Part shown: one piece after another, positions 1 through 64,000 of the stretch
Numbering within the stretch: position 1 is the first letter of the stretch
Layout: the number at the start of each line of letters is the position of its first letter
NCBI RefSeq assembly: GCF_027531705.1
Contig: NZ_JAPZSP010000025.1
Coordinates: 17,761-81,760 of the forward strand
Length of the DNA: 64,000 nucleotides
Reading direction: 5' to 3'
From: Flavobacterium sp.
GTDB lineage: Bacteria > Bacteroidota > Bacteroidia > Flavobacteriales > Flavobacteriaceae
Notes under the pieces: model-generated
Seen by the model: the letters and a program-made list of their open reading frames with translations, nothing else
Told to the model about the DNA's origin: nothing
Databases searched by the model: none
Program-made: the position numbers and the translations under genes

Positions 1-429
1 ATCTAAAACTCTTCTTGCTTGTTGAGCGTTTACTAAATTATAATCAATTTCGCGTGGATTATCGATTGCTTTTAGAATGGCATTTTTAGTAATTTCGTGA
101 AAAACAATTCTTTTGGTTTTCTTTTTATCTAATTTTAATTCTTCTGACAAATGCCATGAAATAGCTTCTCCTTCTCGATCCTCATCGGATGCTAACCAAA
201 CCATATCGGCATTTTTAGCTAACGTTTTCAATTTGCTTACCAGCGCTTTTTTGTCGGGCGAAACTTCATATTTGGGTTTAAATCCGTTTTCAACATCTAC
301 TCCAATTTCTTTAGAAGGCAAGTCGGCAATATGTCCGTAACTTGATTCTACTTGATAATCACTTCCAAGAAATTTTTCAATTGTTTTTGCCTTTGCTGGT
401 GACTCTACGATAACTAAATTCTTTGCCAT
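1..429 (-). CDS. topA: DNA topoisomerase I, N-terminal part (runs off the window edge)
   Basis: Reverse-strand translation from ATG at 429 reads MAKNLVIVESPAKAKTIEKFLGSDYQVESSYGHIADLP..., the TopA Toprim N-terminus; not in the ORF track because it is truncated. Confidence 0.93.
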   Translation of the reverse strand, partial: MAKNLVIVESPAKAKTIEKFLGSDYQVESSYGHIADLPSKEIGVDVENGFKPKYEVSPDKKALVSKLKTLAKNADMVWLASDEDREGEAISWHLSEELKLDKKKTKRIVFHEITKNAILKAIDNPREIDYNLVNAQQARRVLD

Positions 430-617
430 ATCACATTTGTTTGTTCGGCAAAAGTAGAAGATTTTTTTAAATATTGTGCTTTTAATCGAAAATTTGAGTT
501 TTTTGACGACTTCACAAGCCTATTTATTAAACCTTTTAATTATTCAATTCAAAATTCAATTCTAAAAACTTTTGTTAAATCACATCTGCCATCTTGTCAG
601 ATTTTATAATTTAGTAT

Positions 618-625
618 TATCTTTG
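618..625 (+). promoter_or_regulatory. Bacteroidota -7 promoter element (TATCTTTG) for miaB
   Basis: Matches TAnnTTTG consensus, 16 nt upstream of the miaB ATG. Confidence 0.55.
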
Positions 626-641
626 CTAGAGAATTTGACTT

Positions 642-2090
642 ATGGAAAAGATTATTGAAGAAAACAAACAAGGACAAAGTTTAGTTCTTGAAAATAAAAA
701 AGAAAATACCAAAAAACTTTATATTGAAAGTTATGGTTGCGCTATGAATTTTTCTGATAGCGAAATCGTAGCTTCTATTTTAGTTAATGGTGGTTACAAT
801 ACAACACAAGTTTTAGAAGAAGCCGATTTGGTTTTGGTAAACACTTGCTCAATAAGAGACAAAGCAGAACAAACCATTCGCAAGCGTTTGGAAAAATACA
901 ATGCTGTCAAAAGAGAAGTAAATCCTAAAATGAAAGTAGGTGTTCTAGGCTGTATGGCCGAGCGATTGAAAGAACAATTTCTGGAAGAAGAAAAAATTGT
1001 CGATTTGGTTGTTGGTCCAGATGCTTACAAGGATTTGCCAAATTTATTAGCCGAAGTTGAAGATGGTCGTGATGCGATAAATGTAATTTTATCCAAAGAA
1101 GAAACTTACGGAGATATTTCGCCAGTAAGATTAATGAGCAACGGAATTACTGCATTGGTTTCAATCACACGTGGTTGTGACAATATGTGCACGTTTTGTG
1201 TTGTACCTTTTACTCGCGGTCGTGAACGCAGTCGTGAACCTCAAAGTATAATGACAGAAATTCAGGATTTATGGAATCAAGGATTCAAAGAAATTACACT
1301 TTTAGGTCAAAATGTGGATAGCTATTTATGGTATGGCGGTGGGTTGAAAAAAGATTTTGACAAAGCAACCGATATGCAAAAAGCTACAGCTGTTGCTTTT
1401 GACCAATTACTAGAAATGGTTGCAGTAGCTTTTCCGAAAATGCGTATTCGTTTTTCAACTTCTAATCCGCAAGACATGCACGAAGAGGTTTTACATGTAA
1501 TTGCCAAATATCCAAACATCTGCAAACATATTCACTTGCCTGTTCAGTCTGGAAGCAATCGTATTTTAAAGGAAATGAATCGCTTACATTCTCGTGAAGA
1601 ATATATTGAATTAATCAATAAAATCAACTCAATAATTCCAAATTGCTGTATCACACAAGATATGATAGCTGGTTTCCCAACAGAAACCGAAGAAGATCAT
1701 CAAGATACTTTGAGTTTAATGGAACATGTGAAATATAGTTTTGGCTACATGTATGCCTATTCTGAAAGGCCAGGAACACTAGCTGGCAGAAAAATGGAAG
1801 ATGATGTACCTGAAGAAACAAAATTGCGCAGATTACAAGAAATTGTCGATTTACAAAGAAAACACAGTGCATTCAGAACGCAAGAATTCTTAGGACAAAC
1901 AGTAGAAGTTTTAATAGAAAAAGAATCCAAAAAATCGCCAAATGATTGGTCTGGAAGAAATTCGCAAAGTATAACAGTAGTTTTTCCAAAAGAAAATTAC
2001 AAAATTGGAGATTTCGTAAACGTAAAAATCACCAATTGCACCAGCGGAACGTTAATTGGTAAAGCTGTTGGTTATAGTGAAATGAATTAA
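642..2090 (+). CDS. miaB: tRNA-2-methylthio-N6-dimethylallyladenosine synthase MiaB
   Basis: YIESYGCAMNFSDSEIV, radical SAM CDNMCTFCVVPFTRGRERSR motif, TRAM-like C-terminus. Confidence 0.96.
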   Translation: MEKIIEENKQGQSLVLENKKENTKKLYIESYGCAMNFSDSEIVASILVNGGYNTTQVLEEADLVLVNTCSIRDKAEQTIRKRLEKYNAVKREVNPKMKVGVLGCMAERLKEQFLEEEKIVDLVVGPDAYKDLPNLLAEVEDGRDAINVILSKEETYGDISPVRLMSNGITALVSITRGCDNMCTFCVVPFTRGRERSREPQSIMTEIQDLWNQGFKEITLLGQNVDSYLWYGGGLKKDFDKATDMQKATAVAFDQLLEMVAVAFPKMRIRFSTSNPQDMHEEVLHVIAKYPNICKHIHLPVQSGSNRILKEMNRLHSREEYIELINKINSIIPNCCITQDMIAGFPTETEEDHQDTLSLMEHVKYSFGYMYAYSERPGTLAGRKMEDDVPEETKLRRLQEIVDLQRKHSAFRTQEFLGQTVEVLIEKESKKSPNDWSGRNSQSITVVFPKENYKIGDFVNVKITNCTSGTLIGKAVGYSEMN

Positions 2091-2093
2091 AAA

Positions 2094-2130
2094 TTTTGCC
2101 ACAGATTAAAAAGATTTTCACAGATTTTTT
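2094..2130 (+). repeat. Left arm of a 37-bp perfect inverted repeat flanking the GxxExxY gene
   Basis: ttttgccacagattaaaaagattttcacagatttttt is the exact reverse complement of 2560-2596. Confidence 0.95.
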
Positions 2131-2178
2131 GAATTTCTTTTAATCATATTAATATGTGATTAAAAAAGATAAAACGTG

Positions 2179-2550
2179 ATGGAAGGATATAGAGAAGAAG
2201 AAACATATAAAATTATCGGTATTTGTATGGAAGTCCATAGAAATCTTGGACCAGGATTATTGGAAGTCATTTACAAAGATGCATTGGAAATTGAATTTAA
2301 AGAAAACAACATTCCTTTTGAAAGAGAAAAGGAATTTTTAATTGAATATAAAGGCAAAATATTGCCTCATAAGTTTTACGCTGATTTTATTGTTAATGAA
2401 GATATAATATTAGAAGTAAAAGCTGTTAAAGAATTTTCTAATGAACACATTGCGCAAGTTTTAAATTACTTAAAAATAGCTGATTCAGAAATTGGCTTGT
2501 TGGTTAATTTTCAAACTAAATCGCTTCAATATAAAAGATATGTTATATAA
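2179..2550 (+). CDS. GxxExxY family protein (PD-(D/E)XK nuclease-like fold)
   Basis: VHRNLGPGLLEVIYKDALEIEF ... YADFIVNEDIILEVKAVKEFSNEHIAQVLNYLK; track start 2176 is GTG, ATG at 2179. Confidence 0.92.
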   Translation: MEGYREEETYKIIGICMEVHRNLGPGLLEVIYKDALEIEFKENNIPFEREKEFLIEYKGKILPHKFYADFIVNEDIILEVKAVKEFSNEHIAQVLNYLKIADSEIGLLVNFQTKSLQYKRYVI

Positions 2551-2559
2551 TTTAAGTTA

Positions 2560-2596
2560 AAAAAATCTGTGAAAATCTTTTTAATCTGTGGCAAAA
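2560..2596 (-). repeat. Right arm of the 37-bp perfect inverted repeat
   Basis: aaaaaatctgtgaaaatctttttaatctgtggcaaaa. Confidence 0.95.
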
Positions 2597-2633
2597 ATAA
2601 AAAAATGAGATTTCCTCTCTTCACGAAATAAAT

Positions 2634-3896
2634 ATGGAAACAGTACAAAGTATAAAACAACGATTTGAGATTATTGGAAACGATCCAAAGCTTAATCGTG
2701 CAATAGAAAAAGCTATTCAGGTTGCTCCTACTGATATTTCGGTTTTGGTAGCTGGTGAAAGCGGTGTCGGAAAAGAAAATATTCCTAAAATAATTCATTC
2801 GCTTTCACATAGAAAACACGGTAAATACATCGCTGTAAACTGCGGTGCCATTCCAGAAGGAACAATAGACAGTGAGCTTTTTGGACATGAAAAAGGTGCT
2901 TTTACAGGCGCAACTGGAACTCGTGAAGGTTATTTTGAAGTGGCCGATGGTGGAACAATTTTTCTTGATGAAGTTGGAGAATTACCATTGACAACGCAAG
3001 TGCGATTGCTTCGTGTTCTCGAGAATGGTGAATTTATCAAAGTTGGTTCTTCCCAAGTTCAAAAAACCAATGTTCGTATTGTTGCCGCAACCAATGTTAA
3101 CTTATTTGAAGCCATCGAAAAAGGGAAATTCCGCGAAGATTTGTATTATCGTTTGAGTACGGTTGATATTACTTTGCCGCCGCTTCGTGAGCGAAAAGAC
3201 GATATTCATTTGCTTTTCAGAAAATTTTCTGCAGATTTTGCTCATAAATACAAAATGCCTCCATTAAAATTGGATGAAAATGCAGTTCAAGTTTTACAAA
3301 AATTTAGATGGAGCGGAAATATTCGTCAATTGCGAAATGTTGCCGAACAAATTTCTGTTTTAGAGACTAATCGTGATGTTTCTGCCAATACACTTTTATC
3401 TTATTTACCCCAAGAAGGCAATAATTTACCAAGCGTAATTGGTGGAAAAAAAGCCGAAAATGATTTTTCTACCGAAAGAGATATTTTATACAAAGTGCTT
3501 TTTGATATGAAAAGTGACTTGAATGATTTAAAAAAATTAACTTTGGAATTGATGAAAAATGGTTCAGCAAAAGTTCAGGAAATCAACACCAATTTGATTC
3601 AGAAAATTTATGGTTCTAACGAAAGTGAAATTTCATTTGAAGAAGAACCAAGAACTGCTGTTTACAAACCTGAATATAAAGCACAAAACGAAGACAATGA
3701 TTTTCAGGAAAACGATGACAATTACCTTTTTGCAGAAACAGTTGAAGAAGAAGAAATTCTGAAATTAGAACAAAAAGAAATCGAATTAATTAAAAAGTCA
3801 TTAGAAAAAAACAAAGGAAAAAGAAAAGCTGCTGCCGATGAATTGGGAATTTCTGAAAGAACTTTGTATAGAAAAATTAAACAATTTGATTTATAA
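2634..3896 (+). CDS. Sigma-54 interaction domain transcriptional regulator (AAA+ with Fis-type HTH, no receiver domain)
   Basis: GESGVGKE, ELFGHEKGAFTGAT, C-terminal KAAADELGISERTLYRKIKQ HTH. Confidence 0.93.
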   Translation: METVQSIKQRFEIIGNDPKLNRAIEKAIQVAPTDISVLVAGESGVGKENIPKIIHSLSHRKHGKYIAVNCGAIPEGTIDSELFGHEKGAFTGATGTREGYFEVADGGTIFLDEVGELPLTTQVRLLRVLENGEFIKVGSSQVQKTNVRIVAATNVNLFEAIEKGKFREDLYYRLSTVDITLPPLRERKDDIHLLFRKFSADFAHKYKMPPLKLDENAVQVLQKFRWSGNIRQLRNVAEQISVLETNRDVSANTLLSYLPQEGNNLPSVIGGKKAENDFSTERDILYKVLFDMKSDLNDLKKLTLELMKNGSAKVQEINTNLIQKIYGSNESEISFEEEPRTAVYKPEYKAQNEDNDFQENDDNYLFAETVEEEEILKLEQKEIELIKKSLEKNKGKRKAAADELGISERTLYRKIKQFDL

Positions 3897-3952
3897 AAAA
3901 AATATAGTCAAATAATGTACTTTTGAAACGGAAAGTATTTGAATAAACACTT

Positions 3953-4456
3953 ATGAAAAAAATACATTTTATAGTTGCCATCATTGTTTTGTTCTCGATA
4001 AATAGCTGTTCGGTATACAATTTTACAGGAACAGGGAAAATTGACGCCAAAACATTTCAGGTAAATTATTTTCAAAATAATGCAGAAATTGTGCAACCGG
4101 GAATCGAAAGAACTTTTACTTTGCGCTTACAAGATTTAATTCAAAATCAAACCAATCTTAACTTGATTAGTTCTGGTGGAGACTTACTTTATGAAGGTGA
4201 AATTGTAGATTTCAGAATCACACCAATGACAGCAACAGCCGACATTAAAGCCGCACAAAACAGAGTTACTATTGCAGTAAATCTTAGATACAGCAACAAA
4301 AACAAGGATACAGACGATTTTGAAAAAAGATATTCATTCTTTTATGACTATCCTGCCACTTCTCAACTAATCGGAAGAGAATTAGATAATGCTCTTGAAG
4401 AAATTTTTGAAAGAATTACACAAGATATTTTTAACGACACACTCGCTAAATGGTAA
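3953..4456 (+). CDS. lptE: LptE family LPS-assembly lipoprotein
   Basis: Lipobox ...SINSCSVYNFTGTGKIDAKTFQVNYF, typical Bacteroidota LptE N-terminus. Confidence 0.8.
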   Translation: MKKIHFIVAIIVLFSINSCSVYNFTGTGKIDAKTFQVNYFQNNAEIVQPGIERTFTLRLQDLIQNQTNLNLISSGGDLLYEGEIVDFRITPMTATADIKAAQNRVTIAVNLRYSNKNKDTDDFEKRYSFFYDYPATSQLIGRELDNALEEIFERITQDIFNDTLAKW

Positions 4457-4491
4457 TTTATTTTCATAATTTTACAGCTTTAATTTAAAAT

Positions 4492-5349
4492 ATGACAACC
4501 TCGGAAATTACAACTTTACTCAACAAACCTTTTTTCGTCAATGATACACAAACATCGGCGTTGGAAAATGTTGTGCAAGAATTTCCGTATTTCCAAAGCG
4601 CTCGCGCCTTGTATTTAAAAGGGTTGTACAATCAAAATAGTTTTAAATATAACTACGCTCTAAAAGTTACAGCTGCACATACAACCGACAGAAGTGTTTT
4701 GTTCGATTTTATTACTTCGGATGAGTTTACAACCATCAATGAAGAAAAAACGACTCCAAGTGAAAGCGAAATTTTAGAAATTTCTGTAGAGAATAGTGTT
4801 GTAGTTGCTCCTTTTAAGATTGAGCAATCAATTATAGATTCTATAAAAGCATCTGGAAACGAGATTGAAGAAAATGAAGAAACTTTAATAGTTGCTGATC
4901 CTGTTTTTGAAATAGCAAAAGAAAATTTAGAAATAGGAAAACCACTTGAATTTTCGTCAAAAGAGAAACATTCATTTCAGGAATGGTTACAATTGGCAAA
5001 AGCAAAACCTATAATTAGAGAAGAAAATACAATTACAAACGAAATTTCTGAAACTGATTTAGAAAAGCAAAAAAAAAATGAGTTAATCGATAAATTCATT
5101 GAAGCCAATCCGAAAATCCCACAAATTAAACCAAATACTACTGCCTCCACCTTTATTTTCGAGCCTTCAAAAGAAGATAATTCTTATTTAATGACCGAAA
5201 CTTTGGCACGAGTTTATCTGGAACAACATAAATATCAAAAAGCAATTCAAGCTTATGAAATATTAATTTTGAAATATCCAGAAAAAAGTAGTTTCTTTGC
5301 AGACCGAATTTTAGATATTAAAAATTTACAACAAAATAATAATACATAA
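4492..5349 (+). CDS. Hypothetical protein with C-terminal TPR-like segment
   Basis: [38 protein letters not shown]; lies between lptE and secG. Confidence 0.75.
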
Positions 5350-5351
5350 CA

Positions 5352-5699
5352 ATGAGCACATTTTCAATTTTTTTAGTTTTAATAACTATAGTTAGTTTTT
5401 TATTAATCATCGTCATTATGGTTCAAAATCCTAAAGGAGGCGGTTTATCATCTTCTATTGGTGGATCACAAATGCTTGGTGGTGTTCAAAAAACAACTGA
5501 CTTTTTAGATAAAAGTACATGGACATTAGCAGCAGTATTAATGGCATTAATTTTATTATCAAGTTTGAGCTTTACAGGTTCATTAAGCGATTCAGATTCT
5601 AAAATCATCGATACTACAGAAGCTGCTGCGCCAGCTAAAGCAACTACACCAGCAGAAAAAGCGCCAGCTACAACTGCGCCTGTTGCTCCAGCAAAATAA
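5352..5699 (+). CDS. secG: Preprotein translocase subunit SecG
   Basis: [31 protein letters not shown]. Confidence 0.93.
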
Positions 5700-5720
5700 T
5701 ATTCAAAAAAACAAATTGAA

Positions 5721-5751
5721 ATGCCAGCCTGTCAAAGCTGGCATTTTTTTT
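5721..5751 (+). terminator. Intrinsic terminator after secG
   Basis: atgccagc...gctggcat followed by T-run. Confidence 0.85.
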
Positions 5752-5839
5752 GGCAAAATGTCAGTTTTTATGTGTTGGCATAATTTCTGAAATAACGAAT
5801 ACAACAAATAAATTATAACTTAATTAAAATATATTGATT

Positions 5840-6115
5840 ATGAGTTTAAGTATTAAACCTCTTTCAGACCGCGTAATTGTTGAACCAGCTGCTGCCGAAA
5901 CACAAACAGCTTCTGGAATTATCATTCCTGACACTGCCAAAGAAAAACCTCAAAAAGGAACTGTTGTAGCAGTAGGAAATGGAAAAAAAGACGAGCCAAT
6001 GACTGTAAAAGTTGGCGATAGTGTCCTTTACGGTAAATATGCAGGAACCGATCTAAAATTTGACGGAAAAGATTATTTGATAATGCGTGAGGATGATATT
6101 CTAGCAATAATCTAA
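5840..6115 (+). CDS. groES: Co-chaperonin GroES
   Basis: [43 protein letters not shown] at 5840. Confidence 0.97.
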
Positions 6116-6160
6116 TTAGTATTAAGATTTTGAGAATTAAGTATTAAGACTAAAATATAA

Positions 6161-7804
<1,644 letters not shown>

Positions 7805-7848
7805 AACTAAGTACGAAGTACAATATTCGAAGTACGAGGTTAAAATAA

Positions 7849-7886
7849 AAAATCCGTCTTGTTGAAAAACTTGACGGATTTTGTTT
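7849..7886 (+). terminator. Intrinsic terminator after groEL
   Basis: aaaatccgtc...gacggatttt stem followed by gttttatttc. Confidence 0.75.
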
Positions 7887-7935
7887 TATTTCTTTTTAGT
7901 ATATTATCATAATTTCACAAAAATGATTCACTAAC

Positions 7936-8034
7936 TAGCCCTGATACTGGAATTGTTTGAGCTCTTAACGAAGTTAAAGCGAGTTCCAGTAGCAGGAATT
8001 ACCATCACTGAAAAAAGCCCAAGCCATTCGCTCC
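7936..8034 (+). ncRNA. Intergenic structured element copy A (TAGCCCTGAT...AGCAGGA...AAGCCCAAGCCATTCGCTC); possible Flavo-1-type RNA
   Basis: Shares 5' and 3' boxes with 31262-31440 and the 5' box with 50560-50703; internal complementary ctggaatt/agttccag. Confidence 0.45.
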
Positions 8035-8045
8035 TATTTTCAATT

Positions 8046-8726
8046 CTATTCTTCTAAATGAACTTTTTTCTTGATAAACTTTAAAATTACTGGCAAAGTC
8101 GTAACCAATACAATACCAATTACAATATATTCGATATAATGTTTCAAATCTATTTGATAGGTGTCAAGGAAAAACTTATACAAATAATGACCTGCAAAAA
8201 TCAACGAAAACGACCATAAAAAGGCACCAATAACATTAAAAAACATGAATTTTTTCTTGTCCATTCCAACTATACCAGCAATTACAGGTATAAAAGTTCT
8301 AACTATCGGAATAAATTTTGCAAAAAGAACGGCTTTGCTTCCATGATTTTCAAAAAAGTTTTGAGCGTCATATAAGTATTTCTTTTTAAAAATAAAATTA
8401 TCAGGTCTTTTAAACAAATAATTCCCACTTTTTTGTCCATACCAATAGCCAAACATATTTCCAAAAATACCCATAAGCGAAATTAATGTTGCAAGCAAAG
8501 TAACGTTAAGAAAATCGCTTCCTAATGAAAATTCTCTCATTAAAGTTTCGCTGTATATTCCGCATAGAAATAACAAACTATCGCCTGGTAAAAAGAAGCC
8601 TGCAAGCAAGCCAGTTTCGGCAAAAATGATGAATAAAACGACATACAAACCTATTTTAACACCGCCAAATTCTAATAGAATATAAAATTCAGGGTTGAAG
8701 AGTTGTTTCCAATCAAAATCTGTCAT
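8046..8726 (-). CDS. DedA family membrane protein
   Basis: ETGLLAGFFLPGDSLLFLCGIYSE, FIPIVRTFIPVIAGIVGMDKKKF. Confidence 0.9.
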   Translation of the reverse strand: MTDFDWKQLFNPEFYILLEFGGVKIGLYVVLFIIFAETGLLAGFFLPGDSLLFLCGIYSETLMREFSLGSDFLNVTLLATLISLMGIFGNMFGYWYGQKSGNYLFKRPDNFIFKKKYLYDAQNFFENHGSKAVLFAKFIPIVRTFIPVIAGIVGMDKKKFMFFNVIGAFLWSFSLIFAGHYLYKFFLDTYQIDLKHYIEYIVIGIVLVTTLPVILKFIKKKVHLEE

Positions 8727-8820
8727 AAAAAATTGCGTATTATTTTAGGGCGTGAAAGTAATTATAATTTATTTGATTTAGTAATCTTACTTGCTTTTTT
8801 GACTTAAATATAACATATTT

Positions 8821-9573
8821 TTATTCTTTATAAAAAATCAAATTTTGCAATAATGTTAATGAAACAGTATGATTCATAACATCACTTCCTGATTTTGAGT
8901 TCAATAACTGATTCATGTAGGCAATTTCAAACCGAATACTATTTTTATAATTAAACCCTATGCCAGCTAAAAATCTATTTTGATCAAAAAACTTTGAATT
9001 CACTTTATTATCACCAATATTTACAAAAATCTCATCCTGCAAAACAAGATACATTTCTTCATTACCTGATTTAAAATTGGACAAATGAATTACATGTCTA
9101 TTCAAATATCGAAGTCTATTCTGGTAATTGGTTGCGACTTTTTGTACAACATCATCTTTTAGTTGAATATCATCTACAAATCTTTGTTCAAGTCTAAATC
9201 TATTGGTGAAATTATTTTTGTTATCATTCCATTTATTATTCAACAGAAATTGTTCCCATATTCTATCTTCATTAAAATACTCATCTAAATCCTTATTAAA
9301 AGTATTAATCAATCCGTAACCAATAGTAACCGAAGCATTTTTATTCAAATTATAAAAACCACCAAAACGAAACAAATTTTGATTACTCATTTTCAACTCA
9401 TCATCAAGTCTAAAACTGGCTTCTATATGATAACCAAGCTTAGGGGAAACATTATATTGTCCAACATAAGAAAACCAATTGGCTTGATTATTTTTTATTT
9501 CTTGTGAAAAAAATTGTGTTGTAAATAGCAACAAGATTATTTTTATTACAACTATAGCTGTTTTATTTCTCAT
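8821..9573 (-). CDS. DUF2490-like outer membrane protein
   Basis: Signal peptide, NNQANWFSYVGQYNVSPKLGYHIEASFR, beta-strand rich. Confidence 0.7.
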   Translation of the reverse strand: MRNKTAIVVIKIILLLFTTQFFSQEIKNNQANWFSYVGQYNVSPKLGYHIEASFRLDDELKMSNQNLFRFGGFYNLNKNASVTIGYGLINTFNKDLDEYFNEDRIWEQFLLNNKWNDNKNNFTNRFRLEQRFVDDIQLKDDVVQKVATNYQNRLRYLNRHVIHLSNFKSGNEEMYLVLQDEIFVNIGDNKVNSKFFDQNRFLAGIGFNYKNSIRFEIAYMNQLLNSKSGSDVMNHTVSLTLLQNLIFYKE

Positions 9574-9608
9574 TTTGTAAATATACCAAAATAAAAAAAC
9601 AACTAACT

Positions 9609-9953
9609 TTATTTTCTTTCATAAAGACAGCAACTATGAAGTCTTTCATAATCTCCATCGGTAGATTTTACTCCATCTGTATCGTGTCCAACCTTTGCAA
9701 CGGCTTTTTTTACATCTAGCAATGAACACTTTTCTTCATTAATTATCAAATGTAAAGTATGATCATCAATGTGCCATTCTGCACTTTTTACGCCTTTAAC
9801 AGAATAAGCGGCTTTTTCAATTCTCTTTTTGCATTGCTCACAATTACCATTGACTTCGGTGTCGTATTTAGCGTTTTTATTTTTTGTTTCTTGTGCTTGT
9901 GCTGAAAGTGCTACAAACAGTAACAACATTCCAAAAATTATATTTTTACTCAT
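9609..9953 (-). CDS. Secreted heavy-metal-associated (HMA) domain protein
   Basis: Signal peptide; EVNGNCEQCKKRIEKAAYSVKGVKSAEWHIDDHTLHL. Confidence 0.85.
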   Translation of the reverse strand: MSKNIIFGMLLLFVALSAQAQETKNKNAKYDTEVNGNCEQCKKRIEKAAYSVKGVKSAEWHIDDHTLHLIINEEKCSLLDVKKAVAKVGHDTDGVKSTDGDYERLHSCCLYERK

Positions 9954-10049
9954 GCTTTTATATTTGTTTTTTTGTATTCGAGAATCTTCGATTTCATTTT
10001 TTTATATTTTATTGTTATTGAATTTGAATTTTGATATTGTAATTGATTT

Positions 10050-12056
10050 CTATTTTATTTTAAAACGCAAACCAGCATAATACATTTGACCAAAAACAGG
10101 CGCATATATAATTGAGGTGTCAAAATGCGTTCCAAAAGGATTATGTTCACCTAAAATAGCGTTTTCTTGTTTGTAGTTCCCAATATTTTCTCCACCAATG
10201 TACATTTCGAATGTGCTTGAAAATGTTCTTGTAATTTGCGTATTCATAACTGCAAACGAAGGCGAAAATGTTGGCAATCTGTCCGCAACTGGATTTGTTG
10301 ACGTTATTGGCAATTGCTGTTTACCTAACCAATTGAATGTATAATCAAATTTCCATTGTTGACCTTTTTCTTTGATATGTGTTTCAAATTCTAGATTTCC
10401 AAAAAACCGATGTTTGGCTTGCAATGGTCGCTGAAAAGTTCCAGATAGATAATCGGTTGCAATGTCATAATACTTGTAGGCCGTTCTCAAATTAAGATGC
10501 TTAATAATTTCTAAATTAAAATCAACTTGCAAACTATTGGCATACGAACTTCCTTTTAAATCATAAAACAAAACCTGTTGCGAACTTTGCATAACATCAA
10601 CAATTGCTTGATTTTGAAAATCAGTTCGATAAAAATCAATTGTAAAATCTGCATTTTTTTGAAACAATTTGAAATTTTGTGTAAAACTCAAACCATAGTT
10701 CCAAGCAATTTCTGGATTTAAGCCATAAACTTTTCCGTTCGTATCTAAAACTGAAAACACTCTTGAACTTGCAAAAAGATTTTGATTTTCGGCATAAATA
10801 TTGGCAGCACGTTTTCCTCGACCAGCAGAAAACCTAAACACTGATTTTTCCCAAGGATTGTATTTTACGTGCAATCTTGGTGTAACAAATACTCCTAACC
10901 TATTATGATAATCAACTCGACCACCAAGTGTGTAACTAAACTTATCAAGGTTATCAAAATTATATTCAAAAAAAGCACCAACAGAATTATCGACTCTACT
11001 AACATCGTTTAGATTCACAAATTCGGCATATTTATCATAAGTGAAATTCAATCCCGTCGAAAATTTATGCATCGTATTATTGATGATTGAATTAAAAATT
11101 AAATTTGAATAATAACTTTGTTGCTTTATATCATATTGATTTAATCCAAAATAAGAATCTTGATTATGATTGCTAAAAGCGTTTTGAAAACCAATACTTT
11201 GATAAGGCATGTCTTTGAAAACATACCCAATTTTTGAAGTAAAATCCAATCGTTCGGTATTGATTTCTGAACCCCAAAAGTTAGTCGTTAGTTTATCTCT
11301 TTTTTTATCAAAATCAAATTCACCAGTTTGTTTTTCATCTCTCATAAATTTAATATTGAAAAAAGAAACCCAACCCGTTTCGGCATTAGAATACTGCCAA
11401 CGATTGGTAACATTTACTTGTTTACCGATTGGATTATCAAGAAAATGATCATGATTCATATCGTTTTTGGCAACTCTTGTATTTCCGTGAAGAAACAAAC
11501 TTGTCGCCCATTTATCGGATATTTTTTTAGTGAAATGTGTATTCAATTCAAACCTTGAATCGGTTGAACCATAAGCATTCAGAAAAAACGGAATGTCTTT
11601 TAGTGGTTTTAATAATTCGGTATTTATTTGTCCCGAAATGCTTTCATAACCATTTACGACACTTCCTGCACCTTTTGTGATTTGGATACTTTCAACCCAA
11701 GTTCCTGGCGTAAATGATAATCCGTATGCTTGTGAAGCACCACGAACCGAAGGAATATTTTCTTCTGTAATCATCAAATACGGGCTTGTTAAACCTAACA
11801 TTTTAATTTGTTTGGTTCCTGTCAAAGCATCCGAAAAATTAACATCGATTGATGGATTGGTTTCAAAACTTTCGGCAAGGTTGCAACAAGCCGCTTTTAA
11901 TAATTCCTTGCTCGAAACTAACGTAGTATTTGAAGTAAGCGATAGTGATTTTTTAATTCCTTTTTGCTTTTTTTCTACCTTTACTTCCTCTAAATTTTCT
12001 TGAGAAAAAGCGATTGTAGAAAAAAGGAATATTGCGAATAACGCATATTTTTTCAT
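10050..12056 (-). CDS. TonB-dependent receptor
   Basis: Plug domain (LLKAACCNLAESFETNPSIDVNFSDALTGTKQIKMLGL...) and C-terminal barrel MYYAGLRFKIK. Confidence 0.92.
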   Translation of the reverse strand: MKKYALFAIFLFSTIAFSQENLEEVKVEKKQKGIKKSLSLTSNTTLVSSKELLKAACCNLAESFETNPSIDVNFSDALTGTKQIKMLGLTSPYLMITEENIPSVRGASQAYGLSFTPGTWVESIQITKGAGSVVNGYESISGQINTELLKPLKDIPFFLNAYGSTDSRFELNTHFTKKISDKWATSLFLHGNTRVAKNDMNHDHFLDNPIGKQVNVTNRWQYSNAETGWVSFFNIKFMRDEKQTGEFDFDKKRDKLTTNFWGSEINTERLDFTSKIGYVFKDMPYQSIGFQNAFSNHNQDSYFGLNQYDIKQQSYYSNLIFNSIINNTMHKFSTGLNFTYDKYAEFVNLNDVSRVDNSVGAFFEYNFDNLDKFSYTLGGRVDYHNRLGVFVTPRLHVKYNPWEKSVFRFSAGRGKRAANIYAENQNLFASSRVFSVLDTNGKVYGLNPEIAWNYGLSFTQNFKLFQKNADFTIDFYRTDFQNQAIVDVMQSSQQVLFYDLKGSSYANSLQVDFNLEIIKHLNLRTAYKYYDIATDYLSGTFQRPLQAKHRFFGNLEFETHIKEKGQQWKFDYTFNWLGKQQLPITSTNPVADRLPTFSPSFAVMNTQITRTFSSTFEMYIGGENIGNYKQENAILGEHNPFGTHFDTSIIYAPVFGQMYYAGLRFKIK

Positions 12057-12107
12057 GTTTTAAAATTTTAATATTTATAATAGTTGTAACTAATTAAATA
12101 TCAAATT

Positions 12108-12497
12108 TTAACCAAAAAGCGTGAATTGACAATAGAGTTTGTAGAATGGCGGCGCATTAGCATCGCAATAGTAAGTAACATTTTGAGTTGTTACAGTTGT
12201 TGGTGAAAAAACAAAATCAAAAGAGTTGAAATCCTGAAAAACAAAAACCGAATCTAAATTGAAAGAAATAGTTTTAATAACTACTTTCTCCGTTTTACTT
12301 TCAAGCTTTACTTCTTTATCCGAACAACATTTTTTGTGTGTTGCTTGTTCCTTTGCACAGCAAGATTTTGCTTTTTTTACAGGCATCTTGCACACTTCCT
12401 CTTTTGAAAAAACAGAAGAAATTGCGGCAATTTTCCCTTCGCAATAATGCACATTAAAAGCCAATCCCGAATTGGAAACCAAAACGAAAAATGCCAA
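12108..12497 (-). CDS. HYC_CC_PP family small Cys-rich secreted protein (start uncertain; may extend to 12527)
   Basis: FNVHYCEGKIA, KSCCAKEQATHKKCCSD, NAPPFYKLYCQF. Confidence 0.75.
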   Translation of the reverse strand: MAFFVLVSNSGLAFNVHYCEGKIAAISSVFSKEEVCKMPVKKAKSCCAKEQATHKKCCSDKEVKLESKTEKVVIKTISFNLDSVFVFQDFNSFDFVFSPTTVTTQNVTYYCDANAPPFYKLYCQFTLFG

Positions 12498-12644
12498 AAA
12501 TAAACTTATGTGCTTTCTAATTTGAATGAAGCAAAGTTATGAAAAAGAATGGATTGAAATCTTAAAATTTACATAAATGAGAAAACGCCTCCACCAAATA
12601 AGATGAAAGCGCAATCTAACTAAAACAAAAAAACAAACTAATTT

Positions 12645-13187
12645 TTATTCGGTTGCGGTAGCCGAAGAAGCTGCCAATCCAATAAGTAAACCACCTGCTA
12701 TTACACCAGCCACTAACCATCCAGTTCCTTTTGATTTTTTCTGAGTTACAACTGGTGGCTCATAAGTAGCAGCTTTTTGAGTAATTCCTGCTTGCAAAAG
12801 AGGAATATCTTCAGCTTTTATAGCTCTGAAATTTTTATAATTTGCAGGAAAACCACTTACTGAAACAGTCGTTACACCTTTACTTGTTTCTGTTTCAAAT
12901 TTTGGCTCTATTAAAACATCTGAATTGAAGGTTTTAAGAGCGTTTACAACTGCTTCGTGTTTGATAACATCAACTGATTTTTCTAAAATTTTTCCAGATG
13001 AAGTTCCAGATGTCTTCGTATCCTTCACTTCTAAATCGACCAATGTTGGTTTGTGAATGACACCAGCTCCGTAAATATCTAATGTTTTGGCTGTTGCCGA
13101 AGAAGATTTACCTACAGAACATGATGTAAGCATTAGTGTTGCAAGAAATAATGCAATTACTCTTTGATAAGGTTGAATTTTTTTCAT
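12645..13187 (-). CDS. Hypothetical lipoprotein with C-terminal Gly-rich TM segment
   Basis: Lipobox MLTSCSVG; GTGWLVAGVIAGGLLIGLAASSA. Confidence 0.7.
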   Translation of the reverse strand: MKKIQPYQRVIALFLATLMLTSCSVGKSSSATAKTLDIYGAGVIHKPTLVDLEVKDTKTSGTSSGKILEKSVDVIKHEAVVNALKTFNSDVLIEPKFETETSKGVTTVSVSGFPANYKNFRAIKAEDIPLLQAGITQKAATYEPPVVTQKKSKGTGWLVAGVIAGGLLIGLAASSATATE

Positions 13188-13199
13188 GGTTTATTATTT

Positions 13200-13610
13200 T
13201 TATTGTTTTATGTAAACTGACAAATATGTTTCAGATTCGACAACATTTTTTATCACTAATCCTGTAGCATTTAAAGTTACTATTTCACTTATAAAAGTGC
13301 CATCAGCTGTAGTAACTGTTATAGAATTATCATTTACTGTATAATTGTATGAGTAATTTTCACTTTCTGAACAGTTTTCTCCCCAGTAATCAGTTCCGTT
13401 AATTTTATCACTAGTAAAAGAAATCGTTGACATCGTTTCACAAGTTCCATTATTATCTTGAACTCCATTAGTTGAACTCGAAACAAATTTCCAATTTCCA
13501 ATAAGATTTTCTTTGTTTTGGTCAGTCAATGATTTTTCATCCTCTTTATCACAAGCAACAAAGCCTACCATAATGAATGTTAATAAAAATAAAAGTTGAA
13601 TTTTTTTCAT
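13200..13610 (-). CDS. Lipocalin-like lipoprotein
   Basis: MKKIQLLFLLTFIMVGFVACDKE, LIGNWKFVSSSTNG; internal ATG at 13610 preferred over track start 13661. Confidence 0.7.
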   Translation of the reverse strand: MKKIQLLFLLTFIMVGFVACDKEDEKSLTDQNKENLIGNWKFVSSSTNGVQDNNGTCETMSTISFTSDKINGTDYWGENCSESENYSYNYTVNDNSITVTTADGTFISEIVTLNATGLVIKNVVESETYLSVYIKQ

Positions 13611-13715
13611 AGTTAAAATGTTTAAGTTAATTAAGTTGAATACAAAACTACCCTTAAACAAATTAAACAGAATTAGGTAAAACCCTAATTTACAATAGTA
13701 TTTTACCTATTATAA

Positions 13716-14156
13716 TTATTTCATTTTTCTCTGATAATAAAAAGCTGGTACAAAAAGAATTAGAAAAATTGGTTGAATAATAAAACGACGTAAATAGAAC
13801 AACGTCATTTTTTCGGCAGGAAAGAATTTCAGTGTAAAAAAGAAACTTACCATCAAAATGATTCCAAAAACCGAAAACAAGAAAATAGAAAACTTGATGA
13901 TTTTATTGTCTTTAAAAATAACATACAACAACGCCAACGAAATCATCGAATTAAGATAAAATCGAAATCCCAAACTCAAGAATAACTTAATAGGATTGGT
14001 TTGAGGCAAAGGCAAGTTAGCATATTCACTTTTGAAATAAATCAAAAAAGGATCATAAAAAATAGTGTTTTCAAAAGCTCTTATAGCTATTAGAAGTAAC
14101 ACTAAAAATATTCCAACACCAACTCGTACTTTATTTTTCAATAGATTTTTTAGCAT
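13716..14156 (-). CDS. Exosortase F system-associated membrane protein
   Basis: Small multi-TM protein overlapping xrtF; RAFENTIFYDPFLIYFKSEYANLPLPQ. Confidence 0.82.
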   Translation of the reverse strand: MLKNLLKNKVRVGVGIFLVLLLIAIRAFENTIFYDPFLIYFKSEYANLPLPQTNPIKLFLSLGFRFYLNSMISLALLYVIFKDNKIIKFSIFLFSVFGIILMVSFFFTLKFFPAEKMTLFYLRRFIIQPIFLILFVPAFYYQRKMK

Positions 14157-14688
14157 AAAACGAAAATTTATTTACCCAAATTACCCAAAGCAAAAACACG
14201 GTTCCGTATATCAACAATGGAAACAAAACACCATGAAGAAACTCTTTATATTCAGGAAAATGATACATTAACACAACCAACAAAGCAATTCGTGTAACGT
14301 TTAAAATGTGAATTACAATTATTCCAAAAAGAATGTATACTAAAGTAGTTTTTATTTTTCCTGAAAAAGCTATTATAAAACTAATAAATAAAATTATAAC
14401 GCTTAATCCGTTACAACCTTCAATAACTCTCGCAATCCATTTTTGATTGTAGTTTAGTTTTATACTTGGCTCAGTTGGATGTTTCATAGTTTTAACATCA
14501 CAATCAAAAAGTAAAAGTAACTTTTCTGTTTGATTAGAAACCACTTGTGTGAATCCATCAACTTCATGATTTTTAACATCAAAACTATTCAAATAGCTTT
14601 GATAAATAAAAGTCAAAATCAAATAACTGATTAAGAATTTACCCAAAAACAATAAAAAAGGTTTGTATTCGATTAAATAATGCTTCAC
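14131..14688 (-). CDS. xrtF: Exosortase family protein XrtF
   Basis: EGCNGLSVIILFISFIIAF ... HILNVTRIALLVVLMYHFPEY exosortase Cys/Arg motifs. Confidence 0.87.
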   Translation of the reverse strand: MKHYLIEYKPFLLFLGKFLISYLILTFIYQSYLNSFDVKNHEVDGFTQVVSNQTEKLLLLFDCDVKTMKHPTEPSIKLNYNQKWIARVIEGCNGLSVIILFISFIIAFSGKIKTTLVYILFGIIVIHILNVTRIALLVVLMYHFPEYKEFLHGVLFPLLIYGTVFLLWVIWVNKFSFYAKKSIEK

Positions 14689-14759
14689 TAGAAAATTTTT
14701 AACAAATTTATATATTTTTAAGTTGGGTTAATTAAATACTTTTGTCAAAATTTAAAAAA

Positions 14760-15215
14760 ATGACATTTCAAGAACTAAAACCATTGATAAGTACAATTGT
14801 TGCAAAAGAAGCTTTTTCAAAAGAAGAAAAACTTCAAGAAATATGCAATTTATTAAAAAATGAAATTAGCTATTACGATTGGGTTGGCTTTTACTTTGCC
14901 AATCACGAAGCTAAAACCTTGCATCTTGGTCCTTATGCTGGTGCAGAAACAGATCATACTGTAATTCCGTTTGGAAAAGGAATTTGTGGTCAAGTAGCTG
15001 TTTCTAATCAAAATTTTGTAGTTCCTGATGTATCGGCACAAGACAACTATATTGCTTGTAGCTTTACGGTTAAATCAGAAATTGTTGTACCGCTTTTCGT
15101 AAATGGAATCAACATAGGTCAAATAGACATTGACAGTCATGTTCTTGATCCATTTACTAATGAAGATGAAGCGTTTTTAGAATATGTAAATCAAGAAGTT
15201 ACGAAACTTTATTAG
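14760..15215 (+). CDS. GAF domain protein, likely free methionine-R-sulfoxide reductase
   Basis: DWVGFYFANHEAKTLHLGPYAGAETDHTVIPFGKGICGQVA; ATG at 14760. Confidence 0.85.
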   Translation: MTFQELKPLISTIVAKEAFSKEEKLQEICNLLKNEISYYDWVGFYFANHEAKTLHLGPYAGAETDHTVIPFGKGICGQVAVSNQNFVVPDVSAQDNYIACSFTVKSEIVVPLFVNGINIGQIDIDSHVLDPFTNEDEAFLEYVNQEVTKLY

Positions 15216-15263
15216 AAATTCAAAAAAATTCGTATTTCGTATTTCGTAATTCGTATTTTTTTT

Positions 15264-15271
15264 TACCTTTG
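15264..15271 (+). promoter_or_regulatory. -7 promoter element (TACCTTTG) for rpsO
   Basis: TAnnTTTG consensus upstream of rpsO. Confidence 0.55.
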
Positions 15272-15327
15272 CACACGAATTAGGAAACGCCTAGTTCATA
15301 CATAATAATCATTTAAAGAATATTGGC

Positions 15328-15594
15328 ATGTACTTAACTAAAGAAGTTAAAGCAGAAATCTTCGCTAAACACGGAGAAGCAACAAACACAGGAAAATCTG
15401 AAGCACAGATTGCCTTGTTTACATTTAGAATCAATCACTTAACTGAGCACTTGAAAAAAAATCGTCACGATTATAATACAGAGCGTTCATTGGTAAAGTT
15501 GGTAGGTAAAAGAAGAAGTCTTCTTGACTACTTGAAGAAAACCGAAATCAACAGATATCGTGAGATTATAAAAGTATTAGGAATTAGAAAATAA
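15328..15594 (+). CDS. rpsO: 30S ribosomal protein S15
   Basis: GEATNTGKSEAQIALFTFRINHLTEHLKKNRHDYNTERSLVKLVGKRRSLLDYL. Confidence 0.98.
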   Translation: MYLTKEVKAEIFAKHGEATNTGKSEAQIALFTFRINHLTEHLKKNRHDYNTERSLVKLVGKRRSLLDYLKKTEINRYREIIKVLGIRK

Positions 15595-15603
15595 TTCAAA
15601 TAT

Positions 15604-15634
15604 AAAGAGGTGCTCACGCGCCTCTTTTTTTTTA
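15604..15634 (+). terminator. Intrinsic terminator after rpsO
   Basis: aagaggtgctcacgcgcctctttttttt. Confidence 0.8.
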
Positions 15635-15689
15635 AATAAAAATAGAATATTTCCATTAGGGGTAAGAATAAAAAAGTTTAGTTTTTCAT

Positions 15690-15735
15690 TGGGTTTTAGG
15701 CAATAACTACGCAACAACAACACAACTAAAACCCA
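15690..15735 (+). promoter_or_regulatory. Stem-loop in pnp leader
   Basis: tgggttttag (15690-15699) and ctaaaaccca (15726-15735) are perfect reverse complements just upstream of pnp. Confidence 0.5.
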
Positions 15736-15759
15736 TGTTTAACTTAGAGAATTAAATTT

Positions 15760-17910
15760 ATGATTCCACAATTGTTTGTAGAAAAAATCGATTTAGGTGA
15801 TGGCAGAAGCATCACAATCGAGACAGGACGTTTGGCCAAACAAGCTGACGGTTCTGTAGTAGTAAGAATTGGAAATACTGTTATCTTAGGTACAGTAGTT
15901 TCCGCAAGAAAAGCAAGTCCAGGTATCGATTTTTTACCGTTAACAGTAGATTATCGTGAAAAATTTGCAGCAGCAGGTCGTTTCCCTGGTGGTTTCTTCA
16001 AAAGAGAAGCGCGCCCAAGTGATAGCGAAGTGCTAACAATGAGATTAGTTGACCGTGTTTTACGTCCACTTTTCCCATCAGATTACCATGCAGAAGTTCA
16101 AGTTATGATTCAATTAATGTCTCATGATGATGAAGTTATGCCAGATGCATTAGCAGGTTTAGCAGCTTCGGCAGCACTTGCCTTATCTGACATTCCTTTT
16201 GAAACTTTGATTTCTGAAGCTAGAGTTGGAAGAATTGACGGTAAATTTGTCATCAATCCATCAAGAGCACAATTAGAATTATCAGATATTGATATGATGA
16301 TTGGAGCTTCTAGAGATTCTATCGCAATGGTAGAAGGAGAAATGAAAGAAATTTCAGAAAAAGAAATGGTAGAAGCAATTAAATTTGCTCACGAACATAT
16401 TAAAGTACAAATTGACGCTCAAGAAAGATTGGCAGCAGCATTTGGAAAAAAAGAAGTTCGTACTTATGAACAAGAAAAATCAGATGATGCAATTTACGCT
16501 AAAGTTAGAGAAGCATCTTACGATAAAATTTATGCAATTGCTAGCAAAGGTTCGGCTAAACACGAACGTTCAGCTGCATTTGATGCTGTAAAAGAAGAAG
16601 TAAAAGCGTTGTTTACAGAAGAAGAATTAGCAGAAAATGGCGATTTAGTTGGAAAATATTTCTACAAAGTCAACAAAGAAGCTGTTCGTAATGTAACTTT
16701 AGATTTAGGAACTCGTCTTGACGGAAGAAAAACTACAGAAATTCGTCCTATTTGGAGTGAAGTAAATTATTTACCATCCGTTCACGGTTCGGCATTGTTT
16801 ACTCGTGGAGAAACTCAAGCATTGGCAACAGCAACTTTAGGAACATCTAGAGAAGCTAACCAAATTGATTCACCATCTGAACAAGGAGAAGAAAAATTCT
16901 ATTTACACTATAATTTTCCACCATTTTCAACAGGAGAAGCTCGTCCGTTAAGAGGAACTTCAAGAAGAGAAGTTGGTCACGGAAACTTGGCACAAAGAGC
17001 ATTGAAAAACATGATTCCTGCTGATTGTCCTTATACAATTCGTGTGGTTTCTGAAGTATTAGAATCCAACGGTTCTTCTTCTATGGCAACAGTTTGTGCT
17101 GGAACATTATCATTAATGGACGCTGGAATTCAAATGATTCGTCCTGTTTCTGGAATTGCAATGGGATTGATTACTGACGGAGATCGTTTTGCGGTTTTAT
17201 CTGATATTTTAGGTGATGAAGATCATTTAGGAGATATGGATTTCAAGGTAACTGGAACTTCTGAAGGAATTACAGCTTGTCAAATGGACATCAAAATTGA
17301 TGGATTGAAATATGAAATCATGGAGCAAGCTTTGGCTCAAGCTCGTGATGGACGTTTACATATTTTAGGAAAAATATTAGAAACGCTGCCTCAACCAAAT
17401 AGTGATGTTAAAGTTCACGCTCCAAAAATCATCATGCGTACCATTCCTGGTGCTTTCATTGGTGCCTTAATTGGACCTGGTGGAAAAGTGATTCAAGAAT
17501 TGCAAAAAGCTACTGGAACAACTATAGTTATTAATGAAGTTGACGAACAAGGTGTTGTTGAAATCTTAGGAACTGATCCAGATGGAATTGCAGCTGTTTT
17601 AGCTAAAATTGATTCTATCATCTTCAAACCACAAATGGGTGAAGCTTACGAAGTAAAAGTAATAAAAATGCTTGATTTTGGTGCTGTGGTAGAATACACT
17701 GCTGCTCCAGGAAACGAAGTTTTATTACACGTATCAGAATTAGCTTGGGAAAGAACAGAAAATGTTACTGATGTAGTTAATATGGGCGATGTGTTTATGG
17801 TGAAATATTTAGGTATTGATCCAAAAACTAGAAAAGAAAAAGTTTCTAGAAAAGCACTTTTACCAAGACCTCCAAGAGAAGAAAATAAAATTACTCCTAA
17901 AGCGGAATAA
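15760..17910 (+). CDS. pnp: Polyribonucleotide nucleotidyltransferase
   Basis: Full-length PNPase; [18 protein letters not shown] and S1 domains. Confidence 0.98.
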
Positions 17911-17929
17911 TAAATTTTCCATATAAATA

Positions 17930-17963
17930 AAAACCCCAATTCATTTAGTTGAATTGGGGTTTT
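17930..17963. terminator. Bidirectional terminator between pnp and desaturase
   Basis: aaaaccccaattcatttagttgaattggggtttt. Confidence 0.85.
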
Positions 17964-19030
17964 GGTTTTTTACCCATTTCTTTAAGATGTTTGAAATGAG
18001 ATTTCATCATATTTAAAAGTGTCTTATTATGATATGGTAATTGAAAACTTAAAGTCTCTTTTTCAATAATAGGATTTATCAAATCGTAAGAGGTATGACA
18101 TAAATTTGGAAACAAATGATGAGCAGCATGACAATTTGCGCCTCCACTTAAAAATTGTGCAAAATAATTATTAGCATTCCAATCACAACTTGTTTTCAAT
18201 TGATGAACAGCCCAAGAATCAGTAAGCATATCGTCTGAAATGTCAGGATAAAGAGCTTCCTCAAAAAAATGTGTTCCAACAAGCATTACAACAAACAGTA
18301 ATGAAGTGAAAGCACTTGAAGTCAAGTATGTAATAATTATAAAATAATAATGATTATTTGTAAATAAGATTGGTAAAACTAACACTAACAAAAAATAGAA
18401 AATCTTAAAAGCAGAAAATCTTAAATATAACTCAACCTCATTAACTCCTGCTCTCATCCATTTATACTTTTTAGTAAATAAATATATCCAATCACCAATA
18501 AAAACAGAATGTAGTAATGCCAACATATACACAAAAGGCGCGTAAATATATTGAAAACTATGAAACCATTTTCTTTTATGGCAAGGAGCTAACCTTAAAA
18601 ACGGATTCTCATCAATATCTATATCACTACCTTCAACATTTGCATACAGATGATGAGAACGGATATGACGCAAACCCCATAACAAAGGATCAATACCAAC
18701 CGTAATAAAACTAAAAAAATGTAAAACTTGATTTGCCTTTTTGTTTTTAAATGCTGTATTATGTGAGGCATCATGACCTAAAGAAAATCCAATCAACAAA
18801 CCAGATAATTGAAAAATTAAAAACAATATCCAAAAGTAAAGTTTACTATCACATAAAAAAAGTGACATATAACTTCCGTATGCAACAATAAACCAAAACA
18901 ATCCTTTTATCCAAAAAGAAATTGTTCCATAACTATATTTTGCAACATCAATTTCTGAATAAACTTTGTTTTTTAAAGAAGAATAAAACAATTTTTGATC
19001 AGCAGATTTATTAAATTTTAGTTTTTTCAT
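17945..19030 (-). CDS. Membrane fatty acid desaturase
   Basis: His boxes HDASHN, HIRSHH, HAAHH. Confidence 0.92.
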   Translation of the reverse strand: MKKLKFNKSADQKLFYSSLKNKVYSEIDVAKYSYGTISFWIKGLFWFIVAYGSYMSLFLCDSKLYFWILFLIFQLSGLLIGFSLGHDASHNTAFKNKKANQVLHFFSFITVGIDPLLWGLRHIRSHHLYANVEGSDIDIDENPFLRLAPCHKRKWFHSFQYIYAPFVYMLALLHSVFIGDWIYLFTKKYKWMRAGVNEVELYLRFSAFKIFYFLLVLVLPILFTNNHYYFIIITYLTSSAFTSLLFVVMLVGTHFFEEALYPDISDDMLTDSWAVHQLKTSCDWNANNYFAQFLSGGANCHAAHHLFPNLCHTSYDLINPIIEKETLSFQLPYHNKTLLNMMKSHFKHLKEMGKKPKPQFN

Positions 19031-19110
19031 ACTAATTAGTTTTAAAATTATTCACCAAAACTATTGCAATAAACACAATTGAATTGGCGATAAATAATAA
19101 ATAAATTTTA

Positions 19111-19131
19111 TATATTTGTGATTATCACAAA
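19111..19131 (+). promoter_or_regulatory. -7 element TATATTTG overlapping 17-bp palindrome TTTGTGATTATCACAAA (operator candidate)
   Basis: Perfect palindrome 19115-19131 between the divergent desaturase and regulator genes. Confidence 0.7.
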
Positions 19132-19133
19132 AT

Positions 19134-20090
19134 ATGAACAATCAAGAACTACTTTTAAAGGAAATTAGAAAGCTCACTTCAACTTCATTGAATGATGAAA
19201 TTTCTGCAATACTCAATATTAGTTATGATGCTGCTCACAGAAGAGTTTCAGTAAAAAGTAAGTTTTCTATAGATGAAACATTGCAATTGGCCAATCATTT
19301 TAATATTTCATTAGACAAATTATTTTTGAAGAACGATAAAGTTATTGTTGAGAAAACTATTGAAATCACTTCGTTAAACGATATGCTTTCATATTTTAAA
19401 AAATCGGCAGAGAGAATTGAACATTTAGCAAGTAATGAAAATGTAACCTTATATTATTCTGCAAAAGATATTCCGCTATTTTACTTTATGGATGGAACCA
19501 TTATCTCAAAATTCAAAGCTTATGTTTGGTTGAAATTGTTAAATCCAAATCAATCGGATGTTTCTTTTGAAAATTTTGTTGTTGATGAATCGTTTATGGA
19601 ACATACGCAAAAGTTGAAAAAAATATATGAAAAAGTTACAGTAAAAGAAGTTTGGAATGACACGACTATCAATAGTAGTTTACAGCAAATATTATATTTT
19701 TATGAATCAGGGCTACTTAATTTTAATAGTGCTAAAGCTTTATGTTTAGATTTAAAACGCATTTTGAATTTGATAAAAGAAAAATCTAACCAATCAAATT
19801 CTAACTATTCTATCTATTACAATGAATTGATTTTGTTGAATAATAACATGCTAATCGAAACCAATAAAAAGCTCACAATGTTTATTCCTTATACATTATT
19901 AGGTTATTTTATAACAGACAATTTGGAAAGTTGCAAAAATGTACATCAGTTTTTCAAGCAGCAAATTCAGAATTCTAAATCTTTAAATCAATCAGGAATT
20001 AAAGAACAAAATTTATTTTTTAATAGAGCCAATAGAAAAATTGATTATTACTTAGAACGATTAAATAATCAAGTTGATTTACTTTTTTAA
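19134..20090 (+). CDS. HTH transcriptional regulator-like protein
   Basis: N-terminal ISAILNISYDAAHRRVSVKSKFSIDETLQLANHFNISLDKLF; divergent from desaturase. Confidence 0.8.
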   Translation: MNNQELLLKEIRKLTSTSLNDEISAILNISYDAAHRRVSVKSKFSIDETLQLANHFNISLDKLFLKNDKVIVEKTIEITSLNDMLSYFKKSAERIEHLASNENVTLYYSAKDIPLFYFMDGTIISKFKAYVWLKLLNPNQSDVSFENFVVDESFMEHTQKLKKIYEKVTVKEVWNDTTINSSLQQILYFYESGLLNFNSAKALCLDLKRILNLIKEKSNQSNSNYSIYYNELILLNNNMLIETNKKLTMFIPYTLLGYFITDNLESCKNVHQFFKQQIQNSKSLNQSGIKEQNLFFNRANRKIDYYLERLNNQVDLLF

Positions 20091-20176
20091 AAAAAATTAG
20101 TTATTCTATATTACCTCATTTTTCTATTTTAGGAAGCAAAAAATAATTAAATTTGATACTCCTAAAAATTCAAAAA

Positions 20177-20656
20177 ATGCCTAGAGAAAGAAAAGAAGAT
20201 TCTCCTATAATTAAAAAAGCTGACTCCATTTTTAAACAAGTTGAAGCTTTGGTAAACGCCATTCCAGAAGAAGATGATTTTTTACAATCACAAGCTGGTT
20301 TAATGATGAGCGACAGCATGATGATTTGTGCAAAATTAGCTGGTGCCAGTAGTGTTGGCTTGTATAGTATAAGAATGCAAAACGCAGCAATCATAAGACA
20401 ATGCGTCATGGATTTATACGTTTTTGTTGGCGGATTACGCTACCATGAAGGTTTTACATCTAACGATTATGTAGAACTAATTCGCAAAGAAATTGAAGAA
20501 TTTAGATTACTCTTTATAGACTGGGTAGCTAGTTTTGACAAATCAGATTATTTATGGGACGAATGGGAATTGTTCAATCCACCAGGTGCAATTCCTCCAA
20601 GTGATGATGACTACAATGACCCTATAAATTGGGATGATTTTGATTTTGAAAACTGA
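20177..20656 (+). CDS. Conserved hypothetical protein
   Basis: ORF from ATG 20177 MPRERKEDSPIIKKADSIFKQVEALVNAIPEEDDF. Confidence 0.7.
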   Translation: MPRERKEDSPIIKKADSIFKQVEALVNAIPEEDDFLQSQAGLMMSDSMMICAKLAGASSVGLYSIRMQNAAIIRQCVMDLYVFVGGLRYHEGFTSNDYVELIRKEIEEFRLLFIDWVASFDKSDYLWDEWELFNPPGAIPPSDDDYNDPINWDDFDFEN

Positions 20657-20705
20657 TTGATTTTTTAAAATTTAACTTTATAAAAGTTTAATAGTAGTAC
20701 TAGAT

Positions 20706-20740
20706 AAAACCCGAATTCATTTAGTTGAGTTGGGGTTTTT
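20706..20740. terminator. Terminator nearly identical to the pnp terminator
   Basis: aaaacccgaattcatttagttgagttggggttttt. Confidence 0.75.
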
Positions 20741-20807
20741 GGTTTTATTTTATTCTTCACGCAACCTTTTTTTGTTTTGAAGACTATTAAATATAAAACA
20801 AAAAGTC

Positions 20808-22106
20808 ATGAGATCTATTAAAAAAATTGTCATAATCTTAACGTCCTTATTTATATCATGCCAAGTAGAACCTCTGGATGAAAGCTTGTTAAACAACAGT
20901 GCTAACAACTCTAGTAATTCTGAAAAGATTGAAAAGAATTCTGAATTATACACATTGTTAGAAAACGTAACAAATGATAAAGGCAACCCAACTGAAAATA
21001 TTGTATGCCTAGATTTTATTTATCCTTTTAAAGTTTTAGTTTATGATACTACTTCAGCTCAAATTGGAAATGTATTACTAACAAGCGACCAGCAATTTAG
21101 TTTGTTTTTAGAAAACCTTCCTATAGACCAAAAAATAAGCATAAGTTATCCAATAAATACAATATTGGAAGATGGCGAAATTTTTTCTGTAAATAACAAT
21201 TCTGAATTAAAATTAGCAATAGAAAGCTGTTCAAAAGAAGACATAATAAACCATTGCAACAATACATTTGGTGGAGAACAATCAGTTTGTATTTGGAAAA
21301 TACCCTATACAATAGAAAACGACAACAAATACTCCAGCGGGTATTTTAACACAAACAGTAATGGTTCTTTAGAATACACTTACAATGGAACTACTTATTC
21401 AGGAACATGGATATTCTTGTATGTTGACAATAAACTACATATAAATATAAATCTAGAAGGCTCATCCCAAGTTGCTCAAGATTGGAATATTGACAGGGAA
21501 ATAGAATTGATTAATGAAGATATAGTAATAAAAAACGAATTGAAAGATATTATTTTAAGAAAATCATGTGAGTCAATAATAGAATATCAAATAGGCGATA
21601 CAGGTCCAGCTGGAGGAATTGTTTTTTATGACAAAGGAAGCTATAGCGAAGGTTGGAGATACATGGAAGCAGCACCTTTAGACACTAATTCGACAGAATG
21701 GGGTTGCTTTGGAACATTAATTGAAAACACAAATAGTCCTGAAATTGGCAAAGGATTATTAAACTCAATTTTAACGACAAATTATCATGACAATTTATTC
21801 AATTACTATTTGAACCCAAGCATTTGTAACTCAGCAAATAATGGAACTGTCGCTAGTAGAGAGGCTCTCATTTTTGAAATAAACAATATAAAAGATTGGT
21901 TTTTACCTTCAGAAGAAGAACTTGCCTTAATGTATCAAAATTTAAAAAATGAAAATTTAGGATCATTAACAAACTCTCATTATTGGAGTTCAACACAAGT
22001 TGATGAAAATAACGCAATAGCAATAGATTTCTCAAACGGAGCAGTAATTACTCAATTAAAAATTGAAATAATACCTACAAAAGCTAGGGTTATTAGATAT
22101 TTCTAA
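20808..22106 (+). CDS. Lipoprotein with DUF1566/Lcl-like C-terminal domain
   Basis: Lipobox LFISCQVEP; IGDTGPAGGIVFYDKGSYSEGWRYMEAAP ... WFLPSEEELALMYQN ... YWSSTQVDENNA. Confidence 0.78.
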   Translation: MRSIKKIVIILTSLFISCQVEPLDESLLNNSANNSSNSEKIEKNSELYTLLENVTNDKGNPTENIVCLDFIYPFKVLVYDTTSAQIGNVLLTSDQQFSLFLENLPIDQKISISYPINTILEDGEIFSVNNNSELKLAIESCSKEDIINHCNNTFGGEQSVCIWKIPYTIENDNKYSSGYFNTNSNGSLEYTYNGTTYSGTWIFLYVDNKLHININLEGSSQVAQDWNIDREIELINEDIVIKNELKDIILRKSCESIIEYQIGDTGPAGGIVFYDKGSYSEGWRYMEAAPLDTNSTEWGCFGTLIENTNSPEIGKGLLNSILTTNYHDNLFNYYLNPSICNSANNGTVASREALIFEINNIKDWFLPSEEELALMYQNLKNENLGSLTNSHYWSSTQVDENNAIAIDFSNGAVITQLKIEIIPTKARVIRYF

Positions 22107-22146
22107 ATTCAAAAAAAGAAACGTATATTTAAAACAAAAAAAATTC

Positions 22147-22698
22147 TTGAATCTAGAAAACCTCATAAAATCTTGCATAAAGCAAAATAGGCAAGCACAA
22201 GAAGAGTTATACCATTTGTATAAAAAAACTCTTTTCGTGTTGAGTCTTAAATATTGCGCAAACGAAACTGAAGCTGAAGATAACCTTCATAATTCTTTTA
22301 TTGAGATTTTCACCAACATTAAAAAATTTGATAACAAAGGTTCGTTTGAAGGTTGGATGAAACGAATTACCATAAATAAAGCTATTGATAGCTATAAAAA
22401 GAAACTCCAACATATTACTTTAAAAGATGACAATATCCAAGATACGACAATAGATGAAGATGAACTAGAATATTCACTAGATTATATCTTATCAATTATT
22501 CAAGAATTACCGCATCAATATCGATTAGTTTTTAGCTTATACGAGTTAGATGATTATTCACATCAAGAAATTGCTCAAATGCTTTCAATATCTGAAAGTA
22601 CTTCAAAATCAAACTTGCATAGAGCAAAAGTTATTTTGAAAGAAAAAATAAAGTCAAAAAATTCATTCCATAATTACTCAATAGAAAATGGGAAATAG
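22147..22698 (+). CDS. ECF-type RNA polymerase sigma factor (TTG start)
   Basis: SFEGWMKRITINKAIDSYKKK; ELPHQYRLVFSLYELDDYSHQEIAQMLSISESTSKSNLHRAK. Confidence 0.9.
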   Translation: MNLENLIKSCIKQNRQAQEELYHLYKKTLFVLSLKYCANETEAEDNLHNSFIEIFTNIKKFDNKGSFEGWMKRITINKAIDSYKKKLQHITLKDDNIQDTTIDEDELEYSLDYILSIIQELPHQYRLVFSLYELDDYSHQEIAQMLSISESTSKSNLHRAKVILKEKIKSKNSFHNYSIENGK

Positions 22699-24223
22699 AA
22701 AAGATATAGGAACGATTTTGAAAGAAAAAATCAATCGTTTGGACAAATCTCCAAATGAAAATGGTTGGAATGCTATTCAAACTGAATTAGACAAAAAAAA
22801 GTCTAAAAAAGTTTTTTTACTATATTGGCTTTCAAGTCTTTTGATAATTTCATTAGGCATTCTCATAACGAGCAAACTTTTATTAAATCAACCTAAGAAT
22901 AATGACACAATCCACTTAGAAAATAGATTAAATAAAATAAAAGAAAACCGAAATAACACCAATAATAAATCTAAAGATTCTAATCAAATTAAAATTGAAG
23001 CTAAATCAAAACATACTAATCTCACTAATGAAGCATCAGAAAAAATTGAAGAAAACAATAAAATAAATATTACTACAAAGAACAACAAGGTTTCAAAAAC
23101 AACGCTAAACAACTCTAATCCAGTAAATGAAAAACATGCGTATAACAAAAAATCTACTTCAAACAAAAGGATAAGTGCTTTAAAAAGTAAAGAAGATAAA
23201 TCTACATTCAAATCAAAAAAAATAGGATCAGTTTCAAAAAGAAAATTAAAAAAGAAAAAATCTAGTAGTATTCTTGAAAAAAATAACTTTGGCACTAACA
23301 TTTTTCAAAATGATAGTTCATCAAAGAACAGCGAAAAGGGAAATACTAAATTTTCAACATCAAGTTCAAATGAGAACAAAGATTCTAATGTTATTATAAA
23401 AGACAAGTTAATTTCTGACGAAAAATTATCAATCCAGAAAACTGGAAATAAACTTGAAAAAGAAAAGCTAAATCAAATTAGTAAAGACAGTATCAAAAAG
23501 AAAAATGAAGCTCTAAAAACAAAAAAAGATTCTGTCAGCAAAATTATAGAGAAAGAAAGATATGTAACTGTTTTTATATATGGAACACCAACTTTTTATA
23601 AACCACTGAATGAAAATTTCATACTAGATAACAGCTTAAAAAACAACCCTACAACATCAAAAACACAACTAAGCTATGGAGCTTACTTATGTTTTCAAGG
23701 AACCGACAATCTTAGTATTAGACTTGGATACGGAAAAAATAACATAAAATATAGCACTCAAAATGTAACAATAAATACTTCTAACTTTTCAAATATAGAT
23801 TATGATTCAGGGGTTTCAAATCAATTCATATATAGCCAGTCTAACAACTCAAAATCAATGTCTGTTTTTCAAGAGTTATCTTATACCGATATTCCATTTG
23901 AAATAAAATATAAGATATTAAAGAAAAAAGTAGGTTTTAATGCAATTTTTGGTGTTAATTTTCTGCTACTAGAAAAAAATGAAGTTTCAATAGTAACTGA
24001 AAACGGTTTAAAATATAAAATTGGAAAAACTGGAAATCTTTTGAAACAAAGTTTTGGGGCAAACATAGGCTTAGGTCTTGATTATAAAATTTCTAAAAGA
24101 ATAAAAATAAATGTTGAACCAATGATTAAATATCATTTCAAAGATATTGAAAATAGAAAGTCAGACTCTTATATCTTTAACATCTTAACTGGAATTGAAT
24201 TCGATTTATTTAAAACTAATTAG
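22688..24223 (+). CDS. Candidate dual-membrane-spanning anti-sigma factor (cytoplasmic N-term, single TM, disordered linker, C-terminal outer-membrane beta-barrel)
   Basis: Overlaps sigma gene by 11 nt; TM VFLLYWLSSLLIISLGILITSKLLL; K/N/S-rich linker; barrel-like C-terminus ...YIFNILTGIEFDLFKTN. Confidence 0.72.
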   Translation: MGNRKDIGTILKEKINRLDKSPNENGWNAIQTELDKKKSKKVFLLYWLSSLLIISLGILITSKLLLNQPKNNDTIHLENRLNKIKENRNNTNNKSKDSNQIKIEAKSKHTNLTNEASEKIEENNKINITTKNNKVSKTTLNNSNPVNEKHAYNKKSTSNKRISALKSKEDKSTFKSKKIGSVSKRKLKKKKSSSILEKNNFGTNIFQNDSSSKNSEKGNTKFSTSSSNENKDSNVIIKDKLISDEKLSIQKTGNKLEKEKLNQISKDSIKKKNEALKTKKDSVSKIIEKERYVTVFIYGTPTFYKPLNENFILDNSLKNNPTTSKTQLSYGAYLCFQGTDNLSIRLGYGKNNIKYSTQNVTINTSNFSNIDYDSGVSNQFIYSQSNNSKSMSVFQELSYTDIPFEIKYKILKKKVGFNAIFGVNFLLLEKNEVSIVTENGLKYKIGKTGNLLKQSFGANIGLGLDYKISKRIKINVEPMIKYHFKDIENRKSDSYIFNILTGIEFDLFKTN

Positions 24224-24239
24224 TAAAAAAACAATCAAA

Positions 24240-25079
24240 ATGAAATTATTTAAATTAATAATCAAAAGCATTTTTTTCCTATTATTATTTTCATGTTCGA
24301 ATGACAATAACGAGGAAGCATCAAACTCTGAGAACTTAATGACTATTAAAAAAACTATTACGTACAATTATTATGTCAATACTAGTACCACGGAAAAAGT
24401 CATAAGTTACTTTGAAAACAATAAAGTAATTACTGACAGTACATTTAACAACAATATATTTGCAAGAAAAGCAATGTATGAATATGGCAGTAATAATAGG
24501 CAACAAATTGTCTATAATAACACAAATGATTTTGTAGTAAAAAATATTCGTAACTATGATAATCTAAATAGAATAACTAGCATTAACAGTTATAACATTT
24601 CAAATCAGATTATATTCTCAAAATCATACGAATACCAAAACGAAAATATTTTTGTAACAACAATTGCTGATGGGACATCAACTCTAAAATTTCACTATAA
24701 AACTAATTCTGACAACCTACTTTTTTACGAAAAAAATCTAATTACAAACGAAACTAGAACTTTAGTTTATTCAAACAATAATCCCATCGAATTATTAGGA
24801 ACGCCAAACAACACCAATTACGAATATTATTCAACTCTAAAACCTTCAAATATTCAGAATAATAATTATGAGATTAACAATACTGCTTTAATCAACTTAC
24901 AATTAGAGCATATCTATCTATCATGCAATAATTTTTTAAAAAAAATATCAGGAACTACGTTTGTAACCGATTTTGAAAAACAGTTTAATTCTAATAACTA
25001 TGAAACATATTCGAAAACAACCATTACTCGAAATAGCGGAAGCTATATTAGTTCAGAAATATTTACTTACTATAATTAA
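24240..25079 (+). CDS. Hypothetical lipoprotein
   Basis: MKLFKLIIKSIFFLLLFSCSNDNNEE; ATG at 24240. Confidence 0.7.
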   Translation: MKLFKLIIKSIFFLLLFSCSNDNNEEASNSENLMTIKKTITYNYYVNTSTTEKVISYFENNKVITDSTFNNNIFARKAMYEYGSNNRQQIVYNNTNDFVVKNIRNYDNLNRITSINSYNISNQIIFSKSYEYQNENIFVTTIADGTSTLKFHYKTNSDNLLFYEKNLITNETRTLVYSNNNPIELLGTPNNTNYEYYSTLKPSNIQNNNYEINNTALINLQLEHIYLSCNNFLKKISGTTFVTDFEKQFNSNNYETYSKTTITRNSGSYISSEIFTYYN

Positions 25080-25105
25080 TTTAATAAATTTTGGTTAATT
25101 TGCTT

Positions 25106-25145
25106 AGCCCTAATTCAAACTAATGAATTGGGGTTTTGTTTTTTT
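25106..25145 (+). terminator. Intrinsic terminator
   Basis: ccctaattcaaactaatgaattggggttttgtttttttt. Confidence 0.75.
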
Positions 25146-25222
25146 TATTCCTTTTTGTAACTTTTTTGCAACCCTTTACGTATAACAACATGAACACTTT
25201 AAAGTAAAGGAGAAAAATATAC

Positions 25223-26086
25223 ATGAGACAACTTAAAATCACCAAGCAGGTAACCAATCGTGAAACTGCTTCTTTAGACAAATACCTTCAAGAAATTGGA
25301 AAAGTTGACCTTATTACTGCTGACGAAGAGGTAGAATTGGCGCAACGAATCAAAGCTGGCGATCAACGCGCTTTGGAGAAATTGACTAAAGCTAACTTAC
25401 GTTTCGTGGTTTCTGTTGCTAAACAATACCAAAATCAAGGTCTAACCCTTCCCGATTTGATTAACGAAGGAAATTTAGGTTTGATAAAAGCAGCACAGCG
25501 TTTTGACGAAACTCGTGGTTTCAAATTCATTTCTTATGCGGTTTGGTGGATTCGTCAATCGATTCTTCAAGCGTTAGCAGAACAATCTCGTATCGTTCGT
25601 TTGCCATTAAACAAAATTGGTTCTATCAATAAAATCAACAAAATGTACGCATTATTAGAGCAATCTAACGAACGTCCGCCAAGTGCTGAGGAAATTGCAA
25701 AAGAGCTAGATATGACAGTAAATGATGTAAAAGAGTCTATGAAAAACTCTGGTCGTCATTTATCAATGGATGCGCCACTTGTAGAAGGTGAAGATTCAAA
25801 CCTTTATGACGTTTTACGTTCTGGTGAATCTCCAAATCCTGATAGAGAATTGATTCACGAAAGTTTGCGTACAGAAATTGAGCGTTCGTTAGAAACTTTA
25901 ACTCCAAGAGAAGCAGACGTAGTTCGCTTGTATTTTGGATTAGGTGACCAACACCCAATGACTTTAGAAGAAATTGGTGAAACTTTCGATTTAACTCGTG
26001 AGCGTGTACGTCAAATAAAAGAAAAAGCGATTCGCAGATTAAAACATACATCAAGAAGTAAAATCTTGAAAACATATCTTGGGTAA
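25223..26086 (+). CDS. rpoD: Primary RNA polymerase sigma factor RpoD/SigA (short Bacteroidota form)
   Basis: [43 protein letters not shown], full regions 2-4. Confidence 0.95.
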
Positions 26087-26178
26087 ATTCCAAATGACAA
26101 ATTCCAAATCCCAAATGTTGGAATTTTATAAAAGTAACAAACAGTCTGATTAACTGTTCGTTTTTTGATTGATGATTG

Positions 26179-26210
26179 AAACCTCGGCTGATTACCGAGG
26201 TTTTATTTTT
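26179..26210 (+). terminator. Intrinsic terminator after rpoD
   Basis: acctcggctgattaccgaggttttattttt. Confidence 0.85.
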
Positions 26211-26300
26211 TTCAAAAATGACAACCTTATGAACTTTGAATAAATCTTTGTGAACTTTGCGGTTAAAATTTTACCTTTGTCAAAACAACATAACTACACA

Positions 26301-26963
26301 ATGAAGAATACACTTATTGCTCCATCTTTACTAGCAGCTGATTTTGCCAATTTGCAACGCGATATCGAAATGATTAACAATTCAGAGGCCGATTGGTTTC
26401 ATATCGACATTATGGATGGCGTTTTTGTTCCAAATATTTCATACGGAATGCCCGTTTTAGAAGCAATTACGAAACATGCAACTAAAACTATTGATGTGCA
26501 CTTAATGATTGTTGATCCTGATAGATATATAAAAACTTTTGCACAGTTAGGTTCTAACATACTAACGGTACATTACGAAGCTTGTACGCATCTTCACAGA
26601 ACTTTACAGGCTATAAAAGCAGAAGGAATGAAAGCTGGAGTTGCCTTAAATCCACACACTAATGTAGATTTACTAGAAGATGTAATTAATGATATCGATG
26701 TGGTTTTGATAATGAGTGTCAATCCTGGTTTTGGCGGACAATCATTTATAGAAAACACCTATTCTAAAATTGAAAAGCTAAAAGCATTAATTACTAGAAA
26801 AAACGCTTCAACATTAATAGAAATTGACGGTGGTGTAACTGATAAAAATGCGGAAAAATTAGCAAATGCTGGCGCAGATGTTTTAGTGGCTGGAAGTTTT
26901 GTTTTTAAAGCAAAAAATCCAACTGAAACTATAAGTGCATTAAAAAAATCTGTGAATTCTTAA
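26301..26963 (+). CDS. rpe: Ribulose-phosphate 3-epimerase
   Basis: LIAPSLLAADFANLQRDIEMIN, MSVNPGFGGQSFI, EIDGGV; ATG at 26301. Confidence 0.96.
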   Translation: MKNTLIAPSLLAADFANLQRDIEMINNSEADWFHIDIMDGVFVPNISYGMPVLEAITKHATKTIDVHLMIVDPDRYIKTFAQLGSNILTVHYEACTHLHRTLQAIKAEGMKAGVALNPHTNVDLLEDVINDIDVVLIMSVNPGFGGQSFIENTYSKIEKLKALITRKNASTLIEIDGGVTDKNAEKLANAGADVLVAGSFVFKAKNPTETISALKKSVNS

Positions 26964-26964
26964 C

Positions 26965-28038
26965 TTATTCTTTTACAATTTTTTTAGTAAAATTGCCTTT
27001 ATCCGTAAGTAGTTTCGTGATGTAAATTCCTTGTAAAAGCTCTTGAACATTGACTTCTAAATTGGAAGTATTTGTATCTGAAATTACATTTTTTATCAAT
27101 CTAGAATTAACATCATAAATTTCAATTCCTTGAATAGTTGCATTATTTACTGAAATAGAAACAACATCATTAACAGGATTTGGAGCAATAAAAATAGAAT
27201 TTTCAACAACCGATTGGTTAACACCTAAAGTAACTGAACCATTTAGTACAAAAGGAAAATCCTGAGCAACATCAGGTGCTGATGAAGGTGTTCCACTATC
27301 AATAATATTTGTTGACCAACCTATAACATCAGAAGGGTAAGTTGAAGCTACAACATGTATTTTAGCATTAGCCCCTGCAACTCCTCTGCTACCAATAACA
27401 GTCGCAGGAGGAAAAAAGAAATTGGTATTGTTTGTTGGATGCACCTGAAATTCAACCCAATAATGACCCGATGGTAATGTTGCTGTTAAAGTTCCTCGTA
27501 AACGCCAAACTCTTCTAGAAAAATTGATGGGTTGTCCACCAGAAGGATATGAAGAGTTAAATATTCTGTATATAAATGCATTGCTGCAATTGGGGATATC
27601 GATCACATTTGCTGTCATATCACCAACTATAGGTGTAGCTCCTATAGTCGAAGGATCAGTATTAAAAATCTGCACTTTCAACTGATCAACTGGAGATGTA
27701 ATAAGATTATTGTATTCGCCTTGATAACCAAAAAAATCAATACTTGAAACTTCCCATTCTTCACCCACAGGAACAATAAAATCATCAGCTATTCTGTAGC
27801 TAGTAGTTCCATCTGTTGTATAATAAGCAGGAAGACCAGCCGTAGCATTAGCTTGTAAAAAATTCCCAGTGTTATTTTGCATCTCGCTCCAAGTATAACC
27901 TGACGGAGCAGTACTACCACTTATTGAATTCACTCCAGTAGAAAGTGTTCCATTAGTATAGATTTGTCCATTACATACAACACAAAAAACCACTAAAATA
28001 CTGCTAATTATATACTTAACTTTTAACATTTTGATCAT
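26965..28038 (-). CDS. Secreted protein with T9SS type A sorting domain
   Basis: C-terminus IAPNPVNDVVSISVNNATIQGIEIYDVNSRLI...GIYITKLLTDKGNFTKKIVKE. Confidence 0.85.
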   Translation of the reverse strand: MIKMLKVKYIISSILVVFCVVCNGQIYTNGTLSTGVNSISGSTAPSGYTWSEMQNNTGNFLQANATAGLPAYYTTDGTTSYRIADDFIVPVGEEWEVSSIDFFGYQGEYNNLITSPVDQLKVQIFNTDPSTIGATPIVGDMTANVIDIPNCSNAFIYRIFNSSYPSGGQPINFSRRVWRLRGTLTATLPSGHYWVEFQVHPTNNTNFFFPPATVIGSRGVAGANAKIHVVASTYPSDVIGWSTNIIDSGTPSSAPDVAQDFPFVLNGSVTLGVNQSVVENSIFIAPNPVNDVVSISVNNATIQGIEIYDVNSRLIKNVISDTNTSNLEVNVQELLQGIYITKLLTDKGNFTKKIVKE

Positions 28039-28090
28039 TTACTAAATGTCAAAAATACAAAAAAAATTAATTCATAAAAAATTAAGTAAT

Positions 28091-28510
28091 CTAATACTGA
28101 CTAATCAAATATTTTATCAAATCTGTTGTAGTTACAATTCCAACTAGTAAATCACCTTGGCAAACTGGCAACGCATGAAATTCATTTTTAGATAAAATCT
28201 CTGCCGTTTCTTTAATTGTCGTTTCAGGTGTTACTGTTATTAGTTTTTTTGCCATTACTTGCTCAACTGTAAACATATTGTAAACGGTTGCATCAACAAC
28301 TTCATCGTCATCATCGACAGCATCAACAAAAGAGATTCTTAGCAAATCTGTATAACTCAACATTCCTAATATAACATTTCCTTTTACAACTGGAATATGG
28401 CGAATATGATGCTTTTTAAAAAGCGTTTCAGCCTTTGTTAAATCATCATTCAAATTTAATTTAACAACATTTTGCGTCATTATAGTTGACACCGGAACAA
28501 CTGCTTTCAT
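28091..28510 (-). CDS. CBS domain protein
   Basis: VSTIMTQNVVKLN...HHIRHIPVVKGNVILGMLSYTDLL, second CBS repeat. Confidence 0.9.
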   Translation of the reverse strand: MKAVVPVSTIMTQNVVKLNLNDDLTKAETLFKKHHIRHIPVVKGNVILGMLSYTDLLRISFVDAVDDDDEVVDATVYNMFTVEQVMAKKLITVTPETTIKETAEILSKNEFHALPVCQGDLLVGIVTTTDLIKYLISQY

Positions 28511-28612
28511 GATTTCAGTATTTTAACAATACACAAATTTAGTTTGCTTTTAAAACAAAAATCATGACTTATATCAATAATTAATTTGATTTTTTACGCT
28601 AATTTATACACA

Positions 28613-28645
28613 AAAAAAAGAGTAAGATTTAGCCTTACTCTTTTT
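28613..28645. terminator. Intrinsic terminator
   Basis: aaaaagagtaagatttagccttactcttttt. Confidence 0.75.
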
Positions 28646-28667
28646 GAAATTTTTATTTCTAGTAAAC

Positions 28668-30599
28668 TTATTGCTTAATTATTTTTAAAACTTTACTTGA
28701 TGTTTCAGAAGTTATTTTGACAATATAATTACCAGAAGTTAATGCTGTCAAATCTATTTTTTCTTCACTAGTATTTACTTTCTTTTCAAAAACCAATTGT
28801 CCTAACGTATTGAAAATAGCAATTGAATTAATATTTTCTTTAGCAGAAACAGTCATAAAATCGATAATTGGATTTGGACTTACACTAACATTTGACATTT
28901 CAAAAGCAGTAGATTTTAAAGAAGATATTTCTACACACGAACTCATTTCACTACATCCATCAAATGATGTAACAAGGACAGAATACAAACCATTTGATAT
29001 AGCTGTATAACTTTGGGAATTCGCTCCAATAATAGGTGTAGATGGAACTCCTCCACAAAGATACCATTGATAAGTAGCTCCATTCTGATTTGCTGTTATT
29101 GTATTACCATTTAGAGTTGTTGAATTATCAGTTGAGTAAACATAAACCATAAAAAAAGTTTGATTACTACAGTTTCCATTACTTGCATATACATAAATAA
29201 GTTGATTACTCGTAATTGCAGTTCCAGCTGGAATTTGCACACCTGTTCCATTTGGACCAGTATAGTATTCGCCCACTAGTAATACAGGCAACACAAAAAA
29301 TGTACACGTAGCAATATCGCCAGATGAATACAAAACTGGTGCTTGATTAATACTCACAACCACAGGTTCAACATCAAAACCACAACTATTACTGCTTTTT
29401 ACATAATAAGTACCACTTTGAGCGATTGACGATGGATTAACTAATGGTGTTGTACATGCTGCATTAGTCCAATAAGTGATTATTCCTTCCGCATCACTTT
29501 CAATGACAACATTTGGCGAAGTGATGTCAACCGTTTGTGGAGAACAAACTGACGGAGGATTTATAATTAATAATTGAGGAGCAACATTATATTCAACAAT
29601 TATAGAATCTAAGCTTACTAAAGTTGTTGCTATATTGGTGTAAATCACTTCATAAGTTCCAGGCTGCGTTACGACTAATGAAGAATTAGTTTGACTTGGA
29701 ATTACAACACCATCTTTTTTCCATAAGAAAGTATAATTTGAAGTACTCAAACCTGTTGTAAGCGTTACGCTGTTTCCTTGACAAACTGCTGTATTATTTG
29801 CTATTGTTAAATCAGCACCTAAAATATTGGTATCTAGCAAAGAAGATTTCATAAAAATAGCAGAATCAAATAAAGAGTCTTGCCAATCACCAATTACAAT
29901 TTTGAGTTTATATGTATCTCCTATTACAAGATTTGATGAAGCATTTAGCAATACAGTACGACCATTAAAACAAGTTCCGCTCAAGGAAGAATTATTGGAC
30001 GCATCATAGGCTCCAAAATATTGAGCATTAACCGAAGGACAACCGCTATTGTAAACGTTGCTTCTAATTGTATTTACTGAAACGGGAGTTGTAGTTTGTG
30101 GAACAACAGCAATATTGGTAGTCACACCAGTTGTTAAATTAGTTAACAAAAAAGCCACTTTATCGGAAAATCCACATTGATATGCACCATACTCTTCGGA
30201 TGCAAAAACATAATCCATACTTAAACTTGACGTTGCTGCCACAAAATTAAAGGATAGAAAAGACGCATCTTGTATAAAACCTGTTGAACCTGATGCATTT
30301 GAAAAAGCTTGCAAATCTGAATCACTAACACCACTTCCTGTAGTTGACATTGTAGATGTACCCGAAATAGAATTTGAATTTCCACCACAAATAACAATTC
30401 CGCTAGAAAGTGGAAAGGCAGGATTTGTATTTTGAAAAGAACCTAGTCCATTGCCAGAACTTCTACTAATATTTGAGGCAGTTCCATTAAAAATAGTGTT
30501 TACAAGTGTCGTTGCGCTTGTTGTTGTATTTACTGTAATTGCTTGCGAGTAACCTGCAAAAACAGTTAGTGTAAGTAATCCTAAAATAATTTTTTTCAT
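28668..30599 (-). CDS. Choice-of-anchor L domain protein with T9SS type A sorting domain
   Basis: LVNTIFNGTASNISRSSGNGLGSFQNTNPAFPLSSGIVICGG ... MDYVFASEEYGAYQCGFSDKVAFLL; C-terminal VSPNPIIDFMTVSAKENINSI...LKIIKQ. Confidence 0.88.
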   Translation of the reverse strand: MKKIILGLLTLTVFAGYSQAITVNTTTSATTLVNTIFNGTASNISRSSGNGLGSFQNTNPAFPLSSGIVICGGNSNSISGTSTMSTTGSGVSDSDLQAFSNASGSTGFIQDASFLSFNFVAATSSLSMDYVFASEEYGAYQCGFSDKVAFLLTNLTTGVTTNIAVVPQTTTPVSVNTIRSNVYNSGCPSVNAQYFGAYDASNNSSLSGTCFNGRTVLLNASSNLVIGDTYKLKIVIGDWQDSLFDSAIFMKSSLLDTNILGADLTIANNTAVCQGNSVTLTTGLSTSNYTFLWKKDGVVIPSQTNSSLVVTQPGTYEVIYTNIATTLVSLDSIIVEYNVAPQLLIINPPSVCSPQTVDITSPNVVIESDAEGIITYWTNAACTTPLVNPSSIAQSGTYYVKSSNSCGFDVEPVVVSINQAPVLYSSGDIATCTFFVLPVLLVGEYYTGPNGTGVQIPAGTAITSNQLIYVYASNGNCSNQTFFMVYVYSTDNSTTLNGNTITANQNGATYQWYLCGGVPSTPIIGANSQSYTAISNGLYSVLVTSFDGCSEMSSCVEISSLKSTAFEMSNVSVSPNPIIDFMTVSAKENINSIAIFNTLGQLVFEKKVNTSEEKIDLTALTSGNYIVKITSETSSKVLKIIKQ

Positions 30600-30621
30600 G
30601 TTTCTTTATTTTATTTAATTG

Positions 30622-30695
30622 TGACCGCGGAAGGATTCGAACCCTCAACCCTCAGAGCCGAAATCTGATATTCTATCCAGTTGAACTACGCAGCC
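30622..30695 (-). tRNA. tRNA-Arg (anticodon UCG)
   Basis: Reverse strand ggctgcgtagttcaactggatagaatatcagatttcggctctgagggttgagggttcgaatccttccgcggtca folds as cloverleaf; loop ttTCGgc. Confidence 0.93.
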
Positions 30696-30700
30696 AAATA

Positions 30701-30767
30701 AGAGTAAAGAATATAGAGAATAGAATAAAGACTTAGTCTATTCTCTATATTCTATTTTCTTTACTCT
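30701..30767. repeat. Long near-perfect hairpin between yqeY-like gene and tRNA-Arg
   Basis: agaatatagagaatag/ctattctctatattct 16-bp perfect inner arms, agagtaaaga/tctttactct outer arms. Confidence 0.85.
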
Positions 30768-30771
30768 AAAA

Positions 30772-31221
30772 TTATACTAAAAGTTTTTTCACTATTGCCG
30801 AAATTGTTTTGCCTTCTGCTTGACCACCTATTTGCGCTGATGCTAATCCCATCACTTTTCCCATTGAAGCTATGCCTGATGCGCCTGTTTCGGAAATGAT
30901 TTTGGAAACAATTGCTTCAACTTCAGCTTCTGAAAGTTGGGCTGGAAGGAATTTTTCGATTACAGCGATTTGTGCTAATTCTGGTTCGGCTAAGTCTGGA
31001 CGGTTTTGAGCTGTAAAAATTTCGAAGCTATCTTTTCTCATTTTTACTAATCGTTGTAAAATCTTGATTTCATCTGCTTCTGAAATTTCTTCTTTGCTTC
31101 CCGATGCTGTTTGTGCCAATAGTAACTCCGATTTGATTGCTCTTAATGCTTCTAATGCTATGGTGTCTTTTGAACGCATGGCATCTTTCATTACTTCCAT
31201 TATTTTTGCTGATAAACTCAT
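30772..31221 (-). CDS. GatB/YqeY domain protein
   Basis: MSLSAKIMEVMKDAMRSKDTIALEALRAIKSELLLAQT. Confidence 0.92.
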   Translation of the reverse strand: MSLSAKIMEVMKDAMRSKDTIALEALRAIKSELLLAQTASGSKEEISEADEIKILQRLVKMRKDSFEIFTAQNRPDLAEPELAQIAVIEKFLPAQLSEAEVEAIVSKIISETGASGIASMGKVMGLASAQIGGQAEGKTISAIVKKLLV

Positions 31222-31261
31222 TTTTATATTAAATTTTAGATTTTGTACTTATAATTTGCTA

Positions 31262-31440
31262 ATTAGCCCTGATTACTTCACATATTTTTTATTTCCATTG
31301 GAGTTCAGTGAACTTCGTTTGGAGCAAGTATCCTTTTTTTTTAATAGAAAAGCACCTCGACTGCGCTCGGCGTGACAAAAAAAAGATACTGCGGAAAGCA
31401 GGAAAATGGATTGTCGAAAAAGCCCAAACCACTCGCTCAT
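31262..31440 (+). ncRNA. Intergenic structured element copy B with another repeat nested in its loop
   Basis: TAGCCCTGAT ... GCGGAAAGCAGGAAAATGG ... AAAGCCCAAACCACTCGCTC; embedded acctcgactgcgctcggcgtgaca. Confidence 0.5.
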
Positions 31441-31504
31441 AAGCTTTGCAAATTTAGTGAAATTTTTATTAATAATTTGGAGATTGCTTTGACCCTAACA
31501 AAAA

Positions 31505-31541
31505 CAAATAACCCGAAAATTCAGAAGAAAATTCGGGTTAC
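31505..31541 (-). terminator. Terminator after ftsZ
   Basis: aacccgaaaattcagaagaaaattcgggtt with T-tract on the minus strand. Confidence 0.8.
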
Positions 31542-31563
31542 TTAGGTTTGGGATGTTTAGTTC

Positions 31564-33465
31564 TTAGTCTACATTATCGTGTAGAAAAGAATTATTAGAA
31601 CGCAATTGAACATCGTCATTACTGTCTGTTCCCAACGACATGCGTGAATTGTTATTTAACGCTTGATTGGTAGTGATATCAATACCTGAGCGTTTGTAAG
31701 CTGGTTCTTTTTCAAATTCTTCAATACGTGATGGATTGTTGTGGAATTTGTAATTGAACTCTTTTAATTTACGTCTTCTTTCTTCGGCACGGAATCGCAA
31801 TGTTTCTTCGATTGACATTTCCATTGGCGAAATTGATTCATACGTTGGAGCAACCGGATTTGTTTCTACTTGCTTCATTGTGATATTTAGCTCTTCATTA
31901 ACTGGTTCTTCAACAACCGCAACAGGTTTTGAGCCAATTAAATCTGATTCCATTTCCATATACTCTTCTAACGAATATTTGATTATTCCGTTTTCTTGTA
32001 CTTCGGTAACTGGAACAAATTCGATTGCTTCTTTTACATCAATGTTTTTTGCTTCAGGCGATAAATCGAATACAATTTTGTTTTCTTCAACTGGTTTAGT
32101 TTCGCTTATTGGCAAATCGAAAGAGAAAGCAACTTGTTCCACTTCTTTGTAATCAACAACAGGAATATCATTGATTTCGACAGCTGGTTTAGTAAAAGTA
32201 AAATCGATTTCTTTTACAGGCGAAACGATTTCAAAGTCAACATCGATATTTCTAATTAAATCGGTTATAAAAACCAATTCGTTTTCTGAAATTACAGGTT
32301 GTGGCGCTTCTACAACGTCTTCAACTAGTTCGAAAACTACTTTTTCTTCAACAACTACATTTTCAACAACTGGAGTTGCAGCAACAAAGTTGGTAGCGAT
32401 TAAATCTCTTTCAATTTTTTGATTATCTTCAAGAGCATGAATGATTTTTTTTGGTTCTGTGTTTACAATTTCGCTTTGTTGTTCTGGATTAAAACCTGTA
32501 GCGATAATGGTAACAGCGATAGAATCTCCAAGTGTTTCGTCTTCACCAACACCCATAATAATATTAGCATTGAAACCAGCTTCGGCTTGGATATGATCAT
32601 TGATTTCTCCAATTTCGTCAATTGTGATTTCATTAGTTCCAGAAACGATAAGCAACAATACGTTTTTGGCGCCTGAAATTTTATTATCATTCAACAATGG
32701 CGAATCTAAAGCAGCGATAATTGCTTCTTTAGCTCTGTTTTCACCGATAGCTGTTGCCGATCCCATAATAGCAGTTCCACTATTTGACAATACGGTTTTA
32801 GCATCTTTTAAGTCGATATTTTGCGTGTAGTGATGCGTAATAACTTCTGCAATTCCACGAGAAGCAGTAGCTAAAACTTCATCAGCTTTAGAAAAACCCG
32901 CTTTGAAACCAAGATTTCCATAAACTTCTCTAAGCTTGTTATTATTGATAACAATTAATGAGTCAACTTGTTTTCTTAAACGTTCAACACCCGCTAATGC
33001 TTGTTCTTGACGTGCTTTTCCTTCAAATTGAAACGGAATTGTTACGATACCAACGGTAAGAATATCTCTTTCCTTAGCCAATTGAGCGATTACTGGTGCA
33101 GCACCAGTTCCCGTTCCACCACCCATTCCTGCGGTGATAAAGACCATTTTGGTATTGCTATCCAACATTTTTTCGATATCAGCAACACTTTCAATTGCTG
33201 ATTGTTGCCCAACTTCAGGATTAGCACCAGCTCCAAGACCTTCAGTAAGGTTTACACCTAATTGAATTTTGTTAGGAACAGGACTATTATCAAGAGCCTG
33301 AGCATCGGTATTACAAACGATGAAATCTACACCTTTGATACCTTGTTTAAACATGTGGTTTATTGCGTTACTACCGCCGCCACCTACACCGATTACTTTA
33401 ATAACATTTGATTGATTTTTTGGTAAATCAAATGTAATGTTTCCAAAATCTGAGTTGCTTGTCAT
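31564..33465 (-). CDS. ftsZ: Cell division protein FtsZ (with long C-terminal extension)
   Basis: IKVIGVGGGGSNAINHM, GMGGGTGTGAAPVIA. Confidence 0.98.
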   Translation of the reverse strand: MTSNSDFGNITFDLPKNQSNVIKVIGVGGGGSNAINHMFKQGIKGVDFIVCNTDAQALDNSPVPNKIQLGVNLTEGLGAGANPEVGQQSAIESVADIEKMLDSNTKMVFITAGMGGGTGTGAAPVIAQLAKERDILTVGIVTIPFQFEGKARQEQALAGVERLRKQVDSLIVINNNKLREVYGNLGFKAGFSKADEVLATASRGIAEVITHHYTQNIDLKDAKTVLSNSGTAIMGSATAIGENRAKEAIIAALDSPLLNDNKISGAKNVLLLIVSGTNEITIDEIGEINDHIQAEAGFNANIIMGVGEDETLGDSIAVTIIATGFNPEQQSEIVNTEPKKIIHALEDNQKIERDLIATNFVAATPVVENVVVEEKVVFELVEDVVEAPQPVISENELVFITDLIRNIDVDFEIVSPVKEIDFTFTKPAVEINDIPVVDYKEVEQVAFSFDLPISETKPVEENKIVFDLSPEAKNIDVKEAIEFVPVTEVQENGIIKYSLEEYMEMESDLIGSKPVAVVEEPVNEELNITMKQVETNPVAPTYESISPMEMSIEETLRFRAEERRRKLKEFNYKFHNNPSRIEEFEKEPAYKRSGIDITTNQALNNNSRMSLGTDSNDDVQLRSNNSFLHDNVD

Positions 33466-33540
33466 ACTTTTTGGTTTTTGTCTTTCGTCTATTTTTTGTA
33501 AAACATCGAAAGGATATTAATTATGCTATTACTATTTTCT

Positions 33541-34923
33541 TTATTCTGCGTTATCTAAGAAGTCTTTTATCTTATCTACATATTTATCAAAAAAAGATCT
33601 TCTTATTTTGGTTTCAGTAGATTCTACTTCAACTTTTTGTTCCACTTTTTGTTCCACTTTTTCAACTTCTGGCTCAACTTCTTGAACTGGTTCTATTACT
33701 TTTTCTCTTTGAAAAGAAACTTTTTCTGGAACTGCTTTTTCAAATCTAACCGCGCTTTGCGTTTGGTTTTCGATGCTATTCATCATTAATCCAACAGCAG
33801 TGGCGTATAATGGACTTGAAAGTTCTTCGCTTGAATTTCCTGCCAAATGCTCGTTAGGATAACCAATTCTTGTATCCATTCCGGTGATGTATTCAACCAA
33901 TTGTTTGATGTGTTGCAATTGTGCTCCACCACCTGTTAATACAATACCTGCAATTAGCTTTTTTCTTGGATCTTCGTGTCCGTAAAGTTTGATTTCTGTA
34001 AAAACTTGTTCAATAATTTCCACTACACGAGCATGAATTATTTTGGATAAATTTTTAAGCGAAATTTCTTTTGGTTCACGACCTCTTAATCCTGGTATAG
34101 AAACAATTTCATTGTCTTTGTTTTCGCCTGGCCATGCCGAACCGAATTTCACTTTCAACAATTCTGCTTGTTTTTCTATAATAGAACAACCTTCTTTGAT
34201 ATCTTCGGTAATCACATTTCCTCCAAAAGGAATTACTGCTGTGTGACGAATGATTCCGTCTTTAAAAATCGCTAAATCTGTTGTTCCACCACCAATATCT
34301 ATTAAAGCAACACCTGCTTCTTTTTCTTCTTGACTCAAAACCGCATCTGATGACGCTAATGGTTCTAATGTTAGTCCTGATAATTCAATTCCAGAACTTT
34401 GAACACAACGTCCAACATTACGAATAGATGAAGCTTGTCCTACTACTACGTGAAAACTGCTTTCTAATCTTCCACCGTACATTCCTATTGGTTCTTTTAT
34501 ATCCGATTGCCCATCGATTTTGAATTCTTGTGGCAAAACGTGTATAATTTCTTCACCTGGAAGCATGGCTAATTTATGTACTTGATTAATCAACAAATCG
34601 ATATCTTTTCCACCGATTACTTCTTCAGGATTACTTCGACTTATATAATCACTGTGTTGAATACTACGAATATGCTGACCAGCAATTCCAACTACAACAT
34701 CTTTAATTTGATAACCTGAATTTTCTTCTGCCTCCAGAATTGCTTGCTGTATAGATTGAATCGTTTGTGTAATATTATTTACAACACCACGAGCCACTCC
34801 AAGACTTTTGGATTTTCCAACGCCTAGAATTTCCAATTTACCGTATTCGTTTTTTTTACCAATCATGGCAACGATTTTGGTAGTTCCTATATCTAGTCCA
34901 ACTGCAATTGTTTCTTTTTCCAT
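33541..34923 (-). CDS. ftsA: Cell division protein FtsA
   Basis: AVGLDIGTTKIVAMIGKKNEYGKLEILGVG. Confidence 0.97.
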   Translation of the reverse strand: MEKETIAVGLDIGTTKIVAMIGKKNEYGKLEILGVGKSKSLGVARGVVNNITQTIQSIQQAILEAEENSGYQIKDVVVGIAGQHIRSIQHSDYISRSNPEEVIGGKDIDLLINQVHKLAMLPGEEIIHVLPQEFKIDGQSDIKEPIGMYGGRLESSFHVVVGQASSIRNVGRCVQSSGIELSGLTLEPLASSDAVLSQEEKEAGVALIDIGGGTTDLAIFKDGIIRHTAVIPFGGNVITEDIKEGCSIIEKQAELLKVKFGSAWPGENKDNEIVSIPGLRGREPKEISLKNLSKIIHARVVEIIEQVFTEIKLYGHEDPRKKLIAGIVLTGGGAQLQHIKQLVEYITGMDTRIGYPNEHLAGNSSEELSSPLYATAVGLMMNSIENQTQSAVRFEKAVPEKVSFQREKVIEPVQEVEPEVEKVEQKVEQKVEVESTETKIRRSFFDKYVDKIKDFLDNAE

Positions 34924-34929
34924 ATTCTA

Positions 34930-35655
34930 TTATTTTGTGCAAACTACTTGTTGCGTAAAAATCAGATTTATGTTTTTGTATTTACTAATCGAATTGTCGG
35001 CTGTTGTCTTTTGAAAAAAAGCTTTATAATTATTAAACTTTGTTTCCATATTTTGTGCTTTTCCAAATTCAATTACAAAATCATAACTTCTATTTTGCAT
35101 TCTTATACTTCCGTTAGGATAAATTTGTATCCCAATTATATTTTTTTTTAAAAAATCGTCGTCGTACACAAATTGCAATAACTTGTGAAAATCGTCTTTA
35201 AATTCTTTGTTAATTTCCCCCGAAACAATTGGAACACGAGCTGTAAACTTATCCGACAAAGGCATTTTATTTCCTTGGTAGTCAATATAAAACGAGCCTT
35301 CCTCATTAAACACTCTCGCAATAGGATTTTTTTGTTTAACCTTTGCTTTAAGCACACCATCTATACTCAGATAAACCTCTGATTTTTCGATCATAGGATT
35401 ACTGTTCACAGATTTTTCCAATTTGTTCAAATTTACTTCGACTTTTTTGATGCTTTTTACATCTGTATTATTTTCTATTAACAATTTATTAACCGTTTCT
35501 TGCTCGATAAAAGCACCGTTTTCATCGACAAAAACCACTTCGGATTTGGTCAAATTTCGATTGCTATTTCTGTATGACGTAAAAGCATACAAAAACACCA
35601 TTACTCCAAGAAGTAACACGATTCTAACATTTGTCCAATTAAAGTGCTTTTTCAT
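34930..35655 (-). CDS. ftsQ: Cell division protein FtsQ
   Basis: Position between ftsA and murC, single N-terminal TM, NPMIEKSEVYLSIDGVLKAKVKQKNPIARV. Confidence 0.85.
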   Translation of the reverse strand: MKKHFNWTNVRIVLLLGVMVFLYAFTSYRNSNRNLTKSEVVFVDENGAFIEQETVNKLLIENNTDVKSIKKVEVNLNKLEKSVNSNPMIEKSEVYLSIDGVLKAKVKQKNPIARVFNEEGSFYIDYQGNKMPLSDKFTARVPIVSGEINKEFKDDFHKLLQFVYDDDFLKKNIIGIQIYPNGSIRMQNRSYDFVIEFGKAQNMETKFNNYKAFFQKTTADNSISKYKNINLIFTQQVVCTK

Positions 35656-37004
35656 GACAATGCTTTTTTAATTGACGGTACTAACTCACCAATATCGCCT
35701 GCTCCAATAGTTACAATTACCGTTGCATCATTTTTTAAAATGGCTGGAATTAAATCTTCTTTAGAGATTAAACATTTGTTAACGTTTTCTATTTTAGAAA
35801 GCAACCAAGTTGATGTTATTCCTTCCATTGGCAGTTCGCGTGCTGGATAAATATCTAACAACAAAATTTCGTCGAATTGACTAAGACTTTTGGCAAAGTC
35901 ATCAGCAAAATCTTTAGTTCTACTAAACAAATGCGGTTGAAAAATAGCCAAGACTTTTTGGTTTGGATACAATTCACGCACCGCTTGATGCACAGCATTT
36001 ATTTCGGTTGGATGATGTGCATAATCATCAATATAAACGAGATTTTCTGATTTTATTTGATACGAAAATCTACGTTGAACTCCTTTAAATGATGCTAAAG
36101 CTTTAGCAATGGATTCGGTTGGGGAACCGTACGTTTTAGCCATCGCTAAAGCCATTAAAGCATTCATTAAATTATGATGTCCAGGCAAACCGAACGAAAT
36201 ATCTTTGATAGTTTCTGATGGTGTTTGCACATCAAAAACATAACTACTATTTTCAATTCTGATATTGAAAGCTTTGAAAGTTGCTTCTTCATTTATGGCT
36301 ATTGTCAAACCTTCAAGCGGCAATCCTTTTGGAACAAACAATTTGGTTTTATCAACTACTTTATCGGCAAATTCTCTAAAAGAATCTTCAATTGCATTTT
36401 TATCTCCATAAATATCTAAATGATCCGCATCCATAGAAGTTACACAAGCGATATTTGGATGCAAATGCAAGAACGAACGATCAAATTCATCTGCTTCGAC
36501 AACCGTGATAGTTTTTCCGCTTCCAATCAAATTAGAATGGTAATTTTCTACAATTCCACCTAAAAACGCCGTTACATCTTCACCACTTTCATATAAAATA
36601 TGCCCAAGAATACTAGATGTTGTAGTTTTACCATGAGTTCCGGCTACTGCAAAACAGAAAGTGTCTTTGGTTATGATACCTAGAACTTCCGCACGTTTTT
36701 TTATAGTAAATTCTCTTTCGATAAAATAATTCCATTCCGAATGCGATGATGGAACAGCTGGAGTTACAATCACCAATGTGTTTTCTGGATAATAATCGGT
36801 TGGAATTAAACTGATTTTATCTTCAAAATGAATTTCCATTCCGCCAGCGATTAGCTCGTTGGTTAGCATGGTTGGTGTTTTGTCGTAACCCGAAACATTT
36901 TTTCCAATGTTTTGAAAATAACGAGCCAGAGCACTCATTCCGATGCCTCCAATTCCGATGAAATAGACGTTATGTATTTGGTTTAAATTCATTTTAAATT
37001 TCAA
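35652..37004 (-). CDS. murC: UDP-N-acetylmuramate--L-alanine ligase
   Basis: GIGGIGMSALARYFQNIGKNVSGYDK, AGTHGKTTTSSI. Confidence 0.97.
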   Translation of the reverse strand: MKFKMNLNQIHNVYFIGIGGIGMSALARYFQNIGKNVSGYDKTPTMLTNELIAGGMEIHFEDKISLIPTDYYPENTLVIVTPAVPSSHSEWNYFIEREFTIKKRAEVLGIITKDTFCFAVAGTHGKTTTSSILGHILYESGEDVTAFLGGIVENYHSNLIGSGKTITVVEADEFDRSFLHLHPNIACVTSMDADHLDIYGDKNAIEDSFREFADKVVDKTKLFVPKGLPLEGLTIAINEEATFKAFNIRIENSSYVFDVQTPSETIKDISFGLPGHHNLMNALMALAMAKTYGSPTESIAKALASFKGVQRRFSYQIKSENLVYIDDYAHHPTEINAVHQAVRELYPNQKVLAIFQPHLFSRTKDFADDFAKSLSQFDEILLLDIYPARELPMEGITSTWLLSKIENVNKCLISKEDLIPAILKNDATVIVTIGAGDIGELVPSIKKALS

Positions 37005-37035
37005 AATTCAACTTCAATATCAATTTCAAACTTTA

Positions 37036-37077
37036 CTATTGAAATTGTCATTGCCATTGCTATTGTTATTGTTATTG
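37036..37077 (+). repeat. ATTG hexamer repeat (7 units) overlapping murG stop codon
   Basis: ctattg aaattg tcattg ccattg ctattg ttattg ttattg. Confidence 0.9.
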
Positions 37078-38163
37078 TATTAGTTTTATTATCTCTTCAA
37101 CTATATCTTTTGTTGCATTTGGTTTTGCCAAACTTTTGATATTGTTACTTATTTCGTTTTGCCATTTTTCATTTGAAATTAAATCTGAAAAAGTAGTTTC
37201 AAACTTTACATCCAATTCATTTTCTTTTAGAAGAATTGCTCCATTTTTATCTACAATTGCTTTTGCGTTTTTGGTTTGATGGTCTTCGGCTACATTTGGT
37301 GATGGAATAAAAATAGTTGGTTTTCCAACCAAACATAATTCTGAAACCGATGATGCTCCAGCACGCGAAATCACGAAATCGGCAGCTGCATATATCAAAT
37401 CCATTCTATCAATAAACGATACAACTTGCACGTTTTGTATGTCGTTGTATTTTTTATAATCTTCAAAATACAATTTGCCACATTGCCAAAAAACTTGAAT
37501 TCCTTTTTCGAGTAAAAAATCTAATTCTTTTTCAATTAGTTGATTGACTCTTCTTGCTCCAAGACTTCCACCAAGAACTAAAAGTGTTTTTTTGTTTGAA
37601 TCTAATTTGAAATAATCAATTCCTTCTTGTCGTTTAGAATCAACTTCAACTAAATCTTGACGAACTGGATTTCCGGTGAAAACAATTTTCTCTTTTGGAA
37701 AAAATCGTTCTAAATTTTCATAAGCCACACAAATGGCGTTTGCTTTTTTGCTCAACAATTTGTTAGTAATGCCAGGATACGAATTTTGTTCCTGAATTAC
37801 GGTTGGAATACCAAAACTATTAGCCGCTTGCAATAATGGACCACTTGCGAAACCACCAGTTCCGATTACAGCATCTGGTTTAAAACCTCTAATAATCTTT
37901 CTTGATTTCCACAAACTACTCATTAGTTTTAATGGAAACATGGTGTTTTGCAATGTCAATTTTCGTTGTAAACCAGCAATCCAAAGACCTTCAATTTTGT
38001 AGCCTGCTTGAGGCACTTTTTGCATTTCCATTTTGTCTTGAGCACCAACAAAAAGGATTTCTGCATTTGGGAAACGAGATTTTAATTCATTAGCAATCGC
38101 AATCGCAGGATAGATATGTCCTCCTGTTCCGCCGCCACTTAATATGAATTTATAGTTTCTCAC
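37072..38163 (-). CDS. murG: UDP-GlcNAc transferase MurG (track start GTG 38181; GTG 38163 also plausible)
   Basis: [24 protein letters not shown]. Confidence 0.96.
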
Positions 38164-38174
38164 TTTTATATTTT

Positions 38175-38207
38175 TTGCCACTGATTACACAGATTAGCAC
38201 AGATTTT
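38175..38207 (-). repeat. Solo copy related to the GxxExxY-flanking inverted repeat
   Basis: ttgccactgattacacagattagcacagatttt resembles 2096-2130. Confidence 0.7.
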
Positions 38208-38217
38208 ATTTTATTAT

Positions 38218-39519
38218 TTACTTATTAACAACTACATTCATTGGGTTTTCAGCATTATCTTCAATTGAAAAATCTTCTAGCAATTGTGCTTCTGCTCTTT
38301 CCTCTTTTGCAATTTGTTCGTCTATCATTCGACGTAATGTTTCTTCTCTTCTATCTTTTTCAGCTTTTTCTTCGGCAATTTCTTCGTCTTTTTTGGTCAC
38401 ACTAATTATAATTCCTAGTGCAATGCAAGTCATCCAGATAGAACTTCCTCCACTACTTATTAATGGTAATGTTTGCCCGGTTACCGGAAGCAATTCGACT
38501 GCAACCGCCATATTGATAAGTGCCTGAAAAATGATTGGAAATCCGAGTCCAACAACTACTAATTTTCCAAACAATGTATTGGCTTTGTGCGATGCAATTA
38601 CGAATCTAAAAAACAACAATAAATACAAAGCTAGAATTGCGATTCCGCCTATTAAACCATATTCTTCGACAATAATGGCATAAATAAAATCCGAAGATGA
38701 TTGCGGTAAAAAGTTTTTCTGAACACTTTTTCCAGGACCAACGCCTTGAATTCCACCCGTTGCTATTGCTATTTTAGCTTTTTCTATTTGATAATCATCT
38801 TCGCCAGGCTTATCGGTTGTGAAATTTTCAAATCGGCTTTCCCAAGTCCCTACCCTACTAAAGAGTTTATTGTCTGGAAATGCTTTACTCAACAAAACAA
38901 AAACCATCAATGCTGCGACGCCCATTCCTAGAATAAAGCCAATATATTTGAGCGGATATTTACCCACAAAAACCAACATCAACACCATTGAAAACATCAA
39001 AGCAGCAGTTGAGAAATTGGCAGGCAAGATGAACATTAATGTCACAAAAACTGGCGTCCATAATTCCCATAAAGAATTTTGAAAACTTATAGCAACTTCT
39101 CTTTTCTTAGATAAATATCGTGCCACAAAAACCATTAAAACGATAAACGCCAAAGTAGATGTTTGAAACGAAACACCAATAAATGGCACTTGAATCCATC
39201 GACTTGCATTGGCACCAGCGATAACAGTTCCTTTGATTAATGTGTAGGCTAAAAGTATCCACACAAAAGGCAAACCAATCAAAGAAATCGCTCTAAAATA
39301 ATGATACGGCACTTTATGAACCCAATAAATCATTAAGAAACCGATGGAAATATGAACTAAATGTTTTGCTAAATAGCCTAATGTATTTCCGGTTCCTAGA
39401 CCGATATAAGCTAAATTACTACTCGCACTAAAAACAGGCATAAATGAGAACAAGCCAAGCAAGGCCACGAATGACCAAATGCCTTTATCTCCTTTTAATC
39501 TGTTTACTAGTTCTTTCAT
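38218..39519 (-). CDS. ftsW: Cell division protein FtsW (peptidoglycan glycosyltransferase)
   Basis: SEDS family; SSSDFIYAIIVEEYGLIGG, GQTLPLISSGGSS. Confidence 0.95.
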   Translation of the reverse strand: MKELVNRLKGDKGIWSFVALLGLFSFMPVFSASSNLAYIGLGTGNTLGYLAKHLVHISIGFLMIYWVHKVPYHYFRAISLIGLPFVWILLAYTLIKGTVIAGANASRWIQVPFIGVSFQTSTLAFIVLMVFVARYLSKKREVAISFQNSLWELWTPVFVTLMFILPANFSTAALMFSMVLMLVFVGKYPLKYIGFILGMGVAALMVFVLLSKAFPDNKLFSRVGTWESRFENFTTDKPGEDDYQIEKAKIAIATGGIQGVGPGKSVQKNFLPQSSSDFIYAIIVEEYGLIGGIAILALYLLLFFRFVIASHKANTLFGKLVVVGLGFPIIFQALINMAVAVELLPVTGQTLPLISSGGSSIWMTCIALGIIISVTKKDEEIAEEKAEKDRREETLRRMIDEQIAKEERAEAQLLEDFSIEDNAENPMNVVVNK

Positions 39520-39525
39520 TTTTTG

Positions 39526-39597
39526 GTTTAAGAGTTTAAAAGTTTAAGAGTTTAAAAGTTCTGAACTAGACCTTTTAAGGTTTTAAACTTCTAAACC
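39526..39597. repeat. 16-bp tandem repeat forming part of an imperfect inverted repeat in the murD-ftsW gap
   Basis: gtttaagagtttaaaa x2; ggttttaaacttctaaacc complementary to the start. Confidence 0.85.
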
Positions 39598-39601
39598 AAT
39601 T

Positions 39602-40936
39602 TTATAAATTTTTAACTGCTTGTTTAAATTGTCTTCCTCTATCTTCGTAGTTTTCGAATAAATCGAAACTTGCGCAAGCTGGTGATAATAAAACCGTATC
39701 TCCTTTTTCGGCAAGACGTTGGCTCATTTTTACCGCATCATTCATACTTGAAACTTCAATCATTACATCAACCACATTTCCGAAAGCATCAATTATTTTC
39801 TTGTTATCAACACCAAGACAGATAATTGCTTTTACTTTTTCGTGTACTAAAGCCATTAATTCGGTATAATCATTTCCTTTGTCAACACCTCCAACAATCC
39901 AAACAGTTGGTGTAGTCATACTATCTAATGCAAAAAAAGTAGCATTTACATTGGTAGCTTTACTATCATTGATATATTGCACATTTTGAATTTTTAGCAC
40001 TTTTTCTAAACGGTGTTCTACACCTTGAAAATTTGACAAACTTTCTCTAATAGTTTGCTTTCTGATGCGCATCAATTGTGCCACTGATGTTGCTGCCATT
40101 GCGTTTTTCATGTTGTGTTTTCCCTCAAGTGCAATTTGAGTTGTTTCCATTAAAAACTCTTCTTGATTAATGTTGATTTCCATAGTATTGTTTTTTAAAA
40201 ATGCTCCGTTTTCAACCTGTTTGGTAATTGAAAAAGGAATTAGTTGTGCTTTAGTTTTGTTGTTTGTTAACCAATTATTGATTGCTTCATCATCTGCGTC
40301 ATAAATAAAATAATCGTCTTCGGTTTGGTTTAATGTTATTCTAAATTTTGATTCTATATAATTTTCATATTTGTAATCGTATCTATCTAAATGGTCTGGA
40401 CTTATGTTGGCTAAAATTGCAATGTGTGGTTTGTACTTCACAATGCCATCTAGCTGAAAACTGCTTAACTCCAATACATAATAATCGTATTCTTCCTCTG
40501 CTACTTGCCAAGCGAAACTTTTTCCAATGTTACCGCCTAAACCTACATTCAATCCACCTTCTTTTAGCAAATGATATGTCAACATTGTCGTTGTCGTTTT
40601 ACCATTACTTCCTGTGATTCCGATGGTAATGGCATTTGTAAATTCAGAAGCAAACTCTATTTCTGAAATTACTGGTATTCCTTTTTCCAACAGTTTTTTT
40701 ACCATTGGTGCTTTATCTGGAATTCCTGGACTTTTCATTACCACATCAGCATTTAGAATTAATGATTCCGTATGCTGTTCGTCTTCCCATTTTATCTCAT
40801 AATCTATAAGAACTTGTCTGTAGTTTTCTTTTATTTTTCCGAAATCAGACACAAAAACATCGTATCCTTTTTTCTTTCCCAAAATGGCTGTTCCGACTCC
40901 ACTTTCACCACCACCTAAAACGATTAATCTTTTCAT
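39602..40936 (-). CDS. murD: UDP-N-acetylmuramoylalanine--D-glutamate ligase
   Basis: GGGESGVGTAILGKKKGYDVFVSD, GITGSNGKTTTTML. Confidence 0.97.
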   Translation of the reverse strand: MKRLIVLGGGESGVGTAILGKKKGYDVFVSDFGKIKENYRQVLIDYEIKWEDEQHTESLILNADVVMKSPGIPDKAPMVKKLLEKGIPVISEIEFASEFTNAITIGITGSNGKTTTTMLTYHLLKEGGLNVGLGGNIGKSFAWQVAEEEYDYYVLELSSFQLDGIVKYKPHIAILANISPDHLDRYDYKYENYIESKFRITLNQTEDDYFIYDADDEAINNWLTNNKTKAQLIPFSITKQVENGAFLKNNTMEININQEEFLMETTQIALEGKHNMKNAMAATSVAQLMRIRKQTIRESLSNFQGVEHRLEKVLKIQNVQYINDSKATNVNATFFALDSMTTPTVWIVGGVDKGNDYTELMALVHEKVKAIICLGVDNKKIIDAFGNVVDVMIEVSSMNDAVKMSQRLAEKGDTVLLSPACASFDLFENYEDRGRQFKQAVKNL

Positions 40937-40985
40937 TTTTCTTTTTTTAAACCATTAAGAAAGTTAAGTTTCATTAAGAATTTAA

Positions 40986-42212
40986 TTAGCGTAGTTTCAA
41001 TGTTACTATCGAAACGATTGTAAATAATATCGTTACTACCCAAAAACGGGTTACAATTTTACTTTCGTGATACCCTTTTTTCTGGTAATGATGGTGTAAT
41101 GGCGACATGAGGAAAATTCTTCTGCCTTCGCCAAAACGTTTCTTTGTGTACTTAAAATACGTTACCTGAATAATTACAGAAGCACTTTCGGCAAAGAAAA
41201 TGGCGCAGAAAAGCGGCAACAACATTTCTTTTCTAACCGAAATAGCTAATACTGCTATAATTCCACCAATAGTCAAACTACCTGTATCACCCATAAATAC
41301 AGACGCTGGATACGAGTTGTACCAAAGAAACCCAATCAGCGAACCAACAAAAGCTGCTATAAACACGGTCATTTCACCCGAATTGGGAATAAACATGATG
41401 TTGAGATAGCTAGACAAAATCAAGTTACCCGAAACGAATGTGAAAATTCCGAGAGCGAGCACCGATATAGCTGAAGTTCCTGCTGCTAATCCATCAATTC
41501 CATCTGTTAGGTTGGCACCGTTTGACACAGCTGTAATGATAAAAATTACAATTGGAATAAAAACTAACCAAGCCCAGTTCTCATAATCATCTGTAAATGG
41601 TTTTAGAATTTGAGCATAATCAAGTTCGTTATTTTTAGTAAACGGAATTGACGTTGTAGTCGATTTTATATCTTTTGCAACTGGAGCAATCACGTTTTCC
41701 GTTTGATTGAAAGTAATAGGTTTTGCCGATTTTTCTCTGATAGTTACGGCTGGACTGAAATACAAAACCGAACCAACTATTAACCCCAATCCGACTTGAC
41801 CAATAACTTTGAAAATTCCTTTTAAACCTTGTTTGTCTTTTTTGAATATTTTGATATAATCGTCGATAAAACCGATAGTTCCCATCCAAAGTGTTGTAAC
41901 AATTAGCAAAATGATGTAAATGTTATCCAATTTGGTAAAAAGCAATACTGGAATTAAAGTTGCAAAAATGATGATAAGCCCACCCATTGTTGGCGTTCCA
42001 GCTTTTTGTGTTTGCCCTTCAAGACCAAGCTCTCTTACGGTTTCTCCTACCTGCTGATTTCTTAGAAAAGTGATTACTTTTTTACCATAAATAGTAGAAA
42101 GCATCAACGAAAGAATTAGCGCCATTGCAGAGCGAAACGTAATATATTGAAACACTCCAGCGCCTGGAAGGTCGAATGTTTTATCTAAATATTCAAATAA
42201 GTAGTATAACAT
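40986..42212 (-). CDS. mraY: Phospho-N-acetylmuramoyl-pentapeptide-transferase
   Basis: [41 protein letters not shown]. Confidence 0.97.
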
Positions 42213-42270
42213 AGTTTAGAAGTTTATGAGTTTATGAGTTTAAAAGTTTAGCTTGTAATCTCAATTACTT

Positions 42271-43734
42271 TTACTTGTTTAGTTGTTCTAAAATTTCTTT
42301 TACAATTTTCATATCATCAAAATCGTGGCGAACGCCTTGAATTTCTTGATAGGTTTCATGTCCTTTTCCAGCAATCAAAATAATATCGTTCGGATTGGCT
42401 AGTTGACATGCGGTTTTTATAGCTTGTTTTCTATCTTCAATAGAAAGCGATTTTTTATAATTTTGAGGTTCAACACCAGCTTCCATTTCGGCAATAATCA
42501 CTTTTGGATCTTCTGTTCTTGGATTATCTGACGTGATGATTATTTTGTCGCTCATTGTTGAAGCGATATTTGCCATAATTGGACGTTTTGTTTTATCTCT
42601 ATCACCACCACAACCAACAACTGTAATTAGTTGCTCATTTTTGGTTCGAATATCATTGATGGTTTTCAAAACATTTTCAAGAGCATCTGGTGTGTGTGCA
42701 TAATCAACAATAGCCGTTATTTTTTCGTTAGAAACAATAAATTGAAAACGACCTGAAACACTTTCTAATTCTGATAATAATCTAAGAACTTCAAGATTTT
42801 CTAATCCCAATTCAACCGCAGTTCCATAAATTGCTAGTAGATTGTAGGCGTTGAATGTTCCTATTAGTCTAACCCAAACTTCGTGATCATTGATTTTTAA
42901 CAACAAACCTGATAACTGATTTTCTAGAATTTGTGCTTTGTAATCGGCATACGATTTTAGTGCATACGTCAGTTTTTTTGCATTTGTATTTTGGAGCATT
43001 ACCAAACCGTTTTTGTCATCGATATTGGTTAATGCAAAAGCCGTTTTAGTCAAACCATCAAAAAACTGTTTTTTTACATCTCTATATTCAGCAAAAGTTG
43101 GATGATAATCTAAATGATCATGCGATAAATTGGTAAAAACGCCACCTGCAAAATGCAAACCTTCCGTACGTTTTTGATGCACACCATGCGAACTCACTTC
43201 CATAAAACAATAATCGCAACCAGCGTCAATCATTTGGTTTAGATAATGATTTATTGCCAATGAATCTGGCGTTGTGTGTGTTGCTTTATGTTCATCATCA
43301 TCAACCATTATCTTCACTGTTGAAAGCAGCCCAACTTTGTAACCCGCTTTTTTGAATAATTGGTACAATAAAGAAGCAACTGTTGTTTTTCCGTTGGTCC
43401 CTGTAATTCCGACTAACTTTAATTTTGCCGAAGGATTATCATAGAAATTTGTTGCCATAAAAGCCAAAGCAGCGTTTGTGTCTTTCACTTTTACATAGGT
43501 AATTCCAGTAACAATAATGGTTGGAAATGTATCGCAAACAACGGTCGTAGCACCAAGATTGATGGCTTTTTCAATAAAATCATGACCGTCAGAAACCGTT
43601 CCTCGAATAGCTACAAAGACATCGTTTTCCTGAATTTTTCTCGAATCGAATTCGATTTTATTCACAGGAATTTCTGTTGAACCATTTACGGCTTCAATAG
43701 CAACTTTATATAATATGTCTTTTAGTAAGTTCAC
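42271..43734 (-). CDS. murE: UDP-MurNAc-L-Ala-D-Glu--2,6-diaminopimelate ligase
   Basis: GITGTNGKTTVASLL; DNPRTEDP. Confidence 0.96.
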   Translation of the reverse strand: MNLLKDILYKVAIEAVNGSTEIPVNKIEFDSRKIQENDVFVAIRGTVSDGHDFIEKAINLGATTVVCDTFPTIIVTGITYVKVKDTNAALAFMATNFYDNPSAKLKLVGITGTNGKTTVASLLYQLFKKAGYKVGLLSTVKIMVDDDEHKATHTTPDSLAINHYLNQMIDAGCDYCFMEVSSHGVHQKRTEGLHFAGGVFTNLSHDHLDYHPTFAEYRDVKKQFFDGLTKTAFALTNIDDKNGLVMLQNTNAKKLTYALKSYADYKAQILENQLSGLLLKINDHEVWVRLIGTFNAYNLLAIYGTAVELGLENLEVLRLLSELESVSGRFQFIVSNEKITAIVDYAHTPDALENVLKTINDIRTKNEQLITVVGCGGDRDKTKRPIMANIASTMSDKIIITSDNPRTEDPKVIIAEMEAGVEPQNYKKSLSIEDRKQAIKTACQLANPNDIILIAGKGHETYQEIQGVRHDFDDMKIVKEILEQLNK

Positions 43735-45746
43735 GATAATTCTAATACTATTGTTGTGTTTCTTGTTAGAGCTTCACCAGGTTGTAACGATTGCGATTTA
43801 ACCTTGCCCGTTCCTTTTATTTTTACTTTTACACCCATATTTCCTAAAATTGCCACGGCATCCATTCCCGGCATTCCTTTTAGGTTAGGTACTGTTTTTT
43901 TGTTTTCTTGTGTTTTAGAAATCTTTACAGAATAATCAGCGTAATTGATTTCTTGTTTGCCGTTTTTCTTGTTTAGATTTTTAATCTCATTTGTTGATGG
44001 CGAATCGGTAAATATTTTTTGCGCAATTCTTTTGAAAACCGGTCCAGCTACATCAGCTCCATAATAATTATTCAAAGAAGTGTCAGGTTCATGAACTACC
44101 ACAATGCAAGAATATTTAGGATAATCAGCTGGGAAATAACCCACAAATGAGGAAATATAGTGCTTATTCGCACCACCATTCGAACCGTAATTTGCCTGCG
44201 CTGTTCCTGTTTTTCCTGCCATTGAAAAATCTTTTGAATACAACTTAGATCCTGTTCCTCTTTTTACAACATTTTCTAAAACCGCTTTTACTTTATCAAT
44301 TGTTTCTTGTGAACATATTTTTGGATTGATAATCTCTGTATCGTATTTCTTGATTGTTTTGTTCCATTCTTTTATTTCAGAAACAAATTGCGGACGAACC
44401 ATCATACCATTATTGGCAACCGCATTGTAAAATGACAATGTTTGCAAAGGTGTTAAGGAAACACCGTAACCAAAAGCCATCCATGGAAGCGAAATATTAC
44501 TCCAAGTTTTGTCTTTAGGATTTGGAACATAAGGAATACCTTCGCCTTTAAGCTGTAATCCGAGTGGTTTGTTTAGTCCGAAATTGGTAAGATGATTTAC
44601 AAATTGCGACGGATTTGATTTGTAATTTTCATAAACCGCTTGAACCATAACTGTATTGGATGAAAGTTCAAAACCGCGCGCCAACGAGATTTTTCCGTAA
44701 CCTTTATCATTAGAATCCCTAACTTTTTTTCCAGAATACATTACTGTTCCACCAAACGTATTATAAACTTGACTTGTATCAACTTTTTTATCTTCTAAAA
44801 GGGCAATTAAATCAGCTAATTTATACGTTGAACCTGGCTCATGTGATTCGGCTACAGCATAATTTTCAGTTTCATAATACGACCCATCTGATGCTCTTCC
44901 TAAATTAGAAATTGCTTTAACTTGACCTGTTTTGGTTTCCATTACAACTACACAACCATGATGTGCATTGTAAAGTTCAAGTTGTTTTAGCAAAGCATGA
45001 TGCGCAATGTCTTGAATATAAACATCTATCGTTGAAATAATATCGTAACCATCTTGAGGTTCTAACTCATTTACATCACGAATAGGTTTCCATTGCCCTT
45101 TTGCGATTTTTTGTTTTAGAATTTCACCATCTTTTCCATTGATATATTTTCTAAAAGCCCATTCAATTCCTTTACCAGTTAGAACGCCAGTTTTGGGATC
45201 AACTCTTTCGTAACCAATTGTTCTTTCAGCAATTTTTCCAATTGGATGTTCTCTTACTGTTTCTTGTTCGATAATAATTCCACCTTTATAAGCTCCCAAT
45301 TCGAATAGTGGAAACTTTTTCACTTTCATGTATTTGGTAAAACTCAAATCTTTTACAACCAATAAATACCTGTTTTTACTTGCTCTTGCTTTTCTGAATT
45401 CAGCTTGGTATTCACTTGAAGGTTTACCCGTCATTTTAGATAATGAGTCTGAAAGCGCTTTTACATTTTTTTCAAAAACTTCTGCTTTTGGCGCTAATGC
45501 ATCAAAACGAATGATGTAATTAGGAATAGAGGTTGCTAACAAACTTCCATCAGACGAATAAATATTCCCTTTGTTGGCTGGAATTGGCACGCGTTTTACC
45601 GTTCTGTCTTTCGCTAATTTTCGATAATAATCACCTTCTACCCACTGTATATTAGTGAGTTTCACACTAACAGCAATTGCCATCAAAAAGATGACAAACG
45701 CCACTAGGTAAATACGATAGGAAATATTTTTATCTTCTAATGCCAT
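43731..45746 (-). CDS. ftsI: Penicillin-binding protein FtsI/PBP3 with PASTA domain
   Basis: EPGSTYKLADLIALLE, SSNT, AGKTGTAQANYG; C-terminal PASTA. Confidence 0.96.
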   Translation of the reverse strand: MALEDKNISYRIYLVAFVIFLMAIAVSVKLTNIQWVEGDYYRKLAKDRTVKRVPIPANKGNIYSSDGSLLATSIPNYIIRFDALAPKAEVFEKNVKALSDSLSKMTGKPSSEYQAEFRKARASKNRYLLVVKDLSFTKYMKVKKFPLFELGAYKGGIIIEQETVREHPIGKIAERTIGYERVDPKTGVLTGKGIEWAFRKYINGKDGEILKQKIAKGQWKPIRDVNELEPQDGYDIISTIDVYIQDIAHHALLKQLELYNAHHGCVVVMETKTGQVKAISNLGRASDGSYYETENYAVAESHEPGSTYKLADLIALLEDKKVDTSQVYNTFGGTVMYSGKKVRDSNDKGYGKISLARGFELSSNTVMVQAVYENYKSNPSQFVNHLTNFGLNKPLGLQLKGEGIPYVPNPKDKTWSNISLPWMAFGYGVSLTPLQTLSFYNAVANNGMMVRPQFVSEIKEWNKTIKKYDTEIINPKICSQETIDKVKAVLENVVKRGTGSKLYSKDFSMAGKTGTAQANYGSNGGANKHYISSFVGYFPADYPKYSCIVVVHEPDTSLNNYYGADVAGPVFKRIAQKIFTDSPSTNEIKNLNKKNGKQEINYADYSVKISKTQENKKTVPNLKGMPGMDAVAILGNMGVKVKIKGTGKVKSQSLQPGEALTRNTTIVLELS

Positions 45747-46090
45747 ATTTTATTGAAAAAACTTTTTTCTTCTTCTTTATCTACTTTAATTTTTACTGGT
45801 GGAACCGATGCTGGAAAAATTCCTTTTGTTTCCATCTTTTGAGAAACCGTCGATTCCATTTTTAATTTCATTAATTGCGAACGTTTGTCTACAAATTTTG
45901 AACGCAACTCTTTTACTTCATTTGTCAAGGCTACGATTCTGAAAACTTTTTGCTCGTAACGCTGTGTATTGGCTATCATTAGTATTGCTAGAAAAATGAT
46001 AAACACAATAAACCGCCAATTTTTGGCTGCATTAGCTTCTTCATTTATAAGAAACCTTGCTTTTAATATATCGTAGATGCCGCTTTTCAT
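45737..46090 (-). CDS. ftsL: FtsL-like cell division protein
   Basis: Small single-TM coiled-coil protein between rsmH and ftsI; FtsL position. Confidence 0.85.
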   Translation of the reverse strand: MKSGIYDILKARFLINEEANAAKNWRFIVFIIFLAILMIANTQRYEQKVFRIVALTNEVKELRSKFVDKRSQLMKLKMESTVSQKMETKGIFPASVPPVKIKVDKEEEKSFFNKIWH

Positions 46091-46992
46091 TTCTTTTCTG
46101 CAATTCTTAACTTAGCACTTCTTGCTCTGTTGTTTATTTTTATTTCTTCATTAGATGGAACTATTAACTTTCCAACTAACTTGAATGGCACTGAAAAATT
46201 TCCGTAGAAATCACGTTCTGGTTCACCTTCAAACAATCCGTTTTTCATGAATCGTTTTACCAACCTGTCTTCTAATGAATGATACGATATAACGCTTAAT
46301 CGTCCTTCAGGTTTTAGAATCTCTAATGATTGTGATAGAAATTCTTTCAAAACATCCATTTCTTGATTTACTTCAATTCGGATTGCCTGATACATTTGAG
46401 CCAAAATCTTATTACTAATATGTGCTGGCAAAAAACGGCTTAAAACAAATTTCAAATCATCGGTAGTTTTGATTGGTCCATCTTCTCTAGCTTCAAGAAT
46501 TGTTCTTGCGATTGCAGGAGCATTTTTCAATTCGCCATAATCTAAAAAAACACGTCTCAAATTCGCTTCATCATATTCATTCACAACATGGTAGGCACTC
46601 AACTCGCTGTTTTGATTCATTCGCATATCCAATCCCGCTTCAAAACGTGTTGAAAAACCTCTTTCGGCAACATCAAACTGATGTGATGAAACACCTAAAT
46701 CGGCCAGAATTCCATCAACTTCTTTTATTCCGTGAAAACGTAAGAACCTTTTTATATACCTGAAATTTTCGTTGATTAGAACAAATCTTTCATCTTTAAT
46801 CACATTTTCTAAAGCATCCAAATCTTGGTCAAAACCAAACAATTTTCCATTTGGGCCTAATCGACTCATAATCTCTCTTGAATGTCCACCGCCACCAAAG
46901 GTTACGTCAACATAAACGCCGTCTGGTTTTATATTCAAACCATCTACGGTTTCTTTGAGCAAAACTGGATTATGATATTCCATTGTCATCAT
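46087..46992 (-). CDS. rsmH: 16S rRNA (cytosine1402-N4)-methyltransferase
   Basis: YHNPVLLKETVDGLNIKPDGVYVDVTFGGGGHSREI; SVISYHSLEDRLVKRFMK. Confidence 0.97.
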   Translation of the reverse strand: MMTMEYHNPVLLKETVDGLNIKPDGVYVDVTFGGGGHSREIMSRLGPNGKLFGFDQDLDALENVIKDERFVLINENFRYIKRFLRFHGIKEVDGILADLGVSSHQFDVAERGFSTRFEAGLDMRMNQNSELSAYHVVNEYDEANLRRVFLDYGELKNAPAIARTILEAREDGPIKTTDDLKFVLSRFLPAHISNKILAQMYQAIRIEVNQEMDVLKEFLSQSLEILKPEGRLSVISYHSLEDRLVKRFMKNGLFEGEPERDFYGNFSVPFKLVGKLIVPSNEEIKINNRARSAKLRIAEKK

Positions 46993-47440
46993 TTACATTT
47001 CCCATTACATCTTCGGCTAAATCTGCAAAATCTACAACCGAATCATCAATTGCTTTTTCGTATAAATCTTTATCCCAAATTTCAACAATGTTCACTGCCG
47101 ATGACAAGACAACATCTTTAGTAATTTGAGAGAATACCGTTAAATCTTTCGGAATTAATAATCTTCCTAAATTGTCAATTTCAACCACTTTCACGCCTGC
47201 TGTAAAACGACGAATGAAGTCGTTATTTTTCTTTACAAATCGGTTGAGCTTATTGATTTTTTCCATCATAATAGTCCATTCTTGCATAGGATACAATTCT
47301 AAACAAGGTTGAAAAACAGAACGCTTCAAAACAAAACCGTCTTGAAGAGAAGCATTGAGTTGCTTTTTTAAAGGCGCAGGCAAAAGAAGCCTTCCTTTAG
47401 CGTCAACTTTACATTCGTATGTTCCAATTATTGAGTTCAA
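46970..47440 (-). CDS. mraZ: Transcriptional regulator MraZ
   Basis: IGTYECKVDAKGRLLLPAPLKKQL. Confidence 0.96.
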   Translation of the reverse strand: MNSIIGTYECKVDAKGRLLLPAPLKKQLNASLQDGFVLKRSVFQPCLELYPMQEWTIMMEKINKLNRFVKKNNDFIRRFTAGVKVVEIDNLGRLLIPKDLTVFSQITKDVVLSSAVNIVEIWDKDLYEKAIDDSVVDFADLAEDVMGNVNDDNGIS

Positions 47441-47482
47441 CTAAGTGCTATTTATGATTGAAAGCAAAATTATAAAAAATAT

Positions 47483-47529
47483 TACCACATTTTACCACAA
47501 ACTACCACTTTGTTGATAAGTTTTACCAC
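47483..47529 (-). promoter_or_regulatory. MraZ box operator: four taccac/GTGGTA repeats, three at exact 10-bp spacing
   Basis: taccac at 47483, 47493, 47503 and 47524 upstream of mraZ. Confidence 0.82.
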
Positions 47530-47731
47530 TTTTGAAACAAAAACACTCAAAAACCGCCAAGAATGGGCATAAAAACTTATTTAACAAATTGTTAAGATTG
47601 GAAAATTGAAAGAGATTTTAAGCAAAACAACCCGAAAAATCATTGAATTGAAAGTGAACTAATTACAAAAAGAAGCGAGAAAAAATATTTTAAAAAAAAC
47701 TGTTGACTATTCCTTTTTAACTATTAAATCT

Positions 47732-47739
47732 TATATTTG
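47732..47739 (+). promoter_or_regulatory. -7 promoter element TATATTTG
   Basis: TAnnTTTG upstream of the alpha/beta hydrolase ATG. Confidence 0.5.
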
Positions 47740-47766
47740 TGAAAATCTGTAGTGCCGAAAGAAATA

Positions 47767-48540
47767 ATGGAAAACGAATTAAAAAAAGAAGGAAAATATA
47801 AATATTACGAAGCTGGCGAAGGAACGCCAATCATCATTTTACACGGATTGATGGGTGGATTAAGTAATTTTGGCGGTGTGGCTGATTATTTTCCAAAAAA
47901 AGGATATAAAGTGGTGATTCCCGAATTGCCAATTTACACCCAAAACATACTGAAAACCAACGTAAAAGCTTTTGCAAAATATGTAAAAGATTTTATTACT
48001 TATAAAGGATTTGAAAGAGTAATTCTGTTAGGAAATTCACTTGGCGGGCATATTGCATTGTACCATACCAAAATGTATCCTGAAAAAATGCTTGGACTTA
48101 TAATAACAGGAAGTTCAGGACTTTACGAAAGTGCTATGGGTGATAGTTACCCAAGACGTGGTGATTATGATTACATTCAGAAAAAAGCGGAAGATGTTTT
48201 TTATGATCCTAAAGTTGCTACAAAAGAAATTGTTGACGAGGTATACGAAATGGCGAATGACCGTATCAAATTGATAAAAACATTAACCATTGCCAAAAGT
48301 GCCATTCGTCATAATATGGCTAAAGATTTACCAAAAATGCATGTTCCAACTTGTATTATTTGGGGAAAAAATGACAAAGTTACACCACCAGAAGTAGCCG
48401 AAGAATTTCACAAACTTCTTCCCAATTCGTCTTTGTATTGGATTGACAAATGCGGTCATGCTGCTATGATGGAACATCCAGATGAGTTTAATAAAGTTAT
48501 GGAAAACTGGTTGGTAGAAAAAAGTGAAACCTTAAAATAA
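47767..48540 (+). CDS. Alpha/beta hydrolase
   Basis: PIIILHGLMGGLSNFGG, LLGNSLGGHIAL, CGHAAMMEHPDEF. Confidence 0.92.
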   Translation: MENELKKEGKYKYYEAGEGTPIIILHGLMGGLSNFGGVADYFPKKGYKVVIPELPIYTQNILKTNVKAFAKYVKDFITYKGFERVILLGNSLGGHIALYHTKMYPEKMLGLIITGSSGLYESAMGDSYPRRGDYDYIQKKAEDVFYDPKVATKEIVDEVYEMANDRIKLIKTLTIAKSAIRHNMAKDLPKMHVPTCIIWGKNDKVTPPEVAEEFHKLLPNSSLYWIDKCGHAAMMEHPDEFNKVMENWLVEKSETLK

Positions 48541-48566
48541 GTTGCTTTTTATAGCAATCACAATAA

Positions 48567-49187
48567 ATGAAAATTAACACAGCCGAATTTATAATTAGCA
48601 ACTCCGAAGTTAGCAAATGTCCGTTAGAACGTTTGCCAGAATATGCTTTTATTGGTCGTTCTAATGTTGGAAAGTCTTCATTGATAAATATGTTGACCAA
48701 TCATAAAAATCTGGCAAAAACATCTGGAAGACCAGGAAAAACACAGTTGATTAATCACTTTAAGATAAACAACAATTGGTTTTTGGTCGATTTACCAGGT
48801 TATGGTTATGCTAAAGTTTCTAAGAAGACTAAATCTGTTTTTCAGCAATTTATTACCGATTATTTTGAAAAAAGAGAGCAATTGGTTTGTGCTTTTGTAT
48901 TAATAGACATTCGTCATGAAGCGCAAAATATTGACTTAGAGTTTATGGAATATATGGGCGAAAGTGAAATTCCTTTTTGCATTATTTTCACCAAAGCCGA
49001 TAAAATAAGTAAAACCAAAATTGACTCACATATTGCAGCCTACAAAAAACAAATGATTCAAAACAACTGGGAAGAAATGCCACAATACTTCGTGACTTCT
49101 TCTACAGAAGGTATAGGTAAAGAATTTTTACTGAATTATATTGACGAAATAAATCAAGAGGTTTTTAAGAGTGAAAATGAGTTTTAA
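48567..49187 (+). CDS. engB: Ribosome biogenesis GTPase YihA/YsxC (EngB)
   Basis: AFIGRSNVGKSSLINML, DLPGYGYAKVSK. Confidence 0.96.
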   Translation: MKINTAEFIISNSEVSKCPLERLPEYAFIGRSNVGKSSLINMLTNHKNLAKTSGRPGKTQLINHFKINNNWFLVDLPGYGYAKVSKKTKSVFQQFITDYFEKREQLVCAFVLIDIRHEAQNIDLEFMEYMGESEIPFCIIFTKADKISKTKIDSHIAAYKKQMIQNNWEEMPQYFVTSSTEGIGKEFLLNYIDEINQEVFKSENEF

Positions 49188-49511
49188 CTACTTCTTCAAT
49201 TCCAATTTTTCGGCAAAATAGTCACAAAAATCTCTCATTGTTCCTGCCATTTTCTCGTCGGCAGTGGCACGCTCGAAACTATCAGCCATTGCAACTAAAG
49301 TTTGGTGGTAAAAAATCTTCATTTCGTCAACAGGCATGTCTTTGGTCCATAAATCGATACGCATGGTTTCTTTTGCTTTGCTATCCCAAATAGAAAGCAT
49401 TATGGCTTTTGCCTCTTCTTTTTCAATACCGCCATCTTGAGCTGTCCAAGATAGTTTTTCGGGAACACGGTTTTCGTCTAGATCTATTGTGAATTTTATT
49501 TCTGAAGTCAT
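49188..49511 (-). CDS. gldC: Gliding motility protein GldC
   Basis: IKFTIDLDENRVPEKLSWTAQDGGIEKEEAKAIMLSIWD; adjacent to gldB. Confidence 0.93.
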   Translation of the reverse strand: MTSEIKFTIDLDENRVPEKLSWTAQDGGIEKEEAKAIMLSIWDSKAKETMRIDLWTKDMPVDEMKIFYHQTLVAMADSFERATADEKMAGTMRDFCDYFAEKLELKK

Positions 49512-49585
49512 TTTTTTTTAAGTTAGAAGATGGAAGTTGGAAGATGGAAGAGCTCAATTACTATTTACTAATCACTCTTCACTAA

Positions 49586-50545
49586 TTACTCTTTCTTCGG
49601 TTTATATTTTGAGTTTTCGAATATTGTTTTGGCATCCATTTTTAGCATGTCTTGCAAGGATGTTTTGTTGTTTTCCATGTACGAACGCACTATTTGCCAG
49701 CCTAGCCACGCGCCTACTCTTCCTGGTGTATCGTTATCTATCTCAAGATAAAATTTAGAAAACGGTGCTGGATTTATAAATCGTGGTACTAATTTTTGAT
49801 CAGTGTCGTATAGCATTTGGTTGTCTATAAAAAAACGCCACATATAACTTTCGTTTTCTTGACAGAATTTGATTTGTTCAGGTGTATAGCCCATTTTTAC
49901 ATCGTCGGTTGCTTCTGGAAGTAAAATATCTTTTAAGTACATTTCTTTTCCTGCATAAAGCATAAATGACAAGAATGTTCCTTCTACTGGCGGCGCAATT
50001 TTTCGAGGTGCAAAACTAGAAACAATGTCTGAAAGTATTTGACTTTGCTCGAAATTTTGTTTTATGTAGTCTGGAAATTCGTAGAATTTATGGTCTTTAC
50101 CTAAATATAATTCTAATGAAACAATCACTAAACTATCCGCATATATAGCTTTGTTTTGGTAATCCATTTCGGAAATGATGGTAATTACTTTGGGTGTTTT
50201 GGTTTCTGGAAAATAATATTTGATATGTTTGAATAAATCTTCAATTTGAGTAGTTTCGGTTTCGAAATTGCCGTATTTTTTTTGTACTTCTTTGTACAAT
50301 TCTCTCCATTGCGGATGTTGCATTTTTTCTAACCAAACAGCATCTTCGTTTCCTGCTGGAAAGAAAAAAGGATATTTTTGTTTAAGTTTAGGCAAATCGG
50401 CTGGAGCGGTTTCGAAGAATGCTTTATCAAAACGTTCTACTTTTATTTCTAGCGGAATTTCTTCGACAGCTTTTTCTACTTTAGATTTTTGTTCGCACGA
50501 AAACAGAAAGATTGTTACTGCAATAACCACAAATATTTTTCTCAT
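49586..50545 (-). CDS. gldB: Gliding motility lipoprotein GldB
   Basis: Lipobox FLFSCEQK; LEVKVERFDKAFF-type N-terminus, GRVGAWLGWQIVRSYMENN. Confidence 0.93.
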   Translation of the reverse strand: MRKIFVVIAVTIFLFSCEQKSKVEKAVEEIPLEIKVERFDKAFFETAPADLPKLKQKYPFFFPAGNEDAVWLEKMQHPQWRELYKEVQKKYGNFETETTQIEDLFKHIKYYFPETKTPKVITIISEMDYQNKAIYADSLVIVSLELYLGKDHKFYEFPDYIKQNFEQSQILSDIVSSFAPRKIAPPVEGTFLSFMLYAGKEMYLKDILLPEATDDVKMGYTPEQIKFCQENESYMWRFFIDNQMLYDTDQKLVPRFINPAPFSKFYLEIDNDTPGRVGAWLGWQIVRSYMENNKTSLQDMLKMDAKTIFENSKYKPKKE

Positions 50546-50559
50546 AGATTGGTCTATTT

Positions 50560-50703
50560 TAGCCCAGATAGTAGGGGAAATCCTTTTTGGCTTGTTTTTA
50601 TTTTTTGGTTAGTGCAAAAGAGCGACCAACGGGAGCTCCTTTTGTGCTTAGCAAAAAAAAGAATAAGGCGAAAAGATTGTACCGAATAGCTGGATTGGCT
50701 TTA
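50560..50703 (+). ncRNA. Intergenic structured element copy C (between divergent gldB and nadE)
   Basis: TAGCCCAGATAGTAGGGGAAATCCTTTT ... AAAGAGCGACCAACGGGAGCTCCTTTT ... AAAAGATTGTACCGAATAGCTGGATTGGCT. Confidence 0.55.
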
Positions 50704-50800
50704 CCCTTTGACTACGCTCAGGATGACAATATTGATATTACGTTAATTTATATTATTTTTGCAAATATACATTTTCCAAAATTTAATTTTCTTAAATAAT

Positions 50801-51601
50801 ATGCAAAAAAATACTGGCATAAATCCTGAAAAAGTGAATGCTCAAATAGTAAATTGGCTGAAAGAATATGCTACAAATGCAAAAGTGAACGGTTTTGTAA
50901 TTGGAATTTCGGGCGGTGTTGACTCGGCAGTAACTTCTACATTATGTGCACAAACGGGCATGAAAGTTTTGTGTGTTGAAATGCCGATACATCAAGCAGC
51001 AAGTCAAGTAAGTCGTGGTAGAGAACATATTGAACAGTTAAAAAAACGATTTGAGAATGTAAGCAATGCATCGGCAGATTTGACTGAAGTTTTTGAAACT
51101 TTCAAGAAAGAAGTTCCCAATGATGCATCGATTGATAAAGTGAATTTGTCTTTAGCCAATACTAGAGCGCGTTTGCGAATGACTACATTATATTATTATG
51201 CTGGAATATATGGATTGCTAGTAGCTGGTACTGGAAATAAAGTAGAAGATTTTGGCGTAGGGTTTTATACCAAATATGGTGATGGCGGCGTAGATTTGAG
51301 TCCGATAGCCGATTTGATGAAGTCGGAAGTATATGAATTAGGTCGTTATTTGAAGATTCCAGAATCAATTTTGAATGCTGCGCCAACCGATGGACTTTTT
51401 GGCGATGATAGAACCGATGAAGATCAATTAGGTGCCAGTTATGACGAATTGGAATGGGCTATGTTAGAAGCTGAAAAAGAGAAAAATACTACAGATTTTT
51501 CTGATAGAGAGGCTCAAGTTTTTGAAATTTACACACGATTAAATAAATCTAATAAGCACAAAATGAACCCGATACCTGTTTGTGTTATAGAAAAAAAATA
51601 A
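50801..51601 (+). CDS. nadE: NAD+ synthase
   Basis: GFVIGISGGVDSAVTSTLCAQ, GTGNKVEDFGVGFYTKYGDGGVD. Confidence 0.96.
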   Translation: MQKNTGINPEKVNAQIVNWLKEYATNAKVNGFVIGISGGVDSAVTSTLCAQTGMKVLCVEMPIHQAASQVSRGREHIEQLKKRFENVSNASADLTEVFETFKKEVPNDASIDKVNLSLANTRARLRMTTLYYYAGIYGLLVAGTGNKVEDFGVGFYTKYGDGGVDLSPIADLMKSEVYELGRYLKIPESILNAAPTDGLFGDDRTDEDQLGASYDELEWAMLEAEKEKNTTDFSDREAQVFEIYTRLNKSNKHKMNPIPVCVIEKK

Positions 51602-51695
51602 ACGAAAGTTAGTGTTAATTTTTAAAATGTAATTTTTTTTGATTAATTTTACATTTAATTAAATTTGTAGCTAACAATTTTTTAAAATTGATATT

Positions 51696-52325
51696 ATGAT
51701 AAAAGTATGTTTGGCGGACAATTACCCTGTTGTCCATTTTGGAATAAAATCTTATTTCAAAGATCATTCAAGCATTAGCATTGTGGCTAATGTTGGTAAT
51801 TTTTCGATGGTAAAGGATGTTTTATCAGACAAAGAGATTGATATTTTAATACTTGACTTAGATTTAGATGGATTATCAAGTATTTATGAAGTAAAAGCAC
51901 TCATAAAAAATTTCCCAAAAACTAAAATACTAATTTTTAGTAATTATGCAGAACAGCTATATGCTCCAAACGCTATAAAAGCAGGAGTTTCTGGTTATGT
52001 ACATAAAACTTCAAAATTAGAAGGTTTAGGAAATGCTATTATGCGTGTTAGTCAAGGTAGTATTGTAATGAATGAGACGCTAAAGAAAAACTTGGCTGCC
52101 ATTGCAAAACAAAACAAATCAGAGCGTTTGTACCGTAAACTTTCTAACAGAGAAATTGAAGTGCTTCGTTACCTAAGTGATGGTAAGAAAAACAATGAGA
52201 TTGCACAAATCTTAACTTTGAACGAAAAGACAATTAGTACCTACAAACTAAGATTGTTGCAAAAATTAAATGTAACTAATCTTGTTGACTTGGTAAACAA
52301 AGCTAAGACGTTAGAAATCGTTTAG
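51696..52325 (+). CDS. LuxR/NarL-type response regulator
   Basis: Receiver domain plus LSNREIEVLRYLSDGKKNNEIAQILTLNEKTISTYKLRLLQKL. Confidence 0.93.
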   Translation: MIKVCLADNYPVVHFGIKSYFKDHSSISIVANVGNFSMVKDVLSDKEIDILILDLDLDGLSSIYEVKALIKNFPKTKILIFSNYAEQLYAPNAIKAGVSGYVHKTSKLEGLGNAIMRVSQGSIVMNETLKKNLAAIAKQNKSERLYRKLSNREIEVLRYLSDGKKNNEIAQILTLNEKTISTYKLRLLQKLNVTNLVDLVNKAKTLEIV

Positions 52326-54311
52326 TAAAAATGAAGAAGGTCGAATACGCCCTATACTTCTAGAAATCACAACTTTCAACTTGTTATAATCATTAATTGA
52401 AGATAAAATTTCTGTTTTATCTTCAATTTCTGGTTTTAATATTTCTATCATTTGCTCAGAGTTAAGTTTATTGATTAGATATTCTCTATATGAGATTATT
52501 ACATCAACAACTAATGACTTTAATACTTCTGAATTAAATTTATCTTTCACAAACACCTGTTTTTTTTCTAACCAGCCATGAAGTTGGTGCTTTTCATCAT
52601 CCATATAAATATCAGTAACAACAGGTAAAAACTCTGGCTTCAGGTTGTTTAAATAATTTTCACTATCAAAAATGTCATTATTTAAATAGTTAGCAATTAA
52701 ATCGTCATATATGTCTTTAAAAATTGGATTGGCAAATTGAATTTCGTCTTCTTGAAGATTTAAATAAATACGATTGAAAATTTTAGATATAACTTTCTCT
52801 GTTACTTGAACTTCTTTTTCGTCTTCATATTTGATAAAAACATTTTCAAATTCTATTTCAATATTCCCATAGATAAGTAAAATTTCTAATATTTTTTTTT
52901 CAAGTAAATTTAGAACATCTATTTTTTCGGTTGAAATTGTTTCTTCATTTTTTACAACTTCAAAAGATTTTTGGTCTTGTTTGAGTTTTTTTCCAGCTTC
53001 AGAAATATCTTTTTGAACTAATTGCGCCAAGGTGTTTAGTAACACTTGCTCTGAAATGTCCATGATTCGAGAACATTCCTGAATATAGATTTCACGTTGA
53101 ATTCTGTCTTTTATTTTAGAAATACTAACTACCATATCTCTAATCAAATCGGCTTTTTTGATAGGATCGTTCTTAGCTTCATCCATCAAAAGTGATGCTT
53201 TGAACTGAATAAAATCCTTGGCATTTTCATCCAAATATTTAATCAATTCTTCGTGCGTGGCTTTTTTGGCAAAACTATCTGGATCTTCACCTTCAGGAAA
53301 AGTACATACACGAACGTTCATGCCTTCTTCCAAAATCAAATCGATTCCACGAATGGAAGCTCTAAGTCCGGCTGCATCACCATCATACAGCACTGTTATA
53401 TTTTTGGTCAAACGATTAATCAACCTGATTTGTTCAGGTGTCAAAGCCGTTCCAGACGAAGCCACCACATTTTCAATTCCGGCTTGGTTAAATTGAATTA
53501 CATCGGTATAACCTTCGACCAAATAACAATTGTTTTGCTTCGCAATTGCTTGTTTGGCATGAAAAATTCCGTAGAGAACTTTACTCTTGTGATACAAATC
53601 ACTTTCAGGTGAATTGAGGTATTTGGCTGCTTTTTTATCTTGCGTTAAAATTCTTCCACCAAAGCCTAAAACGCGTCCCGACATGGATTGGATTGGAAAC
53701 ATTACACGCCCTCTAAAACGGTCCAAAACGCTTTTGTCTTCTCTTACAATTGTTAATCCTGTGCTTTCTAGGAATTCTAATTTGTAGCCTTTGCCTAATG
53801 CTTCTTTGGAAAAAGCATCCCAAACTTCGGGTGAATAACCTAACCCAAATTTCTTAATCGTTTCGGTTGTAAAACCTCTTTCTTTGAAATACGAAAGTCC
53901 AATGGCTTTTCCTTGTTCTGTGTTATGTAGTGTATCTTGAAAATAGTTTTTGGCAAATTCTGAAACCAGGTATAAACTTTCTCTTGCATCTGTATTTGCC
54001 TTTTCTTCGTCGGTTAACTCGGTTTCTTCTATTTCGATATTGTATTTTTTGGCCAAATAACGAATGGCTTCTGGATAGGTAAAATGCTCGTGCTCCATCA
54101 AGAAAGCCACTGAATTTCCGCCTTTTCCAGAACTAAAATCTTTCCAAATTTGCTTTACTGGCGAAACCATGAACGATGGTGAACGCTCATCAGAAAATGG
54201 ACTTAGCCCTTTGAAGTTACTTCCAGCGCGTTTTAATTGTACAAAATCGCCAATGACTTCTTCTACTCGAGCCGCTTCAAAAACTTTGTCTATGGTTTCT
54301 CTTGATATCAA
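52311..54311 (-). CDS. dnaG: DNA primase
   Basis: SPFSDERSPSFMVSPVKQIWKDFSSGKGGN, YLVEGYTDVIQFNQAG, YDGDAAG. Confidence 0.97.
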   Translation of the reverse strand: MISRETIDKVFEAARVEEVIGDFVQLKRAGSNFKGLSPFSDERSPSFMVSPVKQIWKDFSSGKGGNSVAFLMEHEHFTYPEAIRYLAKKYNIEIEETELTDEEKANTDARESLYLVSEFAKNYFQDTLHNTEQGKAIGLSYFKERGFTTETIKKFGLGYSPEVWDAFSKEALGKGYKLEFLESTGLTIVREDKSVLDRFRGRVMFPIQSMSGRVLGFGGRILTQDKKAAKYLNSPESDLYHKSKVLYGIFHAKQAIAKQNNCYLVEGYTDVIQFNQAGIENVVASSGTALTPEQIRLINRLTKNITVLYDGDAAGLRASIRGIDLILEEGMNVRVCTFPEGEDPDSFAKKATHEELIKYLDENAKDFIQFKASLLMDEAKNDPIKKADLIRDMVVSISKIKDRIQREIYIQECSRIMDISEQVLLNTLAQLVQKDISEAGKKLKQDQKSFEVVKNEETISTEKIDVLNLLEKKILEILLIYGNIEIEFENVFIKYEDEKEVQVTEKVISKIFNRIYLNLQEDEIQFANPIFKDIYDDLIANYLNNDIFDSENYLNNLKPEFLPVVTDIYMDDEKHQLHGWLEKKQVFVKDKFNSEVLKSLVVDVIISYREYLINKLNSEQMIEILKPEIEDKTEILSSINDYNKLKVVISRSIGRIRPSSFLLNDF

Positions 54312-54391
54312 TTTTTTAAAAAAGTTTAGAGTTTACTAGTTTATTTTACTACTTCTAAATTTTTAAGTTTGTAAAAATACATAATTAAAAA

Positions 54392-54430
54392 ATAAAAAAA
54401 GCCTACAAAAACAGAAAGTCTCGCAGGCTT
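54392..54430 (-). terminator. Terminator after Uma2 gene
   Basis: agcctgcgagactttctgtttttgtaggctttttttat on minus strand. Confidence 0.7.
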
Positions 54431-54449
54431 ATTAGGTATAAATTTAATG

Positions 54450-55037
54450 TTATTTGAAAATTTCCTCGAGAACAAAATCTAGTTGAGGAAAAAGTGGGCT
54501 TTGAATTGTATCTTCTTCAATAAGAGGATGTTTACCAATAAAAATTCCGTTTTCTAGTGCGTAAATAAATAATGTTTTATCAGCAGGATTTACAATCCAA
54601 TATTCTAATACGCCTGCTTCTTGATACAAATCATATTTATATTTCATTTCTTTTGAAGAATTTCCTGGAGACAAAATTTCGATTACTAAGTCTGGCGCAC
54701 CAATAGCACCTCTTTCGTCTAATTTATCTTCATCACAAAACACACACAAATCAGGTTGTACAACTGTAAAAACCTCTTTATCGGCGGTAGATTTTTTTTT
54801 ATCAACTAATCTAACATCAAATGGTGCGGAAAATAATTTGCAAGAATGATTTTTGTATTCATACCATAAAAGCCCATGCAAGTTACTAGCAATTTTTTGA
54901 TGAAAAGTGCTTGGTGCTGGACTCATCTTGAAAATTTTTCCTCTTATTAGCTCTAATCTTTCCTGAAATTTCCAGGTAAGATAATCGGCATAAGAATAGG
55001 TTTTTTCTAAATCTAAGTCATTAATATTGGTAATCAT
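54450..55037 (-). CDS. Uma2 family (PD-(D/E)XK-like) protein
   Basis: YLTWKFQERLELIRGKIFKMSPAPSTFHQ ... QPDLCVFCDEDKLDERGAIGAPDLVIEILSPGNSSKE. Confidence 0.92.
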   Translation of the reverse strand: MITNINDLDLEKTYSYADYLTWKFQERLELIRGKIFKMSPAPSTFHQKIASNLHGLLWYEYKNHSCKLFSAPFDVRLVDKKKSTADKEVFTVVQPDLCVFCDEDKLDERGAIGAPDLVIEILSPGNSSKEMKYKYDLYQEAGVLEYWIVNPADKTLFIYALENGIFIGKHPLIEEDTIQSPLFPQLDFVLEEIFK

Positions 55038-55074
55038 AACTTTATTTTTTTCAAAATTAAGAATTATTTTCTAA

Positions 55075-55111
55075 ACAAAACCCTTTCAGAATTTAAAAAA
55101 CTGAAAGGGTT
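55075..55111 (-). terminator. Terminator after OMP gene
   Basis: accctttcagttttttaaattctgaaagggtt. Confidence 0.8.
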
Positions 55112-55134
55112 AAAAACAAATCTAACTCAATTTT

Positions 55135-56193
55135 TTAATTAAAATCCCAGCGAACTCCCAATGAAACATTGTTTTGTTTCACCAAATTATCTTGAAATAA
55201 AGGATTCAAATCATATTTTACATACAAACTAGTTTCTTTGTATCCAATGTAAGCACTTACTCCATAAATGAAATTGCTTACATTATAATCTTTTTTGGTT
55301 TTTTGTTTTACATCGTCACCAAACTCGTCTTCATATTTTAGAATTTGCTTAGTTTTTAGGCGAATTCCTCCGTAACCACCTAATCCGAAACGGAAACTTT
55401 CGTGTGTTTTGAAATAAGGTTTTCCGTCTTTTTGTTTTTTGCCAGAAAAGTCAAATTCTAAATGCAAAGGCGCTACTAAATATACGTTTCTAAACCTTGA
55501 TTCGTCTAAATCGTATGGGCTTTTTTCTAAAGTTGTTTTGTCACCATCTTTAAGAAAAAAACGGTTTTCAGTCGGACGCAAATTGTTATACATTACTGAC
55601 CAACCATATTTGAAATGCAGTAAATTACTTTCTTTGGCAATTCGGGTGTTATAGGACATTCCCCATTCGTAAAAATGCGAACCTAAGAAACGGTAATCCG
55701 AATTTTCAAAATCGCCATCGGTAGCAAGATTGTTCAATCCCATTGCGAAGACAAATTGTGAAGTCGTTCTTTTTTCTCCAACGTCTTCTTTTTTAAATTT
55801 TAAACTGTCTTTTTCAAACTTAATAATAATTTTGTTACCAATAGCAACTTTGACACTGTCTTGTGGCGTTTCCATGTTTCTATTTTCAACTTTGTCTTGT
55901 ACCAAAACTTTTAGTTCGTCATAGGCTGCATCTACTTTATTTCCTATAATTACGGCTCTGGCCTCGGCTAACTTTTTCTTCTTTTCGTCAGCTTGTTCTT
56001 TGGTAATTGAACCATTTTCGAGCTGAACATTAACTTCTTCTACTTCTTTTTTTAGTGCTTCTTTTTCTTCTTTGGTTACCGATTCGATTTTATCGGCTAC
56101 TTTTTTGGCTCTAACTTCAAAAGTGTCTTGTGCGATTGCTTTTGAAACAAACAAAAACAATGAGATAACTACGTAAGTGATAATTTTGTACAT
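55135..56193 (-). CDS. Outer membrane beta-barrel protein
   Basis: Signal peptide, coiled-coil segment, beta-rich C-terminus ending NNVSLGVRWDFN. Confidence 0.78.
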   Translation of the reverse strand: MYKIITYVVISLFLFVSKAIAQDTFEVRAKKVADKIESVTKEEKEALKKEVEEVNVQLENGSITKEQADEKKKKLAEARAVIIGNKVDAAYDELKVLVQDKVENRNMETPQDSVKVAIGNKIIIKFEKDSLKFKKEDVGEKRTTSQFVFAMGLNNLATDGDFENSDYRFLGSHFYEWGMSYNTRIAKESNLLHFKYGWSVMYNNLRPTENRFFLKDGDKTTLEKSPYDLDESRFRNVYLVAPLHLEFDFSGKKQKDGKPYFKTHESFRFGLGGYGGIRLKTKQILKYEDEFGDDVKQKTKKDYNVSNFIYGVSAYIGYKETSLYVKYDLNPLFQDNLVKQNNVSLGVRWDFN

Positions 56194-56288
56194 AATGTTT
56201 TGATTTTTAAATGATTATTGATGATTGAATTTTGATTCTACTTTTTTTGGAACTCAGGTTTAAGAAATTTGAGAAATCTTAAACTTTG

Positions 56289-56342
56289 ATATTGAAATTG
56301 ACATTGATATTGAAATTGTGATTGACATTGAAATTGACATTG
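56289..56342 (+). repeat. ATTG hexamer repeat (9 units), intergenic
   Basis: atattg aaattg acattg atattg aaattg tgattg acattg aaattg acattg. Confidence 0.9.
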
Positions 56343-56348
56343 AAATTA

Positions 56349-57146
56349 TTATTCCTGATTTCTATTGGCTAATGCTGATTTGGCATTTTGATAGCTTTTG
56401 CCAATTCTGGAAATTACTTTTTCTCTGAATGTTTGTTCTAATTCTCCATCTACTTCTGTTAGCAAACTATTGGCATCTACTTTTATGGCTGCAACTTTAG
56501 TGTTTGTTTTTGGTTGCTTTTCTACCGATGCTAATAAATCGTCTACGTTTACATAAGTTGGTTTTGGATTGACCACTTTTTCTTGAGTAACTTGTTTTGG
56601 TTGTTCGTTTTGAGCCACTGCTTCAGAACTTTTAAATGGAATAATTTTTTCTTTGTTGTTGATTGAGTTGATTGGTGTTTTTTGATTTTGATTGAAACCT
56701 TTTGATGATTTGTTATTTACTGTTTGTGGTTCATTGCTTATTGTTGATGGTTCATTGTTGGTGGCTTGAGCAACTTGACTTTCTACCTTGATGCCATTTA
56801 CATTTTCTTCATTGTCATTGCTATTGTCATTGCCATTGATATTGCCATTGTCATTGCTATTGTCATTGCCATTGATATTGCTCTCCTTTTCAGTAACCAC
56901 CACATTGTTTTCGGGTTTAATTTCTGTGCTTTTTTGATTGAAATAAAGTATTCCAATAGAAAGAAAAACCAAAAAACTTGCTGCAATTCCAATGAATCGG
57001 AATGAGAAAAAAGGGGAACGTTTTGCACTCTTTGCTTCGGCCACTGATAGCATCGAGTCTAATCTATCCCAAGCCATTTCGGTTGGTTGGATTTCTCGAG
57101 CGTTTAGTTGCTCTTTTATTTGATTTTCTACTTTATTCGGTGCCAT
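56349..57146 (-). CDS. Putative anti-sigma-like membrane protein (single TM) encoded with the sigma factor
   Basis: VENQIKEQLNAREIQPTEMAWDRLDSML then TM FRFIGIAASFLVFLSIGILYF; overlaps sigma gene by 14 nt. Confidence 0.72.
   Translation of the reverse strand: MAPNKVENQIKEQLNAREIQPTEMAWDRLDSMLSVAEAKSAKRSPFFSFRFIGIAASFLVFLSIGILYFNQKSTEIKPENNVVVTEKESNINGNDNSNDNGNINGNDNSNDNEENVNGIKVESQVAQATNNEPSTISNEPQTVNNKSSKGFNQNQKTPINSINNKEKIIPFKSSEAVAQNEQPKQVTQEKVVNPKPTYVNVDDLLASVEKQPKTNTKVAAIKVDANSLLTEVDGELEQTFREKVISRIGKSYQNAKSALANRNQE
56815..56880 (+). repeat. 36-bp tandem built of ATTG hexamers inside a CDS
   Basis: tcattg ctattg tcattg ccattg atattg ccattg, then five of the six units repeated; encodes an NDNSNDNGNING tract. 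Confidence 0.92.
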
Positions 57147-57693
57147 TGTTGTAATTTTTTAATTTGGTAATGTTGGTTTGCAACATTTTGCGTGCATGTG
57201 ATAATTGCGATTTGGATGTTCCTTCGTTTATTCCGAGTAATTCGGCTATTTCTTGGTGTTTGTAACCTTCAATTGCGTAGAGATTAAAAACCATTCTATA
57301 ACCATCGGGCAAACTATCTATGAGAAACTGAATGTCATCAACCGAGAATTTACTTTCTATATTGTTGAAACTTTCCTCGTAATAATTCTCATCTTCAATG
57401 AACTTAACTTTTTTCTGAACTCTTATATACGATATACATTCGTTTATCATGATTCGTCTAATCCAACCTTCAAAACTGCCTTTGTGTTCAAAATGCTTTA
57501 AGTTGGTAAACACTTTCATAAAGGCCGTAATCATTACATCTTCTGCTTGTTGTAAATCTTTTATATATTGTCGGCAAACACTTAACATTTTTGGAGAAAA
57601 TTTTGAATAAATCTGATGTTGCGCATGACGATTGTTCTCGACAGCCAACTCGATTAGTTCTTTTTCTTCTTGATGTAAGTTGATTACTTTCAT
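57133..57693 (-). CDS. ECF-type RNA polymerase sigma factor
   Basis: SFEGWIRRIMINECISYIRVQKKV; LPDGYRMVFNLYAIEGYKHQEIAELLGINEGTSKSQLSHARKML. Confidence 0.93.
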   Translation of the reverse strand: MKVINLHQEEKELIELAVENNRHAQHQIYSKFSPKMLSVCRQYIKDLQQAEDVMITAFMKVFTNLKHFEHKGSFEGWIRRIMINECISYIRVQKKVKFIEDENYYEESFNNIESKFSVDDIQFLIDSLPDGYRMVFNLYAIEGYKHQEIAELLGINEGTSKSQLSHARKMLQTNITKLKNYNNGTE

Positions 57694-57833
57694 TGTTCAA
57701 AGGCAATTTCAAAATTCAATTTCAAACTCAATATTTGTCATTGCTATTGCAATTGATTTTTGATATTGAATTAGACTTCTATTTACATAGACGATTCTCG
57801 TTGCAAAATGGTTGCATGATGATTAAAAATTTT

Positions 57834-58496
57834 TTATTTTATTTTCTCAACAGTTTGTTTTCCAAACAGATCATACGGTTTTTCGTGAAACTTTGTATCA
57901 AAAAATTGCGCTATTGTTAACAAAAATGCGACAAATATCAATACAATTGCAATTTGAACTATTGATGTCTTTTGAATTTCGGCTTTTGTTTTAACATCGC
58001 ATATTTCACCTGGACAATATTGTGCTTTATCTTTATAAAAAAGTCCGTATAGTTTACAGCCTATGCAAATGCCAAATGCTGTTTCAAAAAACATAAATAT
58101 AAGACAGACTAAACAAACTAATCCCGTTATTATACCGTATGCGTTTACAATTACCAGTAACACGAACATAGTTGCCGAAAGCACAAGACCAATTAGCCAT
58201 GCGACTTTTTTTTGTTGTGCGCCAACATATTCAGGGTTTTGGTTTCTAACAATAAGTCTTGCTACTATTAGCGTTGGTGCAAACTTCGGATTGATGAAAA
58301 TTCTAATGATAAAATCGGTTAAGAAAACGGTTAACACATATTTTACTGGCACAAAATTTCCTTCAAATAGAATAAACATTAAGGAAAGAAAAACGGCAAA
58401 AAACAACATACCAGCTGCTGCTCTAATTTCTCTTTCGTTCAAAACTCGAATGTTGTATCCTTCTACTTCTTCTCCAAACTGTATTACTTTGTTCAT
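57834..58496 (-). CDS. DUF4395-like membrane protein
   Basis: Multi-TM; LNEREIRAAAGMLFF ... FGICIGCKLYGLFYKDKAQYCPGEIC. Confidence 0.78.
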   Translation of the reverse strand: MNKVIQFGEEVEGYNIRVLNEREIRAAAGMLFFAVFLSLMFILFEGNFVPVKYVLTVFLTDFIIRIFINPKFAPTLIVARLIVRNQNPEYVGAQQKKVAWLIGLVLSATMFVLLVIVNAYGIITGLVCLVCLIFMFFETAFGICIGCKLYGLFYKDKAQYCPGEICDVKTKAEIQKTSIVQIAIVLIFVAFLLTIAQFFDTKFHEKPYDLFGKQTVEKIK

Positions 58497-58666
58497 AATG
58501 CTATAGATTTAATTGATTGATGATGGTTCTATTAGCATAGACGCTTTTGGTTGTAAAAAGGTTGCATGTGAATTTTAAAATTCCAAAAAAATAAATTCCA
58601 AATTCCAATATCAAATCAAAACAACTTCATTTTTGACATTGCAATTGATATTGACTTTGACATTGT

Positions 58667-59644
58667 TTATTTCTTTCTTTCAATTACATAGTTAACCATC
58701 AAGGTTAAGCTTTCTTTATATTCGGAGTTGGGAAAGTTTTGAATAAGCGCTAGTGCTTCTTGTTGGAATTGCACCATTTTTTCTTCGGCGTAGGATAATC
58801 CGTTTTTGTCTTTTACAAATTGGATTACTTCTTTCACTCGCTTTTTGTCTTTGTTATGATTTTTGATAGAATTGATGCACCAACTCTTTTCTTTTGAAGT
58901 ACAATTATTTAATGCATAAATCAGTGGCAACGTCATCTTTTGCTCTTTGATGTCAATTCCTGTTGGTTTCCCTATAGCATCGTCGGTGTAGTCGAATAAA
59001 TCATCTTTTATCTGAAACGCCATTCCGATGAGTTCACCAAACTTTCGCATGGTTTCAACTTGTACTTCATCTTCCGAAACAGATTTGGCTCCAAGTGCAC
59101 AACAAGCGGCAATAAGTGTGGCTGTTTTTTGGCGGATGATTTCGTAGTAAACCGATTCATCAATATCTAATCTTCGTGCTTTTTCTATTTGAAGTAATTC
59201 GCCTTCACTCATTTCACGTACCGCTACTGAAATGATTCTAAGTAAGTCAAAATCGCCGTTGTCTATTGAAAGCAACAATCCTTTTGAAAGTAAATAATCT
59301 CCAACAAGTACGGCAATTTTATTTTTCCAAAGAGCATTTATAGAGAAAAAACCTCTTCTTCTGTTACTATCATCAACCACATCATCGTGAACTAAAGTAG
59401 CGGTATGAATTAACTCAATAACCGAAGCACCTCGATAGGTTCGTTCGTTTACAGTTCCACCTGAAATCATTTTGGCGGTTAGAAACACGAACATTGGTCG
59501 CATTTGTTTTCCCTTACGATTTACAATATAATAGGTAATTCTGTTAAGCAACGCCACTTTGGAGGACATGGATTCGAAGAACTTCTTCTCGAAAAGTTCC
59601 ATCTCTACATTAATGGGTTGTTTTATTTGCGAAGTTATATTCAT
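58667..59644 (-). CDS. Polyprenyl synthetase (octaprenyl/heptaprenyl-type)
   Basis: LIHTATLVHDDVVDDSNRRRG, FQIKDDLFDY; start MNITSQIKQP at 59644 (track ORF extends into a repeat). Confidence 0.95.
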   Translation of the reverse strand: MNITSQIKQPINVEMELFEKKFFESMSSKVALLNRITYYIVNRKGKQMRPMFVFLTAKMISGGTVNERTYRGASVIELIHTATLVHDDVVDDSNRRRGFFSINALWKNKIAVLVGDYLLSKGLLLSIDNGDFDLLRIISVAVREMSEGELLQIEKARRLDIDESVYYEIIRQKTATLIAACCALGAKSVSEDEVQVETMRKFGELIGMAFQIKDDLFDYTDDAIGKPTGIDIKEQKMTLPLIYALNNCTSKEKSWCINSIKNHNKDKKRVKEVIQFVKDKNGLSYAEEKMVQFQQEALALIQNFPNSEYKESLTLMVNYVIERKK

Positions 59645-59756
59645 TATTGAAAGCAAAAATAAGGATTTTGTATTTACAAATGATGTTGTTATAGTAAACT
59701 TAACTTTTAGACAATATAAAAAAATTAACTCGCCGATGAAACGGTTCTTTCTTTTA

Positions 59757-59950
59757 AAACCACATAGAAATATAGTTCTATTTTTTGGCGCTTTGCTTGA
59801 AGCTTTAACCACAAAGAGCACGAAGAAGGCACAAAGTTCGCAAAGGTTTGATAGAACGCGGATGAAACGGATGCTTCGCAAACGCGGGTTTACACTGATT
59901 TTTTTTGGAGTACTGATTGAAGAAATTAGAGAAATCTTTATAATTTATTG
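59757..59950 (+). repeat. Mosaic repeat cluster copy 1
   Basis: accacatagaaatatag; taaccacaaagagcacgaagaaggcac; aacgcggatgaaacggatgcttcgcaaacgcgg; gaagaaattagagaaatctttataatttattgc. Confidence 0.9.
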
Positions 59951-60188
59951 CTTCTAAGTTCTCGATACAATTTTTGTATAATAGCTGGCGCAATTACACA
60001 AAAACCAATCGAAGTGACGTTAGTTTTGGGTTGACGAATTCGTTTTTTTAAGAAAATAAACCTATAGGTCCTATAAGAACTAAACTTGTAATTTCCCCAA
60101 TCGTCACTTCGAGTAATTTTGTGTTTCGAAAACGCTAGTTTTTGAAATGTAAAATTGTATCGAGAACCTATGGAAAACTGGTTTTTGT
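59951..60188. repeat. Long imperfect palindrome, unit 1 of tandem pair
   Basis: gttctcgatacaattt (59957-59972) / aaattgtatcgagaac (60151-60166); cgaagtgacg / cgtcacttcg. Confidence 0.9.
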
Positions 60189-60413
60189 TTCTAAGTTCTC
60201 GATACATTTTATAAAAAGCTAGCGCATTTTATAAAACACTCGAAGTGACGGTAGTAATAATTTGATATGACTTGCTTTTAAGAAATATAAATCTATAAGC
60301 CCTAGAAAAACTATACTCGTTCTTTTTCCTATCGTCACTTCGAGTGATTTTATGTTTCGAAAACACTAGTTTTTGAAATGTAAAATTGTATCGAGAACCT
60401 ATGGAAAACTGAC
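60189..60413. repeat. Long imperfect palindrome, unit 2 of tandem pair
   Basis: Same arms and same flank ttctaagttctcgatac ... aaattgtatcgagaacctatggaaaactg. Confidence 0.9.
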
Positions 60414-60528
60414 ACTATTATCTTAAAGTTCCTGATGCGTTTTAAACTTTTATCAAAAAAAATAATTTTCAATTAAACCTTTTTGAGTTGTAATTGTCTT
60501 ATTATTAAACCGTAAAAAAATATAGAAT

Positions 60529-61395
60529 ATGAAAACTACTCAATTTATTTTAGGATTAGCTTTAGCTATTACTTTTTTTAGCTGTAACAGAGATGACTAT
60601 GAAGATAGAGGAACTATCACATCGGAGGAAATGCAATTAAATGCAAAAATTGACATTGCTAGTGATGATGTGTCAAATATTGTGGAAGAACAACTTACCG
60701 TAGATGATGGCATTGTTGGCAGAGGTACAACATCTGCCGTACAATTTTTGCCTGCTTGTGCAGTAGTGACTAGAGTTCCAGAAACAGGTGTTCCTGCTGT
60801 TGGTCAGAATATTGTTAAAACTATTAATTTTGGCACTACTGGTTGCGAAATGCCAAATAGGAATGTACTTAAAGGTGTTATCATAATTACCATTCCTTAT
60901 TTACCAAATGCTACTACTCATACTATCACTTATCAGTTTGTAAATTTCTATCATAATGCTATCAAGTTTGACGGAACTAAAACTTTTTCAAGAACCATGA
61001 GCGCTGCAGTTGATGGGCATCCTATTGTAACAATGAATATGGACTTGAATGCTACTTTCCCTAACGGAAATGTTTATACAAGAGTGGGAACTAGAGTTAG
61101 AGAGATTATAGAGGGTATGAATACTCCAGCCGTTTTAATTGATAATATCTATAAAATTACTGGAAGTTGGACTACAACTTTTCCTAACACAACAGTTCAA
61201 ACGAGCACTATTACAACGCCTCTTAATGTAAAGATGAGCTGTATGTCGGTTAATAAACCGTTGCTTGTGTCTGGTGTTATAACTATTACTAGAAATAATA
61301 ATGTTGCCACACTAGATTATGGTGATGGTACTTGTGATAATCTTGCTACTTTTACTTTAAATGGTGTCGCCTATCAAATTACATTTGGTAATTAA
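60529..61395 (+). CDS. Hypothetical lipoprotein
   Basis: MKTTQFILGLALAITFFSCNRDDYEDRG lipobox. Confidence 0.75.
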   Translation: MKTTQFILGLALAITFFSCNRDDYEDRGTITSEEMQLNAKIDIASDDVSNIVEEQLTVDDGIVGRGTTSAVQFLPACAVVTRVPETGVPAVGQNIVKTINFGTTGCEMPNRNVLKGVIIITIPYLPNATTHTITYQFVNFYHNAIKFDGTKTFSRTMSAAVDGHPIVTMNMDLNATFPNGNVYTRVGTRVREIIEGMNTPAVLIDNIYKITGSWTTTFPNTTVQTSTITTPLNVKMSCMSVNKPLLVSGVITITRNNNVATLDYGDGTCDNLATFTLNGVAYQITFGN

Positions 61396-61457
61396 TATTG
61401 ATTTTTATTTTCAGAAGAAAGGTTCCAGTTTTTTGGGGCCTTTTTTTGTTTGGTTTT

Positions 61458-61550
61458 TAACCACAAAGGACACGAAGAAGGCACGAAGGGCGCGAAGGTT
61501 TTTTGGAACACAGATTAAAGAAATTAGAGAAATCTTTATAATCTTTTTAC
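61458..61550 (+). repeat. Mosaic repeat cluster copy 2
   Basis: taaccacaaaggacacgaagaaggcacgaagggcgcgaagg...aacacagattaaagaaattagagaaatctttataatc. Confidence 0.88.
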
Positions 61551-61605
61551 TTCATCTATTCATCATATCACCACTTCGTACCTCGTATTTCGTACCTCGT
61601 CCCTT

Positions 61606-62643
61606 TTATGATTTGTTGGCTAGTTGACCACAAGCAGCGTCTATGTCTTTTCCTCTGCTTCGGCGGACTTTGGCTACTATATCGTGTTTGGATAATTCAG
61701 TTATGTATAAATTGATGGCTTCGTCGGATGCTTGTTGGAATTCACCGTCGTCTATTGGATTGTATTCTATTAGATTGACTTTGCAGGGAACGTATTTGCA
61801 GAATTTTACTAGAGCATCAACGGCTTCTTTGTTGTCATTGATTCCTTTCCATACAACATATTCGTAGGTAATTTTGCTTTTGGTTTTTCTATACCAATAG
61901 TCCAAGCTTTCTCTTAAATCTTTTAGTGGAAAGTTGACAGTAAACGGCATAATTCTATTACGAACCTCATCTATTGCAGAATGTAGCGAAACGGCTAATT
62001 TGACTTTTACCTCATCGTCTGCCATTTTCTTAATCATCTTCGGAATTCCCGATGTGGAAACTGTGATTCTTTTGGGTGACATACCTAATCCTTCGTTGGA
62101 GGTTATCATGTCGATGGCTTTCATTACGTTGGGGTAATTCATAAGTGGTTCACCCATTCCCATAAAAACGATGTTGGACAACGGATGGTTGTAATATAAA
62201 CGACTTTCTTTATCGATTGCCACTACTTGATCATAAATTTCGGCTGGTTCAAGGTTGCGCATTCTTTTGAGGCGCGCTGTTGCACAGAAATTACAATCTA
62301 AACTGCAACCTACTTGTGAAGAAACGCAGGCGGTTGTTCGGGTTTCTGTTGGAATTAGAACGCTTTCAACAACTAAACCATCGTGAAGTCTTACGGCATT
62401 TTTTACGGTTCCGTCGTCACTACGCTGCATGGTATCAACTTTGATGTGATTGATGACAAAATTAGCTTCGAGCATAGCACGGGTTTCTTTGGAGACGTTG
62501 GTCATGTCTTCAAATTTATGTGCGCCTTTGCTCCACAACCATTCATATACCTGATTGCCTCTAAAGGCTTTGTCTCCATTGGCTACAAAAAAGTCTCTGA
62601 GTTGTTCTTTAGTGAGGCTTCGAATGTCTTTTTTCTCCATCAT
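61606..62643 (-). CDS. rlmN: 23S rRNA (adenine2503-C2)-methyltransferase RlmN
   Basis: SSQVGCSLDCNFCATARLKRMRNLEPAEI, GMGEPLMNYPNV; start ~62640/62643. Confidence 0.97.
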   Translation of the reverse strand: MMEKKDIRSLTKEQLRDFFVANGDKAFRGNQVYEWLWSKGAHKFEDMTNVSKETRAMLEANFVINHIKVDTMQRSDDGTVKNAVRLHDGLVVESVLIPTETRTTACVSSQVGCSLDCNFCATARLKRMRNLEPAEIYDQVVAIDKESRLYYNHPLSNIVFMGMGEPLMNYPNVMKAIDMITSNEGLGMSPKRITVSTSGIPKMIKKMADDEVKVKLAVSLHSAIDEVRNRIMPFTVNFPLKDLRESLDYWYRKTKSKITYEYVVWKGINDNKEAVDALVKFCKYVPCKVNLIEYNPIDDGEFQQASDEAINLYITELSKHDIVAKVRRSRGKDIDAACGQLANKS

Positions 62644-62687
62644 GGGGCAAAGATAGTTATTTTTTGGAAGTTGTGTGACTTGCGGTC

Positions 62688-62870
62688 TAACCACAAAGAG
62701 CACGAAGAAGGCACCAAGGTCACAAAGGTTTTTTGGAACACAGACCTGTCTGCCGACAGGAGGGTTTAAGAAATTAGAAAAATTTTGATAATCTTTTTAT
62801 TGCTTCAAAGCTCTCGATACATCCGCCGCGGCGGAAACTCGAAGTGACGGCTGTGGTAGCTTGATGTATT
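62688..62870 (+). repeat. Mosaic repeat cluster copy 3
   Basis: taaccacaaagagcacgaagaaggcac; gacctgtctgccgacagg; ctctcgatacatccgccgcggcggaaactcgaagtgacgg. Confidence 0.88.
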
Positions 62871-62953
62871 CGTTTTTGGAATTTGTTATTTGCTTTTTGG
62901 GATTTTCCTTTTGTTATTTGTTCTTTGTACTTTTGCTTCTTAAATTTATTATT

Positions 62954-63595
62954 ATGCATTTTCTTTCCGACGATTTAGAACATTATATTGAGAAACACTC
63001 ACAAAAAGAGCCTGAGCTTTTGGCGCAATTGAATAAGGAAACGTATCAAAAGATATTGTTACCACGTATGTTGAGTGGGCATTTTCAAGGGCGTGTTTTG
63101 AGTATGCTTTCTAAGTTGATTCGTCCTGTGACTATTCTTGAAATTGGTACTTATACGGGTTATTCGGCTTTGTGTTTGTGTGAAGGTATGCAAGAAAATG
63201 GTGTTTTGCATACTATTGATATTAAGGAGGAATTGATTGATTTTCAAAGAAAGTATTTTGATAAGTCGCCTTGGGGTTCACAGATTGTGCAACATTTGGG
63301 TGAGGCTTTAGATATTATTCCAGCTATTGATACTACGTTTGATTTGGTTTTTATTGATGCCGATAAGGAGAATTATATTAATTATTTTCATCTGATTGTT
63401 CCCAAAATGAATAAGGGTGGTATTATTCTTTCGGATAATGTTTTATGGAGTGGAAAAGTTGTGGAAGAAGTAAATCCGAATGATGTTTCGACTACTATCT
63501 TGCTTGAGTATAATACGCTATTGAATACGGATGCGAGAGTGGAAACGGTTTTGTTGCCTATTCGGGATGGGTTGACGGTTAGTAGGGTTTTGTAG
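62954..63595 (+). CDS. O-methyltransferase (class I SAM-dependent)
   Basis: ILEIGTYTGYSALCLCEGM, FDLVFIDADKENYINYFHLIVPKMNKGGIILSDNVLWSGKV; ATG at 62954. Confidence 0.94.
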   Translation: MHFLSDDLEHYIEKHSQKEPELLAQLNKETYQKILLPRMLSGHFQGRVLSMLSKLIRPVTILEIGTYTGYSALCLCEGMQENGVLHTIDIKEELIDFQRKYFDKSPWGSQIVQHLGEALDIIPAIDTTFDLVFIDADKENYINYFHLIVPKMNKGGIILSDNVLWSGKVVEEVNPNDVSTTILLEYNTLLNTDARVETVLLPIRDGLTVSRVL

Positions 63596-63598
63596 GGC

Positions 63599-63950
63599 TT
63601 AACCACGAGGGACACGAAGAAGGCGCGAAGGACACGAAGGCTTTTTTTAACCACATAGAAACATAGTTTTTATAGTTCTATTTCTAGGCGCTGCGCTTGG
63701 GATGGGTTACATAGTTTTTGGCGCTGCGATTGGGATGGGAACGCGGATGAAACGGATGCTTCGCAAACGCGGATTTGCACGGATTTTTTTGGAGCACGGA
63801 CCTGTCTGCCGACAGGCAGGTTGAAGAAATTTGAGAACTCTTTATGATTTATTGCTTCTAAGTTCTCGATACAATTTTAGTGTAATAGCTGGCGCAATTA
63901 CACAAAAACCACTCGAATTGACGGTAGTGGTAGATTGATGAATTCTTATC
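63599..63950 (+). repeat. Mosaic repeat cluster copy 4 (most complete module order)
   Basis: aaccacgagggacacgaagaaggc; accacatagaaacatag; aacgcggatgaaacggatgcttcgcaaacgcgg; gacctgtctgccgacaggcaggtt; ttctaagttctcgatacaatttt. Confidence 0.9.
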
Positions 63951-63956
63951 GTCAAA

Positions 63957-63989
63957 AGACCTGACAGGTTTTAAAAACCTGTCAGGTCT
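63957..63989. repeat. Perfect palindromic hairpin
   Basis: agacctgacaggttt-taa-aaacctgtcaggtct, 15-bp arms. Confidence 0.92.
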
Positions 63990-64000
63990 AAAATTACAAG

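Follow-up and report, generated by a model that had tools for sequence, protein, structure and literature searches.

Pardue et al. reportedly described in 2024 the proteins Dma1 and Dma2, together with Das1 and Das2, of Bacteroides thetaiotaomicron. Dma1 and Dma2 control their own sigma factors, and Dma2, which is encoded next to das2, comprises a head, a transmembrane (TM) helix, a tether and a barrel (PMC13088901). The das2-dma2 pair neighbours BT_1557 (DUF4943), BT_1556 (DUF4858) and BT_1555; deletion of dma2 upregulates das2 and bt_1555-1557, and the hypervesiculation of the dma2 mutant depends on das2 (PMC13088901), both in line with an anti-sigma role for the protein described here.

The window analysed here (the whole stretch of 64,000 nucleotides of Flavobacterium DNA) contains an operon at 20759 to 25135 with the gene order lipoprotein-sigma-Dma-lipoprotein, bounded by a conserved ECF promoter and a terminator. 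By homology and predicted anatomy, its 511-aa product is a Dma-type anti-sigma factor. The features of the locus are as follows.

20759 to 20787, plus strand: ECF-type promoter, ACGCAACC-N15-GACTAT, with the element and its spacing class kept 5' of 72 of 80 related operons.
20808 to 22106, plus strand: lipA, encoding a 432-aa lipoprotein (lipobox Cys18) with a family N-terminal domain and a weak Lcl_C C-terminal domain.
22147 to 22698, plus strand: ECF sigma factor gene, 183 aa, TTG start (Pfam and NCBIfam), which clades with Bacteroides dma2-linked sigma factors.
22688 to 22698, plus strand: 11-nt overlap of the sigma stop and the dma start, read from the sequence and probably coupling translation.
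22688 to 24223, plus strand: predicted Dma-type trans-envelope anti-sigma factor, 511 aa, ATG start (architecture, fold and homology).
22688 to 22804, plus strand: residues 1-39, predicted cytosolic anti-sigma head, with helices 7-16 and 24-34 and conserved P22, W27 and I30.
22805 to 22885, plus strand: residues 40-66, single TM helix with a K/R-rich cytosolic flank (AlphaFold; hydropathy maximum 2.45).
22886 to 23563, plus strand: residues 67-292, predicted disordered periplasmic tether, pLDDT mostly below 50.
23564 to 24205, plus strand: residues 293-506, predicted 8-strand outer-membrane beta-barrel (AlphaFold, Foldseek, PF13505).
24240 to 25079, plus strand: lipB, encoding a 279-aa lipoprotein (ORF with lipobox SCSNDN), 16 nt 3' of dma.
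25106 to 25145, plus strand: intrinsic terminator (12-bp stem and T-run), marking the operon end 5' of rpoD (25223).

The coordinates of the sigma gene and its 11-nt overlap with the 511-aa ORF had been given exactly in a preliminary description of the window. The overlap reads ATGGGAAATAG, and its length is the commonest sigma-dma spacing (23 of 79 named loci). The sigma factor matches Sigma70_r2 (6e-11) and Sigma70_r4_2 (2.4e-16) in Pfam and is also called as an ECF factor by NCBIfam. Pfam detected no FecR domain, and the operon contains no TonB-dependent receptor gene. LipA matches Lcl_C at 2.6e-6, below the curated cut-off; LipB has no Pfam domain and has weak homologues in two relatives. 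Elsewhere in the window, another, FecI-like ECF sigma gene lies at 57172 to 57618 on the minus strand, and part of the sequence immediately 5' of rpoD (25150 to 25200, GCAACCCTTTACGTAT) resembles the ECF -35 element of the dma operon.

Homologues were found in 92 of 200 genomes of the same genus, and the profile matched in 76 of 297 genomes across the phylum, with the sigma gene directly 5' of the head-bearing ORF at nearly all loci. A search of the named genomes with the Dma protein as query returned no matches, the protein having too few conserved stretches, and the sigma alignment was therefore used as the query. When loci were fetched by the sigma factor alone, a head-bearing ORF lay immediately 3' of it at 79 of 80 named loci; 76 of these ORFs span 384 aa or more and three, of 208-218 aa, lack a barrel. 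This adjacency, together with the same-genus homologues, indicates that the sigma-dma pairing is not due to chance. The Flavobacteriaceae loci form group A, with heads beginning MENKKDIG (as in the window), and group B, with heads beginning MSDKKNID (as in the paralogue of the same genome). At L285 (G424:C13), the sigma factor carries a C-terminal TM segment and a separate barrel-like ORF follows directly, which resembles a split version of the published Dma3 layout.

The guess that the protein belongs to the Dma family was borne out on Bacteroides dma2-type loci, which share the sigma clade and have a homologous barrel. The comparison loci came from two genomes, very likely Bacteroides, reached via a DUF4943 search and chosen by the order das2, dma2, DUF4943, DUF4858 and an enoyl reductase-like gene. 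With the window sigma alignment as query, the dma-linked Bacteroides-type sigma factors ranked top at 136-147 bits, followed by scores of 103 and 68. A maximum-likelihood tree placed the window sigma, the other Flavobacteriaceae Dma sigma factors, the Bacteroides Das group and the phylum-wide head-linked sigma factors in one clade (100/98) to the exclusion of 35 other ECF factors. Using hhalign, the barrel aligned with the Bacteroides dma2-type proteins (probability 98.7, E 3.6e-16) and the head did not.

The window locus resembles Dma1/Dma2-Das1/Das2 in its adjacent ECF sigma factor of the same clade, its predicted N-terminal anti-sigma part, its one TM helix and its disordered tether. With Dma2-type loci it further shares the homologous barrel, a lipoprotein gene in the operon, the das2-type TTG start and, probably, autoregulation of the operon. 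It differs in belonging to Flavobacteriaceae and in possessing a K/N/S/T/E-rich tether of about 226 residues and its own -35/-10 element; moreover, a lipoprotein gene comes first in the operon here, whereas in Bacteroides the DUF4943 and DUF4858 genes follow dma. As in FecI/FecR and SusC-type TonB signalling, an outer-membrane event would be relayed to an ECF sigma factor. Unlike FecI/FecR, barrel and predicted anti-sigma part are one chain, and the sigma factor falls outside the clade of FecI-like control ECF factors.

The structure of the 511-aa protein was predicted by AlphaFold on a 63-sequence alignment. An N-terminal segment of about 40 residues followed by a single TM helix had been proposed, and these correspond to residues 1-39 and 40-66; the two head helices were modelled at pLDDT 59-73 without the sigma factor. 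A K/N/S-rich tether is likewise present and disordered as proposed, though with a length of 226 rather than about 250 residues: residues 67-292 are rich in K, N, S, T and E and have no predicted structure. Tether length varies from 126 to 304 residues among the 63 relatives, with little conservation. The beta-rich region expected over the last 210 or so residues was modelled with high confidence as a barrel of 214 residues (293-506) with eight long strands and pLDDT 82-98 (by tens). The window protein finishes in LFKTN and so lacks the customary aromatic residue at the C-terminus, which is F in 54 of the 63 relatives. Foldseek matched the barrel to solved 8-strand outer-membrane barrels, namely OmpA (E 8.5e-8), NspA (target TM 0.71), OmpW and OmpX. 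The OMP_b-brl model (PF13505) scored 1.4e-5 against the window protein, under the curated cut-off, and matches 25 of the 31 family members scanned. Comparison of the Dma profile with PDB sequences gave low-complexity matches only, such as TolA. A signal-peptidase site after the TM helix had been named as a feature that would speak against a membrane-spanning layout, and an AXA motif at this position is found in none of the 63 family members. From the predicted fold, we infer that the barrel resides in the outer membrane.

Some dozen named loci have sigma and dma in the same reading frame. Translating through the sigma stop, with a residue in its place, yields natural fusions, and nine such fusion rows were aligned together with sigma-only and head-only rows. 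The fold was computed on the relative L190, with both parts in one chain and for the cognate pair only. The head was predicted to pack onto the sigma factor (mean pLDDT 90.3, pTM 0.80), and head pLDDT was 95-98, against 59-73 for the head alone; the contact between N-terminus and sigma factor raised in the preliminary description was thus recovered as predicted packing within one chain. Sigma residues 103-104 and Dma residues 5-6 were assigned to strands, a hint that the two pair as a bridge in the model. The fused sigma compared most closely with several anti-sigma-bound sigma factors (TMt 0.67 for SigW/RsiW, 0.58 for Bartonella RpoE/NepR, 0.57 for SigK and 0.55 for CnrH/CnrY) and less so with most of those bound to RNAP (0.31-0.37 for SigH and 0.44 for SigE). 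However, sigma E/RseA and AlgU/MucA gave 0.43-0.48, no better than RNAP-bound sigma E, and although the modelled sigma would appear to adopt the anti-sigma-bound shape, the shape argument is not clean. A first covariation run was set aside as its signal mainly reflected the division into groups A and B; within groups, sigma and head covaried about three times as strongly as sigma and barrel, which agrees weakly with a head-sigma contact. The N-terminal head is thus predicted, from the model, to bind the sigma factor.

Near the conserved start of the window sigma gene, TTG is the sole ATG, GTG or TTG codon, and no in-frame ATG lies upstream. The sigma start is TTG or GTG in 76 of 80 named loci (57 and 19, respectively), and dma starts with ATG in 75 of 79. 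In a count made independently of start prediction, an in-frame ATG 5' of the conserved core was missing from 124 of 133 Dma-linked sigma genes, versus 5 of 30 control genes for FecI-like ECF factors of the same genus (Fisher 3e-17, kinship among sequences ignored). A Bacteroides das2-type gene likewise begins with TTG, four codons from the upstream stop. RsrA excess in Streptomyces depends on a poor start codon of sigR; this codon is GTC, and TTG or GTG in its place already overproduced SigR (PMC5472188). Both systems combine a poor sigma start with a good start on an overlapping anti-sigma gene, and the weak sigma start set against the ATG of dma suggests, by analogy with SigR/RsrA, an excess of anti-sigma factor. 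The Streptomyces pair differs in its GTC start, as opposed to TTG or GTG here, and in its soluble zinc anti-sigma factor, which senses redox state; TTG may be a milder brake than GTC.

The sequence ACGCAACC precedes 72 of 80 operons, with a -10 element and spacing that depend on the group: 15-16 bases and GACTAT or GTCTAT in group A, and 16 bases and ATCTA(C/T/G) in group B. In the window 20 bases separate the element from the start codon of lipA, and no sigma-A consensus was found between this promoter and the terminator. A whole-genome search with ACGCAACC-N13..19-WCTA returned four sites, compared with five for the reversed control. Two of the four belong to the two dma operons and have the family spacing and -10, which the other two do not; the exact element with family spacing and -10 is therefore confined to the dma operons of this genome. 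Looser patterns (including GCAACC..ACTAT) showed no excess over the reversed control or chance, and no wider regulon is claimed for this reason. On sequence grounds, the 20759 promoter is probably the target of the operon's own sigma factor. A link of the CGT-box (SM6) promoters of F. psychrophilum (PMC9723704) to this sigma factor was unsupported, the element here being ACGCAACC/GACTAT. Additional group B-like sites are present in other species of the genus, where larger regulons are consequently possible. Group B-type elements were also observed in same-strand pairs, spaced by about 176-180 nt, in several genomes of the genus:

G006:C3, 729665 and 729844; G008:C2, 769081 and 769260.
G015:C10, 509695 and 509875; G060:C2, 143211 and 143387.

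The second dma copy of the window genome lies on another contig (L115; G000:C14:66000-78000, minus strand), in an operon with a group B promoter, a sigma gene (TTG), a 534-aa Dma and five small secreted or lipoprotein genes between promoter and sigma. Barrel-less head-bearing relatives of about 210-260 aa occur at L062, L070, L148, L149 and L158. The last three (208-218 aa) accompany a group A sigma gene, have rpoD just downstream and carry a Tyr-rich YYN-type peptide near the C-terminus. Judged by their sequences, these three are natural single-membrane forms and demonstrate that the locus can exist without a barrel. Other heads carry larger tails: L075 (G455:C37, minus strand, 748 aa) has head and TM helix, a TonB plug, VWA and a type IX sorting domain (Pfam); L082 (G406:C1), similar to it in sequence, has head and TM helix, TonB plug and VWA; and L086 (G216:C8, 885 aa), adjoining a sigma gene of the same clade, has head, CarbopepD_reg_2, TonB plug, VWA and YfbK_C. 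Since the head recurs with different tails, it would constitute the conserved anti-sigma unit and the tail an exchangeable input. A broader proposal, which we regard as doubtful, is that Bacteroidota join one plug-in module, the head with its cytosolic and inner-membrane parts, to varied envelope-reaching tails (a BAM-type barrel, a short periplasmic peptide, or a TonB-plug, VWA and type IX sorting tail). The anti-sigma factor would then be cargo testing the export route that it watches, with the conserved weak start keeping sigma below anti-sigma and the output being mainly its own lipoprotein operon.

Gene order, homology, sigma clade, barrel fold, promoter conservation and start-codon bias were established by computation, and beyond them we infer repression, a translational balance and a release step. 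The two N-terminal helices would hold the upstream-encoded sigma factor inactive and closed at the cytoplasmic face, with the TM helix in the inner membrane, the tether of about 226 residues spanning the periplasm and the 8-strand barrel in the outer membrane. The gene overlap and the TTG of sigma versus the ATG of dma would keep the anti-sigma factor in excess until a signal arrives. Disturbance of the barrel or the outer membrane would then lead to release or destruction of the head, and the freed sigma factor would transcribe lipA, sigma, dma and lipB from the 20759 promoter. To the anti-sigma and dual-membrane parts of this model, release step excluded, we assign a probability of roughly 85%. 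A variant in which the anti-sigma factor sits in the inner membrane alone, its C-terminal beta domain being folded in the periplasm without ever inserting into the outer membrane, is improbable: the barrel-less relatives make such a state natural and the window protein lacks the terminal aromatic residue, but its long hairpins close into an OmpA/OmpX/OmpW/NspA-like fold, the terminal F of most relatives is the usual barrel-assembly signal, and tethers of 126-304 residues suffice to span the periplasm. An ordinary outer-membrane barrel with a long signal anchor, merely co-transcribed with sigma and devoid of an anti-sigma role, would suit the Pfam result of a weak OMP_b-brl match and no anti-sigma domain. 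This is highly unlikely, however, given that head and TM helix are the most widely kept part, beside this sigma clade with differing tails, that the head is predicted to pack onto sigma, and that control of their own sigma factors by Dma1 and Dma2 has been published (PMC13088901).

For the release step within the dual-membrane model, our tentative choice, at somewhat under even odds, is that assembly of the barrel fails or is disturbed and the periplasmic part is then proteolysed, by analogy with RseA; alternatively, a lipoprotein or ligand could be sensed, or the tether pulled. RseA is a single-TM anti-sigma factor present in excess over its sigma factor and without an outer-membrane domain. 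The Dma system would share with RseA/SigE of E. coli the single TM helix, the anti-sigma excess and possibly proteolysis after failure of outer-membrane protein assembly, and would differ in its barrel. In Enterobacteria, RcsF works with OmpA, which provides a model for an input from LipA, LipB or a surface ligand on the barrel; this would keep the Dma anatomy and compete with the assembly-failure step only. It is conceivable, if on the unlikely side. In 53 of 72 loci, the interval from promoter to sigma holds at least one lipoprotein-like gene, with lipA homologues there in many group A loci; two Aquimarina loci place a lipA homologue behind its own copy of the promoter element, and the paralogous operon with its five genes and the lipoprotein gene of Bacteroides dma2-type operons point the same way. 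Nevertheless, these lipoproteins belong to at least two families rather than one, 19 of the 72 loci have no lipoprotein gene between promoter and sigma, and the lipoproteins could be output only.

Tested homology thus widens the Dma family beyond Bacteroides to include environmental Flavobacteriaceae that are amenable to genetics. Compared with the Dma literature found, the new elements are the conserved promoter, which offers a reporter and a predicted regulon, the recurring lipoprotein partners, and the start-codon asymmetry, which predicts a sigma to anti-sigma ratio. Relatives that naturally lack the barrel or bear a type IX tail allow the sensing role of the outer-membrane part to be tested directly.

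Follow-up and report, generated by a model that had tools for sequence, protein, structure and literature searches.

Intergenic repeat modules in a Flavobacterium contig and the inverted arms of predicted GxxExxY nuclease genes

Among the described systems that are close to the repeats studied here are REPIN/RAYT, in which doublets of REP sequences occur together with their tyrosine transposase (PMC3116915), and the intervening sequence (IVS) of the Coxiella 23S rRNA, in which tandem GACAGAT heptamers precede an S23 ORF and inverted repeats form the ends (PMC4990558). Here, we have analysed a 64,000-nucleotide stretch of a Flavobacterium contig (the window), where an initial annotation had described four intergenic clusters that reuse the same short modules, a to f. 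Our analysis indicates that most of these intergenic modules are probably remnants of the ends of small selfish elements of several related types, a complete example of which is located near the start of the window.

The complete GxxExxY element and its arms

The complete element is about 0.5 kb long and has a simple plan: an inward-pointing arm of two to four near-identical short units, one GxxExxY gene, and an inverted arm. In the window, the left arm, composed of CCACAGATT units, is located at positions 2094-2136 (+ strand), the GxxExxY gene (TIGR04256, PF13366 PDDEXK_3), which encodes a predicted Cas4-like PD-(D/E)XK nuclease, at 2179-2550 (+ strand), and the right arm, an inverted copy of 2094-2136, at 2554-2596 (- strand). 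The encoded protein scores 146.5 bits against TIGR04256 (cut-off 35) and 133.1 bits against PF13366 (cut-off 22); at E <= 0.001, the matches of this ORF are restricted to GxxExxY / PDDEXK_3, with no known transposase among them. The PDB has returned no sequence relative; the best solved match of the AF2 model (pLDDT 94.6) is SSO0001 (Foldseek E 6e-6, Z 10.0, rmsd 3.2 over 98 residues), and the catalytic D, E and K are invariant in 93/93 GxxExxY proteins. As judged from this model, the GxxExxY protein is predicted to be a minimal PD-(D/E)XK nuclease.

Our survey covers 93 GxxExxY genes in 61 congeneric genomes. The arm-pairing score has a median of 42, versus 22 for mismatched pairs, and exceeds 33 in 78% of the genes; flanking arms accompany 0/30 rlmN controls and 1/49 other small ORFs (Mann-Whitney p = 5e-18). 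The remaining 22% of the GxxExxY genes, including one entire clade (L133, L103, L126 and L132), are without clear arms; in the source genome, all six are located between inverted arms. The type of the arm follows the protein tree: across 79 tips, it changes 8 times, versus a mean of 35.6 and a minimum of 29 in 2000 shuffles, and when each locus cluster is reduced to a single tip (26 tips), it changes 6 times, versus 12.7 when shuffled (minimum 9). Protein identity and arm similarity are also related by an alignment-free rank correlation of 0.23 (permuted maximum 0.13), which is significant but modest.

The same arrangement of a gene between arms is seen at loci of Chloroflexota, Cyanobacteria, Planctomycetota, Ignavibacteria and Gemmatimonadota, and the S23 four-helix-bundle genes, a second orphan family that shows no nuclease, follow the same plan with separate arms of their own. 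Unit lags peak at 9-10 and ~21 nt in the GxxExxY arms and at 8/16/24 in the S23 arms, which excludes arm units of 11-12 nt. A conserved hairpin inside the arms has likewise been rejected, as it occurs in both arms of two clade-c loci only (L129 and L122) and in one arm of L028. Among all arms, the strongest stems (score >= 8.5) amount to 3.8%, versus 0.5% in shuffles; since they come from few loci and none is found in the S23 arms, the hairpin is not a general arm feature.

At the miaB site, the two arms change together: the orthologous set contains 38 two-sided versus 3 one-sided changes, and the covariation of the arms is 0.341, versus 0.166 when shuffled (0/500) and <= 0.128 when slid. Such a joint change at a single fixed site, where intermediates are nearly absent, would be expected if the arms were products of mutation, i.e. 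if slippage generated the tandem units and quasi-palindrome correction copied one arm onto the other, with no recognition by a protein. We consider this improbable, since it leaves unexplained why the neighbouring small ORFs and rlmN are free of arms, why separate loci have arms that match the clade of their protein, and why arm pairs that lack an ORF exist in multiple copies. A similarly low probability is assigned to the arms pairing as RNA into a stem that encloses the ORF, in the manner of the 23S rRNA intervening sequences that are cut by RNase III: the Coxiella 23S IVS, with its S23 ORF and tandem heptamers (PMC4990558), is close to the S23 arms found here, but sense-strand G-U is not favoured over A-C in the mismatches of GxxExxY arm pairs (155 vs 211), the scarcity of one-sided changes in the miaB set is unlike RNA stems that pass through G-U intermediates, and no locus that we have read is within rRNA. 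Because the arms are without an RNA pairing signature, the RNA-type reading of the modules, for which a covariance model and small-RNA data had been proposed, is not favoured.

Module clusters in the window and their correspondence to arms

All six modules have been found at or near the places where they had been annotated. A mismatch-tolerant scan has returned 28 module matches between 56 and 64 kb and none elsewhere in the window (56 kb), whereas shuffled sequence gives 0.4 per 8 kb; the consensus strings were derived from the window, which makes the count of 28 partly circular, and the same strings also recover the clusters of contig C9, which continues contig C23 with a 125-bp overlap. All clusters are on the + strand.

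Cluster 1 has the order b-a-c-e-f-f'-f-f': module b (59759-59775) is a left-arm unit of the clade-b (CACATAG) GxxExxY element, module a (59805-59842) the left arm of the clade-a element, module c (59855-59905) the left arm of the clade-c element, and module e (59906-59954) an arm of the L125-type GxxExxY element; these are followed by a REPIN-like inverted pair of module f (59955-60171; arm at 59955-60033, spacer, inverted arm at ~60090-60171) and by a second inverted pair (60188-60402). As module f is a unit of arm, spacer and inverted arm that occurs twice, cluster 1 extends to ~60402. Cluster 2 has the order a-e (61457-61500 and 61501-61553), adjoined by a tandem CGTACCTCGTATTTCGTACCTCGT that we have assigned by eye as an S23-like short-unit arm (61571-61600), and cluster 3 the order a-d-e-f: module a at 62687-62738, the palindrome of module d at 62743-62760, module e at 62767-62802, and a single arm of module f at 62805-62850 with the hairpin TCCGCCGCGGCGGA. 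Clusters 2 and 3, situated on the two sides of rlmN, are absent in 29/29 relatives. In cluster 4, the order is a-b-h-h-c-d-e-f, where h (TAGGCGCTGCGCTTGGG) is an extra piece that is missing from the initial list of modules: module a (63599-63640) precedes module b with two GGCGCTGCG inserts, i.e. h (63648-63738), module c (63739-63790), module d (63799-63816), module e (63823-63858) and the left arm of module f (63857-63926); this cluster continues beyond the end of the window, and the inverted arm of its module f is located in the adjoining contig C9 (L330:159-220). The cluster orders in contig C9 are h-a-h-a-h-a-h-c-a-c-e-f..., c-h-c-e-f, b-h-a-c-e-f, a-b-h and c-h-c-a-b-h-h-c-a-c-e-f.

The initial claim of four clusters with the same modules in the same order thus stands for the modules, whose presence is far above chance, but the order is constant only for c-(d)-e-f: modules a, b, c and h are permuted and repeated (e.g. 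b-a in cluster 1 and a-b in cluster 4), and in the rest of the genome the modules are mostly solitary, as is seen for a, c and e. Such independence of the modules elsewhere in the genome is the outcome that the initial annotation had given as speaking against its own reading, and it contradicts a fixed multi-module element. That the modules would form one structured element, regulatory or a small RNA, with a to f in fixed order, is very improbable: the constancy of c-(d)-e-f in the local family speaks for it, and against it are the permuted and repeated a, b, c and h, the solitary a, c and e, the relatives that lack clusters 2 and 3, and the search of Rfam, which has returned no match at the clusters. 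Because modules a, b and c permute, repeat and stand alone elsewhere, the order that the clusters share is best accounted for by a single nested cluster that has spread locally, over no more than ~42 kb.

The source of the modules is indicated by their scores against GxxExxY arms. Module a has its top arm scores with L025, L086 and L106, and module c with L028 and L129; the four best arm matches of module b are exactly the four clade-b loci; and module e of cluster 2 matches the right arm of the L125 GxxExxY gene, from another species, at 41/44 bases (score 73, shuffled maximum 30). In the source genome, modules a, b and c are found at L025, L026 and L028, respectively. It is therefore probable that modules a, b, c and e are the left arms of four clades of one small mobile-element class, each clade with a predicted GxxExxY nuclease. 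In this module-to-arm scoring, modules d and f have found no explanation among the GxxExxY arms; module f occurs as inverted doublets, which are REPIN-like, and our search has found no partner gene for it.

Two other candidate partners have been rejected: RAYT, as both Y1_Tnp genes of the genome bear other repeats, whose sequences, AATCCCGTAGGGAT and GCGAGCTTCTAGCTCGTGCC, do not resemble modules a, b, c and e, and a small GIY-YIG gene, which is without a flanking inverted repeat. The initial view of the clusters as composite and eroded, and as something other than a simple insertion element, agrees with our findings; the idea that the modules are parts of a single element does not, as a, b, c and e each belong to a different GxxExxY element type, which has a gene and a matching inverted arm of its own.

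Proposed mobility of the elements and origin of the clusters

Besides the sites next to rlmN, the GxxExxY element at the miaB side is missing in four relatives, where the gap measures 5-33 bp. ORF-less copies of type a, arm next to arm, are present in the source genome, and type-a arm copies number 22 there and 1-9 in 17 other genomes, with a reversed control of 0 in all 61. From the empty sites and the copy numbers we infer that the element is mobile. No target-site duplication or excision product has been seen among the relatives, which at ~80% are too diverged for a base-exact insertion joint; phages have given no match, and the eight plasmid records that matched are all predicted to be non-mobilizable.

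In the mechanism that we propose, the GxxExxY nuclease would bind, as DNA, the tandem units that make up arms of its own type and would nick or cut there, perhaps when these are extruded or single-stranded; host repair or replication would then help to copy the element, or an ORF-less derivative of it, into a new intergenic site. The clusters would be non-autonomous remnants, in which several left-arm types were inserted side by side and lost their right halves, and which may then have spread locally, in one orientation, over ~42 kb, along with the REPIN-like module f. The one-sided state and the common orientation of the clusters are not expected from simple transposition. We know of no transposition step for the GxxExxY nuclease family.

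As the S23 genes share the plan but show no nuclease, the ORF may not be the mover. The arms could then be the real element, with GxxExxY, like S23, as passenger or helper, and the units could be moved in trans, e.g. by a Y1/RAYT transposase or a reverse transcriptase. We regard this as unlikely, but as an alternative with evidence of its own: inverted short-unit arms are common to two unrelated ORF families, a YcxB-like ORF lies between similar arms at the miaB site, and the genome holds two Y1_Tnp genes with REP arms of their own; those arms, however, differ from modules a, b, c and e, the arm type closely tracks the GxxExxY protein clade, and the invariant catalytic residues would be unnecessary for a passenger. 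Returning to the nuclease as the agent, we tentatively suggest, as a possibility somewhat short of even, that GxxExxY genes drive a hitherto unrecognised type of selfish DNA in several bacterial phyla, in which a minimal Cas4-like nuclease is combined with clade-matched short-unit arrays as ends, and that this type forms one architectural class with the S23 elements.

Comparison with known systems

In the open-access literature, to which our search was confined, two papers mention GxxExxY, each in passing, and one mentions PF13366. With the present analysis, the orphan GxxExxY and S23 four-helix-bundle families gain a context and a testable role, and specific genes are linked to abundant intergenic repeats of Bacteroidota and other phyla that had lacked an explanation; since each protein clade has its own arm sequence, the pairing of the two is a ready-made test set for specificity. 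If it exists, the GxxExxY and S23 class would explain many of the short repeats in bacterial intergenic regions that have so far lacked an explanation, together with spurious ORFs encoded by such repeats.

With Cas4/RecB-like PD-(D/E)XK nucleases (SSO0001), the modelled GxxExxY protein shares the fold and the active-site pattern D...E-x-K, but it is a single domain of 120 residues that stands alone between arms; no CRISPR locus has been noticed in the short flanks of the genes. Like 23S rRNA intervening sequences with an S23 ORF, the elements hold a small ORF between inverted ends; unlike them, they are found among protein genes, their product is not related to S23, and their arms are without a sign of RNA pairing. 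Inverted ends, gene-bearing and ORF-less forms, and empty sites in relatives are shared with MITEs and insertion sequences, from which the elements differ in having no known transposase, in ends that are internally repeated and clade-specific, and in that no target duplication is seen (relatives at ~80%). The likeness to REPIN/RAYT lies in the short inverted doublets between genes, clade-matched to a small gene that is flanked by the same repeats, and in the ORF-less copies; the GxxExxY gene, however, encodes a predicted PD-(D/E)XK nuclease and not a Y1/HUH transposase, and its arms are arrays of short tandem units instead of single palindromes; module f does look REPIN-like.

Module clusters in the window and in the adjoining contig

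All six modules (a to f) that had been listed by the initial annotation are present in the window, where a mismatch-tolerant scan has returned 28 module matches at 56-64 kb and none elsewhere, compared with 0.4 per 8 kb for shuffled sequence. Near positions 59757-63950, the modules are grouped in four intergenic clusters, with the order b-a-c-e-f-f'-f-f' in cluster 1 (f' being the inverted f), a-e in cluster 2, a-d-e-f in cluster 3 and a-b-h-h-c-d-e-f in cluster 4, where h is an extra piece. The end of the window is the end of contig C23, and the sequence is carried on by contig C9 (overlap of 125 bp); further clusters occur in C9, on the same strand and within 38 kb. The claim of a conserved module order holds there for c-(d)-e-f, which is the fixed part, but not for h, a, b and c, which permute and repeat; clusters 1-4 also differ in order. 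The repeat observation is real; its reading as a single composite element is wrong, the modules being mostly solitary elsewhere in the genome.

Additional features of the window are a palindrome, GACCTGACAGGTTTTAAAAACCTGTCAGGTC, that interrupts the f-element spacer at the contig end (63958-63988), TTGACATTGATATTG-type 6/12-nt tandem repeats at 56298-56347 and 56800-56891, the latter inside an ORF and encoding NGNDNSND repeats, and two Rfam matches, i.e. an S15-Flavobacteria leader (15264-15330) and a Flavo-1 RNA (50557-50700).

Arms of the GxxExxY genes

Reading of the flanks has revealed that each of the six GxxExxY genes (small predicted PD-(D/E)XK nucleases) of this genome is located between inverted repeats, which we refer to as "arms"; module a corresponds to the arms of the gene at locus L025, module b to those at L026 and module c to those at L028. 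One complete element is located in the window (gene 2179-2550, arms 2094-2136 and 2554-2596), and 50 of the 61 genomes of the genus have one to nine such genes. Every arm consists of consecutive short units that are nearly identical, e.g. CACAAAG, CGCAGAT, CACATAG, CACGAATT or ATTAAG. When, for 93 GxxExxY genes, the 400 bases upstream were aligned to the reverse-complemented 400 bases downstream, the median arm-pairing score was 42, versus 22 for flanks of different genes; 78% of the genes score above 33, versus 0/30 for rlmN and 1/49 for other small ORFs. The sole exception is a YcxB-like ORF between GTTTAAAG arms; at L205 and L209, a YcxB-like membrane ORF is located between inverted GTTTAAAG arms at the miaB-locus site where other species carry GxxExxY elements. 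The gene at L308 is flanked by an inverted repeat of exceptional length (score 236), and an armless clade with a GFQEVIYQRA motif (L103, L126, L132, L133) has kept the active site and is possibly domesticated.

Arm type follows protein clade: the six arm classes require 8 changes on the protein tree of 79 tips, versus a shuffled mean of 35.6 (lowest value 29 among 2000 shuffles), and 6 changes on a tree reduced to one tip per shared-flank cluster (26 tips), versus 12.7 (minimum 9). Scored against all arms, modules a and c match best with the arms of clades a and c respectively, module b with precisely the four loci of clade b, and module e with an element of another species (L125; 41/44 bases, score 73, shuffled maximum 30); module d has no match, while module f reaches at most 30, versus a shuffled maximum of 25, without a clade pattern. 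Modules a, b, c and e are likely to be the element ends of orphan nuclease genes, with the enzymatic step being proposed; if true, this answer is more interesting than the repeat finding itself.

Predicted nuclease, putative mobility and proposed mechanism

The GxxExxY protein matches TIGR04256 and PF13366, and its active site is intact, with D, E, K and the GxxExxY residues being invariant or nearly so across 93 sequences. The best structural match of its AF2 model (pLDDT 94.6) is SSO0001, a Cas4 exonuclease (Foldseek E 6e-6, Z 10.0, rmsd 3.2 over 98 residues); other nucleases score lower, and a Z below 8 may indicate no more than a common arrangement.

Empty sites occur at both loci compared across related genomes. 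Clusters 2 and 3 are absent from 29/29 relatives at the rlmN locus. In the nearest relative (about 80% identity), gene order is retained and a terminator immediately precedes the rlmN end; this genome has about 165 extra bases at that terminator site and about 230 on the other side of rlmN. The miaB-locus element occurs in 11/30 genomes, and the gap is only 5-33 bp in four. Type-a arm-arm copies without ORF occur at several sites, and the type-a arm has 22 copies in this genome and 1-9 in 17 others, versus no matches of the reversed pattern in all 61 genomes. No target duplication is readable at the compared sites, the nearest rlmN-locus relative being only about 80% identical. At L211 (miaB locus), a roughly 60-bp arm-arm copy without ORF is of S23-like type (GTTTCAGGTTTCAGG ... 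CCTGAAACCTGAAAC).

In the miaB set, whose proteins group together on the tree, both arms differ between species yet stay complementary, with 38 two-sided versus 3 one-sided changes and a covariation of 0.341, versus 0.166 after shuffling and no more than 0.128 after sliding; these arms were anchored by the outer-unit pattern, which favours recognisable arms, not complementarity as such. Because the changes are two-sided and complementary, and G-U mismatches show no excess over A-C ones (155 vs 211 over all loci), the sequences speak for arms that would be recognised or converted at the DNA level, rather than forming an RNA stem.

The nuclease would recognise its own arm units and cut there; the element, or a derivative without ORF, would then be copied by host functions, and the clusters would be one-sided remnants of four element types, spread locally along with a REPIN-like f. 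Simple transposition would not predict the single orientation of the clusters: those in the window (59759-63930) and in C9 (C9:22100-38200), spanning about 42 kb, occupy separate gaps between genes and all have the + orientation, unlike single arms elsewhere, which occur on both strands.

Breadth and related systems

A further 81 GxxExxY loci, taken from a one-genome-per-species search and from two viral contigs, have a median arm-pairing score of 34 versus 22; the arms are clear in Anaerolineae and Anabaena, recognisable in Planctomycetota and Ignavibacteria or Melioribacter records, and long on a Gemmatirosa plasmid. Two Y1_Tnp (RAYT-like) genes (L030, L031) are each flanked by their own inverted REP-like repeats, and a Y1_Tnp-like ORF (L009:270-870), with a GTAGAGACGCGATGCATCTCGTCTCTAC palindrome inside, looks degraded when read by eye. 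Within the genus, the S23 four-helix-bundle genes are built on the same plan, the units being 8 nt long, and 58% score above 33. The nearest published case is the Coxiella 23S rRNA intervening sequence, which contains an S23 ORF and GACAGAT heptamers and has inverted ends; a mobile origin has been proposed for such intervening sequences (PMC4990558).
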